From Crateriforma spongiae (GTDB taxonomy: Bacteria; Planctomycetota; Planctomycetia; Pirellulales; Pirellulaceae): a stretch of DNA of 64,000 bases. The DNA is taken from contig NZ_JAAXMS010000009.1 of assembly GCF_012290005.1 (NCBI RefSeq), positions 124,001-188,000 of the forward strand, written 5' to 3'. The first letter of the stretch is position 1; each line of letters opens with the position of its first letter. Positions 1 through 64,000 of this stretch are shown here, piece by piece. Below the pieces are notes generated by a model. It was not told where the DNA came from. It saw nothing but the letters and a program-made list of their open reading frames with translations, and did no database searches. Both the position numbers and the translations under genes were made by a program.

Positions 1-30
1 GCCTCCGGAGTCCCCCCAAACGAACCTCCC

Positions 31-1194
31 TTGGCAACCTCAACGCCGGCGGCCGACGTGGCATCGACAAAGACAGCTGGAAAGTCAGAACATTCGCGTG
101 CGGCGGCCGGCCATCGGGCATCCCAGCGTTCCGCCGTTCATGACGCTGGGCCGCACCGATCCAATGACGCGGACGGTTCGGATGCGCGGCCCAACACGCG
201 AAGAGCGACACCGCTGTTGGCCGTCGCCGCAACCTTGGTGGTGGCGGGCATCGCACTGGTCGCGATTGGAATTCAGTCCGGCGGCGGATTGGACAACGAC
301 ATTGCTGCGGCGCCGGCGCGCACCGCGATCCCGGCACCCTACGATGCGGATCGCGCAATGGGATACTTGCGACAAATCTGTGACATCGGCCCCAGGCCCA
401 CGGCCAGTGCCGGCATGGAAACGCAGCAAGCGTTTCTGAAACGTCACTTCGAATCGTTGGGAGGAACGGTTCGCTTGCAATCGACGCGTATCCGGCATCC
501 GGAAACCGGCGATGTCATCCCGATGGCCAACCTGATCGCTTCATGGCACTTGGATCGTCCGAAACGTTTCCTGCTGTGTGCCCACTACGACACGCGTCCG
601 TTCCCCGATCGAGACCGTCGCAATCCCAAAGGTCGGTTTGTGGGCGCCAATGACGGTGGCAGCGGAGTCGCGGCCTTGATGGAACTGGCACATCACCTGG
701 ACGAACTGCCGTCGGATGTCGGCGTGGACTTGGTCATGTTTGACGCCGAAGAATTCGTCTTTGACGAACGGCGTGACAAGTACTTTCTGGGTTCCACCTA
801 TTTTGCCCAACAGTACCGAATGCAGCCGCCTCAATCGCCGTACACCGCCGGCGTGCTGTTGGACATGGTCGGCGACAAAGAACTAAAGATCTATTACGAA
901 CGCAACAGCCTGAAGTACGCCCGCCAAGTGGCACGTCAAATTTGGAACGTGGCGGACGATTTGGGGGTCACCGCTTTTGTCCCACGCAGTCGCCATGAAA
1001 TTCGCGACGACCATCTGCCGTTGAATCAGATCGCGGGCATTCCGACGGTGGACTTGATCGATTTCGACTATCCCAGGCCAGGACTGGGTGCCCCGCAATA
1101 CTGGCATACCGAACAAGACATCCCCGAAAACTGCAGCGGCGAAAGCCTGGCCGCGGTGGTTTGGGTCGTGCATCAATGGCTACAACGGCAATAA
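31..1194 (+). CDS. M28-family metallopeptidase / glutaminyl-peptide cyclotransferase-like protein, membrane-anchored
   Basis: Zinc-dependent M28-fold protein. The metal ligands of the family are visible: His185-x-Asp187 in CAHYDTRP, Asp208 in GANDGGSG, Glu240-Glu241 in FDAEEF, an Asp in LLDMVGD, and a late His in YWHTEQD. The order and spacing resemble glutaminyl cyclotransferases as much as aminopeptidases. A hydrophobic stretch at residues 61-83 after a low-complexity N-terminus suggests a single membrane anchor with the catalytic domain outside the cytoplasm. The start used is a TTG without a good ribosome-binding site. The frame stays open to the window edge, so the true start may lie upstream. 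The next gene follows after 6 bases. Fold assignment is firm; peptidase versus cyclase is not settled by sequence. Confidence 0.85.
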   Translation: MATSTPAADVASTKTAGKSEHSRAAAGHRASQRSAVHDAGPHRSNDADGSDARPNTRRATPLLAVAATLVVAGIALVAIGIQSGGGLDNDIAAAPARTAIPAPYDADRAMGYLRQICDIGPRPTASAGMETQQAFLKRHFESLGGTVRLQSTRIRHPETGDVIPMANLIASWHLDRPKRFLLCAHYDTRPFPDRDRRNPKGRFVGANDGGSGVAALMELAHHLDELPSDVGVDLVMFDAEEFVFDERRDKYFLGSTYFAQQYRMQPPQSPYTAGVLLDMVGDKELKIYYERNSLKYARQVARQIWNVADDLGVTAFVPRSRHEIRDDHLPLNQIAGIPTVDLIDFDYPRPGLGAPQYWHTEQDIPENCSGESLAAVVWVVHQWLQRQ

Positions 1195-1200
1195 CGCATC

Positions 1201-1572
1201 ATGTTTAGCGGCGGAATCATCCTTTCGGTCACGCTGATATTGTTTGCCGTTTGGCTGCAGTGGAACGAGCGACAGGGATGGCCGGGGGAAGAATCCGAGT
1301 ACGACGACAAGACGGATGCGGATTATCTGCGTTCGCGTTTTCGCAGCCGGCGCCGGATCCACTGGATCATTGGCGTTTGCGGCCTGTTGATTCTGATTGC
1401 AACCGTCAAGGGACCGGAAAGTCGTGCCGTGTGGATCGGTTGTTGGAGCATTGTGATGCTGTGCCTGATCACGGTCGTCGGACTGGCGTTATTGGACGCC
1501 GTCCGCACGCACCGGTATCACCGCCGACGTCTGCCAGAATTGCGACGCAAAATGCTGGGCGACGACGATTGA
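1201..1572 (+). CDS. small membrane protein of unknown function
   Basis: A 123-residue protein with three hydrophobic segments: about residues 3-19, 54-68 and 78-100. An acidic then arginine-rich loop separates the first two, and the C-terminus is basic. I do not recognise a family. It starts 6 bases after the M28 gene and so is probably co-transcribed with it. It converges on the oxidoreductase gene that ends at 1616. Confidence 0.65.
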   Translation: MFSGGIILSVTLILFAVWLQWNERQGWPGEESEYDDKTDADYLRSRFRSRRRIHWIIGVCGLLILIATVKGPESRAVWIGCWSIVMLCLITVVGLALLDAVRTHRYHRRRLPELRRKMLGDDD

Positions 1573-1615
1573 TCGTCGCCGTACGCGATGACTCGATCGG
1601 ACATCGATAAAACCA

Positions 1616-4600
1616 CTACTCGGTTTCGGCGGCCAGCGATTCGTATCGTCGCCACTGTTGATCAATGTCGTCTTGGGCCAGTTGATACAACTGTTCGGCA
1701 CGCTGGGGATCGGTTCGCGACACGGCGGCAAAACGACCTTCCTGCTTGGCCAGTTCGGCGAACGTGATCTTGGGTTTGCGACTGTCCAGACGAAACGCAT
1801 TTTTGCCCTCGTCCTTCAAACGCGGATCGTGACGGTACAGCGGCCACAGCCCCGATGCGATGACATCTTTTTGATGTGTCATCCCGGTTCCCATCGCGAT
1901 GCCGTGAGCGATGCAGGGACTGTATGCAAGGATCAACGACGGTCCGACGAATGATTCCGCTTCGTGGAAGACCTTCATCGTCTGGTTCGGATTGGCCCCC
2001 ATCGCGATTTGGGCCACATAAGCGTTGCCATAGGACATCGCGATCATGCCCAGGTCCTTCTTGCGTCCGGCCTTGCCGCCGGCGGCGAACTTCGCGGTGG
2101 CCGCACGCGGCGTGGCTTTGGAGTTTTGGCCGCCTGTGTTGGAATACACGCCGGTATCCAGCACCAGGATGTTGACGTTGGCACCGGTGGAAATCACATG
2201 ATCCAAACCGCCGAAACCAATGTCATAAGCCCAGCCGTCACCGCCCACGATCCAAACACTCTTGGGCACCAATGCGTCGGCGCGTTCCAACAGATCTGCG
2301 GCCATGGGATCGTCCCCCAAGCCCGACAACGCCTGCTTCAACTGCCCGACTCGCTGACGTTGCTGTTCGACTTGTGCCTCCGGGCCACCATGAAAGGCGA
2401 TGATCGCGTCGACCAGTTCGTCACCCACCTTGGGTTGCATGCACCGCAACAGGTGTTCGGCCTGTTGCCGTTGGTGATCGATCGACAAGCGTATGCCCAA
2501 TCCGAATTCGCTGTTGTCTTCGAACAACGAATTGGCCCAAGCCGGACCGCGACCTTCATCGTCGGTGGTCCACGGTGCGGTCGGAAGATTGCCGCCGAAG
2601 ATCGATGAACATCCGGTCGCATTGGCGATCACGGCACGATCCCCGAACAATTGCGTCATCAGCTTGATGTACGGCGTTTCACCGCAACCACTGCATGCAC
2701 CGGAGAATTCAAACAATGGCTTCAGAAGCTGAGCTCCCTTGACCGTTGTTTGCTTGACGGAGGATCGTTCGAACTCCGGAATCGATTCGAAGAACCCATA
2801 GTTCTTTCGTTCCACGTCGGCATGATCCCGCATCGGCATCATGTCGATCGCCTTGTGATTTTCGATCGTTTTGCTTTTCGCCGGACAAACGTCCACACAA
2901 ACACGGCACCCCGTACAGTCGTCGGGAGAAACCTGGATCGTCATCGCTTGGCCGGGCGATGCTTTGTCTTTCCAAGCCGCCGACGCGAAGGACTCCGGTG
3001 CATCCACCAGCAATTCAGCAGGATAGACCTTGGCACGAATCGCCGCGTGAGGACAAACCAGGGAACACAGCCCACACGCGGTGCACAGATCGGCATCCCA
3101 AATCGGTAGTTCTTGGGCGATGCTGCGTTTTTCGAACTTGGACGTCCCCACCGGGAACGTACCGTCGACGGGCAGGGCACTGACGGGTAACAAGTCACCG
3201 GCCCCGGCAATCAACTGGGCCGTGACCAGATCAACAAACTCTGTCGTGTCGCCCGAAACCGCGGGCATGGGTTGCAGGGTCGTGGTGACTTCGCCGGGCA
3301 CCTCGACTTTTTCCAGGCCTTCGATGGCCGCGTCGACCGCGCCAAAGTTTTTCTGAACGACTTCATCGCCGCGTTTGCCATACGTTTTGCGGATGGATTC
3401 TTTGATCAAGTCGACGGCTTGTTCGGTCGGCAAAATATCCGACAAGGCGAAGAAGCATGTCTGCATGATCGTGTTGATTCGATTGCCCATGCCCGCTTTC
3501 TTCGCGACGCTATAGGCATCCACCACGTACAGGCTTAGGTCTTTGTCCAGAATCTGCTGCTGTGCGGTGGCCGGCAGTTGGTCCCAAACGTGATCGGCGT
3601 CGTAGGGGCTGTTCAGCAACACTGTCGCGCCGCGCGAAGCGGATTTCAGCACGTCCAAACGTTTCATGAACGGAAACTGGTTACAGCCGACAAACGTTGC
3701 TTCGTCGATCAGATACGTGGAATCGATCGGTTGGGGGCCGAAACGCAGATGGGAAACCGTGGTGGATCCCGACTTTTTGCTGTCGTAGACGAAATAGCCT
3801 TGGGCATACAGCGGCGTGTTTTCACCGATGATTTTGACCGTATTTTTGCTGGCCCCGACGGTTCCGTCGCTGCCCAATCCGTAGAAGACGGCGCGTGTAA
3901 CGGCGTCGGACTCGGTGCAAAAATCGACGTCCCAATCCAGGCTCAACCGGGTCACGTCGTCGTAGATCCCGATCGTGAAATGCTTCTTGGCACTGGTCTG
4001 GGTCAATTCATCGAAGACTCGCGCCGCCATGGCGGGTGTGAATTCTTTGGACGAAAGCCCGTAACGACCGCCGATTACCCGTGGCGGATTTTCGGCGCGG
4101 TGCCGATGCGTTTCGGTCCACTGTTCGTCCAAGGCGACAACGAAGTCTTGATACAAGGGTTCGCCGATCGCGCCCGGTTCTTTGGTGCGGTCCAGCACGG
4201 CGACGCTGTTCACCGTATCGGGCAACGCTTGGATCAAACGTTGCGCGTCCAATGGACGATACAGCTTGACCGACAAGACGCCGACCTTTTGGCCCTGTTG
4301 ATTCAGACGCTGGACGGCTTCGCGAACGGCGCCGGTGCCGCTGCCCATGATCACGATCACGCGATCGGCATCCGGGGCACCTTCGTATTGGTAAAGGTGA
4401 TACTGGCGACCGGTCAGTTTGGCGAACTGGTCCATCGTCGCCTGTAACATGTGGCCGAGACCACAGTAGTACAGATTGCCCGCTTCGCGAGACTGGAAAA
4501 ACACATCCGGATTCTGTGACGTGCCACGGACGACCGGGTGATCCGGCGTCAACGCGCGATCGCGACACGCCGCGACGGCGTCTTCATCGATCATTGCGCG

Positions 4601-5176
4601 AACGTCGTCTTCACTGATCTGGACGATTTTGGACACTTCATGGGACGTTCGAAATCCGTCAAAGAAGTGCAAGAAGGGCACGCGTACTTGCAGCGTTGCG
4701 GCGTGCGAAATCAACGCAAAGTCTTGTGCTTCTTGAACGCCAGCGGAACACAACATGGCCCAGCCCGTCGCGCGAGCCGCCATCACGTCGCTGTGATCGC
4801 CAAAGATGGACAACGCGTGTGTCGCCAAGGACCGTGCGGCAACGTGGAAAACGGTGGGCAACAACTGTCCGGCGATCTTGTACATCTCCGGAATCATCAG
4901 CAGCAAACCCTGCGACGCGGTGAACGTCGTTGACAATGCTCCGGCCTGCAGCGCGCCGTGAACTGTGCCGGCGGCACCGGCTTCGCTTTGCATTTCGATC
5001 ACGGTGGGCGAAACACCGAACACGTTCCGTTTGCCCTGGCTAGTCCATTGATCCGCCAATTCCCCCATCGACGACGCGGGGGTGATGGGATAGATCGCGA
5101 TCACTTCGCTGGCCAAGTGAGCGATTCTGGCAACCGCTTCGTTGCCATCGACGGTTACATACTGCGGTTCGGACAT
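1616..5176 (-). CDS. nifJ: pyruvate:ferredoxin (flavodoxin) oxidoreductase, single-chain
   Basis: Oxidises pyruvate with CoA to acetyl-CoA, passing electrons to ferredoxin or flavodoxin. All fused domains of the single-chain enzyme are present in about 1,186 residues, the usual length. The N-terminal pyruvate-binding domain comes first, then the gamma-like domain. Two 4Fe-4S motifs follow (CTACGLCSLVCP near residue 696 and CTGCRVCVDVCP near 751). A further Cys motif (CSGCGETPY near 824) belongs to the third cluster, and the C-terminal thiamine-diphosphate domain carries GDGWAYDIGFGG near 980. The frame is open upstream to 5383, but the start at 5176 (MSEPQYVTVDGNEA) fits the family N-terminus and follows an AAAGG-type ribosome-binding site. 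It stands alone, converging with the small membrane protein gene. Confidence 0.95.
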   Translation of the reverse strand: MSEPQYVTVDGNEAVARIAHLASEVIAIYPITPASSMGELADQWTSQGKRNVFGVSPTVIEMQSEAGAAGTVHGALQAGALSTTFTASQGLLLMIPEMYKIAGQLLPTVFHVAARSLATHALSIFGDHSDVMAARATGWAMLCSAGVQEAQDFALISHAATLQVRVPFLHFFDGFRTSHEVSKIVQISEDDVRAMIDEDAVAACRDRALTPDHPVVRGTSQNPDVFFQSREAGNLYYCGLGHMLQATMDQFAKLTGRQYHLYQYEGAPDADRVIVIMGSGTGAVREAVQRLNQQGQKVGVLSVKLYRPLDAQRLIQALPDTVNSVAVLDRTKEPGAIGEPLYQDFVVALDEQWTETHRHRAENPPRVIGGRYGLSSKEFTPAMAARVFDELTQTSAKKHFTIGIYDDVTRLSLDWDVDFCTESDAVTRAVFYGLGSDGTVGASKNTVKIIGENTPLYAQGYFVYDSKKSGSTTVSHLRFGPQPIDSTYLIDEATFVGCNQFPFMKRLDVLKSASRGATVLLNSPYDADHVWDQLPATAQQQILDKDLSLYVVDAYSVAKKAGMGNRINTIMQTCFFALSDILPTEQAVDLIKESIRKTYGKRGDEVVQKNFGAVDAAIEGLEKVEVPGEVTTTLQPMPAVSGDTTEFVDLVTAQLIAGAGDLLPVSALPVDGTFPVGTSKFEKRSIAQELPIWDADLCTACGLCSLVCPHAAIRAKVYPAELLVDAPESFASAAWKDKASPGQAMTIQVSPDDCTGCRVCVDVCPAKSKTIENHKAIDMMPMRDHADVERKNYGFFESIPEFERSSVKQTTVKGAQLLKPLFEFSGACSGCGETPYIKLMTQLFGDRAVIANATGCSSIFGGNLPTAPWTTDDEGRGPAWANSLFEDNSEFGLGIRLSIDHQRQQAEHLLRCMQPKVGDELVDAIIAFHGGPEAQVEQQRQRVGQLKQALSGLGDDPMAADLLERADALVPKSVWIVGGDGWAYDIGFGGLDHVISTGANVNILVLDTGVYSNTGGQNSKATPRAATAKFAAGGKAGRKKDLGMIAMSYGNAYVAQIAMGANPNQTMKVFHEAESFVGPSLILAYSPCIAHGIAMGTGMTHQKDVIASGLWPLYRHDPRLKDEGKNAFRLDSRKPKITFAELAKQEGRFAAVSRTDPQRAEQLYQLAQDDIDQQWRRYESLAAETE

Positions 5177-5711
5177 CGTTTGATCTGACCTTTCATCCGA
5201 CGGCTTCGGGGCACCTGCGAAATCGGAAGGGAAACTTCCGAGATCAACACGAATCACATGAGACGTGCTGGCGGTGTGGGGAATGCCGAGACACGACGCA
5301 CCATAGGAAATGCCCGCGATCGATCCAACCGTGCAAAACGTCACACCCCCGAGTCGAGACGCGTGCGATGACGACCAATCCACTGATGCCGGTGGTTCCT
5401 ATGGCAGTGTTCACATTAGCGAACCGAGCCATCGTACGTGTTCGGTTTCCACGCGACGAATGATCAAACAAATCCCGGTGCGACAAAACGCATCAGGAAA
5501 TTCCGTTCGCGGGCCGACAGATTCCCGTGGAAATTGCACCCCGGCGTCGAACCATTGCCGCCACCGGATAATCGTCCGCCGCAGACATGCCTCTGCGGGG
5601 CGCCAACGATTGATCACCGCTTCAGAGGGTGCGACAGCCTGACACAGATGTTGTAAAACCAGCCGCTTGAATCGAATCCCACGAAAGTGAACCCTTCCGA
5701 ATCCGATTGCC
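5177..5711. other. 535-bp intergenic region between divergent genes
   Basis: This gap separates the divergently transcribed oxidoreductase and pepF genes, so it must hold both promoters. I see no tRNA, no clear hairpin with a T tract and no convincing coding frame. The minus-strand frame over 5411-5839 runs well into pepF and looks like a shadow. Confidence 0.5.
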
Positions 5712-7532
5712 ATGTCCTCATCATCTTCGACCATGCCGACCGAATCGCTGCCACAACGCCAAGACGTCCCGGCCGAACACTGTTGGGATTTGAGCAGCCT
5801 GTACGCCGATGCCCAAACGTGGGAAGCGGACTTTGCCAAGCTGGACGGGATGATCGAAACGTTCGCGACCTTTCAGGGACGTTTGGGGGAATCCACCGAC
5901 ACCTTGGTCGCGGCTTTGGATTTCGACCGCGACTTTGATCAGATCGCCGAGCGGCTGGGAACGTACGCGTTTTTGAAGACGACCGAAGACCAGACCGACA
6001 GCGATGCGCAGGCGATGAAGTCGCGTTTCCAAAACTTGGCCGTTCGTGCGGGCCAGGCGGCCAGCTTCATGCGCCCCGAATTGCTGGCAATTGATCCGCA
6101 ACGCATGGACGAATTGATGGACGATCCGGCGGTGCAGCCGTACCGTTTGCAGCTGGAACGAGTGCTGCGATTTCGTCCGCACACCCTGAGCGATCGCGAA
6201 GAACGTTTGTTGGCGATGCAGGGCGAAATGGCTTCGGCCGCCGGCAATGCGTTCCGCCAATTGAATGATGCCGATTTGAAATTCGGGCACATCACTGATC
6301 ACAAGGGCCGCCGGCAAGAGCTATCACACGCCAGCTTCGCACAGTTCTTGCAAAGCCCGGATCGTGGCGTGCGAAAGGCCGCATTCAATCAATATTACGA
6401 ACAATTCCAAGCACACGAAAACACGTTGGCCGCAACCCTGGCCGGCAGCGTCCAGCGAGACGTCTATTACGCTCGTGCGCGCAATTACGAAAGCAGTTTG
6501 GAATCCGCGTTGTTCCCCGACAATGTGCCGACGGACGTCTATGACAATTTGATCACTGCGGTTCGCGGCGCCTTACCGGCCGTGCACCATTACTTTGATG
6601 TCCGGCGCCGCAAAATGGGGTTGGACGATCTGCACCACTATGACACCTACGTGCCGATTCTTAGTGATGTGGAAAAGCACCACACTTGGGACCAAGCGGT
6701 CGATGTTGTTCTGAAATCGCTTGCACCCTTGGGCCAATCCTATGTCGACACGTTGGCCGAAGGCTTGCGTGGCCGATGGGCCGACCGGTTCCCCAATCGC
6801 GGAAAGCAAAGCGGCGCGTTCAGCTGTGGCAGCTTTGACGGCGACCCCTACATTCTGATGAACTTCAAAGAAGAAGTCCTGAATGATGTCTTTACGTTGA
6901 CACACGAAGCCGGCCACTCCATGCACAGTTGGTACTCGGCATTGGAGCAGCCGTTTCAGTATTACAACTACACGATCTTTGTGGCCGAAGTCGCCAGCAC
7001 GTTCAACGAACAATTGTTGACTCGTTACATGCTGGACCATGCGGCCGACGACAACGAGCGTGCGTACTTGATCAACAACGAACTGGACAGCATCCGCGCA
7101 ACAGTGGTGCGTCAAACCATGTTCGCGGAATTTGAAAAGAAGACGCATGAAATGTGCGAGGCCGGCGAACCCTTGACGGTCAAATCGCTTCGTGCCGCCT
7201 ATCGTGAATTGTTGGACGCCTACTTTGGCCCTGATTTCGTCATCGACGAATCCTTGGAACTGGAATGCTTCCGCATCCCACACTTCTATCGTGCGTTCTA
7301 TGTGTACAAGTACGCCACGGGCTTGAGTGCCGCCGTTGCATTGTCCACTCGCGTGCTGGAAGGCGGCGAGCAAGAACTCGGTGACTACCTTTCGTTCCTT
7401 AAAGGCGGATGCAGCAAAGACCCGCTGGACCTTTTGCGTGACGCCGGCGTCGACATGACGCACCCGCAACCGGTGCAGACCACGCTGGATCGCTTCGCAG
7501 CGTTGACGGCGGAATTGGACCAGTTGGTGTAG
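5712..7532 (+). CDS. pepF: oligoendopeptidase F, M3 family
   Basis: Cytoplasmic zinc peptidase that cleaves short peptides. The catalytic HExxH is seen as HEAGH at residues 398-402, in the context TLTHEAGHSMHSWYS. The third ligand region lies about 25-30 residues later, in FVAEVASTFNE. The length of 606 residues is typical for PepF. The N-terminus begins MSSSSSTMPTES, and the protein-like sequence starts by WDLSSLY. No signal peptide is present. The downstream DNA glycosylase gene begins 2 bases after the stop, so the two are probably translated from one message. Confidence 0.95.
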   Translation: MSSSSSTMPTESLPQRQDVPAEHCWDLSSLYADAQTWEADFAKLDGMIETFATFQGRLGESTDTLVAALDFDRDFDQIAERLGTYAFLKTTEDQTDSDAQAMKSRFQNLAVRAGQAASFMRPELLAIDPQRMDELMDDPAVQPYRLQLERVLRFRPHTLSDREERLLAMQGEMASAAGNAFRQLNDADLKFGHITDHKGRRQELSHASFAQFLQSPDRGVRKAAFNQYYEQFQAHENTLAATLAGSVQRDVYYARARNYESSLESALFPDNVPTDVYDNLITAVRGALPAVHHYFDVRRRKMGLDDLHHYDTYVPILSDVEKHHTWDQAVDVVLKSLAPLGQSYVDTLAEGLRGRWADRFPNRGKQSGAFSCGSFDGDPYILMNFKEEVLNDVFTLTHEAGHSMHSWYSALEQPFQYYNYTIFVAEVASTFNEQLLTRYMLDHAADDNERAYLINNELDSIRATVVRQTMFAEFEKKTHEMCEAGEPLTVKSLRAAYRELLDAYFGPDFVIDESLELECFRIPHFYRAFYVYKYATGLSAAVALSTRVLEGGEQELGDYLSFLKGGCSKDPLDLLRDAGVDMTHPQPVQTTLDRFAALTAELDQLV

Positions 7533-7534
7533 GC

Positions 7535-8206
7535 GTGAAGGACGATGTCGGATCGGGCGATCGGCCACCACGTCGCCTGGACGCAACGACGATTCGGGTT
7601 GCGGCCGAAGCGATTGCCGACGGCGATCCGGTGATGGCCGCAGTCCTGCAGACGCACGGCCCGCCACCGCTGTGGAAACGTCCGCAAACATTCAGGACGT
7701 TCGTCCGCATCATCTTGGAACAACAGGTATCGCTGTCTTCGGCGCGGTCGACCTTCCAGCGTTTAGCCCGGTCGATGCCCGACGGAGTCACCGCGACGCG
7801 GGTCGTGGCGGCCGGCCAACCGGGATTGCAGGCGGTCGGTTTCAGTCGCCAGAAGTCCCGCTATGCCGTTTCGCTTGCCGACGACGTGATCGCCGGTCGC
7901 TTTCGCATTCCGGCTTTGCGAACGATGCCGGACGACCAAGTGCGCCGCCAGATCACCGACCGTCTGGGGCTGGGTGATTGGTCCGCGGGGGTCTATCTGA
8001 TGATGGCGATGCTGCGTCCGGACGTGCTGCCCCACGGCGACTTGGCCTTGGTGAAGGGGTTGGCCGAGTTGGACGACGGCGTCTACGGCGATCCCGTCGA
8101 ACTGGAAAGACGCACCGAATCTTGGCGTCCGTTCCGCAGCGTCGGCGTGCGGATGGTCTGGCAAGCCTATCTGGCCCGCCGCAATCAGCGGTTCCAACCG
8201 ACGTGA
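7535..8206 (+). CDS. HhH-GPD DNA glycosylase, 3-methyladenine glycosylase II-like
   Basis: Base-excision repair glycosylase that would remove alkylated purines from DNA. The helix-hairpin-helix plus Gly-Pro/Asp region reads LGLGDWSAGVYLMMAML, followed by the catalytic Asp169 in HGDLAL. The early ILEQQVSLSSA motif is typical of the AlkA group. At 223 residues it lacks the N-terminal AlkA domain and any 4Fe-4S cysteine set, so it is a minimal glycosylase. It starts with GTG two bases after pepF ends, indicating co-translation. Confidence 0.88.
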   Translation: MKDDVGSGDRPPRRLDATTIRVAAEAIADGDPVMAAVLQTHGPPPLWKRPQTFRTFVRIILEQQVSLSSARSTFQRLARSMPDGVTATRVVAAGQPGLQAVGFSRQKSRYAVSLADDVIAGRFRIPALRTMPDDQVRRQITDRLGLGDWSAGVYLMMAMLRPDVLPHGDLALVKGLAELDDGVYGDPVELERRTESWRPFRSVGVRMVWQAYLARRNQRFQPT

Positions 8207-8291
8207 ATCCGTCTTTTCTGGACGGGAATTTCGAGCATCCCATCAGCCACCCGCAGTGGCGAAAACACCGCTTACCGGTTAGCGTGTGGGC

Positions 8292-8960
8292 ATGAACGAC
8301 ACCAGCGGCCATGACGTCGATCGCTTTCTGATCCAGCAAATCCGCCAAGGCGATTCGGACGCCTGGGCCAAGCTGATCGAGCGCTACGAGGGTCGGCTGC
8401 TGGCCTACACCGACAGCCGCATTCGAAACCGGGCGACCAGCGAAGACATCGTCCAAGAGGCCTTTGTCGGATTCCTGGTCAGCCTGCCGAATTATGACGG
8501 CGCGCGGCCGCTGGAAAGCTATTTGTTTTCCATTTGCGCCTACAAGCTGACCGACCACCTTCGCCGCGAAGGCCGCCGACCCGCGTTGCAACTGCACGCA
8601 CGCGGCAGTGACGACGCCAGCCGCGCGATCGAACCGGTCGGTTCGGCGCGCGTGGCCAGTTCGATTGTCCGCAGTGTCGAGCGTAAGCGAATCGAGGAAC
8701 AGGCCGTTCGCCAGGCGATCGAAGAACAGATCGCTCGTTGGAAGGAATCGGGAAATTTCGTCAAGCTGAAGGTCTTGGAACTGTTGTTCGTCACCGGCAT
8801 GCCCAACAAGCAGGTTGCCGAGACGACGGGCACGACCGAACAGCAGGTCGCCAATTACAAGAGCGATTTTTTGCTGCGGATCAAATCGATCGTCAAACGC
8901 CAGGACTTGGACGATTCGGTGTTTCCCGAACTGACCGGCGACGAATCGGGATCGGCTTGA
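8292..8960 (+). CDS. RNA polymerase sigma-70 family factor, ECF-like
   Basis: About 222 residues. Region 2 is clear: LIQQIRQGDSDAWAKLIERY, then ATSEDIVQEAFVGFL and the promoter-melting part SYLFSICAYKLTDHLRREGR. Region 4 near the C-terminus has a helix-turn-helix (GMPNKQVAETTGTTEQQVANYK). The stretch between regions 2 and 4, about 70 residues, is longer than in minimal ECF factors. A GTG two codons upstream is also open; the ATG at 8292 is preferred. No anti-sigma gene is adjacent. The target promoters cannot be deduced from this window. Confidence 0.9.
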   Translation: MNDTSGHDVDRFLIQQIRQGDSDAWAKLIERYEGRLLAYTDSRIRNRATSEDIVQEAFVGFLVSLPNYDGARPLESYLFSICAYKLTDHLRREGRRPALQLHARGSDDASRAIEPVGSARVASSIVRSVERKRIEEQAVRQAIEEQIARWKESGNFVKLKVLELLFVTGMPNKQVAETTGTTEQQVANYKSDFLLRIKSIVKRQDLDDSVFPELTGDESGSA

Positions 8961-9065
8961 GGTCGGTCACTGGCAAAACCTGCACGGAATCGAAAACAGG
9001 CACGGTGGCGGCCATGGACCGGTGGCGGCAATCCAACGGTGGCATGCGACCGACGTGGCCAGGGA

Positions 9066-9082
9066 CTAGAATTGCGGCTTCT
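9066..9082 (+). promoter_or_regulatory. candidate promoter element shared with gyrB
   Basis: A 17-base word (CTAGAATTGCGGCTTCT) about 95 bases before the sulfatase start is repeated exactly before gyrB at 23502. TAGAAT could be a -10 box. No strong -35 is visible in either place. The role is inferred only from position and exact sharing. Confidence 0.35.
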
Positions 9083-9177
9083 CCCACCTCCGATCGATCG
9101 CCTGCCTGGCGATCGTCGGCGTTCCTGTCCAACGGAAACGCCCACGGAATTGCCCCTTTCTTTTGGCCTAAATTCCC

Positions 9178-10950
9178 ATGCGACATTTGTTTCTAGCCCT
9201 GGCGATGGCCGCGATCACGCTGGCGTGCCAGGCCGCGGACCGTCCCAACGTTGTCCTGATCATCACCGATGACCAGGGTTATGGTGACCTGTCATGCCAC
9301 GGCAACCCGGTGCTGAAGACGCCGGAACTGGATCGCCTGTATGCCGAATCGGTTCGCTTGGCGGATTACCACGTTTCGCCAACATGTTCGCCGACGCGAT
9401 CCGCTTTCTTGACCGGACACTGGACCAATCGCACCGGTGTTTGGCACACGATCATGGGGCGGTCGATGCTGCGTGACAACGAAGTCACGATGGCCGACGT
9501 CTTTTCCGATTCCGGATACAAGACCGGAATGTTTGGCAAGTGGCACCTGGGCGACAACTATCCCTATCGACCACAAGACCGCGGTTTCGACGAAGTTCTG
9601 TGCCACGGCGGTGGCGGCGTCGGCCAGACCCCGGATTACTGGGACAACGCTTACTTTGACGGCAGCTATTACCACAATGGTGCCCCCAAACCGGTGGAAG
9701 GGTTTTGCACCGATGTTTTCTTTGGTCATGCCAAGCAATTCATCAAAGAATGTCACGATGACGGCCAACCGTTCTTTGCCTATATCGCACCGAACGCTCC
9801 ACACGGACCAATGCATGCACCGGAGGAGTTCAGTGCTCCGTATGCGGATCAAAGCGTATCGCTGGCGAACTTCTTCGGGATGATCGCCAACATCGACCAT
9901 AACGTTGGTCAACTGCGGGCTTACTTGAATGATCTGGGACTGACCGAAAACACGATCTTCATCTTCACGACCGATAACGGATCATCATCGGGATGGAAAT
10001 TGTTCAACGCCGGGATGAAGGCGGGCAAAGGCAGCGAGTATGACGGCGGCCACCGTGTTCCGTTCTTTATTCGCTGGCCTGGTGGCGGTTTGACCGGTGG
10101 AAAAGATGTCCAGCCGATCACGGCCCATGTCGACGTCTTGCCCACATTGATCGATCTGTGTGACTTGACGACACCATCGGGTGTGAAATTCGACGGAACC
10201 AGTTTGACGGGACTGTTGAGCGATCCCAGTACGGCGAAAGATTGGCCGGACCGAATCTTGGTCACCGATTCGCAACGGGTCAAAGACCCGATCAAGTGGC
10301 GCAAGTCCAGTGTCATGACCACACAGTGGCGGCTGATCAATGGCAAAGAACTGTATGACATTGCGTCGGATCCTGGACAGACCACCGATGTCGCACCGCG
10401 GTATCCCGATGTCGTATCGCGTCTGACCGATTTTTATGAACGCTGGTGGGCCGAACTGGAACCGACGTTCGCGCAATCGACGTACATCGCGTTGGGTGCC
10501 GAACAAGCCCCGATTGTTCGATTGACCTGTCACGACTGGATCACAACCGGCAGCACGCCGTGGAACCAGGCTCACGTGCGATCGGCCGTCAACGGCGACG
10601 CCAATACAGGATTTTGGAACGTCGACGTGGCCGAAGCGGGCGAGTACACGATTCGGCTGCGTCGCTGGCCCGAGGAAGCGGATCGGGCGATCAATGCATC
10701 GCTGCCGCCCGGAGCCGACGTGCCCGGTGTGGCCGCGTACCGTACCCGGCCCGGCAAGGCGATTTCACCGGTGAATGCTAGCGTCAAAATCGGCGAATCG
10801 ACGGCGGAAACCTCGGTGAAGCCGGGCGACAAAGAAGTCGTTTTGACGATGCAATTGCCGGCCGGCCAAACCCAAATGTCGGCCCTGTTCGAAACCGCCG
10901 AGGGTGAAGTTTTTGGTGCGTACTATGCGTACGTTTCGCGAAATCCCTAG
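9178..10950 (+). CDS. secreted sulfatase, S1 arylsulfatase type
   Basis: Hydrolyses sulfate esters, probably on marine or algal polysaccharides. A signal peptide covers about residues 1-19. The metal-binding start is NVVLIITDDQGYGD. The formylglycine site is Cys70-Ser-Pro-Thr-Arg74, followed by the second signature SAFLTGHW. The lysine/histidine motif GKWHLGD and the downstream TTDNGSS metal site are also present. The catalytic domain ends near residue 430. A roughly 150-residue beta-rich extension follows, of a kind often attached to planctomycete sulfatases. Activation needs a formylglycine-generating enzyme, which is not in this window. The substrate cannot be told from sequence. Confidence 0.95.
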   Translation: MRHLFLALAMAAITLACQAADRPNVVLIITDDQGYGDLSCHGNPVLKTPELDRLYAESVRLADYHVSPTCSPTRSAFLTGHWTNRTGVWHTIMGRSMLRDNEVTMADVFSDSGYKTGMFGKWHLGDNYPYRPQDRGFDEVLCHGGGGVGQTPDYWDNAYFDGSYYHNGAPKPVEGFCTDVFFGHAKQFIKECHDDGQPFFAYIAPNAPHGPMHAPEEFSAPYADQSVSLANFFGMIANIDHNVGQLRAYLNDLGLTENTIFIFTTDNGSSSGWKLFNAGMKAGKGSEYDGGHRVPFFIRWPGGGLTGGKDVQPITAHVDVLPTLIDLCDLTTPSGVKFDGTSLTGLLSDPSTAKDWPDRILVTDSQRVKDPIKWRKSSVMTTQWRLINGKELYDIASDPGQTTDVAPRYPDVVSRLTDFYERWWAELEPTFAQSTYIALGAEQAPIVRLTCHDWITTGSTPWNQAHVRSAVNGDANTGFWNVDVAEAGEYTIRLRRWPEEADRAINASLPPGADVPGVAAYRTRPGKAISPVNASVKIGESTAETSVKPGDKEVVLTMQLPAGQTQMSALFETAEGEVFGAYYAYVSRNP

Positions 10951-11107
10951 ACTTTCCCCTATTGTGCCGTCAGCGTGGCGGGTTGACGCACCGCCTGGAC
11001 ATTGAAAGCGTCAGGCCGCTGGGAACGGCACAGGCCCGATCGTCGGGTCGCCGTCGATCCCGAATCCCCCGTTAAAGTCCTTTCCAAAGAGTTTGGAGAA
11101 TCTGAGC

Positions 11108-11671
11108 ATGACCAAGTTGTTTCTGGGTGCCGCGTTGAGCGTTGCGATGTTGGGCACGACCGCTTTTGCAGACGATTGCCAGTCAGGCCAATGCCTGGAA
11201 GAAGGTTCGCAAATCGGTGCCTTCCACGTGACCAAAGTTGCCGGTGCCGAGGAAGACGGCGTCGAAGTCGGCGAAAAGCTTTGCTATCGCTGCCGCTATG
11301 GATCGCGACCGATGGTGATGGTGTTCACCCGCACCACCGAAGGTAAATTGCCCGAGTTTGTTCAGAAGTTGGACAAGGCCGTGGAATCACACCAAGACGC
11401 GCAACTGAAGGGTCTGGTGACCCTGATCGGTGGCGAGTCCGAGAAGATGAAGAAGAGCGGCGAGAAGTTCGCCAGCGCCGCAAAGGCGAAGAACATCCCC
11501 GTCGTGGTGTCGGATGACGCCAACGGCCCGTCCAGCTACAAGATCCCCGAGGACGCGGAAGTAGCGATCGTGGTCGCCAACGAAAGCCAAGTGGTGGCAT
11601 CGCACACCTACAAGGCCGACGCGATCGACATCGCCGACGTCATGAAGCATGTTCAAGAAATGCTGAACTGA
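11108..11671 (+). CDS. exported thioredoxin-like-fold protein of unknown function
   Basis: The 187-residue product has a signal peptide at about residues 1-19 (MTKLFLGAALSVAMLGTTAFA). A short Cys-rich start follows (DDCQSGQC), then the motif LCYRCRYGSRPMVMVFTR. The alternation of strands and helices (PMVMVFTR, GLVTLIGG, IPVVVSDD, VAIVVAN) suggests a thioredoxin or peroxiredoxin-like fold. CYRC could be a CxxC redox pair, but its position before the first strand is not canonical. The ATG at 11108 follows GGAG at 11095-11098 and gives a proper signal peptide. The TTG at 11093 is rejected as start. A strong terminator lies downstream. Confidence 0.8.
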   Translation: MTKLFLGAALSVAMLGTTAFADDCQSGQCLEEGSQIGAFHVTKVAGAEEDGVEVGEKLCYRCRYGSRPMVMVFTRTTEGKLPEFVQKLDKAVESHQDAQLKGLVTLIGGESEKMKKSGEKFASAAKAKNIPVVVSDDANGPSSYKIPEDAEVAIVVANESQVVASHTYKADAIDIADVMKHVQEMLN

Positions 11672-11757
11672 TGTTCGCATGGCTGTCGCCCCGCCCGTGA
11701 CCACCGCGTCACAAGCGGACCGGGGTCGAAAGCATCGCTGTAACAGCCACAATCGAT

Positions 11758-11789
11758 AAGCTCGGTCGCGTCAGCGGCCGAGCTTTTTT
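11758..11789 (+). terminator. rho-independent terminator after the thioredoxin-like gene
   Basis: A 12-base-pair stem with one G-T pair and a GTCA loop runs from AAGCTCGG at 11758 to CCGAGCTT at 11785. A six-T run (11784-11789) begins within the last pairs of the stem. It ends transcription before the CHAT-like gene. Confidence 0.85.
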
Positions 11790-11994
11790 CGTGCGCGGCG
11801 AAACATTTCGACCGCGCCGCCGAACCGGTTAGACTGAATGGTTCTTTTCGAAATCGCTGCACGGGTCCGGTCCGCCCCGTCCGTTGCTTCCGCCACCGCC
11901 GGTGTGGATCACATCCGGTCCCGCGAAAAGCATCGTGACGTGCCCCACTGCGGAACGTCCTCTCTGTCACTCTTGCCACCTGCGGAAACTGTCC

Positions 11995-14958
11995 ATGGTT
12001 CGCCACTCCGCCACCCCAGCCCTGCTTGCTCTGGTCGTCGTTGCGGTGTCGTTGGTTGATGTCCAGGCCCAACCGGTCGTCGGATTTCCCGGCAGCGAAC
12101 CGAGCGGAACCTACCCGAACGAATTCTATTACGTCGCGCTGCAGGACTATCGCAACGGTGACCTGGAACTGGCGATGGACCGGTTTGATGTCGCCTTGGG
12201 ACGTTGCCGGCGAGACATCAACGGCCGCTGGATTGATTCGATCCCCGTCTTGGCGATGACCGCCGAGTGCCATTGGCACGCCGGCAATCTTCCCGCCTGC
12301 CGGGCCGCGCTGGATCAGGTGTTCCAGTTGGTGGCGCGTCACCGTGGATGGCTGGGCCGTGTGGACTGGGACCAACTGGTCCAACCCGGTGCGGTGCGAT
12401 CTCCGACGCGCGGACTTTGGCCCGAGGCGGCGGCGGTGCGGGTGCTGACGTTGTCCCGCAAGACTTCATTCTTGTCGGGCGAACAGGCCACCGAACAGCG
12501 AATCGCCCAGGGCGGATCGTTTGAACAATTGAATATCAAATCGATCGATGCCGTCGAAGTCATGCGTGGCATCGCTCTGGCATCCTTTCGGCGTCGTGTC
12601 TTGATGGGCCCGCTCAGCAATCAAGACCCGCTGGGCACCGATGCGTTGGAATCGACAAAGTATCCGTCGGAACTAAATTCGGTTCTGGGCAAGACCTTGA
12701 TCGGTTCGATGCGTGCCTGTGAACGCTTGGGCGTCATGGACGATGGTCGCGTCATGTCGGATGTTTCCAAATACTCGACAGTGCAGGGCGGTGTGCATCC
12801 GCTGGCCGGCGCGTTGATGCTGTGCGACGCCTATGCGACGGCGGGAACGGACAATTGGTCGGCGACACCCGCCAAGGCTCGAATGACCGCCAATGCCGCC
12901 GCGGCGCTGGAGCAACCGGAGTTGGTCGGCGAAGCCGCTCAGTTGGCCGCGGGATGCGCGACATCCGCCAATGCCGTTGCTGTCGCCACGTTCTGCAAAA
13001 CCGCGGCGTTGGCGATCGGTCGCGAATCGCGTTTGGCGGCGCTGCACTGTTTGGTGGCTGCGGCCGACGCGGCGGTCACCGCGGGCGACGCGGCATCGGC
13101 TTTGGAATTGATCCGCCAAGCACAGACTTTGTCCTCGCGTCGTGATGTGGTCCAACCACGCATCGATGCTTATGGTGCCTACGTTGCATCCAGGTTGGCG
13201 GCCTTGCAGGGAACGACGCTTCAGAGCACAGGATCCGGCGCCAGCAAGCTGGACCAATCGCTGGCCAGCCTTTCCAAGTTCGCACTGAACCATTCGTTCG
13301 GTCGGCGCAGCGTGACGTCGATGCCCCGCGTGTCGCAACTGTCGTTGATCGTCCAAGCCACCACAGCGACTCGTGGGGCCACCGCTGGCGACGAAGCGTT
13401 GCAACGCTACTGTGCCGCCGCTCCGGCGGAGGTTTGGCGACGTGACCCGGTCGACGCGATGGCGATCACGATGCTGGACAAATCAACGGCGCTCGACTTG
13501 TGGCTACGGTTGGCCGCCAACGACACCGATGGTCGCGAATTTCTGCGGCGTCTGGACGTCGTCTTGGCCGACCGCTTCTTGCGTCATTTGCCACTGGGCG
13601 GCCGAATCGCTCAGGTGCGTCAACTTGCGACTGCCCCTGAAACCATCCTGCCGACCGAAGCGGTGAAATTCCTGGCTGATGCGGGCCCCGTATTTGATCC
13701 TTTGCGAAACGCGGCCGGACAGGCCGTCCCCCTGGATGCCGATGCGGCGACGGTGAAGGGCAACCAGCAAGAGGTCTTGGCGACTCAGATCGCTTTGAAC
13801 CGTGGAACATTGCCGCGGGTGATTCCGGCGCCCGCCGATCCCACGCCGCTGGCCGACCAGATCCCGGCAGGGCGCGCGCTGGTGACTTTTACGCGTGTGG
13901 GAACCGGCGTCATCGCCACCCTGACGTTCCAAGGCGAAACCGACATATGGGCGGTTGCCGGGGCGAACCGATTGGGCAACGAAGTCGCCATGGTGCTGCG
14001 TGAAATCGGAGCGATGAAAAGCCGCGGCAAACGGCTGCCCGAAAACGACAACTGGAAATCAGCGGCCGGCAAGTTGGCGAAGCGTCTGTTTCCCGATTCA
14101 CGCATCGAAGACCTGAAAGGTTTGCAAGAAGTGGTCATCGTTCCGGACGGTCTGTTGTGGTACCTGCCGTTCGAATTGTTGCCCGTCGATGAAGCCGATG
14201 ACGTCATGTTGGGAGACGCCCTTTCGGTGCGTTACGCCACCACACCGGGGTCGGCATTCCATCCAACCGCACCGACAGCCGCCAATGGACCGATCGCCTT
14301 CGTCGGTGGTTCGTTCTTTCAACCCCAAGATCGCCAAGCGAATGAAGCCGCGATCGAATCGGTATTGGGGCGACTGGAACAATCACGACGCCTGGGAGTC
14401 GAAGACAAGATGCCCAGCGGATTGCTGGGTGATAGCGTTTCGGTGCTGGCCGTCGCCGCGGCCAAAGCGCCGGATCTGAAACGTCCGCTGGCGTTCAACG
14501 TCGGGGCCTACGACGGGGCTTCCCCGATGGGATCGCTGGACGGTTGGATGCGTTTGCCGGGGCCCAGCCCACGGTCGGTCGTCCTGGCCGGTTTCCGTAC
14601 GCCCGTCGGCGTCGGAAAACTGGGCGGCGGTGACGAACTGTTCATGACGATCACGGCGTTGCAAGCCGCCGGCGTCCGCGACGTGATGATCACTCGCTGG
14701 GCGGTGGGAGGCCAATCGACCGCCACGGCCTTGAGCGAACTGTTGCCGGAAATTCCCTTCCTGGGTCTGGTCGGCGCATGGCAGCGGGCCAAAAGCGTGC
14801 TGAAAGAGACCGAATTGGATCCGGCGGCCGAACCGTTAATCCCACAGTCCGAACATAAACGCGAAGGGGTCACCGGTGGACAACCGCTGTTTTGGGCGGG
14901 ATACCTGTTGGCCAGCCCCACATCGCTTCAACCGCCGCCGTCGGTGCCCCAGCCCTGA
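11995..14958 (+). CDS. exported CHAT-domain-like protein lacking the catalytic His/Cys
   Basis: The product has about 987 residues. A signal peptide (MVRHSATPALLALVVVAVSL, ending by residue 26) is followed by helical repeats resembling TPRs through the first two thirds. A C-terminal domain is laid out like CHAT peptidases: VVIVPDGLLWYLPFELL, then DELFMTITALQAAGVRDVMITRWAV. In CHAT enzymes the catalytic pair sits in a T-H-G motif and an S-A-C motif. The matching positions here read NVG (Val836) and LAGFRT (Phe867). The fold is therefore probably kept but proteolysis lost. The frame is open upstream to 11884; the ATG at 11995 gives the signal peptide. It probably acts as a periplasmic or surface scaffold. 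Confidence 0.8.
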   Translation: MVRHSATPALLALVVVAVSLVDVQAQPVVGFPGSEPSGTYPNEFYYVALQDYRNGDLELAMDRFDVALGRCRRDINGRWIDSIPVLAMTAECHWHAGNLPACRAALDQVFQLVARHRGWLGRVDWDQLVQPGAVRSPTRGLWPEAAAVRVLTLSRKTSFLSGEQATEQRIAQGGSFEQLNIKSIDAVEVMRGIALASFRRRVLMGPLSNQDPLGTDALESTKYPSELNSVLGKTLIGSMRACERLGVMDDGRVMSDVSKYSTVQGGVHPLAGALMLCDAYATAGTDNWSATPAKARMTANAAAALEQPELVGEAAQLAAGCATSANAVAVATFCKTAALAIGRESRLAALHCLVAAADAAVTAGDAASALELIRQAQTLSSRRDVVQPRIDAYGAYVASRLAALQGTTLQSTGSGASKLDQSLASLSKFALNHSFGRRSVTSMPRVSQLSLIVQATTATRGATAGDEALQRYCAAAPAEVWRRDPVDAMAITMLDKSTALDLWLRLAANDTDGREFLRRLDVVLADRFLRHLPLGGRIAQVRQLATAPETILPTEAVKFLADAGPVFDPLRNAAGQAVPLDADAATVKGNQQEVLATQIALNRGTLPRVIPAPADPTPLADQIPAGRALVTFTRVGTGVIATLTFQGETDIWAVAGANRLGNEVAMVLREIGAMKSRGKRLPENDNWKSAAGKLAKRLFPDSRIEDLKGLQEVVIVPDGLLWYLPFELLPVDEADDVMLGDALSVRYATTPGSAFHPTAPTAANGPIAFVGGSFFQPQDRQANEAAIESVLGRLEQSRRLGVEDKMPSGLLGDSVSVLAVAAAKAPDLKRPLAFNVGAYDGASPMGSLDGWMRLPGPSPRSVVLAGFRTPVGVGKLGGGDELFMTITALQAAGVRDVMITRWAVGGQSTATALSELLPEIPFLGLVGAWQRAKSVLKETELDPAAEPLIPQSEHKREGVTGGQPLFWAGYLLASPTSLQPPPSVPQP

Positions 14959-15038
14959 CGTGACACGGTCCAGGCGATTCCCGAAACGCGGCCGCCCGAA
15001 GTTCGCCTACGCCGCCGCCCCAACGATTGCCCGACACG

Positions 15039-15617
15039 ATGTCCGACACCCTGACGTTCCTGAAAAATTTCATCCGATCGCCCACGCAGGTGGGGGCAAT
15101 CGCGCCCAGCGGACGTCAGTTGGTGGATCGAATGACCGACTGGATCAAGTGGGAATCAATCCGCAATGTCGTCGAATATGGTCCGGGCACCGGGGTGTTT
15201 ACCGAAGCCATTGCCGATCGACTCCATCCCGAAGCACGCTTTTTTGCGATCGAGCGTTCCCCGGAACTGGCCGCCACCACGCGACAGCGTTGCCCCGGTG
15301 TGAACGTCGTCGAAGACAGTGCGTCCAATGTGCAAGCACTTTGCCGACAACACGACATGCAAAACGTCGACGCCATTTTGTGTGGGCTGCCCTGGGCTTC
15401 GTTTCCCGATTCGCTGCAACAAGAAATCATGGATGCGACATTGGCGGTGCTGCGTCCCGGCGGGCAATTCGTCACGTTTGCTTATTGGCAAGGCGTCATC
15501 CTGCCAGCCGGTCAGCGGTTTCGCCGACGGTTGGACCAGAACTTTTCCAGCGTCCACCGCAGCCCTACCGCGTGGGCCAATTTGCCGCCAGCATTCGTTT
15601 ATCGCTGTGTGCGTTGA
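15039..15617 (+). CDS. SAM-dependent methyltransferase, phospholipid N-methyltransferase/rRNA dimethylase-like
   Basis: The protein has 192 residues. The class I methyltransferase motif I is VVEYGPGTGVFTEAI, and the acidic ribose-binding residue is in FFAIERSP. The opening FLKNFIRSPTQVGAIAPSG is characteristic of the PmtA-like group, which methylates phosphatidylethanolamine or related membrane targets. There is no NPPF catalytic motif of DNA/RNA N-methylases; the equivalent loop reads CGLPWASF. The ATG at 15039 is preferred over the TTG at 15027. It lies 80 bases after the CHAT-like gene, on the same strand, and converges with the membrane-protein gene. Confidence 0.8.
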   Translation: MSDTLTFLKNFIRSPTQVGAIAPSGRQLVDRMTDWIKWESIRNVVEYGPGTGVFTEAIADRLHPEARFFAIERSPELAATTRQRCPGVNVVEDSASNVQALCRQHDMQNVDAILCGLPWASFPDSLQQEIMDATLAVLRPGGQFVTFAYWQGVILPAGQRFRRRLDQNFSSVHRSPTAWANLPPAFVYRCVR

Positions 15618-15638
15618 CCGATTCAATTCACCACGGCA

Positions 15639-15950
15639 TCACTGACCCAATCGACTGGCAGCGATTTGGTCCAGCGACCACATGACAACGCTGTAGGCAA
15701 TCCACACCAACAGGAATGTGTAAATCGTCACGACGACGGTCCACAAGATTCGCTCGGCCGTATTGAATCGCTTGTTGATCCACAGCAACGGAACACCGAA
15801 AACACCCGCGACCAAGAACAGCACCGCCAACACGGCCGCCTTGCTTTGTGTCACGCCCTGACTGGACGTCGACGGGCCATGTTCCGGGTGCACGACCGTG
15901 GCTTCGTAAATCGGTTCGTCCGATGCGTCCTGAGGTTCGGTCGGCGACAT
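15639..15950 (-). CDS. small membrane protein of unknown function
   Basis: From the preferred ATG at 15950 the product has 103 residues. An acidic, proline-containing N-terminus of about 35 residues comes first, then two membrane segments (AAVLAVLFLVAGVFGVPLLW and ILWTVVVTIYTFLLVWIAYS). The frame is open to 16022, but MSPTEPQDASDEP has an AGGA upstream. It lies just downstream of the kinase-like gene on the same strand. It may therefore be its partner in the membrane; no family is recognised. Confidence 0.65.
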   Translation of the reverse strand: MSPTEPQDASDEPIYEATVVHPEHGPSTSSQGVTQSKAAVLAVLFLVAGVFGVPLLWINKRFNTAERILWTVVVTIYTFLLVWIAYSVVMWSLDQIAASRLGQ

Positions 15951-16052
15951 GACGTCGAAAGTCCTGTGGATGAAATGGGAACCGTCGGGACCGCCGACCG
16001 CCAGGGCCGCCGATACGTGCAACGGTTGCGCACCAGCCGTGTTGCGGTTGAT

Positions 16053-17711
16053 TCAATTCGCCCCGGACGCCACCGCCTCGATGCGGTCTTGGGCTTGTTG
16101 AACCAGGGGCGCGACGGCCGCGTTGTCGGCGTACAAATCAATGATGCTATACCAGATTTTTCGGGCCGCGATGACGTTTCCACTTCGGTATGCCGAATCG
16201 GCTTCCTTCATCTTTGCGATGATGATTCCCGCCGCTTCGCCACCTTTTTGGCCGGTCGATTCAATCTGGGCAATCTGACGCCGCGCCAGGTTCACGAATG
16301 CCCGGTACTGATCTTGATCGGCCAACAGCGTGACGATGCTGCGGTATTTGGCAAGAGCCGATGCATCGTCGCCGAACCGCTGGTACTGCAGTGCTTCGGC
16401 GTACAATCGTTCGCCTTCACCACGCAGAGGCAAATTACGCTTCATCTTGACCGACAGAAAATGCTCCGCTTCGACCATTTCCACTTGCTCGATTTGGTCC
16501 GCGGCCCAAGTTGCGTGTTCACCGTTGGGGAATTTGTCCAGCATCGGCTGTAGATAACTGATTTTGGCTTGGATCTTGGCGCCGCGCGTCCCCTCGGCCA
16601 ACAGGTCTTCGGCCCGCTGACGCATCTGGTCTTCGCCAAGAGGCCACATGAAATACGCCAGCAATCCGATGATCGCGGCAAGGCCCAGCAGCAACGCCCA
16701 CCACTGGTCGTACCACGACGCATCATCGACAGGCTGATCGTCGTCCAAGTCAACGATCTGTTGTCCCAACAAGACCCGGGCTTCGTCACGCTGGCTCTGA
16801 TCGCCGATCTGTACGGGACTGAAACCCGAAGAAACCTGTTCGGCGACACCAGCCCGAGACATCGATCGCTTTCGCACCTCGGCCAACCCCATTTTGACCG
16901 CGGCCGCGCCCGCCGGCCGTGATGCCGATTCGGGGTGGATCAACTGGCCGACCAATTTGTCCATCCAAACCGGCAAGTCCATCACCACAGTTGCCGGGGA
17001 TGTCGGCGCGGCATGACGCACCGCATCACGCATCTCGGTCGGCGTATCGGCGTCATACGGCAAACGACCGGTCAGGCATCGATACATGATCACGCCCAAC
17101 GCGTACAAATCCGACTTTACACCGGTCGCGGCGTCATCATCCACGGTTTCCGGGGCGCGGTACGCCAGCTCATGCGCCTCCAGCGGTCGGCCGGTTTGAA
17201 AGGGTCCGTCGCCACGGGCAAGTCGCATGTCAACCAAGATCGGACTTAGCCCCGCAACGATCACTTTGTCCGGCTGCAACCGACCGTGATACATCTGCCG
17301 CTCGTGCAAATATTCCAGCGCGTCGACGATGCCTTCGGCCAGATCCAGAACCGTTTCCCAAGGCAGGCGGTCCCGACGGATCAGCATCGAATCCAGCGTT
17401 TCACCGTCGATCAGCTCGTAAGCCAAATACGCATCGGTTTGTTCGAATCCACCGCCATAGCACTTGGCAATGCCGGGATGCCGGATCGTTTTCAGCTGGT
17501 CCCACTCCGACTTGAATTCGGCGCGGGTCTCCGGCGTTCCGCCGAACGGAACATTGAAGACTTTGACGGCAACGGCGGCCTTCTGTTTCAGATGAATGGC
17601 CCGCCAAACGGAACTGCGCGATGGGTGGTCCCCGAGCTTCGTTTCAATGGCCAGGGGCCCAAGGCGGCTGCGTGCCATGTGATTGATTGGCAAGTGGGAA
17701 ACGGTCGGCAT
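16053..17711 (-). CDS. serine/threonine-kinase-like membrane protein, probable pseudokinase
   Basis: Residues 15-280 follow the Hanks kinase pattern. The VAVK lysine is Lys50, a helix-C Glu is near Glu69, YRAPE is at 184-188 and DLYALGVIMYRCLTGRLPY is at 201-219. The catalytic loop is broken: HRDLKPEN reads HGRLQPDK (142-149), so the catalytic Asp is Arg144 and the Asn is Lys149. DFG reads DMR (161-163), and the Gly-rich loop has one Gly. A membrane helix is at about 338-357. About 190 residues follow outside the cytoplasm, with helical, TPR-like character. It likely senses or scaffolds rather than phosphorylates. A second start at 17678 is possible. Confidence 0.85.
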   Translation of the reverse strand: MPTVSHLPINHMARSRLGPLAIETKLGDHPSRSSVWRAIHLKQKAAVAVKVFNVPFGGTPETRAEFKSEWDQLKTIRHPGIAKCYGGGFEQTDAYLAYELIDGETLDSMLIRRDRLPWETVLDLAEGIVDALEYLHERQMYHGRLQPDKVIVAGLSPILVDMRLARGDGPFQTGRPLEAHELAYRAPETVDDDAATGVKSDLYALGVIMYRCLTGRLPYDADTPTEMRDAVRHAAPTSPATVVMDLPVWMDKLVGQLIHPESASRPAGAAAVKMGLAEVRKRSMSRAGVAEQVSSGFSPVQIGDQSQRDEARVLLGQQIVDLDDDQPVDDASWYDQWWALLLGLAAIIGLLAYFMWPLGEDQMRQRAEDLLAEGTRGAKIQAKISYLQPMLDKFPNGEHATWAADQIEQVEMVEAEHFLSVKMKRNLPLRGEGERLYAEALQYQRFGDDASALAKYRSIVTLLADQDQYRAFVNLARRQIAQIESTGQKGGEAAGIIIAKMKEADSAYRSGNVIAARKIWYSIIDLYADNAAVAPLVQQAQDRIEAVASGAN

Positions 17712-17787
17712 CGTTACAACGTCAAAGGCGATTATAACCCGACCGCCGGCTTTCAGCCCCGCCGATGATTGGACGATCAGCCCGACG

Positions 17788-18312
17788 TTACGGTAAGTTC
17801 AATTGTTCCATCAGATGGGTGAACACGCCGTCTTTAGCACGCGGATAGTCCTCCGGATCGCCGCCCGTCCGCTTCCAAATGCCGACTTTGGCGTCTTCGA
17901 AGCGAAGGCTGGCTTCGGTATCGGATCGCAAATGATCGCGAATCGCTAGCGCCGCATGCCAGGCCGGCGTGCCGATGGGCATCAGAAACAACTGGTGCGT
18001 CACCGGTCCCCCGCGAGGCTTGATCAACCGCACCGCAGACAAATCCCAGTGGGGTGGTGGCAGAGGCCGAAAGTACAGCCCTTCGATCGACAAGGCCGCT
18101 TCGTCCATCTGGTTCGCATCGTGAACTCCGGCAAGCACATCGATGATCGGCTGGCTGATGCGTCCCGGCAACGCGGTACCGCCGATGTGTTCGACCTGCG
18201 TGATCATTCCCTGACCACACTGCAAAACGCCACTGCGAATCTGTTGGAATTCCTGACGCCAACGCGGATCGTGATGGCTCAGCCGAATCGGCAAATCAGC
18301 GTCTTCATCCAT
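17788..18312 (-). CDS. GrpB family protein (UPF0157), nucleotidyltransferase-like
   Basis: The product has 174 residues. The family signature EHIGGTALPG, followed by QPIIDVLAGV, is clear. It matches the nucleotidyltransferase-type fold in which the Asp of IDVL would bind metal. The middle (THQLFLMPIGTPAWHAALAIRDHLRSD) is also typical of UPF0157. No substrate is established for most members. GTG at 18321 is an alternative start; the ATG at 18312 has a GAG at suitable distance. It lies upstream of the kinase-like gene on the same strand, with a 76-base gap. Confidence 0.85.
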   Translation of the reverse strand: MDEDADLPIRLSHHDPRWRQEFQQIRSGVLQCGQGMITQVEHIGGTALPGRISQPIIDVLAGVHDANQMDEAALSIEGLYFRPLPPPHWDLSAVRLIKPRGGPVTHQLFLMPIGTPAWHAALAIRDHLRSDTEASLRFEDAKVGIWKRTGGDPEDYPRAKDGVFTHLMEQLNLP

Positions 18313-18366
18313 GGTGTTCACTCATGCGGGTTCAATCCCCGGGGCGATGCATGACGCCACGAGCAC

Positions 18367-18400
18367 AAAAAAACCGGTCCGAGCAGGACGCCCGGACCGG
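18367..18400 (-). terminator. rho-independent terminator after the repeat/SHD1 gene
   Basis: Read on the minus strand, CCGGTCCG (from 18400) pairs perfectly with CGGACCGG (to 18374), and seven T residues follow. It lies about 95 bases downstream of the stop at 18496 and separates that gene from the GrpB gene. Confidence 0.85.
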
Positions 18401-18495
18401 AATACAATTCTTCGGTTTTAGCCAGTTTTGCCTAGGCACAGCGGTCAATGCGATGAATGCGATTTACCGTTGTGCGTTGGGCGTCTAGGGCATGA

Positions 18496-20571
18496 TTACT
18501 TGTCGGCAACCATGGCCAGACGCGATCGCTGGATCTTGGACTCGATCGCCGAGACATAGGCACTGTCGGCTTCGCACAACCGCTCACGCGGCACCGTGCA
18601 GGTGCGACCATTGGCTTTCATCAAACGAACTTCGCTGGACGAAATCTGGATCAGACGACCTTCGGTGCTAAAGTTGCCCGTGTTGTCGACCCAGACGCGA
18701 ACGCGAGTTTCGGACAACGGATCCACGGCGACCGGTTTGGCGCTGACGACTTGCAGCGAGGTTTCCGCCGGCTGGACTTCGGCCACTTCGGCGACACGTT
18801 CTTCGTCCTGGGCATCGGCCGACGATGCTGCGACGTCTGCTTGCACCGGAGCCGCTTTGCGATTCGCACCGAACAAATCATCGGTGGAGAATTCAAAGTC
18901 GTCGTTCTCTTCCGACTCCGAGGTCGGGGTCATTTCTTCGGGGGCACCGAACAGGTCATCGAAGACGCCTTCACGCTCATTTTCGGCACGTTCCAAAGCT
19001 TCACGTTCGCCGAACAAATCGTCCAAGTCATCAACCGGTTCTTCGGTGGCCGGCGGATCCCCGAACAAGTCTTCCAAGCTGTCGCCTTCGGGTGCCGGTG
19101 CCTCTTCGGCCGGGTCACCGAACAGGTCGTTCAAGGTTCCCTCTTCGCCCGAGGGAGCTTCTTCCATGGCGGGGGCTTCGTCACCGAACAAGTCTCCCAA
19201 GCTGTCGGTCGATTCTTCGGCGGCCGGGGCGGTGTCCGGGGTATCAAACAGTTGGTCCAGTTCCGAATCGGCGGCCGGAGCTTCCGCTTCGGCAGGTTCA
19301 CCGAACAGGTCGTCCATCGCCTCTTCAGCAGCCGGAGCTTCCGCTTCGGCAGGTTCACCGAACAGGTCGTCCATCGCCTCTTCAGCAGCCGGTGCTTCCG
19401 CTTCGGCGGGTTCACCGAACAGGTCGTCCATCGCTTCTTCAGCAGCCGGTGCTTCCGCTTCGGCGGGTTCACCGAACAGGTCGTCCATCGCTTCTTCAGC
19501 GGCCGGAGCTTCCGCTTCGGCGGGTTCACCGAACAGGTCGTCCATCGCCTCTTCAGCGGCCGGGGCTTCCGCTTCGGCGGGTTCACCGAACAGGTCGTCC
19601 ATCGCTTCTTCAGCAGCCGGGGCTTCCGCTTCGGCGGGTTCACCGAACAGGTCGTCCATCGATTCTTCAGCAGCCGGAGCTTCCGCTTCGGCGGGTTCAC
19701 CGAACAGGTCGTCCATCGCCTCTTCAGCAGCCGGGGCTTCCGCTTCGGCGGGTTCACCGAACAGGTCGTCCATCGCTTCTTCAGCAGCCGGGGCTTCCGC
19801 TTCGGCAGGTTCACCGAACAGGTCGTCCATCGCTTCTTCAGCGGCCGGGGCTTCCGCTTCGGCGGGTTCCTCAATGGCGGGCTCTTCGACAGCTGGTTCC
19901 TCAACAGCTGGTTCCTCAACAGCTGGCTCTTCGACAGGCGGTTCTTCCATCACAGGTTCTTCGGCCGGAACATCCGATGGGCTTTCGGTCGCCGGTTCTT
20001 CGGCTTCGAGCGGCTCAGTCTCGGCGGGCGGCTCAGTCTCGGCGGGCGGCTCGGGGAACGATTCTTCCGCGGCGGGTGCCGCTTCGGGCTCGGTCGCGAC
20101 TTCGTCGTCAGCGGCCGGCTCTTCAGCCTCCATTGCTTCGGCCGGTTCTTCGACCGGTGCCGGCGGCACCACGGCATCGGCCGGCGGTGCGACCACTTCG
20201 CCTTCGACGATCGGTGCCGATTCGATGATGGTCGGTTCAACAACAGTTGCGCCGCAGCAATCGCCTTGGATCACGGGCGTCGCGACGACGTCCGCACAGG
20301 GATCCGCGGGCGCAGCGCAGCAGGGTTCCGGTTCAGGCTGGCATACGGGCGCGGGCGGGCATGCCGGTGCCACTTGGCACACGGGTGCCGGATCGCAAAC
20401 CGGCGTGGGACAACAAGCGGCGGGGGCGGCCTTGGTACGGCTGCCGCACGCGTCGTGCCCCTTGCCCAGGTTTTCCAGTAACCACCCCGCTGTGGCGGGA
20501 CTGATACTTAGGACTGTGATCAAACAAAGGACGAGCGTCCATCGGACCACGAGACGGATCGTGCGTTTCAT
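18496..20571 (-). CDS. exported acidic tandem-repeat protein with C-terminal SHD1 domain
   Basis: The product has about 691 residues. A signal peptide (MKRTIRLVVRWTLVLCLITV, to about residue 27) is followed by a Cys/Pro-rich stretch (PTPVCDPAPVCQVAPACPP). A long Glu/Pro/Ala region then contains ten near-identical 19-residue units of the form EPAEAEAPAAEEAMDDLFG. Looser DLFG-containing units follow. The last 75 residues (VRVWVDNTGNFSTEGRLIQI to VPRERLCEADSAYV) match the SLA1 homology domain 1 found in many planctomycete proteins. The ATG at 20571 follows an AGGAG-like site; the frame extends to 20655. DLFG motifs may be short binding motifs on a disordered acidic stalk. A terminator follows. 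Confidence 0.85.
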   Translation of the reverse strand: MKRTIRLVVRWTLVLCLITVLSISPATAGWLLENLGKGHDACGSRTKAAPAACCPTPVCDPAPVCQVAPACPPAPVCQPEPEPCCAAPADPCADVVATPVIQGDCCGATVVEPTIIESAPIVEGEVVAPPADAVVPPAPVEEPAEAMEAEEPAADDEVATEPEAAPAAEESFPEPPAETEPPAETEPLEAEEPATESPSDVPAEEPVMEEPPVEEPAVEEPAVEEPAVEEPAIEEPAEAEAPAAEEAMDDLFGEPAEAEAPAAEEAMDDLFGEPAEAEAPAAEEAMDDLFGEPAEAEAPAAEESMDDLFGEPAEAEAPAAEEAMDDLFGEPAEAEAPAAEEAMDDLFGEPAEAEAPAAEEAMDDLFGEPAEAEAPAAEEAMDDLFGEPAEAEAPAAEEAMDDLFGEPAEAEAPAAEEAMDDLFGEPAEAEAPAADSELDQLFDTPDTAPAAEESTDSLGDLFGDEAPAMEEAPSGEEGTLNDLFGDPAEEAPAPEGDSLEDLFGDPPATEEPVDDLDDLFGEREALERAENEREGVFDDLFGAPEEMTPTSESEENDDFEFSTDDLFGANRKAAPVQADVAASSADAQDEERVAEVAEVQPAETSLQVVSAKPVAVDPLSETRVRVWVDNTGNFSTEGRLIQISSSEVRLMKANGRTCTVPRERLCEADSAYVSAIESKIQRSRLAMVADK
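19274..19869 (-). repeat. 57-bp tandem repeat, about 10.5 copies, inside the SHD1 gene
   Basis: The word CGTCCATC recurs at 19311, 19368, 19425, 19482, 19539, 19596, 19653, 19710, 19767 and 19824, exactly 57 bases apart. Units differ by only a few bases, mostly silent. One copy encodes Ser instead of Ala (EES). Near-identity at the DNA level points to recent expansion or ongoing homogenisation. Confidence 0.95.
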
Positions 20572-20953
20572 CTTTCTCTGGCTCCTCGCCGGATTGATGC
20601 CGAAAAGGTCGGAAGTAGGTAGAAAACGGTCCCCTTCGGACGTGCGGGGCCGCAATTCTGGGGGGTGAATCGACGGATAGACCGGCTGTTATTCCCAAAA
20701 GCTTAGGTCAAAGACGCTGCCGTGACGGCGAACGGAGACAACAACAGGGCCATATTGCCGGTTCACTGTAATTATGGCCCTTTACAACGGCAAGAAGCGC
20801 CGGATGGGTAAGATAGAGGGGTTTGAAACGGTCTTGCGGGCGGTAAGGTCAGCCCAAGCCCTCTGAAATTCGTCTCCGCGCCGCCCCGCTGATTCGTCAA
20901 ACTCGACGGCTCCGTTTCCAAGCCCGCGTCTCCGTCCGACAGATCCCATCGCA
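20572..20953. other. 382-bp intergenic region between divergent genes
   Basis: It separates the minus-strand SHD1 gene from the plus-strand sensor kinase and should hold both promoters. I see no RNA gene, no clear operator palindrome and no supported small ORF here. Confidence 0.5.
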
Positions 20954-22867
20954 ATGCTCCGATTGCTGCAAAGTTTGATCTCGTCGATGAGTCTGGAGCG
21001 CAAGTGCTTGCTCTTCTTCGGTTCGGCCCTGTTGGTCTTGATGTTCGGTGCGTTCGCCGTCGTCCAGGTGTTGGCCCGCGGGTTGGTTCTGAACACGACC
21101 AAGCAACGCGCGTTGGACTTCAAGCCACACGCGCTGGAAACGCTGCACGAACAGGCGTTTTGGAACGATCAGGATTTCGCCAGCGAGGCGGCGGAAACGA
21201 AACGGACCGCCCTGGAAAAGCTGCACAAGCAATTGTTGGGCGACAAGATGCGGTTCCAGATCTTGGGTCTGGATCATTCCGATTCACCCGGCTTCAGCAA
21301 TCTGCCACCACGGCTTGCACCGGAGTCGCCCGAACTGCTGCGGAAATTGGAAAACCTGGAAGCCGAGTTTCGGCGACGGTTGGCCAACCGTATCGCATCC
21401 AGCGGCGTCGACATCACTCATCCGATCGACCTGGGTGAAGACGAAGCGATGGCCCGCATCGGGGCCGGCAGCAATCCTGTCGCCTTGGGCGAAGAAGTCG
21501 ACAACAACGAATACGTTCTGTACACGCCGATCTGGCCTGATGAAACTTGCGTGTCCTGTCATGCCCCGATCGGACAAAGCAATCAATCGCTCAGCGACGA
21601 GGACCCGGTCGCCCGTGCCGCACAGTATCCGTTTCGGGTGATGAAGGTCACGATGCCCAACAGCGGCACCAACGCATCGACCGAAGGGATCCGTGCGATC
21701 ATCATCGCGATGGCCATGCTGATCGTTGCCGCAACGTTGTATGTGATGCATGCGATCGTGCGTTATCTGGTTCTGCAACCCCTGTATCACCTGCGTGACG
21801 TCAGTGACGCCATCACCCATGGGGACACCAGCCAGCGGGCACTGATCGACACGGAAGACGAGTTCCGCGAATTGGCCGACGCTTTCAACCGGATGCTGCG
21901 TCACTTGACCGAAACGCAGTCCCAGATCGAAGACGTCAACCGCGAACTGGACGCGCGTGTCGACCAGTTTGCACAATTGAACTTGCAACTGTACGAAGCC
22001 AACCGGCTGAAAAGTGACTTCTTGGCCAACATGAGTCACGAACTGCGGACACCGCTGAACAGCATCATTGGGTTTTCCGAAGTCCTACAAGACATCGATT
22101 CGCTGAACGACAAACAGCGGCGATACGCGTCGAACATTCAGAAAAGCGGTCGCTTGTTGCTGGAAATGATCAACGACATCTTGGACTTGGCCAAGGTCGA
22201 AGCAGGCAAATTGGAGGTCAAACGCGGCGAATTTGATTTAAAACGCGTCGTTGCGGCTCAGTGCGACATGATCGGGTCGCTATCAGAGGAAAAGAACATC
22301 TCCGTCATTCAAAAGATTCCGGACGATTTGCCGGCCGCGTACCAGGACGCCGGCAAGCTGGGACAGATCCTGAACAACTTGCTCAGCAATGCCATCAAGT
22401 TCACGCCCGAAGGCGGCATCATCACGATCGGCGTTCAAAACTTGGGCGATGAATTTCGGTTGTCCGTCCGCGACACGGGAGTCGGCATTGCCGAAGAAGA
22501 TCATTCGGTGATTTTTCAAAAGTTCCGACAAAGCAAGCAAGTGCTGGACGGCGAAGGCTTGACCCGTGAGTTTGCCGGAACCGGCCTGGGGTTATCAATC
22601 GTCCGCGAATTGTCAAAGCTGTTGGGCGGTGAAGTCGACTTTGAAAGTGAACTGGGTCGTGGCAGCACGTTTTGGGTGACACTGCCGTGGGAACTTCGTA
22701 ACGCCGACATCTTTACCGCATCCCAACCGCACGTTGCGTCAAACAGGGACGACGATCCGCAACAAGCATCCGGCACCGGCTCCAACGGCTCCGGTGCAAG
22801 CAATGGTCCGCCGCAAACCGACAGCGGATCACCACCGCATTTCCCCACACCGACCGATGCCCTATGA
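20954..22867 (+). CDS. membrane sensor histidine kinase with periplasmic haem-binding (CxxCH) sensor domain
   Basis: The product has 637 residues. A first membrane helix is at about 18-42. A periplasmic domain of about 200 residues follows, ending in [16 protein letters not shown]. The Cys199-x-x-Cys202-His203 is a c-type haem site as in Tll0287/DUF3365 sensors. A second helix is at 246-268, then HAMP at about 270-325. A short coiled coil precedes HisKA with His362 in [14 protein letters not shown]. The HATPase_c domain has [17 protein letters not shown] and [10 protein letters not shown] Ser/Gly-rich tail closes it. It probably senses redox or a gas ligand. No response regulator is adjacent. 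Its stop overlaps the start of rnhA by ATGA. Confidence 0.92.
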
Positions 22868-23328
22868 AACCCGTTGATTTGTATACCGATGGCGCCTGCA
22901 GCGGTAACCCAGGACCGGGCGGCTGGGCGTTCATTTTGCGGTGCGGGTCGACGGGGAAACAGGTCGAACGCAGCGGCGGGGACACCCCGACGACCAACAA
23001 CAAGATGGAATTGATGGCCGTCATCAAAGGCCTGGAATTGCTGAAGGAACCGTGCGACGTCACCCTGCACGCCGACAGCACCTATGTCGGGCAGGGCATC
23101 AATAGCTGGATGGCCGGTTGGAAACGTCGCGGCTGGAAACGCAAAGACGGCTCGAAATTGGTTCCGGTCAAGAACGTCGAATTGTGGAAGCGTCTGGACG
23201 AATTGATGCAGACGCATCGCGTCAAGTTTCGGCACGTCAAAGGCCACGCGGGGCACACCGAGAACGAACGATGTGACGAACTGGCCGTCGCCGCGTACCA
23301 GAAATACTTGCACCATTCGTCTCGATAG
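22864..23328 (+). CDS. rnhA: ribonuclease HI
   Basis: Degrades RNA in RNA-DNA hybrids. The 154-residue length is standard. The four acidic catalytic residues are visible: Asp9 in [15 protein letters not shown], Glu49 in NNKMELMAV, Asp71 in LHADSTYV and Asp138 in ENERCDELA. The substrate-binding HVKGHAGH is at about 124-131. The start overlaps the sensor-kinase stop by four bases (22864-22867), so it is very probably translated by re-initiation from that message. Confidence 0.97.
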
Positions 23329-23501
23329 GCCCGCGTCTCTTCGGATCGATCCCCGGCCGGCTTCCCAGCCCCGGTGACCGTTTTGGCGGGCCTTTCATGT
23401 CTTTGGTGACTGTTTTCGGGTGACGTAGACTGCGGAAACACCCGCCCCGGGGCCGGACCCCACCGACGCCCCGGCGGCATCGTCAAAAGGGCTGCAAACC
23501 G

Positions 23502-23518
23502 CTAGAATTGCGGCTTCT
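23502..23518 (+). promoter_or_regulatory. candidate promoter element before gyrB
   Basis: The 17-base word CTAGAATTGCGGCTTCT, 48 bases before the gyrB start, is an exact copy of the one before the sulfatase gene at 9066. TAGAAT is a plausible -10 box. The assignment as promoter is inference. Confidence 0.35.
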
Positions 23519-23565
23519 TCGGCGTCCCCACGCCGCCCCCGATTCGGTCCTCAACGCAGACGTTC

Positions 23566-26133
23566 ATGAGCGATCCTCAGTCAACCGATCCACAGCCCAC
23601 TGATCCTCAGTCGCCCGATTCCCAGGAATCTGCCCAGCAACCGGCCGGCCAACCGGCCGCGGCGGCTCCGGCAGCCAATTCGGAATACACCGACAAGGAC
23701 CTCCAGCACCTTTCGGACTTGGAACACGTCCGCGAGCGGCCGGGGATGTACATCGGGGACACGACCGGGCGCGGGCTGCACCACTTGGTGTACGAGGTCG
23801 TGGATAACTCGATCGATGAAGCGATGGCGGGCTTCGCCAAAACCGTCTCGGTCACCGTCCATACCGACGGCAGCGTCACGGTCGAAGACGACGGCCGCGG
23901 TATTCCGGTGACTCGTCACGACCAGTTGTCCGAAGAATTGGACCGCGAGGTCAGCACGCTCGAGGGCGTGATGACCGTCTTGAAATTCGGCGGCAAATTC
24001 GAAAAAGGTGCCTATCAAACCTCCGGCGGCCTGCACGGCGTGGGCGTGACGGTCGTCAATTTCCTGTCCCAGTGGGCCGAAGTCGAAGTCAGCCGTGACG
24101 GTTCGACGTGGACTCAGGAATACGAACGCGGCGTCCCCACCGGCCCGATCCAGAAGGGACGTGCCACTAAGAAATCCGGCACCAAGACCACGTTCAAGCC
24201 CGACGGTCAAATCTTCAGCACCACCAAGTACAACTTTGACACGCTGGCCAAACGGCTGCAGGAACTCGCATTCCTGAACAGTGGCGTTCACATCAAATTC
24301 CATGATGAACGCAACGGCGAAGGCGGTGATTTTCTGTACGAACGCGGCATCATCGAATTCGTCGAACACCTCAATCGCGCCAGCGACGTCCTGCACAGCG
24401 ACGTGATCGTCTTTACCGGCAATCGCGACGGGGTCGAATACGAAATCGCGATGCAGTACAGCACCGAGTTCACTGAAAACGTCCAGTCGTACGTCAATAA
24501 CATTCACACGATCGAAGGCGGCACGCACGTCTCAGGTTTTCGTACCGCGCTGACGCGGACGTTGAACAATTACGGCAAGAAAGAAAATCTGTTCAAGAAC
24601 ACGACGCCCACCGGCGACGATTTTCGCGAAGGTCTGACCACAGTGATCAGCGTGCGTGTGCCGCACCCGCAATTCGAAGGGCAAACCAAAACCAAGCTGG
24701 GCAACGGCGAAGTCGACGGCATCATCGCCGGCGGCGTTGGCGAACAGCTGACCAAGTACTTGGAAGAAAACCCCCGCGTCGCCAAGACGATCGTCCGCAA
24801 AGGCCTGTTGGCAGCGGAGGCACGCGAGGCGGCCCGAAAAGCCAAGGACTTGCTTCGCAAACGGAAAGACGCTTTGGGCGGCGGTGGTTTGCCCGGAAAA
24901 CTTCGCGACTGCATCAGCAAGAAGATGGAGGAGTGCGAAATCTACCTGGTCGAAGGTGATTCGGCCGGCGGATCGGCCGAAGGCGGACGGATGCGTGAAT
25001 ACCAGGCCATCCTGCCGCTGCGTGGAAAGATCATCAACGCGTACAAATCGCGCGAAGACAAGGTCTTGGCCAACGAAGAAGTCCAGTCGATGATCCAGGC
25101 CATCGGCACCGGCATCGGAGCCGATCAAGACATCAGCAAGCGGCGGTACAACAAAGTCGTCATCATGACGGACGCCGACGTGGACGGCAGCCACATTCGG
25201 ACGCTGTTGTTGTGCTTCTTTTACCGCCAGATGTATCACTTGGTCGCCGGCGGCCACGTGTTCGTCGCTCAACCTCCGCTGTACCGCGTGCAGCAGGGAC
25301 GCAATCGATACTACGTCCAAACCGATGAAGAAATGCGGACACGATTGCTGGAACGCGGTTTGTCCGATTCGATACTGGAATCCGAAGACGGACGCCGCGC
25401 CGAAGGCGACACGATGCGGTCGCTGGCCACCACGCTGGCGTCCATGGAGGATGCCATCGTTGCCTTGGAACGACGTGGCACCAGTCTTAAGAATCATGCC
25501 GTTCGCCTGGACCCGGTGACCGGAAAGCTGCCGACATTCCTGTTGACCGCCGGCAACGACGAACACTGGTTCGGTTCCCAAGAAGACGTCGATGCATTCT
25601 TGAGCGCAAACAATCTGGTGCTGGACGTCGAGGAAAATGAAGCCGACGAAGCCGAAGCAAACGGCGAAGACGCTCAAAAGGAAGTCACCGAGATCGTGAA
25701 CCTGGCCCACTTGGAAGAGATTCACGAAGTTCGCACGATCAACAGCGGATTGAAAGATCTGCAACCTGTCGGCTTCGGGTTGGATGACTTGATCCCGGTC
25801 GACCGCACCGGAACCACCGCACCGCGATTCGAACTACTGCGTGGCGACGACGTTCGCCGACCTCTGGACGATCTCCGCGCTCTGTTGCCTGAGATCCGCA
25901 GCGCCGGTGAAAAGGGTCTACAGCTGACTCGTTTCAAAGGCTTGGGTGAAATGAACGCCGAAGAACTTCGCGAAACGACCTTGGATCCCGAAAACCGAAC
26001 GCTGATCAAAGTCAACTTGACCGACGCCGGCGCGGCCGACGAAATGTTCCGGTTGTTGATGGGTGACAAGGTCGAACCGCGTCGCGAATTTATCGAAAAG
26101 CACGCGCTTGACGTCCGCAATCTGGACGTCTGA
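23566..26133 (+). CDS. gyrB: DNA gyrase subunit B
   Basis: ATPase subunit of gyrase, which introduces negative supercoils together with GyrA. The product has 855 residues. A Pro/Gln-rich leader of about 40 residues precedes the GHKL ATPase domain (ERPGMYIGDTTGRGLHH, VVDNSIDEA, DDGRGIPV, GGLHGVG). The transducer domain carries QTKTKLGN. The TOPRIM domain has YLVEGDSAGGSA and DADVDGSHIRTL. A Gram-negative-type insertion of about 160 residues separates TOPRIM from the tail FKGLGEMNAEEL. The insertion and length support GyrB rather than ParE. No gyrA, dnaA or recF is next to it. Confidence 0.97.
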   Translation: MSDPQSTDPQPTDPQSPDSQESAQQPAGQPAAAAPAANSEYTDKDLQHLSDLEHVRERPGMYIGDTTGRGLHHLVYEVVDNSIDEAMAGFAKTVSVTVHTDGSVTVEDDGRGIPVTRHDQLSEELDREVSTLEGVMTVLKFGGKFEKGAYQTSGGLHGVGVTVVNFLSQWAEVEVSRDGSTWTQEYERGVPTGPIQKGRATKKSGTKTTFKPDGQIFSTTKYNFDTLAKRLQELAFLNSGVHIKFHDERNGEGGDFLYERGIIEFVEHLNRASDVLHSDVIVFTGNRDGVEYEIAMQYSTEFTENVQSYVNNIHTIEGGTHVSGFRTALTRTLNNYGKKENLFKNTTPTGDDFREGLTTVISVRVPHPQFEGQTKTKLGNGEVDGIIAGGVGEQLTKYLEENPRVAKTIVRKGLLAAEAREAARKAKDLLRKRKDALGGGGLPGKLRDCISKKMEECEIYLVEGDSAGGSAEGGRMREYQAILPLRGKIINAYKSREDKVLANEEVQSMIQAIGTGIGADQDISKRRYNKVVIMTDADVDGSHIRTLLLCFFYRQMYHLVAGGHVFVAQPPLYRVQQGRNRYYVQTDEEMRTRLLERGLSDSILESEDGRRAEGDTMRSLATTLASMEDAIVALERRGTSLKNHAVRLDPVTGKLPTFLLTAGNDEHWFGSQEDVDAFLSANNLVLDVEENEADEAEANGEDAQKEVTEIVNLAHLEEIHEVRTINSGLKDLQPVGFGLDDLIPVDRTGTTAPRFELLRGDDVRRPLDDLRALLPEIRSAGEKGLQLTRFKGLGEMNAEELRETTLDPENRTLIKVNLTDAGAADEMFRLLMGDKVEPRREFIEKHALDVRNLDV

Positions 26134-26253
26134 TTCTTCTTCGGATTCGTGCCCCAATCGCCCCCGGCCGCGACCGTGACGAACCGCTTCGGGGGGCGCG
26201 TCGCGCCGGCGTGTCATGATCCCGCATCCATTCCGCCACCCATCGTGGACACC

Positions 26254-28302
26254 ATGCCGAATCGACTTGCCGAATCGTTAAGTCCCTATCTGCTGCAACA
26301 CCAAGACAACCCGGTCGACTGGTTTCCCTGGTGCGAAGAAGCATTTCAGTTGGCCAAGAAACTGGACCGACCGATCTTTCTGTCTGTCGGTTACGCGGCC
26401 TGCCACTGGTGCCATGTGATGGAACACGAGAGCTTCGAAAACGAAGCGATCGCGGAGTTTCTGAACAACTACTTCATCAGCGTCAAAGTCGACCGCGAAG
26501 AACGCCCCGACGTCGACCAGATTTACATGAACGCGGTCCAGGTGATGAGCGGCCGTGGGGGTTGGCCGATGAGTGTGTTCCTGGATCACGATCGGCGTCC
26601 GTTTTATGCCGGGACGTATTGGCCGCCGACACAGCGTGCCGGGATGCCCGGTTTCGCGCAAGTTCTGGATGCCATCGCAGCGGCATGGCAGGACCGTCGC
26701 GATGAAGTGGTGCATCATGCGGATCAAATCACCGCGGCATTGACGCAACTGGCCAAGGGCACCGGTGATTCGGTCGACCAGCCCGCCGAAGACGTCGAAC
26801 TGGCACGCCGTATCGTCCGACAAGCCTGCGACCAGTTGGTCCGGGTCCTGGACCGCAACGACGGCGGTTTTGGCGGCGCGCCCAAGTTCCCTCATGCGAC
26901 CGACTTGTTGTTGCTGTTGTCACAAGTCGCCGTCAAACCGAACGTCGATTATCGCGGTGCCTGCGAATTGACGCTGAATAAAATGGCCGCCGGTGGCATC
27001 TTTGATCACATCGGTGGTGGTTTTGCCAGGTACAGCGTCGACAGCAAATGGCTGGTGCCGCACTTCGAAAAGATGCTGTACGACAACGCACTGCTGGCGA
27101 CCGCATACACACGTGGTTTCCAAGTCACCGGCAGCGGCCACTTCGCCGCCGTCGCGGACGCCACGCTGCGGTACATGGCACGCGACATGGTCGACCCGTC
27201 CGGCGGTCTGCACTGCAGCGAAGACGCCGATAGCGAAGGCGTTGAAGGCAAATTTTACGTCTGGAAACCCGGCGAAGTGACGGCGGTGCTGGGCAAAGAA
27301 CGCAGCGATCGTTTTTGCCAAATCTATGACATCACCGATGCCGGAAACTTCGAAGGTACTTCGATCCCCAACCGTCTGCACGCGACGGATCCCAACGCCT
27401 GGGACTTGCCCCCCCAAGTCTTGGAAACGCAATTGGCCGCCGATCGCGAAGCTTTGCGACAGGCCCGTCAAAAACGTGTGCGACCGGGCCGCGACGACAA
27501 AATCATCACCGCCTGGAACGCGCTTGCCATCGACGCGTTTGCCGTCGCCGGCGCCGTGTTCGACAGCCAAGAATGGATCGACGTCGCGACCAAAGCAGGG
27601 CAGTTCTTGTGTTCACGGATGCGGCGTGATGATGGTCGTTTGCTGCACGCGTTTCGGTCGGGAACCGCGCACTTGGACGCCTACGTGGACGATTATGCGT
27701 TGACCGCATCGGCGTTCGTCACGCTGTACCAGGTCACTGCCGATAAAACTTGGATCGACACAGCAAACCAGCTTGTCGACAGCATGATCGAACATTTCTG
27801 GGACGATACCGAGGGCGGTTTCTATTACACCGCGGATGATTCCGAAACTTTGATCACCCGAAACAAAGACTGGCACGACGGCAGTCTGGTCAGCGGCAAC
27901 GGCGCCGCGGTCAACGTATTGCTGACGCTGGCCGACCTGACCGGCAATGACCGATATCGACAATACGCCCAGCGAACGCTCAACACCGCGGCGGAAATCC
28001 TGCAAAGCCAATCGGCGGCGGCCGCGTCGTTGGTGATCGGGCTGGATCGCTTCCATCGCGGCAACCGCCAAATGGTTCTGGCGGTCCCGTCCAAGTCAGA
28101 TGTCCCGGCTTGGCGCGGCAAACTGTTTGCCAAGCATCGCAGCCACACCACACTGGCTTGGCATCTGGGCGATGCGGACAACGTGGCGCTGGCCGATCAA
28201 AAGTCCTGTGTCGACGGCCAACCGACGCTCTATGTCTGTGAAGACTTCACCTGTGGCCAGCCGCTGACCGCTGATTCCGTGGTGTCAGCGTTGGCGGAAT
28301 AG
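26254..28302 (+). CDS. thioredoxin-domain protein of the DUF255/YyaL family
   Basis: The product has 682 residues. The N-terminal thioredoxin-like domain ([21 protein letters not shown]) carries the motif Cys50-His-Trp-Cys53 in [16 protein letters not shown] long alpha/alpha-barrel-like region follows, similar to N-acylglucosamine epimerase folds ([31 protein letters not shown]). This is the standard architecture of YyaL/spermatogenesis-associated protein 20 homologues, whose reaction is unknown. The frame opens at 26149, but MPNRLAESL at 26254 is the family start. It follows gyrB by 120 bases. It meets the HerA-like gene tail to tail. Confidence 0.92.
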
Positions 28303-28314
28303 GGCCTTGGCCGA

Positions 28315-30777
28315 TCACGATTCCAACGATGGCTCCCATGGAACCAACGGTGTGGCAATCCCGTCGGTGTCCACCTGCCAGGGCACCCAAGCGATGACCG
28401 GTGTCTCCGCTTTCAGGTCACCTTTGCGAGGCGGAATTTCCGTGGTGTCGATCTCGATCCGCTCGGGATCATAGGTTTCGTTCAGCCGATCGATTTCGCG
28501 GCCCAGTTCGTCTTCCAACGCTGAAATATCATCGCGCAGGCGGTCCATGGCTTGTTCGGCCTGCTTGACGTCCAAACGCTGGCGATTGGCATAGGCCGCG
28601 CTGCGGGCGACGGTCGACATCCCGGTTCGGCGACCGCCCAAGAATGCTCCCAAGACGCCCTGAACCAGTGTTGCGCCGGCCGAAATCATCGACGACGAAC
28701 TCTGCGCCGCTTCGCGATCGACACGTTCCTGTGCTTTGTGCAGTTTGTCTTCCAGCGAACGAACCTTGGACTGGATCTTGTCACGCAGTTTTTCTTCCAA
28801 GCGGTCCTTTTCCTCGCGATAGCGTTGACGGAAATAGGCCATCGCCTCGCCACGATTCTTGGAATCCTTGGCTTCTTCGTCCAGCAACACGGACCGATAC
28901 AACGTGAAGGTGCAGTGACGGTACATGTAATCTTTGAACTGCGATCGATAGGTCCGATACTTACCTTTGCTGATCAATTCGTTCGGCAAGTCTTTGAAAA
29001 CAAAGCCCGGCTCCGGTTCATCACTTCGTTCGATATCGCGATGCAGCGGGGCACTTGTTTCCCACAGCGGATCGGGGAACCCGTGGTCACATCGTTCCAA
29101 GTGGCAAATGTCACGCCAGTGTTCCAGGTCCAAGCTGGATTTCGAAAACCGCATGGATCCTTCGACCAACAATGCCGGACGATAAATCAGCTTACAACCT
29201 TTGGTGGATCGCACTTGGGGCACCAGAAAACACTCTTCGATGCCCGCCGGCACAACGGGTCGCGGTTGATCGGATTGACCGGCATCATCTTCATCGCCCG
29301 CATCCGTTTGGGCGTCCGCCATCGCCTGTTTGCGATCCTGCATCAATCGGCTGATTTGATTTCTGGCCAGCGGTCCGGCCAGAAATGACATGGCCCATCG
29401 TGTTTGGAAGACCGATGGGAACCCATCATGAACGTTGTTCATCAGGAAGACACGTTTGCCCAAACCGGCCAGCGTCTGTTCCATTTGGCCTCGATCAAAA
29501 GCTTGGCCCGATTGGGATGCGGCCCCTTCCAAACCCTCCAAGACACGTGCCTTGTCGCGTTCGGTTTGCAGGCGTCCCAGGAACCAGGTCCCGATGTTGG
29601 ACAGGCCTTTGTAATCCAGGTCGACCGGGTTTTGCGTGGCCAGTGTGATTCCCACACCAAACGCACGGGCCTGTTTCAACAGCGTCAACATCGGCGGTTT
29701 GGAAGGTGGGTTGGCGACCGGCGGAAAGTACCCCGCCACTTCGTCCATATAAAACATCGCCCGCAATGAACTGGTGCCCGATTGCCGTCGCGTCCAAGCC
29801 AACAATTCGTTCAGCAAAATGGTGACGAAAAACATTCGTTCGTTCTCATTCAAATGAGCAATCGAAAGAATCGTCAAACGCGGTTTGCCTTCGGCGGTGA
29901 AGTACAGATCTTGGATCGACAGCGATTCGCCTTCCAACCATGACGCGAACGCGGGGGACGCCAGCAAGTTGTTCAATCGCATGGCCAACTTGGCGCGTTC
30001 GGTCGCGGGCATGAACGATTCAAGGTCCAACACACCAACCCGGCTGATCGGTGGCGATTGGATCAAGCGAATCAGTTGCGCGACCGCGACGCTCTTTCCC
30101 TCGGACCATTCGTGCTGAAGGATCGACGAAACCAAAATGTGCTCGGGTGACACCATCGGATCGGCATCAATCCCGATCAACGTCAGCAAGCCGCTGACGG
30201 CGCCGGTGATTCGTTCGGCCACCGCTTCGCCGTCTTTTAATTCTTCGGGTGTCGGCGCATCAAAACTGCGTAACACCGTCATGGGCAAACCGATGTTGCT
30301 GCCGGGTGTGTAAATCGCAACATCGACCGCTTCCTTCAGCCGTCGGATTCGCTGGCCGTCTTGTCCCCACGACGCCAGCCCGTCATGCCACGTCGTCGCG
30401 GTGGATTCGGCCAATTCATCCAGCGTTTTTCCTTGCCGGGTGGCTTCACCCGCTTCCAACCAAGGCTTGAAATCCTCCGGCCTCAGATCGGGAAACGTTA
30501 ACAGCAAGTTCGCCAAATCTCCTTTGGGATCGACACAGATCGCCGGGATGCCATCGATCGCGGCCTCTTCCAACAGTGACAAGCACAACCCCGTCTTGCC
30601 GCTGCCCGTCATCCCGACGCACATCGCATGCGTGCACAGGTCTTTGGAGTCGTACATCAACAGGTCGTCCAACATTTCGCCCTGCTGCAAGTCGTAATGA
30701 CGCCCCAGGTAAAACGCGGACAGTTTCTCAAAGACCTTCGGATCAGGCGTGTTGGCTTTGGTGTCGTTCTTGGGCAT
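28315..30777 (-). CDS. HerA/VirB4-like P-loop ATPase with C-terminal coiled coil
   Basis: The product has 820 residues. Walker A is GMTGSGKTGL (Lys61), and the downstream DPKGDLANLLL is typical of FtsK/HerA-family ATPases. Walker B is MFYMDEVAGYF near residue 342. TLATQNPVDLDYKGLSN matches the sensor region of DNA-translocating ATPases. The last third has a charged helical region with a probable coiled coil (YREEKDRLEEKLRDKIQSKV) around a Gly/Ala hydrophobic segment (SAGATLVQGVLGAFLGG). The frame is open to 30945; MPKNDTKAN at 30777 has GGA upstream. No NurA nuclease or conjugation gene is adjacent, so its role is open. Confidence 0.85.
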   Translation of the reverse strand: MPKNDTKANTPDPKVFEKLSAFYLGRHYDLQQGEMLDDLLMYDSKDLCTHAMCVGMTGSGKTGLCLSLLEEAAIDGIPAICVDPKGDLANLLLTFPDLRPEDFKPWLEAGEATRQGKTLDELAESTATTWHDGLASWGQDGQRIRRLKEAVDVAIYTPGSNIGLPMTVLRSFDAPTPEELKDGEAVAERITGAVSGLLTLIGIDADPMVSPEHILVSSILQHEWSEGKSVAVAQLIRLIQSPPISRVGVLDLESFMPATERAKLAMRLNNLLASPAFASWLEGESLSIQDLYFTAEGKPRLTILSIAHLNENERMFFVTILLNELLAWTRRQSGTSSLRAMFYMDEVAGYFPPVANPPSKPPMLTLLKQARAFGVGITLATQNPVDLDYKGLSNIGTWFLGRLQTERDKARVLEGLEGAASQSGQAFDRGQMEQTLAGLGKRVFLMNNVHDGFPSVFQTRWAMSFLAGPLARNQISRLMQDRKQAMADAQTDAGDEDDAGQSDQPRPVVPAGIEECFLVPQVRSTKGCKLIYRPALLVEGSMRFSKSSLDLEHWRDICHLERCDHGFPDPLWETSAPLHRDIERSDEPEPGFVFKDLPNELISKGKYRTYRSQFKDYMYRHCTFTLYRSVLLDEEAKDSKNRGEAMAYFRQRYREEKDRLEEKLRDKIQSKVRSLEDKLHKAQERVDREAAQSSSSMISAGATLVQGVLGAFLGGRRTGMSTVARSAAYANRQRLDVKQAEQAMDRLRDDISALEDELGREIDRLNETYDPERIEIDTTEIPPRKGDLKAETPVIAWVPWQVDTDGIATPLVPWEPSLES

Positions 30778-31071
30778 CAACGTTTCCGTCGTGATGAGAT
30801 GAAGCGGTTTGGAAAAGCCGGCCGGCGTTGCGTCGCGTGCCGTTTGAATCGTAGCGAATCCCATCAAAACGCGTAGCCGCAGCGTGACGTCTGCAGTTTT
30901 CGTCCCAGGCCCCTGAATTTTGGATTCCGCACAGGCCCGCAACAATGATCTGCCCCACGTCCACGTCGGCGTCGATATCGGCTATGTTTTCCGCGCGTGC
31001 CATGCGATCTGCGGCATTCGCATTTGCGGCACCTGCTTTTCGATCAATTCCCTTGATGCCAGTTTCCGGCC

Positions 31072-31911
31072 ATGCTTGACCTGTACGACAAGATCCAAGA
31101 CGCCTGCCAAGTCATCCGTCAGCATTTTGACGCCACACCACGGGTCGGCATCATCCTGGGGACCGGGTTGGGCGGTCTGGTCGGCGACATCGATGTCCAG
31201 GCAACCATCGCCTACGAGGACATTCCGCACTTTCCCCGTTCAACGGCGACCAGCCACGCGGGCCGATTGGTCTGCGGCACGCTGGGCGGCGTTCCCGTGT
31301 TGGCCATGGAGGGCCGTTTTCATATGTACGAGGGCTACGCGCTGAAGCAGATCACATTGCCGGTGCGTGTCTTCAAGGCCCTGGGGGCCGAACTGTTGGT
31401 CGTCAGCAACGCCTGTGGCGGTCTGAATCCGCAATACAACAATGGCGATATCATGGTGATCGAAGATCAGATCAACCTGATGGGCGACAACCCACTGATC
31501 GGCGTCAACGACGACCGACTGGGTCCCCGATTCCCCGATATGTGCGAACCGTATGACCAACAATGGATCGACAAAGCGATGCAGGTCGCACGCGGTGATG
31601 GCATCTATCCGCACAAGGGCGTCTTCGTTGCCGTGGCCGGCCCCAACCTGGAAACCCGTGCCGAATATCGCTTTTTGCGTCTGATCGGGGCTGATGTTGT
31701 CGGAATGAGCACCGTGCCGGAAACGATTGTGGCCGTCCACAGTGGTTTGAAGGTACTGGGACTTAGCGTCATCACCGACATGTGTTTGCCCGATGCGTTG
31801 AAGCCGGCCAACGTCGAAGAAATCATCGAAACGGCCAACCAAGCGGAACCAAAACTGCGATCAATCGTGCGAGGCGTTGTCGCCGAAGCCGGCCAGACCC
31901 GCTTGGCCTGA
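31072..31911 (+). CDS. purine nucleoside phosphorylase, trimeric (PNP/MTAP) family, copy 1
   Basis: Cleaves purine nucleosides with phosphate. The 279 residues show the phosphate loop GIILGTGLGGL, then SHAGRLVCG and GRFHMYEGY. VVSNACGGLNPQYNNGDIM and AGPNLETRAEYRFLRLIGADVVGMSTVPE complete the family pattern. The residue matching human PNP Asn243 is Asp236 (SVITDMC). This is unusual for 6-oxopurine-specific enzymes and resembles methylthioadenosine phosphorylase, while the base-binding Glu (LETRAE) is kept. A second paralogue with Asn lies 0.9 kb downstream. The upstream gap of 294 bases holds the promoters for this gene and the ATPase gene. Confidence 0.93.
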   Translation: MLDLYDKIQDACQVIRQHFDATPRVGIILGTGLGGLVGDIDVQATIAYEDIPHFPRSTATSHAGRLVCGTLGGVPVLAMEGRFHMYEGYALKQITLPVRVFKALGAELLVVSNACGGLNPQYNNGDIMVIEDQINLMGDNPLIGVNDDRLGPRFPDMCEPYDQQWIDKAMQVARGDGIYPHKGVFVAVAGPNLETRAEYRFLRLIGADVVGMSTVPETIVAVHSGLKVLGLSVITDMCLPDALKPANVEEIIETANQAEPKLRSIVRGVVAEAGQTRLA

Positions 31912-31930
31912 TTGCTGGCACCGAAGGGCA

Positions 31931-32617
31931 TCAACCCGCCAGTGGGGTCAGTTCAATCCCGCGGAAATGAATCTCCGCGCCCTCGGCTTGTAACCCGATA
32001 GTTCCGGCAACGTCTTCCACGTCGTCGACCACGTTGATCTTCTTGCCGTTCATGCGGACCACCATCTTTCCGTCTTTCAACCGCACGGTCAGTCTGTTCC
32101 ATTGGCCCACCGGCTTCTCGGCATTCTCAAGATGGCTTAGCCCCTGGAAGTCACCCAGGTCTTCGTGCCCGGTGACCTTCTTCAGTCGCTGGGGATCGCC
32201 GTCAACGTGGAAACCATAAAAGCCCCACACGTCGCCGGCACGGCCGTGCATCAGTTGGACTTCGGTGCACTTGGTCAGAAACGATGGCGGATCGCCCGAC
32301 ATCCGAAGCAACAAGCCGCTATTGCCACCATCAGAACCCTTGGGCCAACGGTACTGCAGTGTCAAACGAAAATCCTTGTAAGATTTGTCGGTGTGCAGAT
32401 AGCCCATCGGATCGCCAGTACACACGATCACGCCATCGTCGACCTTCCAGGTGTCCGCCGGATCGGTTTGCGAATCGAACAAGTACGCCGTCCAGCCGTC
32501 CAAGGTTTTGCCGTCAAACAGTGACACGGCCTTGGTGTCTTGTCCTGCCGAATTCGATGTCATGGCCAAGCACAACACCAGCGGGCAAAATGGGGTCAAA
32601 CGTTTCATCATCGACAT
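31931..32617 (-). CDS. exported DUF1080 (3-keto-disaccharide hydrolase-like) protein
   Basis: The product has 228 residues. A signal peptide at about 1-25 (MSMMKRLTPFCPLVLCLAMT) is followed by a concanavalin-like beta-sandwich. Typical DUF1080 landmarks are present: SLFDGKTLDGW, DGVIVCTGDPMGYLHTD, YKDFRLTLQYRW, GGNSGLLLR and IGLQAEGAEIHFRGIEL. The ATG at 32617 is chosen because GAGGA lies five bases upstream; the frame itself reaches 32896. Planctomycetes encode many such proteins, which may act on sugars or glycosides outside the cytoplasm. It sits between two nucleoside phosphorylase genes and diverges from the second. Confidence 0.88.
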   Translation of the reverse strand: MSMMKRLTPFCPLVLCLAMTSNSAGQDTKAVSLFDGKTLDGWTAYLFDSQTDPADTWKVDDGVIVCTGDPMGYLHTDKSYKDFRLTLQYRWPKGSDGGNSGLLLRMSGDPPSFLTKCTEVQLMHGRAGDVWGFYGFHVDGDPQRLKKVTGHEDLGDFQGLSHLENAEKPVGQWNRLTVRLKDGKMVVRMNGKKINVVDDVEDVAGTIGLQAEGAEIHFRGIELTPLAG

Positions 32618-32824
32618 GTTGATCCTCGTCGTTTCGTACGGATCCAAGACGGAAAGGGGGACGAATGTTCGCTGGAGTGTTCCATGTTGATCGCACCGGA
32701 CACCGGTCGTCCAGCGATCCGTCGTCCGACAACCGCGTTTTGCGTCGGTTTGACGCACCACCGTCGCTTCGCGTCGACCCGACGCACGACCGATCTCGTT
32801 CCTTTGCCTTCGCAACACACCGCC

Positions 32825-33676
32825 ATGGCCAAACAGAACTCGACCGCGTCGCCCGACCGCGTCCTTGAACGCGCCGTGGACTTGGTCCGTCGGCAATGCG
32901 ACCTCGTTCCCAAAGTCGCTGTGGTGCTGGGAAGCGGACTGGGCGGCGTTGCGGACCGGATCGACGCCGTCGCCACGATCCCTTTCGATTCCTTACCCGG
33001 CTTCGCCGCGTCGACCGCGGCCGGACATCGCGGCCAACTGATCCTTGGGCACATCGACGGCGTTGCCGTGGTGGCGATGGCAGGACGATTGCATCGCTAC
33101 GAAGGTCATCGCCGTGACGCGATCGTTTTTCCGATTCAGTTGATGGCACAACTTGGTGCGGAAACTTTGATCGTCAGCAATGCGGCCGGCGGGATTGATC
33201 CGCGGCTGAACGTCGGCGACATCGTCCTGATCGACAGCCACATCGACTGGATCCATGGCGGACCCAACCGCACCGGCACTGCAATCTCCGGCGTTCTTCA
33301 CCGCCAACCGCAAATCTATGATCCCCAATTGATGCAGTGGGCCTCGGACGCCGCGGTCGCCGACGGTTTCGCCATGCAACGCGGTACTTACTTGGCCACG
33401 ACGGGACCGACCTACGAAACGCGTGCGGAGTACCGCATGATGCGACGCATCGGCGCGGACTTGGCCGGCATGAGTACGGTGCCCGAAACCATCGCCGGAG
33501 CGTCGATGGGGATGAGAGTCCTGGCGCTGTCGATGGTCAGCAACGTCGCCAATCCGGACCAACCGCAAGCAGCCAGCCACGAGGAAGTCTTGCAGGCCGG
33601 TCGCCAGGCGGCGGGGAAACTGGAATCCGTGGTTCGCTGCATCGTGTCGAAACATCGCAACCAGACGTCCGGGTGA
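32825..33676 (+). CDS. purine nucleoside phosphorylase, copy 2
   Basis: 283 residues of the same trimeric family as the copy at 31072. Motifs are VAVVLGSGLGGVADRI, GHRGQLILG, GRLHRYEGH, IVSNAAGGIDPRLNVGDIV, and TGPTYETRAEYRMMRRIGADLAGMSTVPE. The specificity residue is Asn240 (SMVSNVAN), as in classical hypoxanthine/guanine-specific enzymes. The frame extends back to 32540, but MAKQNSTASPD at 32825 is the sensible start. Divergence from copy 1 is large, so this is an old duplication or separate acquisition. It is followed by the glutamate-synthase-like pair on the same strand. Confidence 0.93.
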   Translation: MAKQNSTASPDRVLERAVDLVRRQCDLVPKVAVVLGSGLGGVADRIDAVATIPFDSLPGFAASTAAGHRGQLILGHIDGVAVVAMAGRLHRYEGHRRDAIVFPIQLMAQLGAETLIVSNAAGGIDPRLNVGDIVLIDSHIDWIHGGPNRTGTAISGVLHRQPQIYDPQLMQWASDAAVADGFAMQRGTYLATTGPTYETRAEYRMMRRIGADLAGMSTVPETIAGASMGMRVLALSMVSNVANPDQPQAASHEEVLQAGRQAAGKLESVVRCIVSKHRNQTSG

Positions 33677-33839
33677 ACATTCGATTAGACTGAGGCGTTC
33701 CGCCAACTCTGTATCCCACCCGTCCTGGCATCCATGCGATTGTTTGACGGCATCGGTTTTCGGTCAGGCCCGGTCAACGGTCCCGCTTGATCGATCACGC
33801 GATCACCGGCAATCCCCGGATGCAATTAACCAGCCCTCC

Positions 33840-34541
33840 ATGCGATTCGACCTTTCCGAACACGACCACGAATCACTGCGCAATGCGATCGCAGCGATTC
33901 CGATTCCCGATGACGGCGAAGATCTCCCTGTGGTTCAAGTCGACGGCGTGAAGGGACAACACGCCGCAATGATGCGTTTGGATCATCCGGTGCGAATTGA
34001 GGCCGAGGGCGACCTTGGTGACTTTGCGTTTGCCCATCATGCCCAGGCGACGGTTCGCTTGACCGGAAGCGTTGGAAACGGAGTGGGCGAAGGCATGCGC
34101 AGCGGTACGATCGGCATCCGTGGCAACGCGGGCGTCGGCCCGGGCGCTGCGATGCGTGGCGGAACGCTGGCGATTTACGGCAGCGTTGGCGACCGCTGCG
34201 GTGCTGCCATGCGTGGCGGCGAGATCTTCATCCGTGGTGATGCCGGGGACCACATCGGGATTGGCGCCTTGGGCGGCACGATCGTGATCGGCGGTAATGC
34301 GGGCCGCTGGATCGGCAATGCGCAAAGCGACGTGTCCATCTTCATCCGTGGTTCCGCCGAAAGCTTGGCCGAAGGCGTGACCGAAGCTCCCTTGCGTAAA
34401 CGCGAGCAATTGCGATTAGGCCTGTTGCTGATCAATGCGTCCATACGAGGCGATGCATCGGAGTTTCGTCGAATCGTTCCCGATGCAAAACTGCATGCGG
34501 AACAAGCGCAGCAAGGCGAAGTGGTGCCGAACTGGCGATAG
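33840..34541 (+). CDS. GXGXG-domain protein, glutamate synthase alpha-C / MgsB-GlxC-like subunit
   Basis: The product has 233 residues, built mostly of the right-handed beta-helix repeats of the glutamate synthase C-terminal domain. Gly-rich turns recur about every 20 residues (GSVGNGVGEGMRSG, GNAGVGPGAAMRGG, GSVGDRCGAAMRGG, GDAGDHIGIGALGG, GNAGRWIGNAQSD). Stand-alone versions of this length are subunits of methylamine-glutamate N-methyltransferase-type complexes. They also occur next to formylmethanofuran dehydrogenase-like systems. The ATG at 33840 begins MRFDLSEHDHE; the upstream frame is discarded. The FMN-barrel partner follows after 36 bases. No amidotransferase subunit is present nearby. 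Confidence 0.85.
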   Translation: MRFDLSEHDHESLRNAIAAIPIPDDGEDLPVVQVDGVKGQHAAMMRLDHPVRIEAEGDLGDFAFAHHAQATVRLTGSVGNGVGEGMRSGTIGIRGNAGVGPGAAMRGGTLAIYGSVGDRCGAAMRGGEIFIRGDAGDHIGIGALGGTIVIGGNAGRWIGNAQSDVSIFIRGSAESLAEGVTEAPLRKREQLRLGLLLINASIRGDASEFRRIVPDAKLHAEQAQQGEVVPNWR

Positions 34542-34577
34542 CCGTCCCGGCCAAAGACATCAAACAGAAAGAGACGA

Positions 34578-35654
34578 ATGACCGCCGCGCTTTTGGATCC
34601 ACTTCACCTGTTGCCACCTCCGACGACGCAGCCCTGGGATGCGTTGCGGAACCAATCCCCATCGCGACGCATTCGTCGGGCCGATGGGTCCGTCGTCAAC
34701 ATGCCGCTTCCGCTGTTTTGGTATGCGCCCGATTGGTACCTGTATCCGCTGGAAGTCTCGCGACACTTGGCGGCGGCGGTTGCCCAAATGGGCGTATGCG
34801 TTGCCGCACTTCGCAGCGAGGTCGCCGGCGGCGATCATCCCTCGCCGCTGCATGACGAAGCGATGCCACGCTTGGTTCCCTATCGGCCCGAACGCTATGG
34901 ATTTCAGTGCACCGATTTTGATGACGCCCAGTTCGTCGATTTGCGACTGACATTGGTCCGTGAACCTTCCGGTCGATTCGCTTTCCCACCTGCCCAGGTT
35001 GCTCGCTGGGAATCGGATTCGGGCAAAGAAACCATCAGTGGTGGCGGTTGGGTGGAAGCCGCATCATTCCCGCCGGACGTGGCCGACTTGATGCATCTCG
35101 GATCCAAAATCGTCCAGATCCGTACGCTCAGCCCATCGGCCGCCGTGATGGTTTCGATCAATCCGATCGATTTGGACAACGAATTGCCCGCCATCTTGGA
35201 CGCCGATCCCGATGGCATCATTCTTCGTGCCGACCGGTTCCATCTGACCGGCATTCAGCTGGCGAAACTAATCCAAAAGACTCGCCGGATCATTGATGAC
35301 CGACACTCGGCAACGCTTCCGCTGTGGATCGTTCCCGGACCAATCACCGCGGACGATGCCGCAAAACTGATCGCCTTGGGGGCCAGCGCTGTGGCCATCG
35401 ATGCTTGGTGCCATCCGCTGCGTGAAGAAGACTTTCGCCCCCCTGCGTCGGCAGCGGCGCGGTTGGGATTCACCGACAACAAGACACCGTCGGCACAGTC
35501 ACATATTGATGCCATTGCCGCGACCCACCTTCGAGCTTCGATCGAACGTTTCACCGGTATGCTGCTGTCGACGCTGGACGGTTCGGTGTCCGAACGCCTG
35601 GGCACTTTCGACCAAGCATGGGCGGAAACGCTTGGCGTTCGCTTTCTGGGTTGA
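34578..35654 (+). CDS. divergent glutamate-synthase-like FMN-barrel protein
   Basis: The product has 358 residues. The second half resembles the glutamate synthase central/FMN domain: PPDVADLMHLGSKIVQIR then SAAVMVSINP, and a phosphate-binding strand-loop WIVPGPITADDAAKLIALGASAVAIDAW. It is shorter than the usual 440-500 residues. It has only three scattered Cys, so the 3Fe-4S cluster of GltB is missing. The conserved GYDGGTGAS loop is replaced by RADRFHLTG. FMN binding is plausible but the normal ammonia-transfer chemistry is doubtful. It is co-directional and 36 bases after the GXGXG gene, which suggests a two-subunit complex. It converges with nadE. Confidence 0.7.
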   Translation: MTAALLDPLHLLPPPTTQPWDALRNQSPSRRIRRADGSVVNMPLPLFWYAPDWYLYPLEVSRHLAAAVAQMGVCVAALRSEVAGGDHPSPLHDEAMPRLVPYRPERYGFQCTDFDDAQFVDLRLTLVREPSGRFAFPPAQVARWESDSGKETISGGGWVEAASFPPDVADLMHLGSKIVQIRTLSPSAAVMVSINPIDLDNELPAILDADPDGIILRADRFHLTGIQLAKLIQKTRRIIDDRHSATLPLWIVPGPITADDAAKLIALGASAVAIDAWCHPLREEDFRPPASAAARLGFTDNKTPSAQSHIDAIAATHLRASIERFTGMLLSTLDGSVSERLGTFDQAWAETLGVRFLG

Positions 35655-35682
35655 ATGATCCGTTCGCCCCGGCCCACGCCCC

Positions 35683-37701
35683 TTAGCCGGCCGACGAATC
35701 GCGAAAGTCACCACCATTGCCATCACTTGGCATCCGCCAATCGCCCCGTGGCGACAAGCTGACGCTGCCCACCTTGGGACCATCCGGAACACAATTCCGC
35801 TTGAACTGGTTGGCAAAGAACCGCCGCAAGAACGTGTCCAACACCGTGGCGATATGCTCCGGTGCATAGTCTTGGTCGAACCGCGCGTGACCGGCTAAAT
35901 GAAGGATCTTTTCCCGGCTGAAACCGTTACGAACGAAATGATAAAGGAAGAAATCGTGCAGCTCGTACGCACCGATGGACTGTTCGGTACTTTGCCGAAT
36001 CGTCCCATCCGCGGCCGGCGGTAACAATTCTGGGGAAATCGGTGTATCAGCGATCCGATGCAGCACCTTCCGCAGTTCACCTTCGAAATAATGATCGGCC
36101 GCATACCGGACCAAAAAGCGAACCAGGGTTTTGGGGATCGATGTATTGACGTTGTACATCGACATGTGATCGGCGTTGTAAGTGGACCAGCCGAGAGCCT
36201 GTTCGCTCATATCACCGGTCCCCAGCACGAAACCTCGGTTCATCAACAGCATCGTCCGCACGCGAGCCTGGACGTTTTCGAACACCAAATCCGTGGCGTC
36301 GTCCGGTGTCGCAATCAGTTCGTCTTGCAGTTGCTGCACCGTGGTGTTGTCATCAATCGCGATGCCCAAAGGCTGGTGACCGAGCGACAGAAACGTGTCC
36401 AAACAAAGCGGGCGGATGTCGATGGTTTCACCACGAATCCCGGTCAGGTCGATCAACCGATCGGCGCTGGTTTTGGTGTGAGTGGTCGTCCCAAACCCTG
36501 GCATGGTGATTCCACAAATCGTCTGCAGGGATCGCCCGGTCGACTGACACGCCCGCACCGCGACCAACAACGCCAAGGTGCTGTCCAGCCCACCGGAGAC
36601 CCCAATCGACAGCGTCGTGTCGTTGCCGATGCACGACAGACGTTTCGCCAGGCCGGCCGTTTGAATGGCAAAGATCTCGGCACACCGTGCGTCCAGTTCG
36701 GCGGATTCGTCCGGGACAAAGGGGTGAGCATCCACGCGACGCAGCAAATCGGTACGCTTCGTCAACGTCGAGGTCGGCAACGTGATGCGGCGATACGACT
36801 TTGGCAACTGAGGCAATAGGTCATCGAACGAACCGATCACCTGGCGATCATGTGCCAATCGCTGCAGGTCGACGTCGGCGACCGCAGTCGCTTCATCAAA
36901 AATCATCGGATCTCGTCCGTCACCGATGCGGCGCGACTCGGTCAGAACCGTGCCGTTTTCCGCAATCAGACAGTGTCCGCCGAAGACCAAGTCGGACGTC
37001 GATTCCAATCGCCCCGACGACGCATACGCATACGCCGCAATGCATCGCCCTGATTGGCTGGTCACCAGATCTCGCCGCCACGTTGCTTTCCCGATCGTTT
37101 CATTGCTGGCCGAAAGGTTCAGCAACACATTCGCACCGGCAACCGCGGCATGACTGGACGGAGGCACCGGAGTCCAAAAGTCCTCACAGATTTCGATCCC
37201 GATCACGGCGTCACGAATCTGAAATAACAGATCAGTGCCAAAGGGAATGTACCGTCCCGCCCACGACACATGATCCGGATCAGCATCGCCTGCCGGGCGA
37301 AAGTGTCGGCCCTCATAGAATTCCCGGTACGTCGGCAAATATGATTTGGGAACCATTCCCGCCAACTGGCCGTTCTGGATCACCGCGGCCACGTTCATCA
37401 ACGACCCGCCGACCCGCCACGGCAACCCCACCACCATCACGCGATGGTTGCCACTGCTGGATTCGATCAGACGCGAAAGCCCGTCGGCAGTTGCCCGCAA
37501 AAGATCGTCTTGCGCGAACAGGTCGCCACACGTGTATCCGGTCAGCGCCAGTTCGGGCAACAGAATCAAATCGGCATCGACCGAATGAATCAACGATTCG
37601 ATGGCGTCGACATTGGCCGACGGTTGTGCCACCGTGACTCGTGGGCTGGCGGCAGCGATTCGGAAGATACCGTGGGGAAAAGCTTCGTCAGATTCAATCA
37701 C
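35683..37701 (-). CDS. nadE: glutamine-dependent NAD+ synthetase
   Basis: Makes NAD+ from deamido-NAD+, ATP and glutamine in the cytoplasm. The 672-residue protein has an N-terminal nitrilase-type glutaminase with Glu50 (LLPELALTGY), Lys119 (PKSYLPTYREFYEGR) and Cys172 (GIEICEDFW). A synthetase domain follows with the PP-loop SGGLDSTLALLVAV. The STYNADHMSMYNVN and FFLYHFVRNG stretches are also typical. The start is a GTG at 37701 that overlaps the stop of the upstream TIM-barrel gene by four bases (GTGA), so the two are translationally coupled. Confidence 0.95.
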   Translation of the reverse strand: MIESDEAFPHGIFRIAAASPRVTVAQPSANVDAIESLIHSVDADLILLPELALTGYTCGDLFAQDDLLRATADGLSRLIESSSGNHRVMVVGLPWRVGGSLMNVAAVIQNGQLAGMVPKSYLPTYREFYEGRHFRPAGDADPDHVSWAGRYIPFGTDLLFQIRDAVIGIEICEDFWTPVPPSSHAAVAGANVLLNLSASNETIGKATWRRDLVTSQSGRCIAAYAYASSGRLESTSDLVFGGHCLIAENGTVLTESRRIGDGRDPMIFDEATAVADVDLQRLAHDRQVIGSFDDLLPQLPKSYRRITLPTSTLTKRTDLLRRVDAHPFVPDESAELDARCAEIFAIQTAGLAKRLSCIGNDTTLSIGVSGGLDSTLALLVAVRACQSTGRSLQTICGITMPGFGTTTHTKTSADRLIDLTGIRGETIDIRPLCLDTFLSLGHQPLGIAIDDNTTVQQLQDELIATPDDATDLVFENVQARVRTMLLMNRGFVLGTGDMSEQALGWSTYNADHMSMYNVNTSIPKTLVRFLVRYAADHYFEGELRKVLHRIADTPISPELLPPAADGTIRQSTEQSIGAYELHDFFLYHFVRNGFSREKILHLAGHARFDQDYAPEHIATVLDTFLRRFFANQFKRNCVPDGPKVGSVSLSPRGDWRMPSDGNGGDFRDSSAG

Positions 37702-38651
37702 GCAAACGAATCCGCTTGTCGATAGGCTTCGATCACTTTGCGTTCACCATCGGCACCACGTTGGCTGTTGCCGTGTTCCATGCCGATCACGCCCTTGTAA
37801 CCCTTTTGGTGCAAGTGCTCGAAGACGCCCTTGTAATTGATCTCGCCGGTGTAGGGTTCTTTTCGTCCCGGATTGTCACCCGACTGGAAGTAGGCAATCT
37901 CGCTATAGCAAGCGTCGATGTTGGGGATCAGGTTGCCTTCGGTGATCTGTTGGTGATAAATATCGAACAAGATCTTGCACGAGGGGCTGTTCACCGCACG
38001 ACAGATTGCAAAGGCTTGATCGCTTTTCTGTAGGAAGGTTCCGCCGTGGTTGGCGTACCAGTTCAGCGGTTCCAATACCATGACCAAGCCATGGGGTTCG
38101 ACCACGTCGACGCAGCGCCGCAGAGTGTCGATCACGTTGGCCGTTTGATATCCCATGGCCAAACGAGGGCCGCCGTATCGATTCCATTTTTCTTGTTCGC
38201 CATGCTGTTGATCAACGCTGCCGGGCACGACGGTGCACCATTTGGCATTGACGCGTTTGGCGATGGTGACCGCGTCGTTCATCTTGGACAAAATTTCCGC
38301 GGTGGTGTCATCGGCGGGGCGTGCGAACGTCGGCTTGTCGAAACTTCCATAAGCGACAAAGACGCCCATTTGCATGTTCAGATCGGAAAGCGTCTTCCCG
38401 ATCTTTTCTTGCATTTCGGGCGTTTCACCCGGCAAGCCGTTGTATTCAAAAGCGGTGAATCCCTGGTCGGCACAAAACTTGATCTGATCAATCACGTCTT
38501 TGCCGGCCAAGTTCTTGAACATCCCGGGGTGCGGTGCATACCCCAAATTGAACTTCGGCTGCGATGACTGCTGAGCGGAAACGACACGCGACGTCATCGT
38601 GGCGGCCGCGGCAACTGCGGCGGATTTCAACAAGGCTCGTCGATCAAACAT
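37698..38651 (-). CDS. Tat-exported TIM-barrel sugar isomerase/epimerase-like protein (hydroxypyruvate isomerase family)
   Basis: The product has 317 residues. A twin-arginine leader (FDRRALLKSAAVAAAATM) is followed by a xylose-isomerase-like barrel. Metal-ligand candidates are in VLEPLNWYANHGG, CKILFDIYHQQITEGN, and YKGVIGMEHGNS. Family members include hydroxypyruvate isomerase, although the exported planctomycete versions are uncharacterised. The ATG at 38651 is preferred over 38657 because GGAAG lies at the right distance. The gene ends inside the nadE start codon (GTGA), which would tie its translation to NAD synthesis. Confidence 0.85.
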   Translation of the reverse strand: MFDRRALLKSAAVAAAATMTSRVVSAQQSSQPKFNLGYAPHPGMFKNLAGKDVIDQIKFCADQGFTAFEYNGLPGETPEMQEKIGKTLSDLNMQMGVFVAYGSFDKPTFARPADDTTAEILSKMNDAVTIAKRVNAKWCTVVPGSVDQQHGEQEKWNRYGGPRLAMGYQTANVIDTLRRCVDVVEPHGLVMVLEPLNWYANHGGTFLQKSDQAFAICRAVNSPSCKILFDIYHQQITEGNLIPNIDACYSEIAYFQSGDNPGRKEPYTGEINYKGVFEHLHQKGYKGVIGMEHGNSQRGADGERKVIEAYRQADSFA

Positions 38652-38874
38652 CTTCATCTTCCAAAGGCGGGGGGGGACGGGGGATCGGGTGGATCGGCAT
38701 GCCAGTCGTTCAACATGCCTGAGCGTCACGGCCACCGGCATGCATTGGATCCCACGAATCGTTGGTCGAGTGCCATTTTAGTCGGCCGGTTCCGTTTCGG
38801 GTGCGGCCCCAAACGCGACCCAATGTTACGGTGCCGATTCCGGCCACCCACGGATCGGCGGGTGTTCAGCCCAA

Positions 38875-39915
38875 TCAGATCGGCTCCAACGCTTGTCTGT
38901 ACATGCCCATGACCGACATCAGCAAGCGGACGACGAAAAACACCAGCACCAAAATCATGGTGGCCCAAACCAAACCGCTGGCCAGCCCGGCGATCGCCCG
39001 CATGGCCGTCTTGGCACGCTCATCGTATTCGTTGGCAAGTCCGTCGATGGATTCGGCGTCCGTTCCAGACAGCTCGGCCACCTCCACACGACTGATGAAA
39101 TCGTCAGGAAAAACGGACGCCGCTTCCAAAGCTCCCGACAACGTCGCGCCGCCGCGAATCGCCTGTTCCACTCGGTCCGACGCGGCCCGGTAGTAATCAC
39201 TGTCAGTACTGTCCAAAGCCAACTGGATCGACCGGACCGGATCCAATCCGGCATCCAACGACAACGCCAATGTGCGACTGAAACGGGCCAACGTGATCGT
39301 TTGCAATGACGGTCCCAGACCCGGAATCATGTACAGCAGTGGAATCAGATTCTGGACTCCCGCAACGTTCCTGCTGAACGCCCAGAGTGCACCAAAAATC
39401 ATGGCCAAAATCGCCAAGATGTAGCCCCAAAAAATCAGCACGCCACGGGGACCGCGTAAGCCCAGCCCCAGTACATCGCTCATCTGGCCGCCGGTTGCCG
39501 GCGTCAGGACGCCCAGAATCCAAATCAACAGACTCAGCACCCCCAGCCCCGCGACCAATTGCAAAACGGGCAACGTGATTGCGCCGATGAACGCGCGACG
39601 CAATGCCAGCTGAGTCTCGTAATGACTGGCCAGCGAAAACATTGTCCGTTCCAATCGACCGGTCGATTCCCCCACGCGAGTCATCGACTGTAAAAGCGGC
39701 GGAAAAAACTGACCGCTGCGTTTCATCGCCGCGTGCAACTGTTCGCCCTGAGATGCCTGGTCGGCCAAATCGTTCAATGCATCACGTTGCCGCGCCGAAC
39801 CCTGCTTGGCCTCGGCACGCAACAAATCAACGATGTTCGCGCCGGCGTGCAGCCCCGTGCCGAATCGTCGTGTGAATCCGGCGACGGAACTGAGTTTCAT
39901 GCGTGAAAAAAACAT
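38875..39915 (-). CDS. GspF/PilC-like inner-membrane protein of type II secretion or pilus systems
   Basis: The 346-residue protein has two T2SSF-type halves. Each has a helical soluble part followed by membrane helices. The hallmark motif GAxL appears as ELAAMKRSGQ-like and GATLSGALEAASVFPDDFISRVEVAELSG. Membrane helices are near residues 110-140, 155-180 and 310-335. The partner ATPase, prepilin and secretin genes are not here. Such isolated GspF genes are common in planctomycetes. A second start at 39900 (MKLSSVAG) is equally possible. No clear ribosome-binding site separates them. Confidence 0.85.
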   Translation of the reverse strand: MFFSRMKLSSVAGFTRRFGTGLHAGANIVDLLRAEAKQGSARQRDALNDLADQASQGEQLHAAMKRSGQFFPPLLQSMTRVGESTGRLERTMFSLASHYETQLALRRAFIGAITLPVLQLVAGLGVLSLLIWILGVLTPATGGQMSDVLGLGLRGPRGVLIFWGYILAILAMIFGALWAFSRNVAGVQNLIPLLYMIPGLGPSLQTITLARFSRTLALSLDAGLDPVRSIQLALDSTDSDYYRAASDRVEQAIRGGATLSGALEAASVFPDDFISRVEVAELSGTDAESIDGLANEYDERAKTAMRAIAGLASGLVWATMILVLVFFVVRLLMSVMGMYRQALEPI

Positions 39916-40047
39916 GGGGTCTTGCCGCCAAGCAAGTCGTCAAGGATCGATAACACCAAGCAGTCGCCCGGTATTGTGACCGATTCCGGCCGGTGCGTCA
40001 TTGTGGCGGCGGGACGACGGAATTCAGCCGGCGTTTCGCTGTCCCAT

Positions 40048-40338
40048 TCAGGCGGCTTTTGCGGACACGCGTGCCATGGACACCGCCGGATGAGCCGACG
40101 TGTCGCCGTTGGGTTCCTCCGTTGGTGACCGAAATTCGGCCAAGATCTGATCCAGTTGCTCCAACTGGTCCGCCGCGGTCTGGGTCATGTCCAGAAACAG
40201 GATTCGTCGCCGGCCCAGTTGGCACCAATCGGCACCGCGTCCGTCCAATGGCTCGGTGCGGACATGAAAACCCATCTGTGTCGCGTCCTGAATGCGCCAT
40301 TTCAGTCGGCTGACGACGTGATCTTGAGTCGGTTTCAT
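40048..40338 (-). CDS. small conserved-looking protein of unknown function
   Basis: The product has 96 residues from the ATG at 40338. It has no signal peptide or membrane helix. The central segment GADWCQLGRRRILFLDMTQTAADQLEQLDQIL has the look of a short alpha/beta unit. I do not assign a family. It ends in AKAA, like its divergent neighbour's AAA and the glycosyltransferase cluster proteins. Its start lies 85 bases from that of the divergent histidine kinase, so the two may share control. The frame extends to 40461 but overlaps the kinase start. Confidence 0.6.
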   Translation of the reverse strand: MKPTQDHVVSRLKWRIQDATQMGFHVRTEPLDGRGADWCQLGRRRILFLDMTQTAADQLEQLDQILAEFRSPTEEPNGDTSAHPAVSMARVSAKAA

Positions 40339-40423
40339 GCGATTTCGTCCAAGGCGACGAAGACACCCCCGAATCAGTGCAAAATTTGCGGCATCGCGGG
40401 GGTCGAAACAGGGAATTGAAACG

Positions 40424-41341
40424 GTGTCCGTGGACTTGGCAAGCTTTGCCGCGCTGATCATCTGCGGTATAGCAGGTCTGACGATGTTGACGATAGATCG
40501 GATAAAGCGACTTCGCCTTCAACCGCTCGCACAGCCGATCCGGACACTTGGACTTATGCCCACCACGCCATCGCCGTCGTCCTCACCCGCCACTACGCAA
40601 CAACAACTGGAATTCTTGCAAGGACAGTTGCGCCAAAACCAAGCGTTGGCTGCGTTGGGGGCGCTGACCGGCACGGCGACGCATGAGTTCAACAATGTGC
40701 TGATGACGATCATCAACTATGCCAAGCTGGGGCTGCGCAACGAAGACACCGCCAGCCGCACCAAAGCACTGACGAAAATCTTGGAAGCGTCCGAACGCGC
40801 CGCGAAAATCACCGGGACGATCCTGGCACAGGCGCGGAACCGAAGCGATTCGCTGGAACCGACTAACCTGGTGGAAATCGTCGAAAGTTCCCTCGTGTTG
40901 TTGGAACGAGAGATGCGAAAGTATCGGATCGCCGTGGAAACTGATTTCGCCGACAACGCCCCCCGTGCCCAGGCCAGCGGGAATCAGATCCAGCGTGTCT
41001 TGCTGAACCTGTTGATCAATGCGCGGCAAGCGATGCCCGAAGGCGGCACGGTCTTGGTTCGCATCGCCCCCGGCGGGGAAGGTCGCTGTGTCGAATTAAC
41101 GGTGCGTGATTCGGGAACCGGGATCCCCGCGGACAAGTTGCCCAAGATCTTCGAACCATTTTTTACGACCAAATCCGGTCCCGATGATTCGGGCAAGGGT
41201 GGGACCGGGTTGGGCCTGGCGGCTTGCAAAGAAATCATCGACCGCCATGGCGGTCGCATCCGTGTCGAAAGCACCGTCGGCGTGGGCACCGCCTTCATCA
41301 TTCGATTGCCCATCGCCGGTGACCAACAAGCAGCCGCCTAG
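40424..41341 (+). CDS. sensor histidine kinase with one N-terminal membrane helix
   Basis: The product has 305 residues from the GTG at 40424, which follows AGGGA. A single hydrophobic helix (SFAALIICGIAGLTMLTI) is followed by a Pro/Ser linker. HisKA follows with the H-box ATHEFNNVLMTIINYAKLG, of the HEFNN subtype. The HATPase_c domain carries LLNLLINARQAMPEGG, VRDSGTGIP, FFTTKSGPDDSGKGGTGLGLAACKEII. There is no sensor domain of size, so input is probably via the membrane or a partner. No response regulator is adjacent. The C-terminus is QQAAA. Confidence 0.87.
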   Translation: MSVDLASFAALIICGIAGLTMLTIDRIKRLRLQPLAQPIRTLGLMPTTPSPSSSPATTQQQLEFLQGQLRQNQALAALGALTGTATHEFNNVLMTIINYAKLGLRNEDTASRTKALTKILEASERAAKITGTILAQARNRSDSLEPTNLVEIVESSLVLLEREMRKYRIAVETDFADNAPRAQASGNQIQRVLLNLLINARQAMPEGGTVLVRIAPGGEGRCVELTVRDSGTGIPADKLPKIFEPFFTTKSGPDDSGKGGTGLGLAACKEIIDRHGGRIRVESTVGVGTAFIIRLPIAGDQQAAA

Positions 41342-41382
41342 CAACAGCCGTCCGCCACCAATTCATCGGCGGGGCCCCCGCG

Positions 41383-42084
41383 TCAGTACGGCACTTCCAC
41401 TGCATCGCACAGAAACCGCATCAACGGTCGGGCGGCTTTCATTCGGTCGCTTAGCGTGGCAATCACATCCGGTGCAAGCAGTTGTTGGCGGCTCAGTGGT
41501 GCAAGACCGATGAAATCGATCCGCCGCAAGTCTTCGATCTGGGGATGATCTTTGGGATAGTCGCGCGGAGAAGTCTTCAATGATTCGCCGGTCAGTTCGT
41601 AATACCGGCGAAACGTCTTATGATCTCGCGTTTTGATCCAGCCCTTGGGATCGCGGTCGATTGCCGCGCGAATGGCGGCCAACGTCGAACGTTCCGGTCG
41701 CCAACACCCGGCGGCAAAAAAGCATTCGTCGGCGGCCAGATGCAAATACATCCCAGGGGCGTGAATATCGCGATCGGCTTCATGACGCAGCGAAATGCCG
41801 ACGTTGGTTTTGTACGGCGTTTTATCTTTGCTGAAACGCGTATCCCGATAGATACGGATCAGCGATCCGCCCGTCTTCTTGGCGATCGCTTGTAAAAAGG
41901 GAGCGGTTCGTCGCAGCGGAACCGCCAATTGCTGGATCAATTCCAACGCCGGTTGGCGAACGTCGGACTCATAGCGTGACTTATTCTCCGCAAACCAGTC
42001 GCGATCGTTGTTCTGTTGCAATTCCTCCAGAAAGCGGAACAGATCTTCGCTGATCGGCGAAGTTTTGGCGGATCGTTGAGCCAT
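41383..42084 (-). CDS. DUF2461 (TIGR02453) family protein
   Basis: The product has 233 residues. Family landmarks are FLEELQQNNDRDWFAENKSRY, IRIYRDTRFSKDKTPYKTNVG, GMYLHLAADECFFAAGCWRPE and FRRYYELTGESLKTSPRDYPKDHP. The function is unknown. It has no signal peptide. It follows the DUF1552 gene on the same strand with a 33-base gap and converges with the histidine kinase gene. Confidence 0.92.
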   Translation of the reverse strand: MAQRSAKTSPISEDLFRFLEELQQNNDRDWFAENKSRYESDVRQPALELIQQLAVPLRRTAPFLQAIAKKTGGSLIRIYRDTRFSKDKTPYKTNVGISLRHEADRDIHAPGMYLHLAADECFFAAGCWRPERSTLAAIRAAIDRDPKGWIKTRDHKTFRRYYELTGESLKTSPRDYPKDHPQIEDLRRIDFIGLAPLSRQQLLAPDVIATLSDRMKAARPLMRFLCDAVEVPY

Positions 42085-42117
42085 CGATATCCGGTATCCC
42101 GTGCGACGTGTTGTGAA

Positions 42118-43524
42118 TCAGGCCAAATCCAATGGCCCGGTGCTGGTGCTGAAACGTTGCTCGTCGATTCCCATGTTCTGGGCCATCGACAGGAACAGGT
42201 TACACAACGGAGTCGGCTGCGCGGCGGTCAGGCGACGGCCACGCCGGATGCCGGCCGATCCGCCGCCAAAGAACAACAGTGGCAGATTCTCGGTGTCGTG
42301 TTTGTTGCCGTCCCGCAGCGTCGAACCGAACATCACCATACAGTGATCCAACAACGTCCCGTCGCCTTCGCTCAGGTTTCGCATTCGGTCAATCAAATAC
42401 GCGACCTGTCCGATGTGCCACGTTCCGATCGCCTCGTACTGCCGCAGTGTGCTTTCTTCATTGCGATGATGCGACAATCCGTGGAACGACCCTTTGACCC
42501 CGTCGATGAAGGAGAAGTTTCGCCCCGTTTGGGCGTTGCCCATCATGAACGTCGCGATCCGAGTGGTATCGGTCCAAAACGCCAACACCATGATGTCCAT
42601 CATCAAGCGAACATGCTCCACGTGACTGTCGGGGATGCCCGGTCCCGGTCGCTGGATGCCCAGATCGCCTTCGTTGATCCATCGTGCCTTCGGCTTGCGT
42701 GAAGATTCGATCCGTCGTTCCACGCTGCGCACGCTTTCCAAATACTCGTCCAGCTTGCCACGGTCTTCGCGCCCCAATCGTTTGGAAAATGATCGAGCGT
42801 CTTCGCGAACCGCGTCCAAAACACTCGTTTCGTCGCGGTGCATCGATTCCCAAACCGCCCGATGATGCGGGTTCAATCCGGATACCGGTGTCGAACGGAC
42901 GCCGCGAAACAACCGATCGAATGCCAACTGGGGAACGATTTCGTTGGGCACCGGTGTGTGCCGGTCTCGCCACGCGATATGCGATCCATAAATACGAGTG
43001 AACCCGCCGCCCACGTTGTCCACACCCGTGTACGCCGAATCGACTCCCAATTCCAAAGTCGGCAAAGGTGTTTTGTGCCCGATCCGCTGAGCCATCCACT
43101 GGTCGATCGACGTGCATCCGGTGTCCATGTCGCGACCGGACGTCCGCAATACGTGGCCGCCCGACAAAAACGCCGGGACCTTGGGCCAGTGCCCGTTGCC
43201 GCCGGCCAAGTCGGGATGATGAAAATTTTCCAACAGGATCAATTCGTCGCCGACATCGGAAAGCGGTCGCAACATTGGGGTCCAATCGAACTGGTCACTG
43301 TCGGGCGTTGCGACCGGGTTCCAGTTGGCCGGGTTCACCCCGTTGGGCATGAACAAGAACGCCGAACGCATCGGCGGCCGATCCAACGTCTTTCCGTTGA
43401 CCTCACGTCCGGCAGCAGAATTCGATCCGGCCATCGCCCCCAGCCAGGGAAGTCCGACCGAAACACCCGCACCGCGCAAAAGATGGCGGCGGGAAACGGG
43501 ATTGCTGCGTCGAATGAATGCCAT
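42118..43524 (-). CDS. Tat-exported DUF1552 protein
   Basis: The product has 468 residues. A twin-arginine leader (SRRHLLRGAGVSVGLPWLGA) directs export by Tat, which usually means a folded or cofactor-carrying protein. The typical DUF1552 start follows (RSAFLFMPNGVNPANW). Internal segments VMFGSTLRDGNKHDTENLPLLFFGGG and MMDIMVLAFWTDTTRIATFM also fit the family. DUF1552 and DUF1592-type proteins are encoded together across planctomycetes. The pair is suspected to act on polysaccharides or in electron transfer, without proof. The ATG at 43524 gives the Tat leader; the frame extends to 43683. Confidence 0.9.
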   Translation of the reverse strand: MAFIRRSNPVSRRHLLRGAGVSVGLPWLGAMAGSNSAAGREVNGKTLDRPPMRSAFLFMPNGVNPANWNPVATPDSDQFDWTPMLRPLSDVGDELILLENFHHPDLAGGNGHWPKVPAFLSGGHVLRTSGRDMDTGCTSIDQWMAQRIGHKTPLPTLELGVDSAYTGVDNVGGGFTRIYGSHIAWRDRHTPVPNEIVPQLAFDRLFRGVRSTPVSGLNPHHRAVWESMHRDETSVLDAVREDARSFSKRLGREDRGKLDEYLESVRSVERRIESSRKPKARWINEGDLGIQRPGPGIPDSHVEHVRLMMDIMVLAFWTDTTRIATFMMGNAQTGRNFSFIDGVKGSFHGLSHHRNEESTLRQYEAIGTWHIGQVAYLIDRMRNLSEGDGTLLDHCMVMFGSTLRDGNKHDTENLPLLFFGGGSAGIRRGRRLTAAQPTPLCNLFLSMAQNMGIDEQRFSTSTGPLDLA

Positions 43525-43609
43525 CACGAATTCCGGTTTGTCGACAGGTTTTGGTAAGTGAAGATAGAAGTCAGCGTGCTTGGGAATCGGAAACGAACAC
43601 CAGTTCGCA

Positions 43610-46189
43610 TCAGTGCTCCACCGATTCGACGGTACCGGCAGGCCCTTGGCGGAACCGGAACGGCAAACTTTGCACCACCGCATGAATCAGGTCCGCGGTC
43701 GTCGTTTCCGGCTGAATCGCTTGATCGACCAACGATTCAATCGTGCAACTGTCGGCGTCTTCCAAGCTACGGGCCAGGGCATAGCCGAGCAAACGACGCA
43801 CGTATTCACGGGCAAACGATTCGTGTCGCTGTCGCAACACCGTCCGCAATTGGTTGACGTCTTCAAAGGTCGTCCCGTCGGGCAGGCGTCCGGACGTGTC
43901 GATCGCCTGACCGCCCTGGGACTCGCTTTCGCGATAACGGCCCAACACATCAAAACACTCCATCGCGAATCCGATCGGATCGATCAAATCGTGACAGGCC
44001 GCACAGGTCGGGTTCTGTCGGTGTCGCTGCAGACGTTCACGAACCGTTTTGCCGTCTTGTTCCTTTTCACCGCCCGGTAATTGCCCGGCATCGGGGGGCG
44101 GCGAGGGCACGCGAGCCCCCAGAAGCGTTTCCAAGACCCAACCGCCTCGCAACACCGGGCTGGTTCGTCGCGAATAGCTGGTCAGCATGTGGACGGCCCC
44201 CAAACCCAAGACGCCGGCACGTCGTCGGTCGGGCGAATCGGATGATAAATCCAGCCGATAGAATGGTCCCAAGTCGACGTCATCGTGTTCGCCTCCCCAG
44301 CGTCCATTGGCGGGTTTCGGAGTCGATTCATCGTCGGCGAACTCTCCGATGCGGTAGTGCCGGGCCAACACATCATTGACGATCACATAGTCCGCATCGA
44401 TCCAATCGATGATCGGGCGGTCGTTCCGCATCATGTGGTGCATCAACGCACCGACCTGGGCTCGCAGCGAACGCACCAACATGGGGTTGTACGCGGGTTT
44501 GAAAAAATTCGTATCGGGAATTTTGGTGTTCCCGACCGCAACGGTGCCCAACCACTGGCCGGCGAACGATTCGGCAAAGCGAACACTGCGCGGATCGGCG
44601 ATCATCCGGTCCACTTGGCGTCGCAATTCGTCCGGATGCGAAAGCTGGCCCGATTCAGCCAACGTCAACAACGTTTCATCCGGCAACGAGTGCCACAGAA
44701 AGAACGACAATCGAGAGGCCAATTCGAAATCACTGACCGCGACGATTCGCTCCGGTGCAACCGACCGTTCGCCGACAAACAAAAAGTTTGGCGAAACCAA
44801 TATGGCGATCAAAGGCAACTTCATCGACCGAAGGATGCCGTCGCCGCGGTCCAAGCCACGATCGATCAACGTGGCCAACCGATCACGCTGCCCGTCGCTC
44901 AGCGGTCGTCGCCAAGCAAGACGTGCGAACCGATCAATCGCTTGCAGGGCTTGCTCCCGATTGCATTTCGGATCGAACGACAACGCGGATTCGGTCGTCT
45001 GACCCAAAAATCGTCGCATTGCCGACAACCGTTTTCTCAACTCAGATCCACCCGTCTGGATCGCAAGTCGATCCAACGCGACGCGACACTGTTGATCCGG
45101 TGCGTCTTGGTGCTCGATGGCCCAGCGTCGATAGATGTCGGAATTTTGTCGACGCTGACGTTCATCCTCTTGGCCGCCGCGGATGTCCCGTTGGGGCAAA
45201 CCCACCAACAAGCCTTCGGCCGCAGGCGTCGACTCCACCGTTTCATCGACGCCGGTGGTCCGACCAACCGTATCCAATCGAATTTGGTGGGGGCCGGCAG
45301 TCAAGGAAAGTAAGATCCAACCGACCCGATGCCCACCCTCACTTTGCAAGTTCACGGTTTCAGCGACGCGGCCATCAACGGTGACCTGGACGTGGGCCAC
45401 ACCCGATCCCTCCGGTGATCGGATCAGCAATCCGCAATCCCGGTCGGTTGGCATCACGACCAGCGTTTGTTCGGACCAGCGAACCAATGGCGGCGGCGTC
45501 ACGATCAATCGATCGGCGACCTGGCCGGCAACCTCAAGATACCGTTCCATCAACAGCGGAGGCAGGAACAAGGTTTCGGCGTTGTTGTCGAATCCCTCGC
45601 CACCGCTGCCGTCGGCTGGAAAAGTTTCGACAAAGTCAAAACCCAATCCCGTCAGGTCGTTGATCGCGTGAGTGTATTGGTCGCGATTCAAACGCCGTGG
45701 CTGGACACTTCCGACATATTCTTCTCCGGTGCAAGCCGTCGTTCGCAGATGGTCCTCGATCCAGCGTGCCAGTTGTAGGCGTTGGGATTCGCTGGGCTGA
45801 TCCGCGTCGGCCGGCGGCATCGTGCGGTGATTCAGTTGCTGGGCGACACTGGACCAAATTTCGCGTTGGTGTTGAATCTGCGCCGCCGTTTTCGAACGCA
45901 GAAAGCCGACCGGATCATCCGCATCCTCGGGATGATGACAATCGCCACAGAATTCCACCAACAGCGGGCGGACCACGTCGACAAAATGGGTCTGGCTGAT
46001 CGGTTGCGTCGGCGGCGGACCGGCCACTGAGGGCGGATCCGATCCGGCGGTCGGCAGCATCATCCACAACCAAACCAACGCGAGGGCGGCCGGTCGGCGA
46101 GACGGAAGAAGATCGTGATGGGGCACAGGCTGGCGAGCGGAAGGCGGGTGGGCGGGGCAGGTCCGTGCAGGCGGGGGCGACCAATCCAT
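43610..46189 (-). CDS. exported cytochrome-like protein with DUF1587/1592/1588/1585 domains
   Basis: The product has 859 residues. A hydrophobic leader at about 34-48 (AALALVWLWMMLP) lies behind a long N-terminus, so the exact start is uncertain. A c-type haem site CGDCH near residue 80 comes first. Typical DUF1587 sequence follows (PRRLNRDQYTHAINDLTGL), then DUF1592 and DUF1588 (YSRRTSPVLRGGWVLETLLG). A second CAACH motif is in NPTCAACHDLIDPIGFAMECFD, and a C-terminal DUF1585 ends the protein. It is encoded just upstream of the DUF1552 gene with an 85-base gap, the standard planctomycete pairing. It probably works in the periplasm with that protein. Confidence 0.92.
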   Translation of the reverse strand: MDWSPPPARTCPAHPPSARQPVPHHDLLPSRRPAALALVWLWMMLPTAGSDPPSVAGPPPTQPISQTHFVDVVRPLLVEFCGDCHHPEDADDPVGFLRSKTAAQIQHQREIWSSVAQQLNHRTMPPADADQPSESQRLQLARWIEDHLRTTACTGEEYVGSVQPRRLNRDQYTHAINDLTGLGFDFVETFPADGSGGEGFDNNAETLFLPPLLMERYLEVAGQVADRLIVTPPPLVRWSEQTLVVMPTDRDCGLLIRSPEGSGVAHVQVTVDGRVAETVNLQSEGGHRVGWILLSLTAGPHQIRLDTVGRTTGVDETVESTPAAEGLLVGLPQRDIRGGQEDERQRRQNSDIYRRWAIEHQDAPDQQCRVALDRLAIQTGGSELRKRLSAMRRFLGQTTESALSFDPKCNREQALQAIDRFARLAWRRPLSDGQRDRLATLIDRGLDRGDGILRSMKLPLIAILVSPNFLFVGERSVAPERIVAVSDFELASRLSFFLWHSLPDETLLTLAESGQLSHPDELRRQVDRMIADPRSVRFAESFAGQWLGTVAVGNTKIPDTNFFKPAYNPMLVRSLRAQVGALMHHMMRNDRPIIDWIDADYVIVNDVLARHYRIGEFADDESTPKPANGRWGGEHDDVDLGPFYRLDLSSDSPDRRRAGVLGLGAVHMLTSYSRRTSPVLRGGWVLETLLGARVPSPPPDAGQLPGGEKEQDGKTVRERLQRHRQNPTCAACHDLIDPIGFAMECFDVLGRYRESESQGGQAIDTSGRLPDGTTFEDVNQLRTVLRQRHESFAREYVRRLLGYALARSLEDADSCTIESLVDQAIQPETTTADLIHAVVQSLPFRFRQGPAGTVESVEH

Positions 46190-46240
46190 CGTGGTTCGTC
46201 ACGCCTGCAGTATGTCCCGTCTGCAACCGAGGGGCAAATT

Positions 46241-46284
46241 CTGCCGACCTGCCGACCTGCTACCTGCTACCTGCTACCTGCTAG
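46241..46284. repeat. short tandem repeat at the 3' end of cysE
   Basis: Two copies of an 8-base word (CTGCCGAC) are followed by four copies of a 7-base word (CTGCTAC, the last CTGCTAG). The array begins 2 bases beyond the cysE stop at 46287. It is a simple-sequence array and forms no clear hairpin. Confidence 0.85.
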
Positions 46285-46286
46285 CC

Positions 46287-47261
46287 CTAAATCTGATAAT
46301 TGCCCGCCGGCGTCATTTCCTCGCTCGGTTCTTCACTGCCTTTGACCCGCAGTTGAGGCTTCTCCAACATCACGGTGGTTCCAGGCGAAACACTTTTGGT
46401 GATCCACACGCTGGATCCGATCACCGAATCGCGACCGATCACCGTGCGACCACCCAAGATGGTTGCGTTGGCATAGACCACCACCTGGTCCTCGATGGTC
46501 GGGTGACGTTTTTTGCCACGGATCAGCTGTCCGGTCGAATCGGTTGGAAAGCTCAGTGCCCCCAACGTCACACCTTGGTACAGCTTGACGTGGTTTCCGA
46601 TTTCACAAGTTTCCCCGACCACCACACCGGTGCCGTGGTCGATGAAAAAGTATTCACCGATTTCCGCGCCCGGGTGGATGTCGATACCGGTTTGCTTGTG
46701 AGCCCACTCGGTCATCATCCGCGGGATGAAGGGCACCTGCAGTCGGGTCAGTTCGTGCGCGATCCGGTACACCGTGATCGCTTCGAATCCCGGATAGCAG
46801 AAAACGATTTCGTCGGTGGTTTGACAGGCCGGATCACCGTCAAAGGCGGCTTGCACGTCGGTGGCCAAGACCGCCCGCAGTCGCGGGATGCTCTTGAGCA
46901 ATTCGATGGCCATCGCCTGGCCCTTGGCCTCGAAATCAACGTCGCTTTCGCAATCGCCGTGGTTGTGCTTGACCCGATCCTCGTGCCGAAGCGCCCGAGC
47001 GATTTGGGCGGTCAGCGAATCATGCAGCTGATCGATCAGACCGCCGACGTGATAGTGGATGTTGCCACTGTGAAGTCCCGTCTTTCGGCGATAGCCCGGA
47101 TACAGGATGTCCTTCAGGTCCAACAGGATGTCGGTGATCGCCGTGTAATTGGGCAGCGGACAGTGGCCCAAATGATTGATCACGTCATCGGGCGTGTACG
47201 TCGACACGATTTGTTCGGTCAGACGCGGAAGCTGTTCTTTAAGACGGAAATCCGATGCCAC
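46287..47261 (-). CDS. cysE: serine O-acetyltransferase
   Basis: Transfers acetyl from acetyl-CoA to serine, the first step of cysteine synthesis. The product has 324 residues. An N-terminal helical domain precedes the left-handed beta-helix of hexapeptide repeats ([69 protein letters not shown]). The catalytic His and Asp regions are in [13 protein letters not shown]. It is longer at the N-terminus than enteric CysE (273), resembling the plant/cyanobacterial-like EpsC/SAT group. It is the first gene of its strand here; a Cys-rich lipoprotein gene lies upstream. Confidence 0.92.
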
Positions 47262-47529
47262 GCTAACACTCTCTTTTGCTGATCAATCGCCGTGGGAATG
47301 ACATCCGTTGCAAGGATGACGGGGGTGCACCGCCAAAGGTTCGTCCGATGCGATCAAACCGGAAAACGGTCCGATCGACAATGGTGCTCCGCCGCTGGAA
47401 ACCGCCGATCCCCCGCCAAGGTGGCCGAAACCACGCGCACACACGGGCCACCATCAAATGGGGCCCGCGTGTATGCGAAGGCGTTCGTCGTGCGAACCGC
47501 ATGCCGCGATTCTTGCGGTCATCGGTCGC

Positions 47530-47958
47530 CTAGCGACCAATCGACGGCGGGTTGTCCAGCAGGAAATCGCGGGGGCCGCGGTGCGTGTAGTACGGGTACG
47601 CGGTTTGTGCCGACGGCGGGCCGGGCTGGAACGGCTGGCTGTTCAGCACCGTGCTGGTGTCGTGTCCCAGCAGCCCCGGGTTCAGGTGGCTGCTGTAATT
47701 GTGACCGCCCTGTTGCCAACCGATCGGGCCGGCCACACAGCCGTTGCGGCAACCGTTGCAGTTGTTGCACGAGTTGCAGTTTTTCTTGCCGCCGAGCTGT
47801 CCCAGCAATCCGCCACCGGAATTGCATTCGTTGCACTGGCAACTGTTGGTTTGGCAGCTGTTGCAATCATTGCAGCCGCCGCGGGTGTTGTGGTGCAGGC
47901 ATCCGGTGGCGGACATCAACAGTCCCACCAACGATCCGATCATCAGCCAACGATTCAT
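47530..47958 (-). CDS. cysteine-rich lipoprotein of unknown function
   Basis: The product has 142 residues. The leader MNRWLMIGSLVGLLMSATGC has a lipobox (ATGC) with the lipidated Cys at residue 20. The mature part contains eleven further Cys in two clusters: CNDCNSCQTNSCQCNEC and CNSCNNCNGCRNGC, separated by a Gly-rich linker. It then loses Cys and becomes Pro/Tyr-rich. A GGAAGGA ribosome-binding site precedes the start by 8 bases. The dense CxxC spacing suggests metal binding or a disulfide-rich surface module. No family is recognised. It is distant enough from cysE (268 bases) to be a separate unit. Confidence 0.75.
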   Translation of the reverse strand: MNRWLMIGSLVGLLMSATGCLHHNTRGGCNDCNSCQTNSCQCNECNSGGGLLGQLGGKKNCNSCNNCNGCRNGCVAGPIGWQQGGHNYSSHLNPGLLGHDTSTVLNSQPFQPGPPSAQTAYPYYTHRGPRDFLLDNPPSIGR

Positions 47959-48372
47959 TTCTCGAATCCTTCCGAGTGTCTCGCCACCTAAGGCAGCTAC
48001 GTTTCATCAATCCATCCGCGCGGCGACCGGGCAGTCGGACGAGACAGCCGAAATCCTGGTCCCGGTGATTCCCGGGATGGCTGCCAGCACCGACGCATGG
48101 GCCCCAGCGGTCTGGGTTCCTTCGTCTGGTGCTAATCATTCGGACGCCGCCGCCGTGTGGATGCAACCAATCGGCTTAACCGGCCCAGACCGAACGCGGA
48201 CACGCCCGAAGAAAATCAGCAAATTGCCCATCTTGCCATTTGATAGCATTCCAGCGTCGCTTCGCGTCGGAAAATCCGGGTTGAAGTCGGTTCGCCAAAG
48301 ATGTTAGCGGCACAGTCGCAGAGCCCGCGAAAGCGGAACGATCCGATCCGAAACGACCCCAAGGGTGATTCG
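47959..48372. other. 414-bp intergenic region between divergent genes
   Basis: It lies between the lipoprotein gene (minus) and the small exported-protein gene (plus). No RNA gene or convincing ORF is seen. A minus-strand frame at 47867-48166 crosses into the lipoprotein and has no protein-like composition. Confidence 0.5.
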
Positions 48373-48873
48373 ATGACTGGCCGATGCGAACGACGTCTCT
48401 GGCAAGCCGACCGACACGAAACGATTGAAAACCGCGGCGCCGAAAACGACCGCGTGCCGGCCGGACGCACCGGCCGATGGACGTCGACTGGAACCTGGAC
48501 GCTGGCTGGGATCTGGACGCTGGCTGGGATTTTGTGTCTTGCCATCGCGACGCCCGTCGCCGCCCAGATCACGGCCCCCCGAACACTGTCGACGGTCCCC
48601 GATCGCACGGCAAACCTGGAAGAACAGCTGACCAACCGTCTGCGTGCCGTCGCCCCGGACCAACAGGCGTTTGTTCGGCACATCGTCCGACTGACCGAAC
48701 AGGACCGCTTGGACCTGAAATTGGTGGTCGCGGTCGAACGTTACGCACTGAAACGCAATTCCGTGTTGCCGTTTCCTTATTTCGAGCGGGCGATCCGCTA
48801 TCTGGCTGAAAAACGTGGACTGACCATTCCCGCCGTTCGGCAATTCGCAACCACGGCCGCCCCCACCCCCTGA
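48373..48873 (+). CDS. small exported protein of unknown function
   Basis: The product has 166 residues from the ATG at 48373, which follows AAGGG. A long basic N-terminus precedes a hydrophobic leader built from an internal duplication (WTLAGI twice, then LCLAIATPVAAQ). After the probable cleavage site the mature part is about 100 residues, mostly helical and charged (NLEEQLTNRLRAVAPDQQAF). No domain is recognised. It lies 68 bases upstream of the topoisomerase B-subunit gene on the same strand. The frame extends to 48301. Confidence 0.6.
   Translation: MTGRCERRLWQADRHETIENRGAENDRVPAGRTGRWTSTGTWTLAGIWTLAGILCLAIATPVAAQITAPRTLSTVPDRTANLEEQLTNRLRAVAPDQQAFVRHIVRLTEQDRLDLKLVVAVERYALKRNSVLPFPYFERAIRYLAEKRGLTIPAVRQFATTAAPTP
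48495..48530 (+). repeat. 18-bp direct duplication within a signal peptide
   Basis: CTGGACGCTGGCTGGGAT is present twice in immediate succession (48495-48512 and 48513-48530). It duplicates the hydrophobic core of the leader of the small exported protein. Confidence 0.9.
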
Positions 48874-48941
48874 CGCGGCGATCGCGTCGGCTGGCTAGGC
48901 CGGCATTCCGAAATCCGGGCCGATGAAGCATACTTCGGTCC

Positions 48942-50861
48942 ATGAGCAAATCAGCTAACGGAAACAGTTACGCGGCGAAAGACATTGTCGCCCTGGAAGG
49001 ACTGGAACCGGTCCGCAAACGCCCCGGCATGTACATCGGCGGCGTCGGATCGGCCGGCCTGCATCACCTGATCTGGGAAATCGTCGACAACAGTGTCGAC
49101 GAGGCGATGAACGGGCATGCCAGCGAAATCACGGTCACGCTGCACAAGGACGGCAGCACGGTGTCGGTCTCCGACAACGGCCGCGGCATCCCGATCGATA
49201 AGCACCCACAGACGAAAAAGCCGGCGCTGGAAATGGTGCTGACCGTCCTGCACGCGGGCGGCAAATTCGAAGGCAACAATTACAAGACCGCCGGCGGTCT
49301 GCACGGCGTCGGTGCCAGCGTCGTCAACGCGCTCAGCAAAGAACTGACCGCGGTCGTCCGTCGCGACGGCAGCCAATTCCGGATGACGTTTTCCAAGGGC
49401 GTGCCGACGTCCAAGCTACAGAAACTGCGGGGCACGGTTCGTGGCAGCGGGACGATGATCACGTTCACGCCCGACCCGACCATCTTTCCCAAAACGACGT
49501 TCGACAGCGAAACGATCCGACATCGCTTGGAAACGGCCAGCTTTTTGCACCGCGGGCTGAAGGTCACCTTCGTCGACGAAACCCAGGGCACCAAGCAGAC
49601 CTATCTGCACGAAGAAGGCATCGTCGACTATCTGCGAAAGGTGCTGAAGGATCGAAACGCCAAACCGATCCATGAGTCTCCGTTCACGTTGAACCAAGAC
49701 GCCGATCCACGGATGGAGATCACGCTGCAGTGGACCGAATCGACCGACGAACACATCCGCAGTTACGTCAACGGTATCCCGACCGGCAGCGGCGGCACCC
49801 ATGAAAACGGATTCCGTGGCGGATTGACCAAAGCGGTCCGCAACTACATCGACACTCACAACCTGACGCCGCGGGGTGTGAAGATTTCACCCGAAGACAT
49901 TCGCGAAGGCTTGGTCGCGATTGTCAGCGTGTTCATCTCCGAACCGCAATTCCAAGGTCAAACCAAAGACCGATTGAACAATCCCGAAGTCCAGGCCGCG
50001 GTCGAAGGCGTCGTGCGTCCGTCGGCCGAACAATGGATGAACAACAACCGCAGCATTGCTGATTCGATCGTCGCGCGGATCATCGCCGCCGCTCGGGCCC
50101 GCGCCGCCAGCCGCGCCGCCAGCGAAGCGGTGTCACGAAAGACCGCCGGCAAACGCAGCCTGTTGCCCGGCAAGCTTTCCGATTGCATCTCGACCGGCAA
50201 AGGGTACAGCGAACTGTTCATCGTCGAAGGTGACAGCGCCGGTGGCAGCGCCAAACAAGGCCGCGACCGAAACACCCAAGCGATCCTGCCGCTGCGTGGA
50301 AAAGTGCTGAATACTGAAAGTGCGACGCTAAAGAAGATCTTGGAAAACAAAGAAATCCAAGACATGATCGCGGCGTTGGGGTGCGGCATCGGCACCAACA
50401 TGAACGTCGCCAGTCTGCGTTACGACCGTGTGATTCTGTTGGCCGACGCCGACAGTGACGGGCATCACATCACGACGTTGCTGCTGACGTTCTTCTATCG
50501 TCACATGCCTCAGCTGATCGCCGACGGTCGGCTGTTCATCGCCGTCCCGCCGCTGTATCGCATCGACATCGGCAAAGAAACTTACTGGGCGGCCGATGAA
50601 GCCCATCGCGAAGAAATCTTGGCCCAGCACGGCGGCCGCGCCAAACCGGAAATCACCCGCTTCAAGGGACTGGGCGAAATGATGCCCAACGTCCTGTGGG
50701 AAACCACGTTGAATCCGGCCACGCGAAAACTGGAAAAGGTGGAAATCGACGACCACCTGGAAACCGATCGTGTGATCAGCGATTTGATGGGCCGCGACGC
50801 GTCGGCACGATTCCGGTTCATCATGGACCGGGCCGAAGACGCCGTCGAAATCGACGTCTAA
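48942..50861 (+). CDS. parE: type IIA topoisomerase B subunit (ParE/second GyrB)
   Basis: The product has 639 residues. The GHKL ATPase (KRPGMYIGGVGSAGLHHL, VDNSVDEAMNG, DNGRGIPID, GGLHGVGASVVNAL) is followed by the transducer (GQTKDRLNNPEV). The TOPRIM domain has FIVEGDSAGGSAKQGRDR and LLADADSDGHHITTLL, and the tail is RFKGLGEMMPNVLWETT. It lacks the insertion present in the 855-residue GyrB of this window. Its sequence is clearly different, so it is an ancient paralogue and not a recent copy. The parC partner is not adjacent; a glycosidase gene follows. The parE symbol rests on the missing insertion and the presence of a better gyrB. Confidence 0.85.
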   Translation: MSKSANGNSYAAKDIVALEGLEPVRKRPGMYIGGVGSAGLHHLIWEIVDNSVDEAMNGHASEITVTLHKDGSTVSVSDNGRGIPIDKHPQTKKPALEMVLTVLHAGGKFEGNNYKTAGGLHGVGASVVNALSKELTAVVRRDGSQFRMTFSKGVPTSKLQKLRGTVRGSGTMITFTPDPTIFPKTTFDSETIRHRLETASFLHRGLKVTFVDETQGTKQTYLHEEGIVDYLRKVLKDRNAKPIHESPFTLNQDADPRMEITLQWTESTDEHIRSYVNGIPTGSGGTHENGFRGGLTKAVRNYIDTHNLTPRGVKISPEDIREGLVAIVSVFISEPQFQGQTKDRLNNPEVQAAVEGVVRPSAEQWMNNNRSIADSIVARIIAAARARAASRAASEAVSRKTAGKRSLLPGKLSDCISTGKGYSELFIVEGDSAGGSAKQGRDRNTQAILPLRGKVLNTESATLKKILENKEIQDMIAALGCGIGTNMNVASLRYDRVILLADADSDGHHITTLLLTFFYRHMPQLIADGRLFIAVPPLYRIDIGKETYWAADEAHREEILAQHGGRAKPEITRFKGLGEMMPNVLWETTLNPATRKLEKVEIDDHLETDRVISDLMGRDASARFRFIMDRAEDAVEIDV

Positions 50862-51022
50862 TCGAACGCCCTTGTGCTCGTCATGACGACGCAATGAAAG
50901 CCGAAAAGAGCACCGAAAAAGAATTTATGGCGAATCCACCGCAGACAGCTTCACTTAGGTAAACGCCCTACCATACTCTGGGGGTGCGGCATTCCGCCGC
51001 TTTGCCTCTCAAGAGATGGATC

Positions 51023-52393
51023 ATGAGCCTGCAATATTTTTCGCTGAATCCTTGTTGCTTTCACATTCGGCCCGCCCGCATTGCGTTCGGCTTTGCGGCT
51101 TGTCTGCTGCTGCTTGCCCCGACCGGCGTCACCGCCAAACAGCCGTCCGGGCGCGGCGAACCGTCGGCATCCAAGAAGGTCCAAGACCCGTCGCGTGTCA
51201 TCGTCCGGCGGACGGCCTGGGGCAAAACGGTCACCGGATCGACCGGACAACTGCTTCGCGGCGGTGTGATCCCGGTGTTCAAGTACCGGCGTGATTTGAT
51301 CGGTACCGAACATGGTCCGGCGACCGATTACGCACGCGACCCCGAATTCTATGACCAGATGAAAGCCGCCGGTGTGAATGCGATCCGGCTGGTCTTCTTT
51401 GACCCGTGGCAACGTTCCCACGGCGACTACGTGACCGATCAACCCTATCCCTACATGCCGATCACGGTGCAGGACGTCTATCGCCAAGGCTTGGCCGATG
51501 AAGGTGATCGCAAGGCCGCCAAACGCGTGCTGCGGGAAGAACGTGACAAGCTGTTCGATGACTTTGACACCATCATCGACTTGGCCGCCCAGCGTGGCAT
51601 GTATGTGATGATCAACTATCACGACGTGTTCGGGTACACCGATCCGGATTTTGCGGGCGGAATCCCGACAAACGACTGGCAATTCGGATACACCGACACC
51701 CAAACCTACCTGAACAAGTTTTGGAACTGGATGTCCAAACGCTACAAGAACCGAACGCACGTGTTCTTTGAATTGATGAACGAACCGGTCGGCTATCACC
51801 CCAACGACTATTCCGACGATGACATCCAAGCGATCTATGACTTGTACCGCCGTGTCCGCCGCCGGGCCCCCAAGACACACTTGGTATTGGGCAGCTTCGT
51901 CACGCCGGCCAGCTGGAACGAACGCACGATGTTGGCGATCGCCGACCAGTGGGAAAGCATGGGCGTCGATTTCACCAACGCATCGATCGGCTATCACGGA
52001 TACGACACTTCCAACCTGCCTTGGACCAGTGACGACGTCACGGAAGTCGCACAGAAGTACGCGATTCTGAACACCGAACAGAATTTCCCCCAGTATGTCG
52101 ACGACGGAACCCCGGATCCCGACGCACCCGGATACGACGGCGACTTTTATGGTCACCAGTCGATGGAGCGTTTGAACATCAGCTGGTTTTCGTGGAACAC
52201 CGCCGGACCGTATGAGTTCGAAACCAACTTTGAAGGCTTGCTGCGTGCCGAAGCCGCCGCGAAAGGCTTCCTGTGGGACGCCGAACTTTGGCTGGCCGAT
52301 TTGGTGCAGTACTACCAAAACCAGCGAGGCTTTTTCGCCCGATTCATCTACTACGCACTGAAGTGCTACTTCTGGCGGGTGACGTTCTACTAA
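51023..52393 (+). CDS. exported glycoside hydrolase family 5-like (cellulase/endoglucanase type)
   Basis: The product has 456 residues. A hydrophobic leader at about 20-35 (IAFGFAACLLLLAPTGVTA) is followed by a (beta/alpha)8 barrel. The acid/base is Glu254 in FELMNEPVGYH, and the nucleophile is probably Glu352 in LNTEQNFPQ. Substrate-side residues are in YVMINYHDVFGYT. It would act on beta-glucans or similar polymers outside the cytoplasm. The ATG at 51023 is preferred over that at 50984. The gene starts 161 bases after parE and ends 225 bases before the first glycosyltransferase. Confidence 0.87.
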   Translation: MSLQYFSLNPCCFHIRPARIAFGFAACLLLLAPTGVTAKQPSGRGEPSASKKVQDPSRVIVRRTAWGKTVTGSTGQLLRGGVIPVFKYRRDLIGTEHGPATDYARDPEFYDQMKAAGVNAIRLVFFDPWQRSHGDYVTDQPYPYMPITVQDVYRQGLADEGDRKAAKRVLREERDKLFDDFDTIIDLAAQRGMYVMINYHDVFGYTDPDFAGGIPTNDWQFGYTDTQTYLNKFWNWMSKRYKNRTHVFFELMNEPVGYHPNDYSDDDIQAIYDLYRRVRRRAPKTHLVLGSFVTPASWNERTMLAIADQWESMGVDFTNASIGYHGYDTSNLPWTSDDVTEVAQKYAILNTEQNFPQYVDDGTPDPDAPGYDGDFYGHQSMERLNISWFSWNTAGPYEFETNFEGLLRAEAAAKGFLWDAELWLADLVQYYQNQRGFFARFIYYALKCYFWRVTFY

Positions 52394-52618
52394 CCTCCCG
52401 CCTCGGTTGGATGCTTTCCGGCGATCGGCTCGCTCAGGTCGTCGGCGATATCGGGCCAGCGGCTTGCCTTCCGTACAACCGCCATTGGGGGCGGCTGGCC
52501 CGGCAAAAAGGGCGAAATTGCCATGGCGTTTGGGAACCGGAATCCCCTAAGTTCGCCGGTGTTAAAAGGACCGGCTGTCGATCGGTCCGTGACCGCATCG
52601 CATGGAAGGTTTGATTCA

Positions 52619-53431
52619 ATGGTCACCGTGGTCTGCACCCGCTGGCTGGACGCGTTTCCCGCTTCGTACGTTACTGTGCTACGCAACGCTGTGGCGGCCA
52701 GTCTGAAGCGTCCCCACCGTTTCGTCTGTGTGACGGACAACCCGGACGGGTTGGAAAACGGGGTGGAAGGCGTCGAGATGCCGGATCTGGGAATTCCGCT
52801 GCAATACCAACGTCGCGGGTGTTGGCCCAAGCTTTCGATCTTCACGCCGGGATTGCTTCCGGCCGACCAGCCGACGCTGTACTTGGATCTGGACGTGATG
52901 GTCCGCCAAGACCTGGATGCCTTTTTTGAACGCATCGAATCCACCGGCGGGTTTCACGCGCTGCGGGAATGGAACCCGACGATCTGGAGCATGGTTCCAC
53001 TGGCCATGCGACCGCACCGTGGCGTGCAGGGTTCAATCCTGGGCTTCTATCCCGGCGAACAAGCCAAACTGTTTCACAAGTTTTATGACCAGAAGGAACA
53101 CTGCTTCGAAGCGTTTCCGCTGGATCAGGATTTCCTGAGCGAAAACGCCCAGTCGCCTCAAGACTGGCCCTTCGCTTGGACCGCCAGCTTCAAGTGGCAC
53201 TGCTTGCACTATTACCCGATCAACCAAGTGCTGACAAAAATCCACGAGCCCAAGAACGCCAAAGTCGTCGTCTTCCACGGCAACCCGCGTCCGATCGATG
53301 TGGTGCCGCTGGGTGATTATCGCTGGGGCACCAAACGCAAGTTTGGTCACGGGCCGGTCGACTGGGTTCGCGAATACTGGCTGCGTCACGACCCGACCTG
53401 GACGGATGCGGCACCGGCCAAAGCGGCCTGA
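52619..53431 (+). CDS. glycosyltransferase-like protein, GT-A fold, first gene of the glycan cluster
   Basis: The product has 270 residues from the ATG at 52619, which follows GGAAGG. The N-terminus MVTVVCTRWLDAFPASY leads into a GT-A-like alpha/beta domain with LYLDLDVMV, a DxD-like metal-binding motif. The segment FHALREWNPTIWSMVPLAM and the tail FHGNPRPIDVVPLGD are reminiscent of GT8-related sugar transferases. No membrane segment is present. It stands before a perfect terminator and converges with the minus-strand glycosyltransferase set. Sugar and acceptor are unknown. It ends in AKAA, the Ala-Ala terminus shared by the cluster. Confidence 0.75.
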   Translation: MVTVVCTRWLDAFPASYVTVLRNAVAASLKRPHRFVCVTDNPDGLENGVEGVEMPDLGIPLQYQRRGCWPKLSIFTPGLLPADQPTLYLDLDVMVRQDLDAFFERIESTGGFHALREWNPTIWSMVPLAMRPHRGVQGSILGFYPGEQAKLFHKFYDQKEHCFEAFPLDQDFLSENAQSPQDWPFAWTASFKWHCLHYYPINQVLTKIHEPKNAKVVVFHGNPRPIDVVPLGDYRWGTKRKFGHGPVDWVREYWLRHDPTWTDAAPAKAA

Positions 53432-53467
53432 TCGACGCACGAGATAAACAAGACCAATCGCCCACAG

Positions 53468-53503
53468 GGTTGCCGAAGCGGTGCTTCGGCAACCTTTTCT
53501 TTT
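53468..53503 (+). terminator. rho-independent terminator after the first cluster glycosyltransferase
   Basis: A perfect 12-base-pair stem (GGTTGCCGAAGC with GCTTCGGCAACC) has a three-base GGT loop. It is followed by TTTTCTTTT on the plus strand. Only the stem could serve the minus-strand operon as well, since that side lacks a T tract. Confidence 0.9.
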
Positions 53504-53566
53504 GGCCTCACCGCATCGGCACACACACCCTCCGGTGCGACGAATGGAAACTGCGTCCGGTGCAAA

Positions 53567-54397
53567 CTAGGCGGCTGCGGCCGCCGAATCATCCACGATG
53601 CCCCAAGGCGTCCGGGTGCGACCAGATACCTTGGTCTGTTGCCGGATCCGATCGTTGTTTGCCCACATTTCCTTGGTCACATAACCACGATCGTGATCCA
53701 AATGCAAACAGATCGCGGTGTATCGGATCTGAATGCCTTTCATGCCGGCGTTGACCAAACGTTCGCCCAATTCGCGATCTTCGCCGCCGTATTGCATCCG
53801 AGTGTCAAATCCGTTGGCGGCGATCAAGTCTGATTTCCACGTACTGCTTTGCGCCCCGTTCCACGACGCCACGGTCGGCGTCATTCGGTTCATCAAACGA
53901 CCGATAGCGGCGGGGGCGGCGATGCGTGCGTTTTTCCAACGCAGGGGCTGTCCGGCGTCTCGCAAAAAACGGTGCGTGAACGCGCGGCCCGATTCAATGT
54001 CGGCTTGCCCGATCGCATGACTGACCGGCCGTGTCAATTTGAAGTATCCCGCCGACAGATAGTGCCCCGGTCTGGCCATCGATTTGTGCAATGCGACGAC
54101 ATCGCGACGCGGAACACAATCGCCATCGGTCAGCATCAAATAATCGCAATCGTTTTGTTCAATCGCACGATTCAGGATCTCAGTCTTCCGAAACCCGTCG
54201 TCGGTGTGCCAAACGTGGTGCAAGTTCAAGCGACCGCGTTGCCGAAAGTCATCTACCAACCGACGTGTTTCGGATCCCGATCCATCGTCGGCGATGATGG
54301 TGTCAAAGTCGCCGTCGGTTTGACATTCGTAGCCCCACAGAACCTTCTGAAGCCACTGTGGCGAATTGTAAGTGCTGATGATCACACCCATGCGCAT
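53567..54397 (-). CDS. family 2 glycosyltransferase
   Basis: The product has 276 residues. The GT2 fold opens with MRMGVIISTYNSPQWL. The nucleotide-binding Asp motif is IIADDGSGS, and the metal-binding DxD is LTDGDC. The catalytic-base region is YGGEDRELGERL, as in the galactosyltransferase C-terminal family. The last 30 residues are basic then acidic, ending in DDSAAAAA. The start at 54397 is two bases after the stop of the upstream GT4 gene, so it is co-translated. No membrane segment is present, so it is cytoplasmic or peripheral. Confidence 0.88.
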   Translation of the reverse strand: MRMGVIISTYNSPQWLQKVLWGYECQTDGDFDTIIADDGSGSETRRLVDDFRQRGRLNLHHVWHTDDGFRKTEILNRAIEQNDCDYLMLTDGDCVPRRDVVALHKSMARPGHYLSAGYFKLTRPVSHAIGQADIESGRAFTHRFLRDAGQPLRWKNARIAAPAAIGRLMNRMTPTVASWNGAQSSTWKSDLIAANGFDTRMQYGGEDRELGERLVNAGMKGIQIRYTAICLHLDHDRGYVTKEMWANNDRIRQQTKVSGRTRTPWGIVDDSAAAAA

Positions 54398-54399
54398 CG

Positions 54400-55461
54400 T
54401 CAGGCCGCCTTGTTCCAAAGGTTTTGATAGACCTCGCGGATTCGCTGGGATTCCAATTCCGCGCTGTAGTGATCTATGACACGCTGACGTCCCGCCTGGC
54501 CCATCGAAATTCGCAGCGTGTCATCATCCAGCAACCTCGCGATCGCCTGGGACAAACCATCGGCGTCACCACAGTCGACCAACAAGCCTGTCTTTTCGGG
54601 GACAACGATCTGCGGATACGCCCCGGTCATGCTGGCGACCACCGCCGCCTGACATGCCATGGCTTCCAACGGCACCAAGCCGAAGCCTTCATAGCGTGCG
54701 GGCGCCACGCACATCGAGATGCCCGACAACAAACGAGCCAAATCGTCGTGGCCCAATTGGTTCATCCAATAGACTTGATCCGTGACGCCTGCTTCATGAA
54801 TCCGCTTTTTCAAATCGTCTGCGAACTCGGCAAACTTTTGCGTTGCGGTCCCGACCAGACAAGCCGCGACGTCCCGGCGTTGCTGCAACACAGGAATCAT
54901 CGCTTCGACAAACAAGTCGGTGCCCTTTTCCGGACGAATGCGTCCGACGATGGCCGCGGCCTTTTGCTGTCGAATGCCGAAGGACCGTAACACCCCGGTG
55001 CGGTCATCGGCGGGACGAAATTTTTGACAATTCACGCCGTGCGGGATCACGGCGGCCACGTCGCGCAGATGGGACGCCGCTTCGTCGGTTGTCGCGATCC
55101 GAACATCGGCGGTCGAGATCAAAAAGCGTGGCACCGCCGAATGACGACGCTTGGCCGCGGACGTGAACACCACGCGGACGGGCCGACGCAAAATCTTGCG
55201 AAGAAGCAAACCCAACCACAATTCGATATTTCGACGGGCATGCAAGATCCGAAACGGCTTTTGAACCGGTCGACGCCAACACAACTGAATCGCCTGCCAC
55301 ATGCCGACGCGAGGGTACGGGCTTTCCCGCCCCGACAACACGGCCAAACGTTCTTTGTCTGCCATTTCGGGCAACATGGTCGCGATCGTCGCGCTGACAC
55401 CCGTGAATCGATGGTGCCAATCGCCGATGATCAGTTCGGTGTCTTCGACCTGATGGGTCAT
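54400..55461 (-). CDS. GT4-family glycosyltransferase
   Basis: The product has 353 residues with a GT-B double Rossmann fold. The N-terminal domain ends with FTSAAKRRHSAVPRFL and the inter-domain IPHGVN. The C-terminal domain has GRIRPEKGTDLFVEAM and the sugar-nucleotide Glu motif PARYEGFGLVPLEAMACQAAVVAS. It is cytoplasmic, without membrane helices. It lies between the GT11-like gene (29-base gap) and the GT2 gene, which starts 2 bases after it, within one minus-strand operon. It ends in NKAA. Confidence 0.88.
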   Translation of the reverse strand: MTHQVEDTELIIGDWHHRFTGVSATIATMLPEMADKERLAVLSGRESPYPRVGMWQAIQLCWRRPVQKPFRILHARRNIELWLGLLLRKILRRPVRVVFTSAAKRRHSAVPRFLISTADVRIATTDEAASHLRDVAAVIPHGVNCQKFRPADDRTGVLRSFGIRQQKAAAIVGRIRPEKGTDLFVEAMIPVLQQRRDVAACLVGTATQKFAEFADDLKKRIHEAGVTDQVYWMNQLGHDDLARLLSGISMCVAPARYEGFGLVPLEAMACQAAVVASMTGAYPQIVVPEKTGLLVDCGDADGLSQAIARLLDDDTLRISMGQAGRQRVIDHYSAELESQRIREVYQNLWNKAA

Positions 55462-55490
55462 GGTTGAAACCTGTAAACGCGATGAAAAGA

Positions 55491-56390
55491 TCAGGCGGCT
55501 GCGGTCGTGGGCGCAAAATCCACGTCGCCGGAGACACGAAATTCGTTCCGACCGATGTGCCGGTCGTGCGGATGCAGCACTCGCAGCGGCACGTCGCCAT
55601 ACATCGACGCCCAGCCCGAAAAAGAACTGGGCGGGCCGATCAGATAGTCACATCCGGCCAAGCTGTACATGTCCACGACGGGGCTGCCACGATTGATCGT
55701 GACGTCCACATCGGGAAAGTCGTCCGCCGACAGCTTGCCGTCGCTGCACACCAGAAAACGAACACGCTGGCCGGGAAATTGATTCGCCAGATCACGCATC
55801 CAAGCGTGGTACCGAGCGACGGGGTAAAACCAATCGCCGTTCATGAACTTTTGATAATCGGTCTGCCGGATGTGCGTCCCGATCAGCACGTCGCATCCGT
55901 CTCGAGCGACCTGCAATGAAGCGTCGATTTGACGCCGATAGATTTCAATGGGCCGAAAGAAGTCGCGGATCACGTTGATATGACGCCGGACCAGATTCGG
56001 ACAGCGGAAACGATAACCGCGGACGACCAAGTTGCCTTCGCGAACACGACGTAAGAAGTCGTCGGATTCCAGATCGCAGTCTTTCGTCAAATCGATCGAA
56101 TGGATCCGCAATGGCCACCGAACCATGCCGGTGTCATTCAGTGACGCCAAAACGACATGCAGCCCGCGATAGGAAACGTTTCGCACCCATGGCGCGGGAA
56201 CCATCGACGCCGGTTTGGCGGGAAAGCGACACGCCAATCCGCTGCGATAAGTCCCTTCGAATAGATGGGCGTACTCGAAGAACGCCGGATTGGCCAACGG
56301 GCAATCGTGCTGCACCGAAAAGGCGATGAAGTGGGCGAACAGATTCAGCCCGTTCCCCAGCCGGCCGGGTCGTTTACCGATCAGAATCAT
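55491..56390 (-). CDS. GT11-like glycosyltransferase (alpha-1,2-fucosyltransferase superfamily)
   Basis: The product has 299 residues. The N-terminus is GRLGNGLNLFAHFIAFS, matching the G-R-L-G-N opening of family 11 fucosyltransferases. The HxRxxD motif appears as IGTHIRQTDYQKF. The late conserved stretch is DMYSLAGCDYLIGPPSSFSGW, matching the family pattern in which the cell recognises C-D-Y-x-I and S-S-F-S. A GDP-sugar donor is likely. It ends in TTAAA. It is the first gene of the three-gene minus-strand group that continues to 53567. Confidence 0.8.
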   Translation of the reverse strand: MILIGKRPGRLGNGLNLFAHFIAFSVQHDCPLANPAFFEYAHLFEGTYRSGLACRFPAKPASMVPAPWVRNVSYRGLHVVLASLNDTGMVRWPLRIHSIDLTKDCDLESDDFLRRVREGNLVVRGYRFRCPNLVRRHINVIRDFFRPIEIYRRQIDASLQVARDGCDVLIGTHIRQTDYQKFMNGDWFYPVARYHAWMRDLANQFPGQRVRFLVCSDGKLSADDFPDVDVTINRGSPVVDMYSLAGCDYLIGPPSSFSGWASMYGDVPLRVLHPHDRHIGRNEFRVSGDVDFAPTTAAA

Positions 56391-56620
56391 GCCAATGCGT
56401 AGCCAAGACTAACAGGAGGGTTGGTGGATCGAAGGATTGGGGGCGTGAAACATGCGATAGCAAAATCTCGCCGGCAACGTCAATCGCGATCCCAATTCCA
56501 GCTTGCTAGCATCACCCCTTGCGCTATCCACCGCGGCTCCGCCGCCCTGACTCGCATCGCCTTGTCCGGCGATTCGATGACCTGTCACCCGCGTCCTAGC
56601 GACCCGCGCCGCGCATCGGA
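56391..56620. other. 230-bp gap between glycosyltransferase genes
   Basis: No ORF, hairpin or repeat stands out. It separates two co-directional glycosyltransferase genes and may carry a promoter for the group 55491-53567. Confidence 0.4.
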
Positions 56621-57676
56621 TCAGGCGGCACGTCGCTGTGGCCGCTCGTCCCCAGAGCGATTCGCCTGGGTCCTGGCCGGCTTTGCAATTCCTGGCGGTA
56701 CGGACGGGTCGGCCGACAACGGGTCGGCCGATCCGACGGGCTGAATGACCGCATCGGGATCCGTCTTGGGGGCGCGGACCTGTTGGGCATAGTGGATTGA
56801 CATCAACAGGTACTGTTCCAGTCGCACATGCAGAGGCACTCGTGCGCGGGAGGACATCTTGGCATAGCTGACCAATTCCCGCAGCGTCGGCTTTTCGATC
56901 GTGCGAAACTCTCTGGGCAACAGGTACCCCAACGACGGCACGTCGTACCCCATGCGATCGATGTAGTGGGCGATCAATCGATTCAGCTTCAGCGCGTGAA
57001 CCAGTTTTTGAGCGGCGTCGAATCGTTTCCGCGCATGGTGATTCTGGTCGTGAATCCGATAGTTCACCAGCGGCATGTCCAAGTGATACTTGTGACCGCC
57101 GGCCAAGGAAGCACCGAACACCAAGACGTCGTCGGCACGAGTCACCCAGTCGTCTTCGTGCGGATAGGGCAGGATCTTTCGCAACAAATCCGTCTTCATT
57201 GACAAACAGGATGTCGGGTTGCCGATCCACGACCGGTTGAAGACGGATGCGAGTGCACTTAGCCCTCGATCGCGGGTCGGTTTCACACGACGTTTCACAT
57301 TGCGGACGTTTCCGATTTCACGGAAGCCGACGCTTAAAAAGTTGACGTCGGGGCGTTGCCGATAGATGGCTCCACATCGATCGACCAGATCGGGATCAAA
57401 GATGTCGTCGGCGTCCAGAAAGAACACAACATCGCCCGTGATCAGCGGACAACCGTGATGAAAGCAAGACAGCTGCCCCGCCTGTCGCTTGCCCAAAATC
57501 TCGACCGTCCCCTGACCGGCAAACTCGCGTCTCAGGGCTTCCAGGGACCCGTCGGTCGATCCGTCGTCGACCACGATAATCTCGTGGAACGGGATCGTCT
57601 GCTCCAGGGCACTCCGCACCGCCTGTCCGACATAACGAACGTAGTTGTGGCTGTTGATCAGACAGCTGGCTCTCAT
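56621..57676 (-). CDS. family 2 glycosyltransferase, paralogue A
   Basis: The product has 351 residues. The GT2 signature is IIVVDDGSTDGSLEALR and VFFLDADDIFDPDL, with GNPTSCLSM and TRADDVLVFGAS further on. The Asp of RADDVLV replaces the usual ED motif. A basic, proline-rich tail ends in RPQRRAA. It is clearly paralogous to the gene at 58865, sharing the same motifs in the same order. A GGGGAG site precedes the start by 9 bases. It is cytoplasmic and without membrane helices. Confidence 0.87.
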   Translation of the reverse strand: MRASCLINSHNYVRYVGQAVRSALEQTIPFHEIIVVDDGSTDGSLEALRREFAGQGTVEILGKRQAGQLSCFHHGCPLITGDVVFFLDADDIFDPDLVDRCGAIYRQRPDVNFLSVGFREIGNVRNVKRRVKPTRDRGLSALASVFNRSWIGNPTSCLSMKTDLLRKILPYPHEDDWVTRADDVLVFGASLAGGHKYHLDMPLVNYRIHDQNHHARKRFDAAQKLVHALKLNRLIAHYIDRMGYDVPSLGYLLPREFRTIEKPTLRELVSYAKMSSRARVPLHVRLEQYLLMSIHYAQQVRAPKTDPDAVIQPVGSADPLSADPSVPPGIAKPARTQANRSGDERPQRRAA

Positions 57677-57908
57677 GCTTCGAAGCTCCCCTCGCGGCGT
57701 CGGACCACCCCGCCGGCTGGCTGCCGTCGACGCGGAAGGTCTTCCAGAGACGTTCCGGCGTCACAGCCATCGATCGACAAGGCTTTCCAAACCGGTATCG
57801 CCGGAACGGCCAAGAAACTTCAGCAGAATCCCCATCTTTGGGGTGAACCGGAAGCGAATATGGGCCATGCGTGCAAGTTTTGCACGGCCGCAAAAAAGCC
57901 CGAAAACA

Positions 57909-58859
57909 TTATGCGGCGCGGCGTTGGGCGGGCCAGCGAACCAAACGTTTGCCGGTACGTCGCAGATGACGCCAATAGGAACGCTGCTGCAACAGAACAG
58001 GATGTCCCGTGGCCAATTTTGCCAACTTCCGAAACTTGATCGTCGCACTTTCCTCACGCTGCAGAATCATGGCCCGTTCCATCGCGTTGAGCGCGATCAT
58101 ACGTTCCCGATCCTGAGAATCGATCCGCGGATCGGGACGCTGTAAATACGGGTCGACAATCGCCATCAGTTCCAATCGGGTCTGATCGATCTGCGATGTT
58201 TTTTGGGCACCGTGGATGCGAAATGCCGACAGCGGTTGATCGATATGGTGAATCCGCATGCCGGCGTCAAAGCCGCGAAGCCAGTAGTCGAAATCCATCG
58301 CATAGTGTCGCGACTCGTCAAATCCGCCCAGTTGCCGGGACAGTCGTCGCGTCCAAAAAACTTCGGGCTGGACGAAGTTGCGATTGTCGAAATAGCGGAG
58401 CCAATGCTGCCAAAGATCCAGCATTTCCGCAAAGCTTGTGATGGTGGCGGTTTGCGGACGAATCAATTCCCCCGCTTCGTCGACATGATGGCAGGTGCCG
58501 AAGATGAAATCACGCCGTGGATCGGCTTCCCAAGCATCCACGACCGCTTCGAAAGCACCGGGCAGGTAATAATCGTCGCTGTTGATGTACGCCAACAGAT
58601 CGCCGTCACAACGCTGGAACCCCTTGTTGATCGCGTGCGTTTGTCCACGATCCGGTTCACTGCACCAACCGGCAAGTTCGCTTTCGTACCGGCCAATGAC
58701 ATCGACGGTGTGGTCAGTGCTGCCGCCATCAATGACGAAGTACTGCAAGTCGAACCGGCTGCCGCGTCCGGCCTGGGACAAAACGCTGCGAATGGTTTGT
58801 TCCAGAAATTCTGCCTGATTGAACGACGGCGTCACGATGCTGATCAAGGGCCGCTTCAT
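57909..58859 (-). CDS. family 2 glycosyltransferase
   Basis: The product has 316 residues from the ATG at 58859, 5 bases after the upstream glycosyltransferase stop. Motifs are LISIVTPSFNQAEFLEQTI, FVIDGGSTDHTVDVI, DLLAYINSDDYYLPGAFEAV and the acceptor-side RHYAMDFDYWLRGF. This subfamily typically adds sugars to lipid- or O-antigen-like acceptors. The frame extends to 59189, but that part overlaps the upstream gene. It ends in RRAA, with a TAA stop. A 232-base gap follows before the next gene. Confidence 0.88.
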   Translation of the reverse strand: MKRPLISIVTPSFNQAEFLEQTIRSVLSQAGRGSRFDLQYFVIDGGSTDHTVDVIGRYESELAGWCSEPDRGQTHAINKGFQRCDGDLLAYINSDDYYLPGAFEAVVDAWEADPRRDFIFGTCHHVDEAGELIRPQTATITSFAEMLDLWQHWLRYFDNRNFVQPEVFWTRRLSRQLGGFDESRHYAMDFDYWLRGFDAGMRIHHIDQPLSAFRIHGAQKTSQIDQTRLELMAIVDPYLQRPDPRIDSQDRERMIALNAMERAMILQREESATIKFRKLAKLATGHPVLLQQRSYWRHLRRTGKRLVRWPAQRRAA

Positions 58860-58864
58860 GGATC

Positions 58865-59875
58865 TCAGGCCGCCTTGACGTTCGATTGGGAAGTGCCTGT
58901 CGCGTTTGCGTGGCGAGGTGCTTCGGTCACCGCCAAGTCGGGTTCGACCGCCGGCGGTGTGGCTTTGCGACGCCGATATTCTTTGGCGTAATGCAACACC
59001 ATGTTCAGGGCGTAATCCAAGCGTGTGGACCAGGGCAGGCGACCGCGGCCCAGCATCCGCAGGTAGCTCCGCAGTTCTTTTGAAGACGGACGTTCGCAGG
59101 TGCGGAACTCTCGATGCAGCAGGTACGCGATGCTGTCGCGATTCACCCTCGCGGCACGCAAGTACCAATTCACCATTCGTTCCACGCAAAGGGCGTATCG
59201 CATTTTTCCGACCGCATCCAGTCGCTTTCCGGCAAAGTGATTGCGGTCATGAATGCGATATTCGACCAGCGGCAATTCCAGGTGATACTTGTCGGCCCCC
59301 ATGATGGACGACCCCAGCACCAAAACGTCATCGGCACGCGTCTGCCAATCCGATTCGTCGGGATAGGGCAGTACTTTTTGGGCCATCGTTCGGCGCATCG
59401 ACAGACACGACGTCGGGTTTCCGATCCAACAGCGATGCAGGGCCGCCGATGCAACACTGATGCCACGTCGACGAGATCCCGATGCGGGCGGATGCCAGCC
59501 TTCGATCGCACCAAACCGCCGGTACCCCGTACTGACGAAACCGATTTCGGGCCGCCGCCGATACAGATCCGTCACCCGCTGCAGCATTTCCGGGGCATAG
59601 CGATCGTCGGCGTCCAAAAAGAACAACAAATCGCCTCGAGATTCGGCCAATCCGACGTGAAAACACGACAGCTGACCGGCCTGAGGTTTGGCAATCAAAC
59701 GCACCTTGGCATGGCCGCCATAGTCCTTACGGATGCGATCCACTGAACCATCCGATGATCCGTCGTCGACCACGATCACTTCGTTAAACGGTTTCGACTG
59801 TGCCAGCGCACTATCGATCGCTTCACCGACATAGTCGACGTAGTTGTGGCAGTTGATCAGACAGGAGGAACGCAT
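58865..59875 (-). CDS. family 2 glycosyltransferase, paralogue B
   Basis: The product has 336 residues from the ATG at 59875. Its motif order copies paralogue A at 56621: SSCLINCHNYVDYVGEAI against its ASCLINSHNYVRYVGQAV, then VVDDGSSDGS, LLFFLDADDRYAPEM, GNPTSCLSM and TRADDVLVLGSSI. The pair is therefore a tandem-type duplication with another GT2 gene between them. The tail ends in SNVKAA. No strong ribosome-binding site is seen. Confidence 0.87.
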   Translation of the reverse strand: MRSSCLINCHNYVDYVGEAIDSALAQSKPFNEVIVVDDGSSDGSVDRIRKDYGGHAKVRLIAKPQAGQLSCFHVGLAESRGDLLFFLDADDRYAPEMLQRVTDLYRRRPEIGFVSTGYRRFGAIEGWHPPASGSRRRGISVASAALHRCWIGNPTSCLSMRRTMAQKVLPYPDESDWQTRADDVLVLGSSIMGADKYHLELPLVEYRIHDRNHFAGKRLDAVGKMRYALCVERMVNWYLRAARVNRDSIAYLLHREFRTCERPSSKELRSYLRMLGRGRLPWSTRLDYALNMVLHYAKEYRRRKATPPAVEPDLAVTEAPRHANATGTSQSNVKAA

Positions 59876-60242
59876 GAATCGGCTCGAAAGGATGTGTGGG
59901 CCGACGATGCTGTCGACCAACGGATTTCCTGTTCGCACGCGACCCTATCGAATTTCCACCGTCGGTGGCCAGAGTGTTTTTTGGCCCCCTGAGGTGCATC
60001 GCCGCGACAGAGGGCGCATCGTCGCGACAGAACGATCGCGGGCGACTCAGATGCAAGCGTGAGCTGATCACCTGCCCGCAACATCATCTGCCCGCGACGA
60101 AATCGCCCGCCCATCAAACGACGTTGACTTCGGTCGGCGGGTCCCCCTATGGATGTTGTCGGTGTGCGGAAAGCTCCGCTGCCAACTTCGCAACGTTCCC
60201 GGCTGTCCGCCGTCGAAGCGCCCTGAAGGGAGTCGCTAACTC
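59876..60242. other. 367-bp intergenic region between divergent glycosyltransferase groups
   Basis: It separates the minus-strand group (59875 downward) from the plus-strand gene at 60243. It likely holds the promoters for both directions of the cluster. I see no RNA gene, terminator or reliable small ORF. Confidence 0.45.
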
Positions 60243-61439
60243 GTGTCACGACTAAAAATTTTGGCGGTCATCCCCCATTTGATCCGGCCCAGCGAAGTTT
60301 GGATGTATCGCCAATTGCAGGTCTTTCGCCACCAAGATTTGCACATCATTGCCGGGCATCGACATCGGCACGAACAATTCGATCTGACCGGGATCCCGAT
60401 CACAACGGTGCCCGAATCGATGAACAGCCCGCTGCGTGGATTACGCCGGCATTGGGACCGGATTCGATTTCCCGGCATGCAAGGCACACGATACGGTCAG
60501 CATCAACGGCAATGGTTTCGGGAACAGGTCTGCCGCATTCGACCGGATGCCATTCATTGCCAATACGGAACGGTGGGGCTTTCAACGCTGGACGCTGTCG
60601 CCGGACTGAACATCCCTGTCTTTGTCCAATTCAACGGCGACGGACTATCTTGTTTAGTCCATCGACGACGCGGACGCGAACGAATGGTGCGGTCCATCGG
60701 CAACTTTGCGGGATTGATCACGGTTGCCCGATATCAACAACAATGGCTGCTGCGTCGCGGGGCCACCCCCGAACATGTCGCCTTGATTCCTTATGGCGCA
60801 CCTTTAGAACCCGACGCGACGTCGATTCGTCCCCAACGATCGAACTGTCAGTTTCTGGCGGTCGGTCGTTTGTGCGAAATGAAGTCGCCGCTGAACTTGA
60901 TCCGTGCTTTTGCTTTATGCCAAAGCCTGCACCCGGCCAGCCGATTGACCATCATCGGCGATGGACCAATGCGTGGTGAGACCGAAAACCTCATTCAGCG
61001 TCTGGGTTTGAAAGATCACGTCACGTTGCAGGGCGTCCAACCGGCCGAGGTCGTTCGACGCCAGATGTTGCAAGCGGACGTGTTTGTTCAGCACAGTGTG
61101 ACGGCAGCCAACGGAATGATGGAAGGATGGCCCGTCGCCATCGGCGAAGCAATGTCACGCGGATTGCCGGTCGTCGCCACACGACATGCGGGGATTTGCG
61201 AACAAGTGACCCAAGACGTCAATGGATATCTGTGCGACGAATTCGATTGGTCGGACATGGGACGCTGTATGGCCGACCTGGCCGGCAATGCGATGAAACG
61301 CCAGACCTTCGGACGCCAAGCCCTGCGTCTGTCGCTGGATGCTCGCGTCCAAACGCACACTCAGCTGGACTTCATCCGCAAACGTCTGGGTGTCTCCCGT
61401 CAATCCCAGCGTCCATCCACACTACAACAAGCGGCGTGA
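60243..61439 (+). CDS. GT4-family glycosyltransferase
   Basis: The product has 398 residues. The start is a GTG at 60243 (MSRLKILAVIPHLIRPSEVW). The GT-B fold is shown by VAGLNIPVFVQFNGDG, the linker CQFLAVGRLCEMKSPLNLIRAF, and the C-terminal donor site with GMMEGWPVAIGEAMSRGLPVVAT. The Glu of EGWPVAIGEA is the nucleotide-sugar-contacting residue of this family. It has no membrane segment. It ends in TLQQAA, and the next gene starts 16 bases later on the same strand. Confidence 0.9.
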   Translation: MSRLKILAVIPHLIRPSEVWMYRQLQVFRHQDLHIIAGHRHRHEQFDLTGIPITTVPESMNSPLRGLRRHWDRIRFPGMQGTRYGQHQRQWFREQVCRIRPDAIHCQYGTVGLSTLDAVAGLNIPVFVQFNGDGLSCLVHRRRGRERMVRSIGNFAGLITVARYQQQWLLRRGATPEHVALIPYGAPLEPDATSIRPQRSNCQFLAVGRLCEMKSPLNLIRAFALCQSLHPASRLTIIGDGPMRGETENLIQRLGLKDHVTLQGVQPAEVVRRQMLQADVFVQHSVTAANGMMEGWPVAIGEAMSRGLPVVATRHAGICEQVTQDVNGYLCDEFDWSDMGRCMADLAGNAMKRQTFGRQALRLSLDARVQTHTQLDFIRKRLGVSRQSQRPSTLQQAA

Positions 61440-61455
61440 CCCCAGGATCTGACAC

Positions 61456-62364
61456 GTGCACACGATCATTTTGCCGTATTACTGTGAAGAGGAAGTCGAA
61501 CGTTACACGTCGATCCTCCGTCACATGCAGTCTTTTGGGCCTTCGCGGGTGGAATTTCGCTTCCTGTTGGCGGCCAGTCCAAAGACGTCCGCCAGCGATC
61601 GCTTGTACAAAGCGGCATCAGCCGTTGCTCCGGTGCAACACTTTGAATGCCCTAGCCAAGTCTTTGGTTATCCCGAAGGTCCCTCCGCAATGTTCTGGGA
61701 CTGCATGGACCATCTTGCAAAGCAGGCCGGTGACGGATTCGCCCTGTGGCTGGAATCGGACATGTGCCCGGTCCGTCCCGACTGGGTCGAACGGTTGGAC
61801 TCGCAATGGCGACAGTGTGGCGACGTCTTGGTGATGGGCACAGTCATTCCACACACCAATCGCCTGATCCGAAAAACTCGCTGGACCTGGCGGGGGCGTC
61901 GGCACCATCACGTTCATGTGCCCTGGATCGGCCAACACGTCAACGGCGGCGCCTGTTATCGAAACGATCTGGTTCGCCATATGCCCGACGATCATCGTGA
62001 AGGAATTTTTGACACCCGACTTGGCCAGATTCTGGCAACCACCGGTGGCTATGCCGACACGCCCAGCATCCGCCTGACCACCGAGCAGCGGCTTGCGATG
62101 GACCTTGAAGACCCCAATGTCGTTTTGGTGCACGGATACTTGCAAGCCAAGGACCCGTTCATCGATTGGTGCACCGGCCGAAAACCGATCCCGAGACCAT
62201 CGGCGGCGCCAGACGGTCCCGACACCATTCGACGAACCGTCGATTCGTGCCCCAGGCGTCTTCACTTGGATGCGACGTTTGCCATCAAAGATCGCACGCC
62301 CGCGGTGCTGACGGTCTATCACCGCAACGCTTCGATGCCCCATCCACAGTCTCAAGCCGCGTAG
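61456..62364 (+). CDS. putative glycosyltransferase-like protein, GT-A-like
   Basis: The product has 302 residues. The start is a GTG 16 bases after the GT4 gene. The GT-A-like pattern is suggested by HTIILPYYCEEEVERYTSI and the acidic motif LWLESDMCPVRPDW, resembling a DxD site. NGGACYRNDLVRH and GIFDTRLGQILAT follow. It is not confidently placed in a family. The end is HPQSQAA. Its position inside the cluster supports a role in glycan transfer. Confidence 0.65.
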   Translation: MHTIILPYYCEEEVERYTSILRHMQSFGPSRVEFRFLLAASPKTSASDRLYKAASAVAPVQHFECPSQVFGYPEGPSAMFWDCMDHLAKQAGDGFALWLESDMCPVRPDWVERLDSQWRQCGDVLVMGTVIPHTNRLIRKTRWTWRGRRHHHVHVPWIGQHVNGGACYRNDLVRHMPDDHREGIFDTRLGQILATTGGYADTPSIRLTTEQRLAMDLEDPNVVLVHGYLQAKDPFIDWCTGRKPIPRPSAAPDGPDTIRRTVDSCPRRLHLDATFAIKDRTPAVLTVYHRNASMPHPQSQAA

Positions 62365-62562
62365 CCTCTGTTCGGCTTCCATCGGCAAGGGCACCATCAG
62401 GACAACGATACCGGTCGGGAAATTCCTGGCCTACAATCGTCACAACCCAAAGAAACGATTCGTACGCCCGAGAAGTTGGTGCAACGTTTCTTGAATTCGC
62501 CCGCCTTCGTACTAGCGTGATGGCCAGAAGCGTTCTTGCCCTCTTCGCTATCAGGCCCCCCG

Positions 62563-64000
62563 ATGCCCCGCCGCTCACGCCGTCAGAGTTTCCGTCCAGG
62601 AAGCGGTCCGTCCCGCTGGTCCCTCGCCTCTTTGGAACCACGATTGATGTTGGCCGCCGACGCGGGCGTCGCCGCTGCGGCACCAATCTCCGGCTCAGTA
62701 GCCGTGGAAACAGTGGCCAACAAAGTCGACGCGACGTCGCGAAGTAGCTGCGAACACCTCGTGTTGATCGATAGCGAGATCACCGATCTTTCCCAATGGG
62801 AATCGGCGCTGCCCGAGACGGCTGAGATAGCTGTGCTGCAACCGGGCGCAGATCCGATTGATCAGATCAGCCAAATTCTTTCCCAACGCCGCGACATCCG
62901 ATCGCTGCATGTCATTAGCCATGGAAGTGTCGGACAAGTTCGATTGGCCGGCCAGTCCATCGATCAACAGACCCTCACGATCCAGCAAGAACAGATTCGC
63001 CACTGGCGTTCTGCGTTTGCGAACGATGCCGACCTGTTGCTTTACGGATGCGACGTGGCTGGTGGACCCGAAGGGAAATCGTTCGCGCGGATGCTGTCAC
63101 GGTTGGCCGGTGTCGATGTCGCAGCTTCCGACGATGCGACAGGCAACACGAGCGAGAATTTGGCGGCGGCCGATTGGGACCTCGAGTTCACCGTCGGCGA
63201 CGTTCGTTTTGCCACCTTGTTGAACCGACAGGCGTTGTCCGGAATCCGCGAGCACCTTGGGATCGAAATTTGGGCCGCCGGCGAAACCACCGATGAACTG
63301 ATGGAACTGGAGATCGATGGTCAAGTCGTCGACAGTTGGTTCGTCCGGGACACCAACGCCAATGACGGCACCTTCCTGCCGTACTACTACAACGTTGACG
63401 GAATTTCACCCGATCAAATTCGAATCAACTTTGTTAACGACTTCTATGATCCCGCCTCGGGAACCGACCGCAACTTACGTGTCGACAAAATCGTGGTTGA
63501 CGGGATCACTTACGAGACCGAAGCCCCCAGTGTTTATTCGACGGGGACTTGGCAGCCTGACACCGGCGTGACGCCCGGCAATCGACAAAGCGAGTACCTG
63601 ACGAATAACGGGTATTTCCAATTCGCGTCCGACGGTGGCGGCACGTCCACGATCACCACGATTGAAATCGACGCCTTCGGTGAAACAGGCGACGAAGCGA
63701 TGCAGTTGATTGTCAAAGACGAAGTCGTTTGGACGTACTTGAACGTGCCGACCGGCGGCACCACTTACAGCTACGACTATTACGGTGATGTCACGCCCGG
63801 CGACGTTCGTGTGGCCTTCATCGGTGCAGTCTATCAGCCCGAATTTGGCTATGACCAGAACTTACGAGTTGATCGCATTCGCATCGACGGTGAATCATTC
63901 GAATCAGAATCGGCATCCACTTACAGCACTGGCACCTACGTCAACGGCCAGGGAATCATTCCCGGCAACTGGCGCAGCGACATCCTTCATGACAACGGCT
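62563..64000 (+). CDS. N-terminal part of a giant exported surface protein with LEPR motif, DUF4347 and xylan-binding-like modules
   Basis: The frame opens at ATG 62563 and stays open to the window end, giving 479 codons of an incomplete protein. A basic start (MPRRSRRQSF) leads to LEPRLMLAAD at residues 24-33, the LEPR motif of planctomycete exported proteins. DUF4347 runs from about residue 65 to 230, with HVISHGS (His120) and LYGCDVAGG (Cys163). Two modules follow at about 234-325 and 360-460. Their signature DRNLRVDKIVVDGITYE and DQNLRVDRIRIDGESFE resembles calcium-dependent xylan-binding domains. There is no canonical signal peptide; the LEPR region probably replaces it. It is 198 bases downstream of the glycosyltransferase cluster. 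Confidence 0.88.
   Translation, partial: MPRRSRRQSFRPGSGPSRWSLASLEPRLMLAADAGVAAAAPISGSVAVETVANKVDATSRSSCEHLVLIDSEITDLSQWESALPETAEIAVLQPGADPIDQISQILSQRRDIRSLHVISHGSVGQVRLAGQSIDQQTLTIQQEQIRHWRSAFANDADLLLYGCDVAGGPEGKSFARMLSRLAGVDVAASDDATGNTSENLAAADWDLEFTVGDVRFATLLNRQALSGIREHLGIEIWAAGETTDELMELEIDGQVVDSWFVRDTNANDGTFLPYYYNVDGISPDQIRINFVNDFYDPASGTDRNLRVDKIVVDGITYETEAPSVYSTGTWQPDTGVTPGNRQSEYLTNNGYFQFASDGGGTSTITTIEIDAFGETGDEAMQLIVKDEVVWTYLNVPTGGTTYSYDYYGDVTPGDVRVAFIGAVYQPEFGYDQNLRVDRIRIDGESFESESASTYSTGTYVNGQGIIPGNWRSDILHDNG

Follow-up and report, generated by a model that had tools for sequence, protein, structure and literature searches.

Why should nine neighboring proteins of several unrelated folds all end in the same two residues? 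The window analyzed here is a stretch of 64,000 nucleotides from Crateriforma spongiae, and reading the termini of its glycosyltransferase cluster (positions 52619 to 62364) directly, we found that all nine proteins end in Ala-Ala (AA), just as a sequence-only reading had reported. On the reverse strand, the cluster encodes a GT2 glycosyltransferase at 53567 to 54418 (PF00535, 7e-12; PF02709, 6e-6; tail DDSAAAAA), a GT4 glycosyltransferase at 54400 to 55461 (PF00534, 2e-34; tail LWNKAA), a GT11-like glycosyltransferase at 55491 to 56390 (PF01531, 3e-5, exactly at the cut-off; tail PTTAAA), and further GT2 glycosyltransferases at 56621 to 57676 (PF00535, 1e-19; tail PQRRAA), 57909 to 58859 (PF00535, 1e-22; tail AQRRAA), and 58865 to 59875 (PF00535, 1e-22 for the translation from 59938; tail SNVKAA). 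The start of the second of these three likely lies at 58859 rather than 59189, while the start of the third, at 59875, comes from our own gene caller. The forward strand carries the gene at 52619 to 53431 (tail APAKAA), a GT4 glycosyltransferase at 60243 to 61439 (PF00534, 8e-30; tail TLQQAA), and, at 61456 to 62364, a glycan-locus protein matching neither Pfam nor NCBIfam (tail PQSQAA). The Ala codons of the nine tails are mixed, and all three stop codons are used. The folds involved (GT2, GT4, GT11-like, and GT8-like) are indeed unrelated, as had been claimed, but the genes are not fully independent, since the products of 56621 to 57676 and 58865 to 59875 share 50% identity over 312 residues and are paralogues. 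The only other AA ends among the called genes of the window belong to the pair at 40048 and 40616 to 41341, again as reported earlier.

The protein encoded at 52619 gave no Pfam match in profile searches. Its AlphaFold2 model has a pLDDT of 91, and the best Foldseek matches are LgtC and glycogenin (TM of about 0.6, with 12 to 17% identity), which suggests that it is probably a glycosyltransferase of the GT8-like GT-A fold. In the same model, the last ten residues have a mean pLDDT of 63 and the last three fall below 50, and the C-terminal tail is thus predicted to be disordered.

To place the nine termini against their own genome, we used a sample of 1.51 Mb (contig C9, contig C1, and 100 kb of C2) in which a home-made gene caller, covering about 83 to 84% of these contigs, called 1,012 genes. 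Only 31 of them end in AA, nine being those of the window cluster, and the run of AA ends goes on beyond the window, up to position 199229 of C9. Over the full locus, 14 of 19 genes end in AA and five do not, compared with 17 of 993 elsewhere (Fisher test, 2e-19; 1e-15 for the nine of nine in the window), which excludes AA being about as common in the rest of the proteome. The longest AA run comprises nine genes, against four at most in 5,000 shuffles of gene order, and chance is excluded as its cause. Outside the locus, AA ends are not depleted either, as 14.4 were expected from Ala frequencies for the 993 genes; ribosomal protein L5 is among these background cases. Another background AA end is that of a protein which, judged by eye, resembles a sigma-70 factor.

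The earlier expectation that the tag marks glycosyltransferases as such did not hold. AA is found on seven of eight proteins matching GT2 or GT4 here but on only one of 49 elsewhere in the genome, which rules out a general glycosyltransferase feature; the AA tail is instead a property of particular loci, within which it also occurs on nucleotide-sugar enzymes and a methyltransferase, and, in two relatives (G198 and G004), on the ABC exporter. Its presence on homologous enzymes follows the host operon: RfbH ends in QTAA in the C9 locus and in VANA in the 77%-identical paralogue of the C2 cluster. RfbH tails were read at 18 of 20 places, leaving out L343 and L344, and an RfbH match occurs in 11 of 294 genomes of the wider phylum, our own included; RfbF and RfbG, in the relatives and in the own C2 operon, were named by sequence resemblance and position. 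Among the glycan operons of relatives, AA-tailed genes make up six of six in G195, five of six in G106, and four of seven in G048. Glycosyltransferase clusters of the family are nevertheless not tagged in general, as several regions lack AA altogether (0/8 in G028 and G072, 0/7 in G137, 0/6 in G006, G036, and G082, 0/4 in G129b and G173b, and 0/3 in G198b, G157, and G140). The regions sampled in relatives comprise one set centered on 52619 and 56621 homologues, picked once the tails had been seen, and a second picked mostly by GT2 similarity; in several low-GC regions of relatives the gene caller covers only 30 to 49%, so that genes are missed there.

Two lines of evidence uphold the earlier claim that AA is kept at the protein level. 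Ala codon choice in the 14 locus tails does not depart from that of the genome (P = 0.55), and the tails use seven different codon pairs and each of the three stop codons; this ordinary codon choice points to selection on the protein. Homologues, moreover, retain AA across 28 to 97% identity despite different codons. In the 52619 family, 19 of 21 homologues end in AA while the residues ahead of it drift; these 21 were translated out of 28 matches outside our own genome, L159, L166, and L161 to L165 being left out as fragments, weak, or stop-containing. Orthologues lacking AA, which would have spoken against the tag, are thus excluded for 52619 but only in part for 56621, whose 11 best loci from other genomes comprise four AA ends, two SA or TA ends, and five with neither. 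AA does not extend to the 52619 family everywhere: among 80 returned homologues, the 73 that are non-planctomycete or unclassified all end otherwise, as do four of the seven planctomycete ones.

The residues ahead of AA were examined in 74 proteins of nine loci, some of which may be mutually orthologous; since the loci were picked for showing the tag, only the remaining positions count as independent evidence. Lys or Arg occupies position −3 in 30 of 55 AA tails (background, 11%) and position −4 in 28 of 55 (background, 13%), with both positions basic in 17. Hydrophobic residues stand at −3 in 5% of the 55 tails against 29% of the background. The non-AA members of the nine loci have a final Ala in 10 of 19 cases, compared with 91 of 976 in the background.

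A regulated degron or another C-terminal tag, as the sequence-only reading had proposed, is the right class of answer. The likeliest single explanation, which we hold tentatively, is a putative ClpXP-type C-terminal degron carried by the majority of the enzymes in a single surface-glycan pathway. The tails would then be bound by ClpX, and the whole pathway could be removed together, conditionally, with one cell-cycle stage, starvation, or the switching off of the operon as possible triggers. The 14 tagged locus proteins carry the encoded C-terminal AA with free carboxylate that characterizes the ssrA-like C-motif-1 of E. coli ClpXP substrates, whose members in Table 2 of PMC9775585 include LAA, NAA, PAA, and EAA. 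The ssrA tag has the hydrophobic Leu at −3, where the locus tails are rarely hydrophobic and often basic, as they also are at −4; according to the same table, Leu at −3 is dispensable in the NAA, PAA, and EAA members. The resemblance to the MuA-like C-motif-2 (RRKKAI, RAKKVA, HIKKAS, RVKHPA, and HARKVA in that table) lies in basic residues followed by a small residue and then Ala, and the tail HIRKVA of a DegT protein in the relative G165 comes close to HARKVA of E. coli PaaA. Here, instead, the final residue is nearly always Ala and both basic residues occur only in part. A C-terminal pattern that we drew from this table, [KR][KRH][AVP][AIS], matches 18 of the 74 locus proteins against four of 993 in the own-genome background, but just four of 19 in the own locus, so that it is enriched without being general. 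The other 476 genes called in the relatives include 56 AA ends and 16 C-motif-2 matches, many of which stem from further tagged loci outside the 74-protein set. Distribution differs as well: compared with C-motif-1, the present tails are encoded across the whole locus rather than added by tmRNA or found on scattered proteins, and compared with C-motif-2, they cover most members of an operon. The tmRNA of this genome encodes the tag ADESFALAA, and a tmRNA-added ssrA tag is ruled out because the tails are encoded in each gene.

The machinery is in part consistent with such a degron, although a search for the adaptor SspB gave no match. Two CLP_protease matches (PF00574) adjoin each other in the genome, and its ClpX, aligned to PDB 8e91_A, which we take to be E. 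coli ClpX, is identical at Y153, V154, T199, V202, R228, and H230 (numbering counted by hand). Contact residues of ClpX are widely conserved, and their presence is therefore a weak test. PMC7652416 lists these six residues as reading the Ala-Ala-carboxylate, deemed there the ssrA element of greatest importance for ClpXP. In the same paper GFP-LAA escaped degradation, which suggests that short tails may be inadequate; in some homologues only two (YWNDAA) to five (YWRAIDEAA) residues lie between AA and the last conserved Trp, perhaps too few for a degron. Since AA ends are not depleted elsewhere, L5 among them, AA alone is no strong degron here, and without gating, marking metabolic enzymes for degradation would be wasteful.

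The main rival to the ClpXP degron is a docking or assembly tag, by which a carboxylate-binding scaffold, membrane anchor, or exporter-associated protein would gather the pathway enzymes into a complex. We consider this possible but doubtful. Tagging by operon suits a common assembly site, as does the tagging of successive enzymes, from nucleotide-sugar enzymes to the two ABC exporters, and the remaining proteome does not avoid AA. Against it, no candidate reader was found, the RmlC-like and epimerase genes of the own locus are untagged although they likely serve the same inferred sugar pathway, and AA is kept in 52619 homologues with no other glycosyltransferase match within 20 kb (G055, G046, G076, G111a, and G013).

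An unlikely variant of proteolysis would make the tails a degron for another protease (FtsH, the ClpA/ClpC type, or a tail-specific protease) or one dependent on an adaptor. FtsH controls E. coli lipopolysaccharide synthesis by degrading LpxC, according to PMC9356133, a parallel in which proteolysis regulates the making of an envelope glycolipid, and SspB, as noted, gave no match. LpxC is the enzyme of the committed step; here, most enzymes of the locus would be affected. Against this variant, the tails resemble the ClpXP C-motifs listed in PMC9775585, whose table gives N-terminal motifs for FtsH.

It is very improbable that the tails are a bacterial counterpart of the KKxx (dilysine) retrieval signal, with beta-propeller proteins resembling membrane coats as readers. 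KKxx requires basic residues at −3 and −4 plus a free carboxylate (PMC3521961), and PMC2799638 gives counts of coat-like proteins for Blastopirellula marina and Rhodopirellula baltica. According to PMC3521961, COPI does not accept Arg, the commoner residue at −3 of the 55 tails (20 Arg, 10 Lys), and the tails do not fit the COPI rule of Lys at that position; further, the last two residues are free in KKxx and fixed as AA here, and KKxx cargo is eukaryotic and transmembrane, whereas most tagged proteins look soluble. In PEP-CTERM sorting signals, a basic end comes after a C-terminal transmembrane helix; judged by residue composition, the tails do not fit this, as hydrophobic residues are not enriched at any of positions −3 to −8 of the 55 AA tails. 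An origin at the DNA level or by history (duplication, gene conversion, a stop-proximal DNA element, or chance) is hardly credible, for although two of the nine genes are paralogues, the folds are otherwise unrelated and the codon and homologue data refute a DNA motif or shared 3′ history as the main cause.

More broadly, Ala-Ala-COOH, preferably after Lys or Arg, might be a lineage-specific address, carried by most enzymes recruited into certain Pirellulaceae glycan operons and gained repeatedly by unrelated folds, through which a dedicated reader, either a protease gated by an adaptor or a scaffold that binds the carboxylate, would treat the pathway as a unit; this, too, is a tentative proposal. 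To our knowledge, bacterial degrons have been described one protein at a time. In the titles and abstract openings of open-licence PMC articles, we found no pathway-wide or planctomycete C-terminal Ala-Ala tag. Here, one short tag marks much of a pathway, from nucleotide-sugar synthesis to glycosyl transfer, plus export in the two relatives. A degron would imply proteolytic control at the level of a pathway, visible from the sequence, by which the cell could switch off a whole surface-sugar pathway at once; a docking tag would point to a code, new in kind, by which glycan machines are put together. Under either reading, the tag may predict genes that work together.

The same locus continues on the forward strand with a multidomain protein of 1,189 residues, of which positions 62761 to 64000 hold only the start, the gene extending past the window. 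It ends in RWEIA, not AA, and contains DUF4347, CBM60, Calx-beta, legume lectin, and GSDH domains.

According to our reading of the C-termini from the DNA, all nine proteins of the glycosyltransferase cluster at window positions 52619 to 62364 end in Ala-Ala (AA), as the sequence-only reading had stated. The window covers positions 124001 to 188000 of contig C9, and the locus extends past its edge: five further AA-ended genes at C9 191325 to 199229 encode one GT2 and one GT8 protein together with RfbH, RfbG, and RfbF homologues, each of these last three scoring above its NCBIfam cut-off. In the 1.51 Mb analysed of the 6.87-Mb, 48-contig genome, a home-made Markov gene finder called 1012 genes, of which 31 end in AA; these comprise 14 of the 19 genes at C9 176619 to 199229 versus 17 of 993 elsewhere (Fisher, 2e-19), so that AA is not equally frequent across the proteome. 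The AA tails of the locus are real and strongly non-random. Its members lacking AA are three consecutive plus-strand genes (GT2, RmlC-like, and epimerase), a sulfotransferase ending in KSA (..PLTKSA), and a 1189-amino-acid protein (window 62761 onward; C9 186761 to 190330) with DUF4347, two CBM60 stretches, Calx-beta, legume lectin, and GSDH, which might, as a guess, sit at the surface and act as a substrate or receptor for the glycan.

The tails had been proposed to be common to the glycan machinery. Here, instead, AA is found to belong to the locus and not to the enzyme family since, among the 57 Pfam GT2 and GT4 matches in the whole genome (28 PF00535 and 29 PF13692), AA is carried by seven of eight at this locus versus one of 49 elsewhere. 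A natural experiment within one genome is offered by a second RfbH (contig C2, 1089445), 77% identical to the AA-locus copy, which ends in ..TTGSTVANA versus ..RRRPLRQTAA at the locus; next to it, the proteins resembling RfbG and RfbF in sequence have the ends NSVG and VNVG. Two RfbF-RfbG-RfbH-like sets are present, an AA-tailed one at C9 195792 to 197321 and one without AA at C2 1089445 to 1090917.

When we inspected 38 regions of relatives, AA ended 57 of the 138 proteins matching GT2, GT4, GT8, or locus queries, and these split by region, with 11/13 (sister genome G011), 5/6, 3/4, 3/4, and 3/3 on one side and 0/8, 0/8, 0/7, and 0/6 on the other. Other enzymes occur in tagged operons too: G165 has GT11, GT25, and an epimerase; G198 has an ABC exporter alongside a methyltransferase and a cytidylyltransferase; G004 likewise has an ABC exporter; and G195, G106, and G048 supply RfbH with RfbF- and RfbG-like proteins, an HldE-like kinase/cytidylyltransferase, a HAD phosphatase, and epimerases. 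RfbH was read in 18 rows of the family, and the five that end in AA (own genome, G011, G195, G106, and G048) all lie in tagged operons, while AA was absent from the called genes around three untagged RfbH (own C2, G059, and G194), where calling covers 50%, 34%, and 41%. Yet another kind of glycan cluster, the third, occurs in genus g36, with AA in 3/6 to 4/6 (L305, L309, L310, L311, L312, and L318), on several GT4 proteins and a hexapeptide protein; some orthologues end in GVS or KAG, and in G178 an O-antigen ligase and an acyltransferase also belong to the cluster.

The tag is conserved within the family. The 52619 protein matches no Pfam family, and its AlphaFold2 model (pLDDT 91) resembles LgtC and glycogenin, which are GT8 enzymes. 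AA is kept in 19 of 21 of its family homologues (28 to 97% identity, translated from other genomes), while the preceding tail and the Ala codons both vary, the tail in length as well as in sequence. For the GT2 at 56621 this holds in part: AA is present in four of 11 translated homologues and missing from the rest, two of which end in SA or TA. G011 retains 14/14 tags; a single synonymous change falls within the AA codons (gene 60243), and others lie upstream of them. Among 80 homologues of the 52619 protein returned by a named-genome scan, the three with AA all carry the label Pirellula or Planctomycetales; the remaining four planctomycete rows finish in QAVL, QVA, HWK, and ANS. AA is absent from all 73 homologues that belong to other phyla or to unclassified bacteria, many terminating directly after the last conserved helix (..PTPWIADNWK) and the rhizobial ones having longer tails with other endings. 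AA was likewise found in 0/17 GT2/GT4 proteins from loci of non-planctomycete homologues (75 loci, still including two planctomycete rows, L242 and L254).

Across nine tagged loci (74 genes, 55 AA tails), Lys/Arg occupies position -3 from the C-terminus in 30/55 AA tails versus 11% in the background, position -4 in 28/55 versus 13%, and both in 17/55, as counted on the printed tails; few acidic or hydrophobic residues stand at either position. Since a final Ala is common even in members without AA (10/19 versus 91/976 in the background), the tag is best described as AA-COOH, with the last Ala nearly fixed and basic residues preferred before AA. At the own locus, the Ala codons match genome usage (p=0.55), so selection acts on the protein, as had been proposed.

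Of the two earlier suggestions, a regulated degron or a sorting/assembly tag, we tentatively favour the former: the AA tail may be a pathway-wide ClpXP-type degron, probably gated. The tails look like a blend of two Escherichia coli ClpXP signals listed in a review table (PMC9775585), C-motif-1 (LAA, NAA, PAA, EAA) and C-motif-2 (RRKKAI, RAKKVA, HIKKAS, RVKHPA, HARKVA), and a pattern derived from these signals matches 18/74 locus proteins versus 4/993 background proteins. The main ClpX contact is the terminal Ala-Ala-carboxylate, according to PMC7652416, and 6/6 contact residues taken from it are present in the own-genome ClpX. Two CLP_protease genes in the genome and a disordered tail in the modelled 52619 protein also fit such a degron. 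Against it stand the undepleted AA ends elsewhere in the proteome, an AA-ended ribosomal protein L5, the basic residue at -3, and the very short tail of some proteins; a docking tag, the main rival, is the less probable reading and rather doubtful. In form the tails also resemble a KKxx signal, but COPI does not accept Arg, as stated in PMC3521961. SspB was looked for and not found, and our search of open-licence papers turned up no earlier description of such a tag. The genome's tmRNA tag is ADESFALAA, and its ClpX (L351) ends in ..PTTKSA, close to ..PLTKSA of the locus sulfotransferase.

Outside the glycan locus, a HisKA/HATPase kinase and a small protein that matches no Pfam family form a divergent pair (window 40048 to 40461, minus strand, and 40337 to 41341, plus strand); both end in AA, as they do in G011. 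On contig C1, AA ends are found on a lipid A acyltransferase-like protein (35530 to 36483, TQAA), a PAP2 protein (960676 to 961677, DKRAA), and a protein judged by eye to be sigma-70-like (599546 to 601225, LKTAA).
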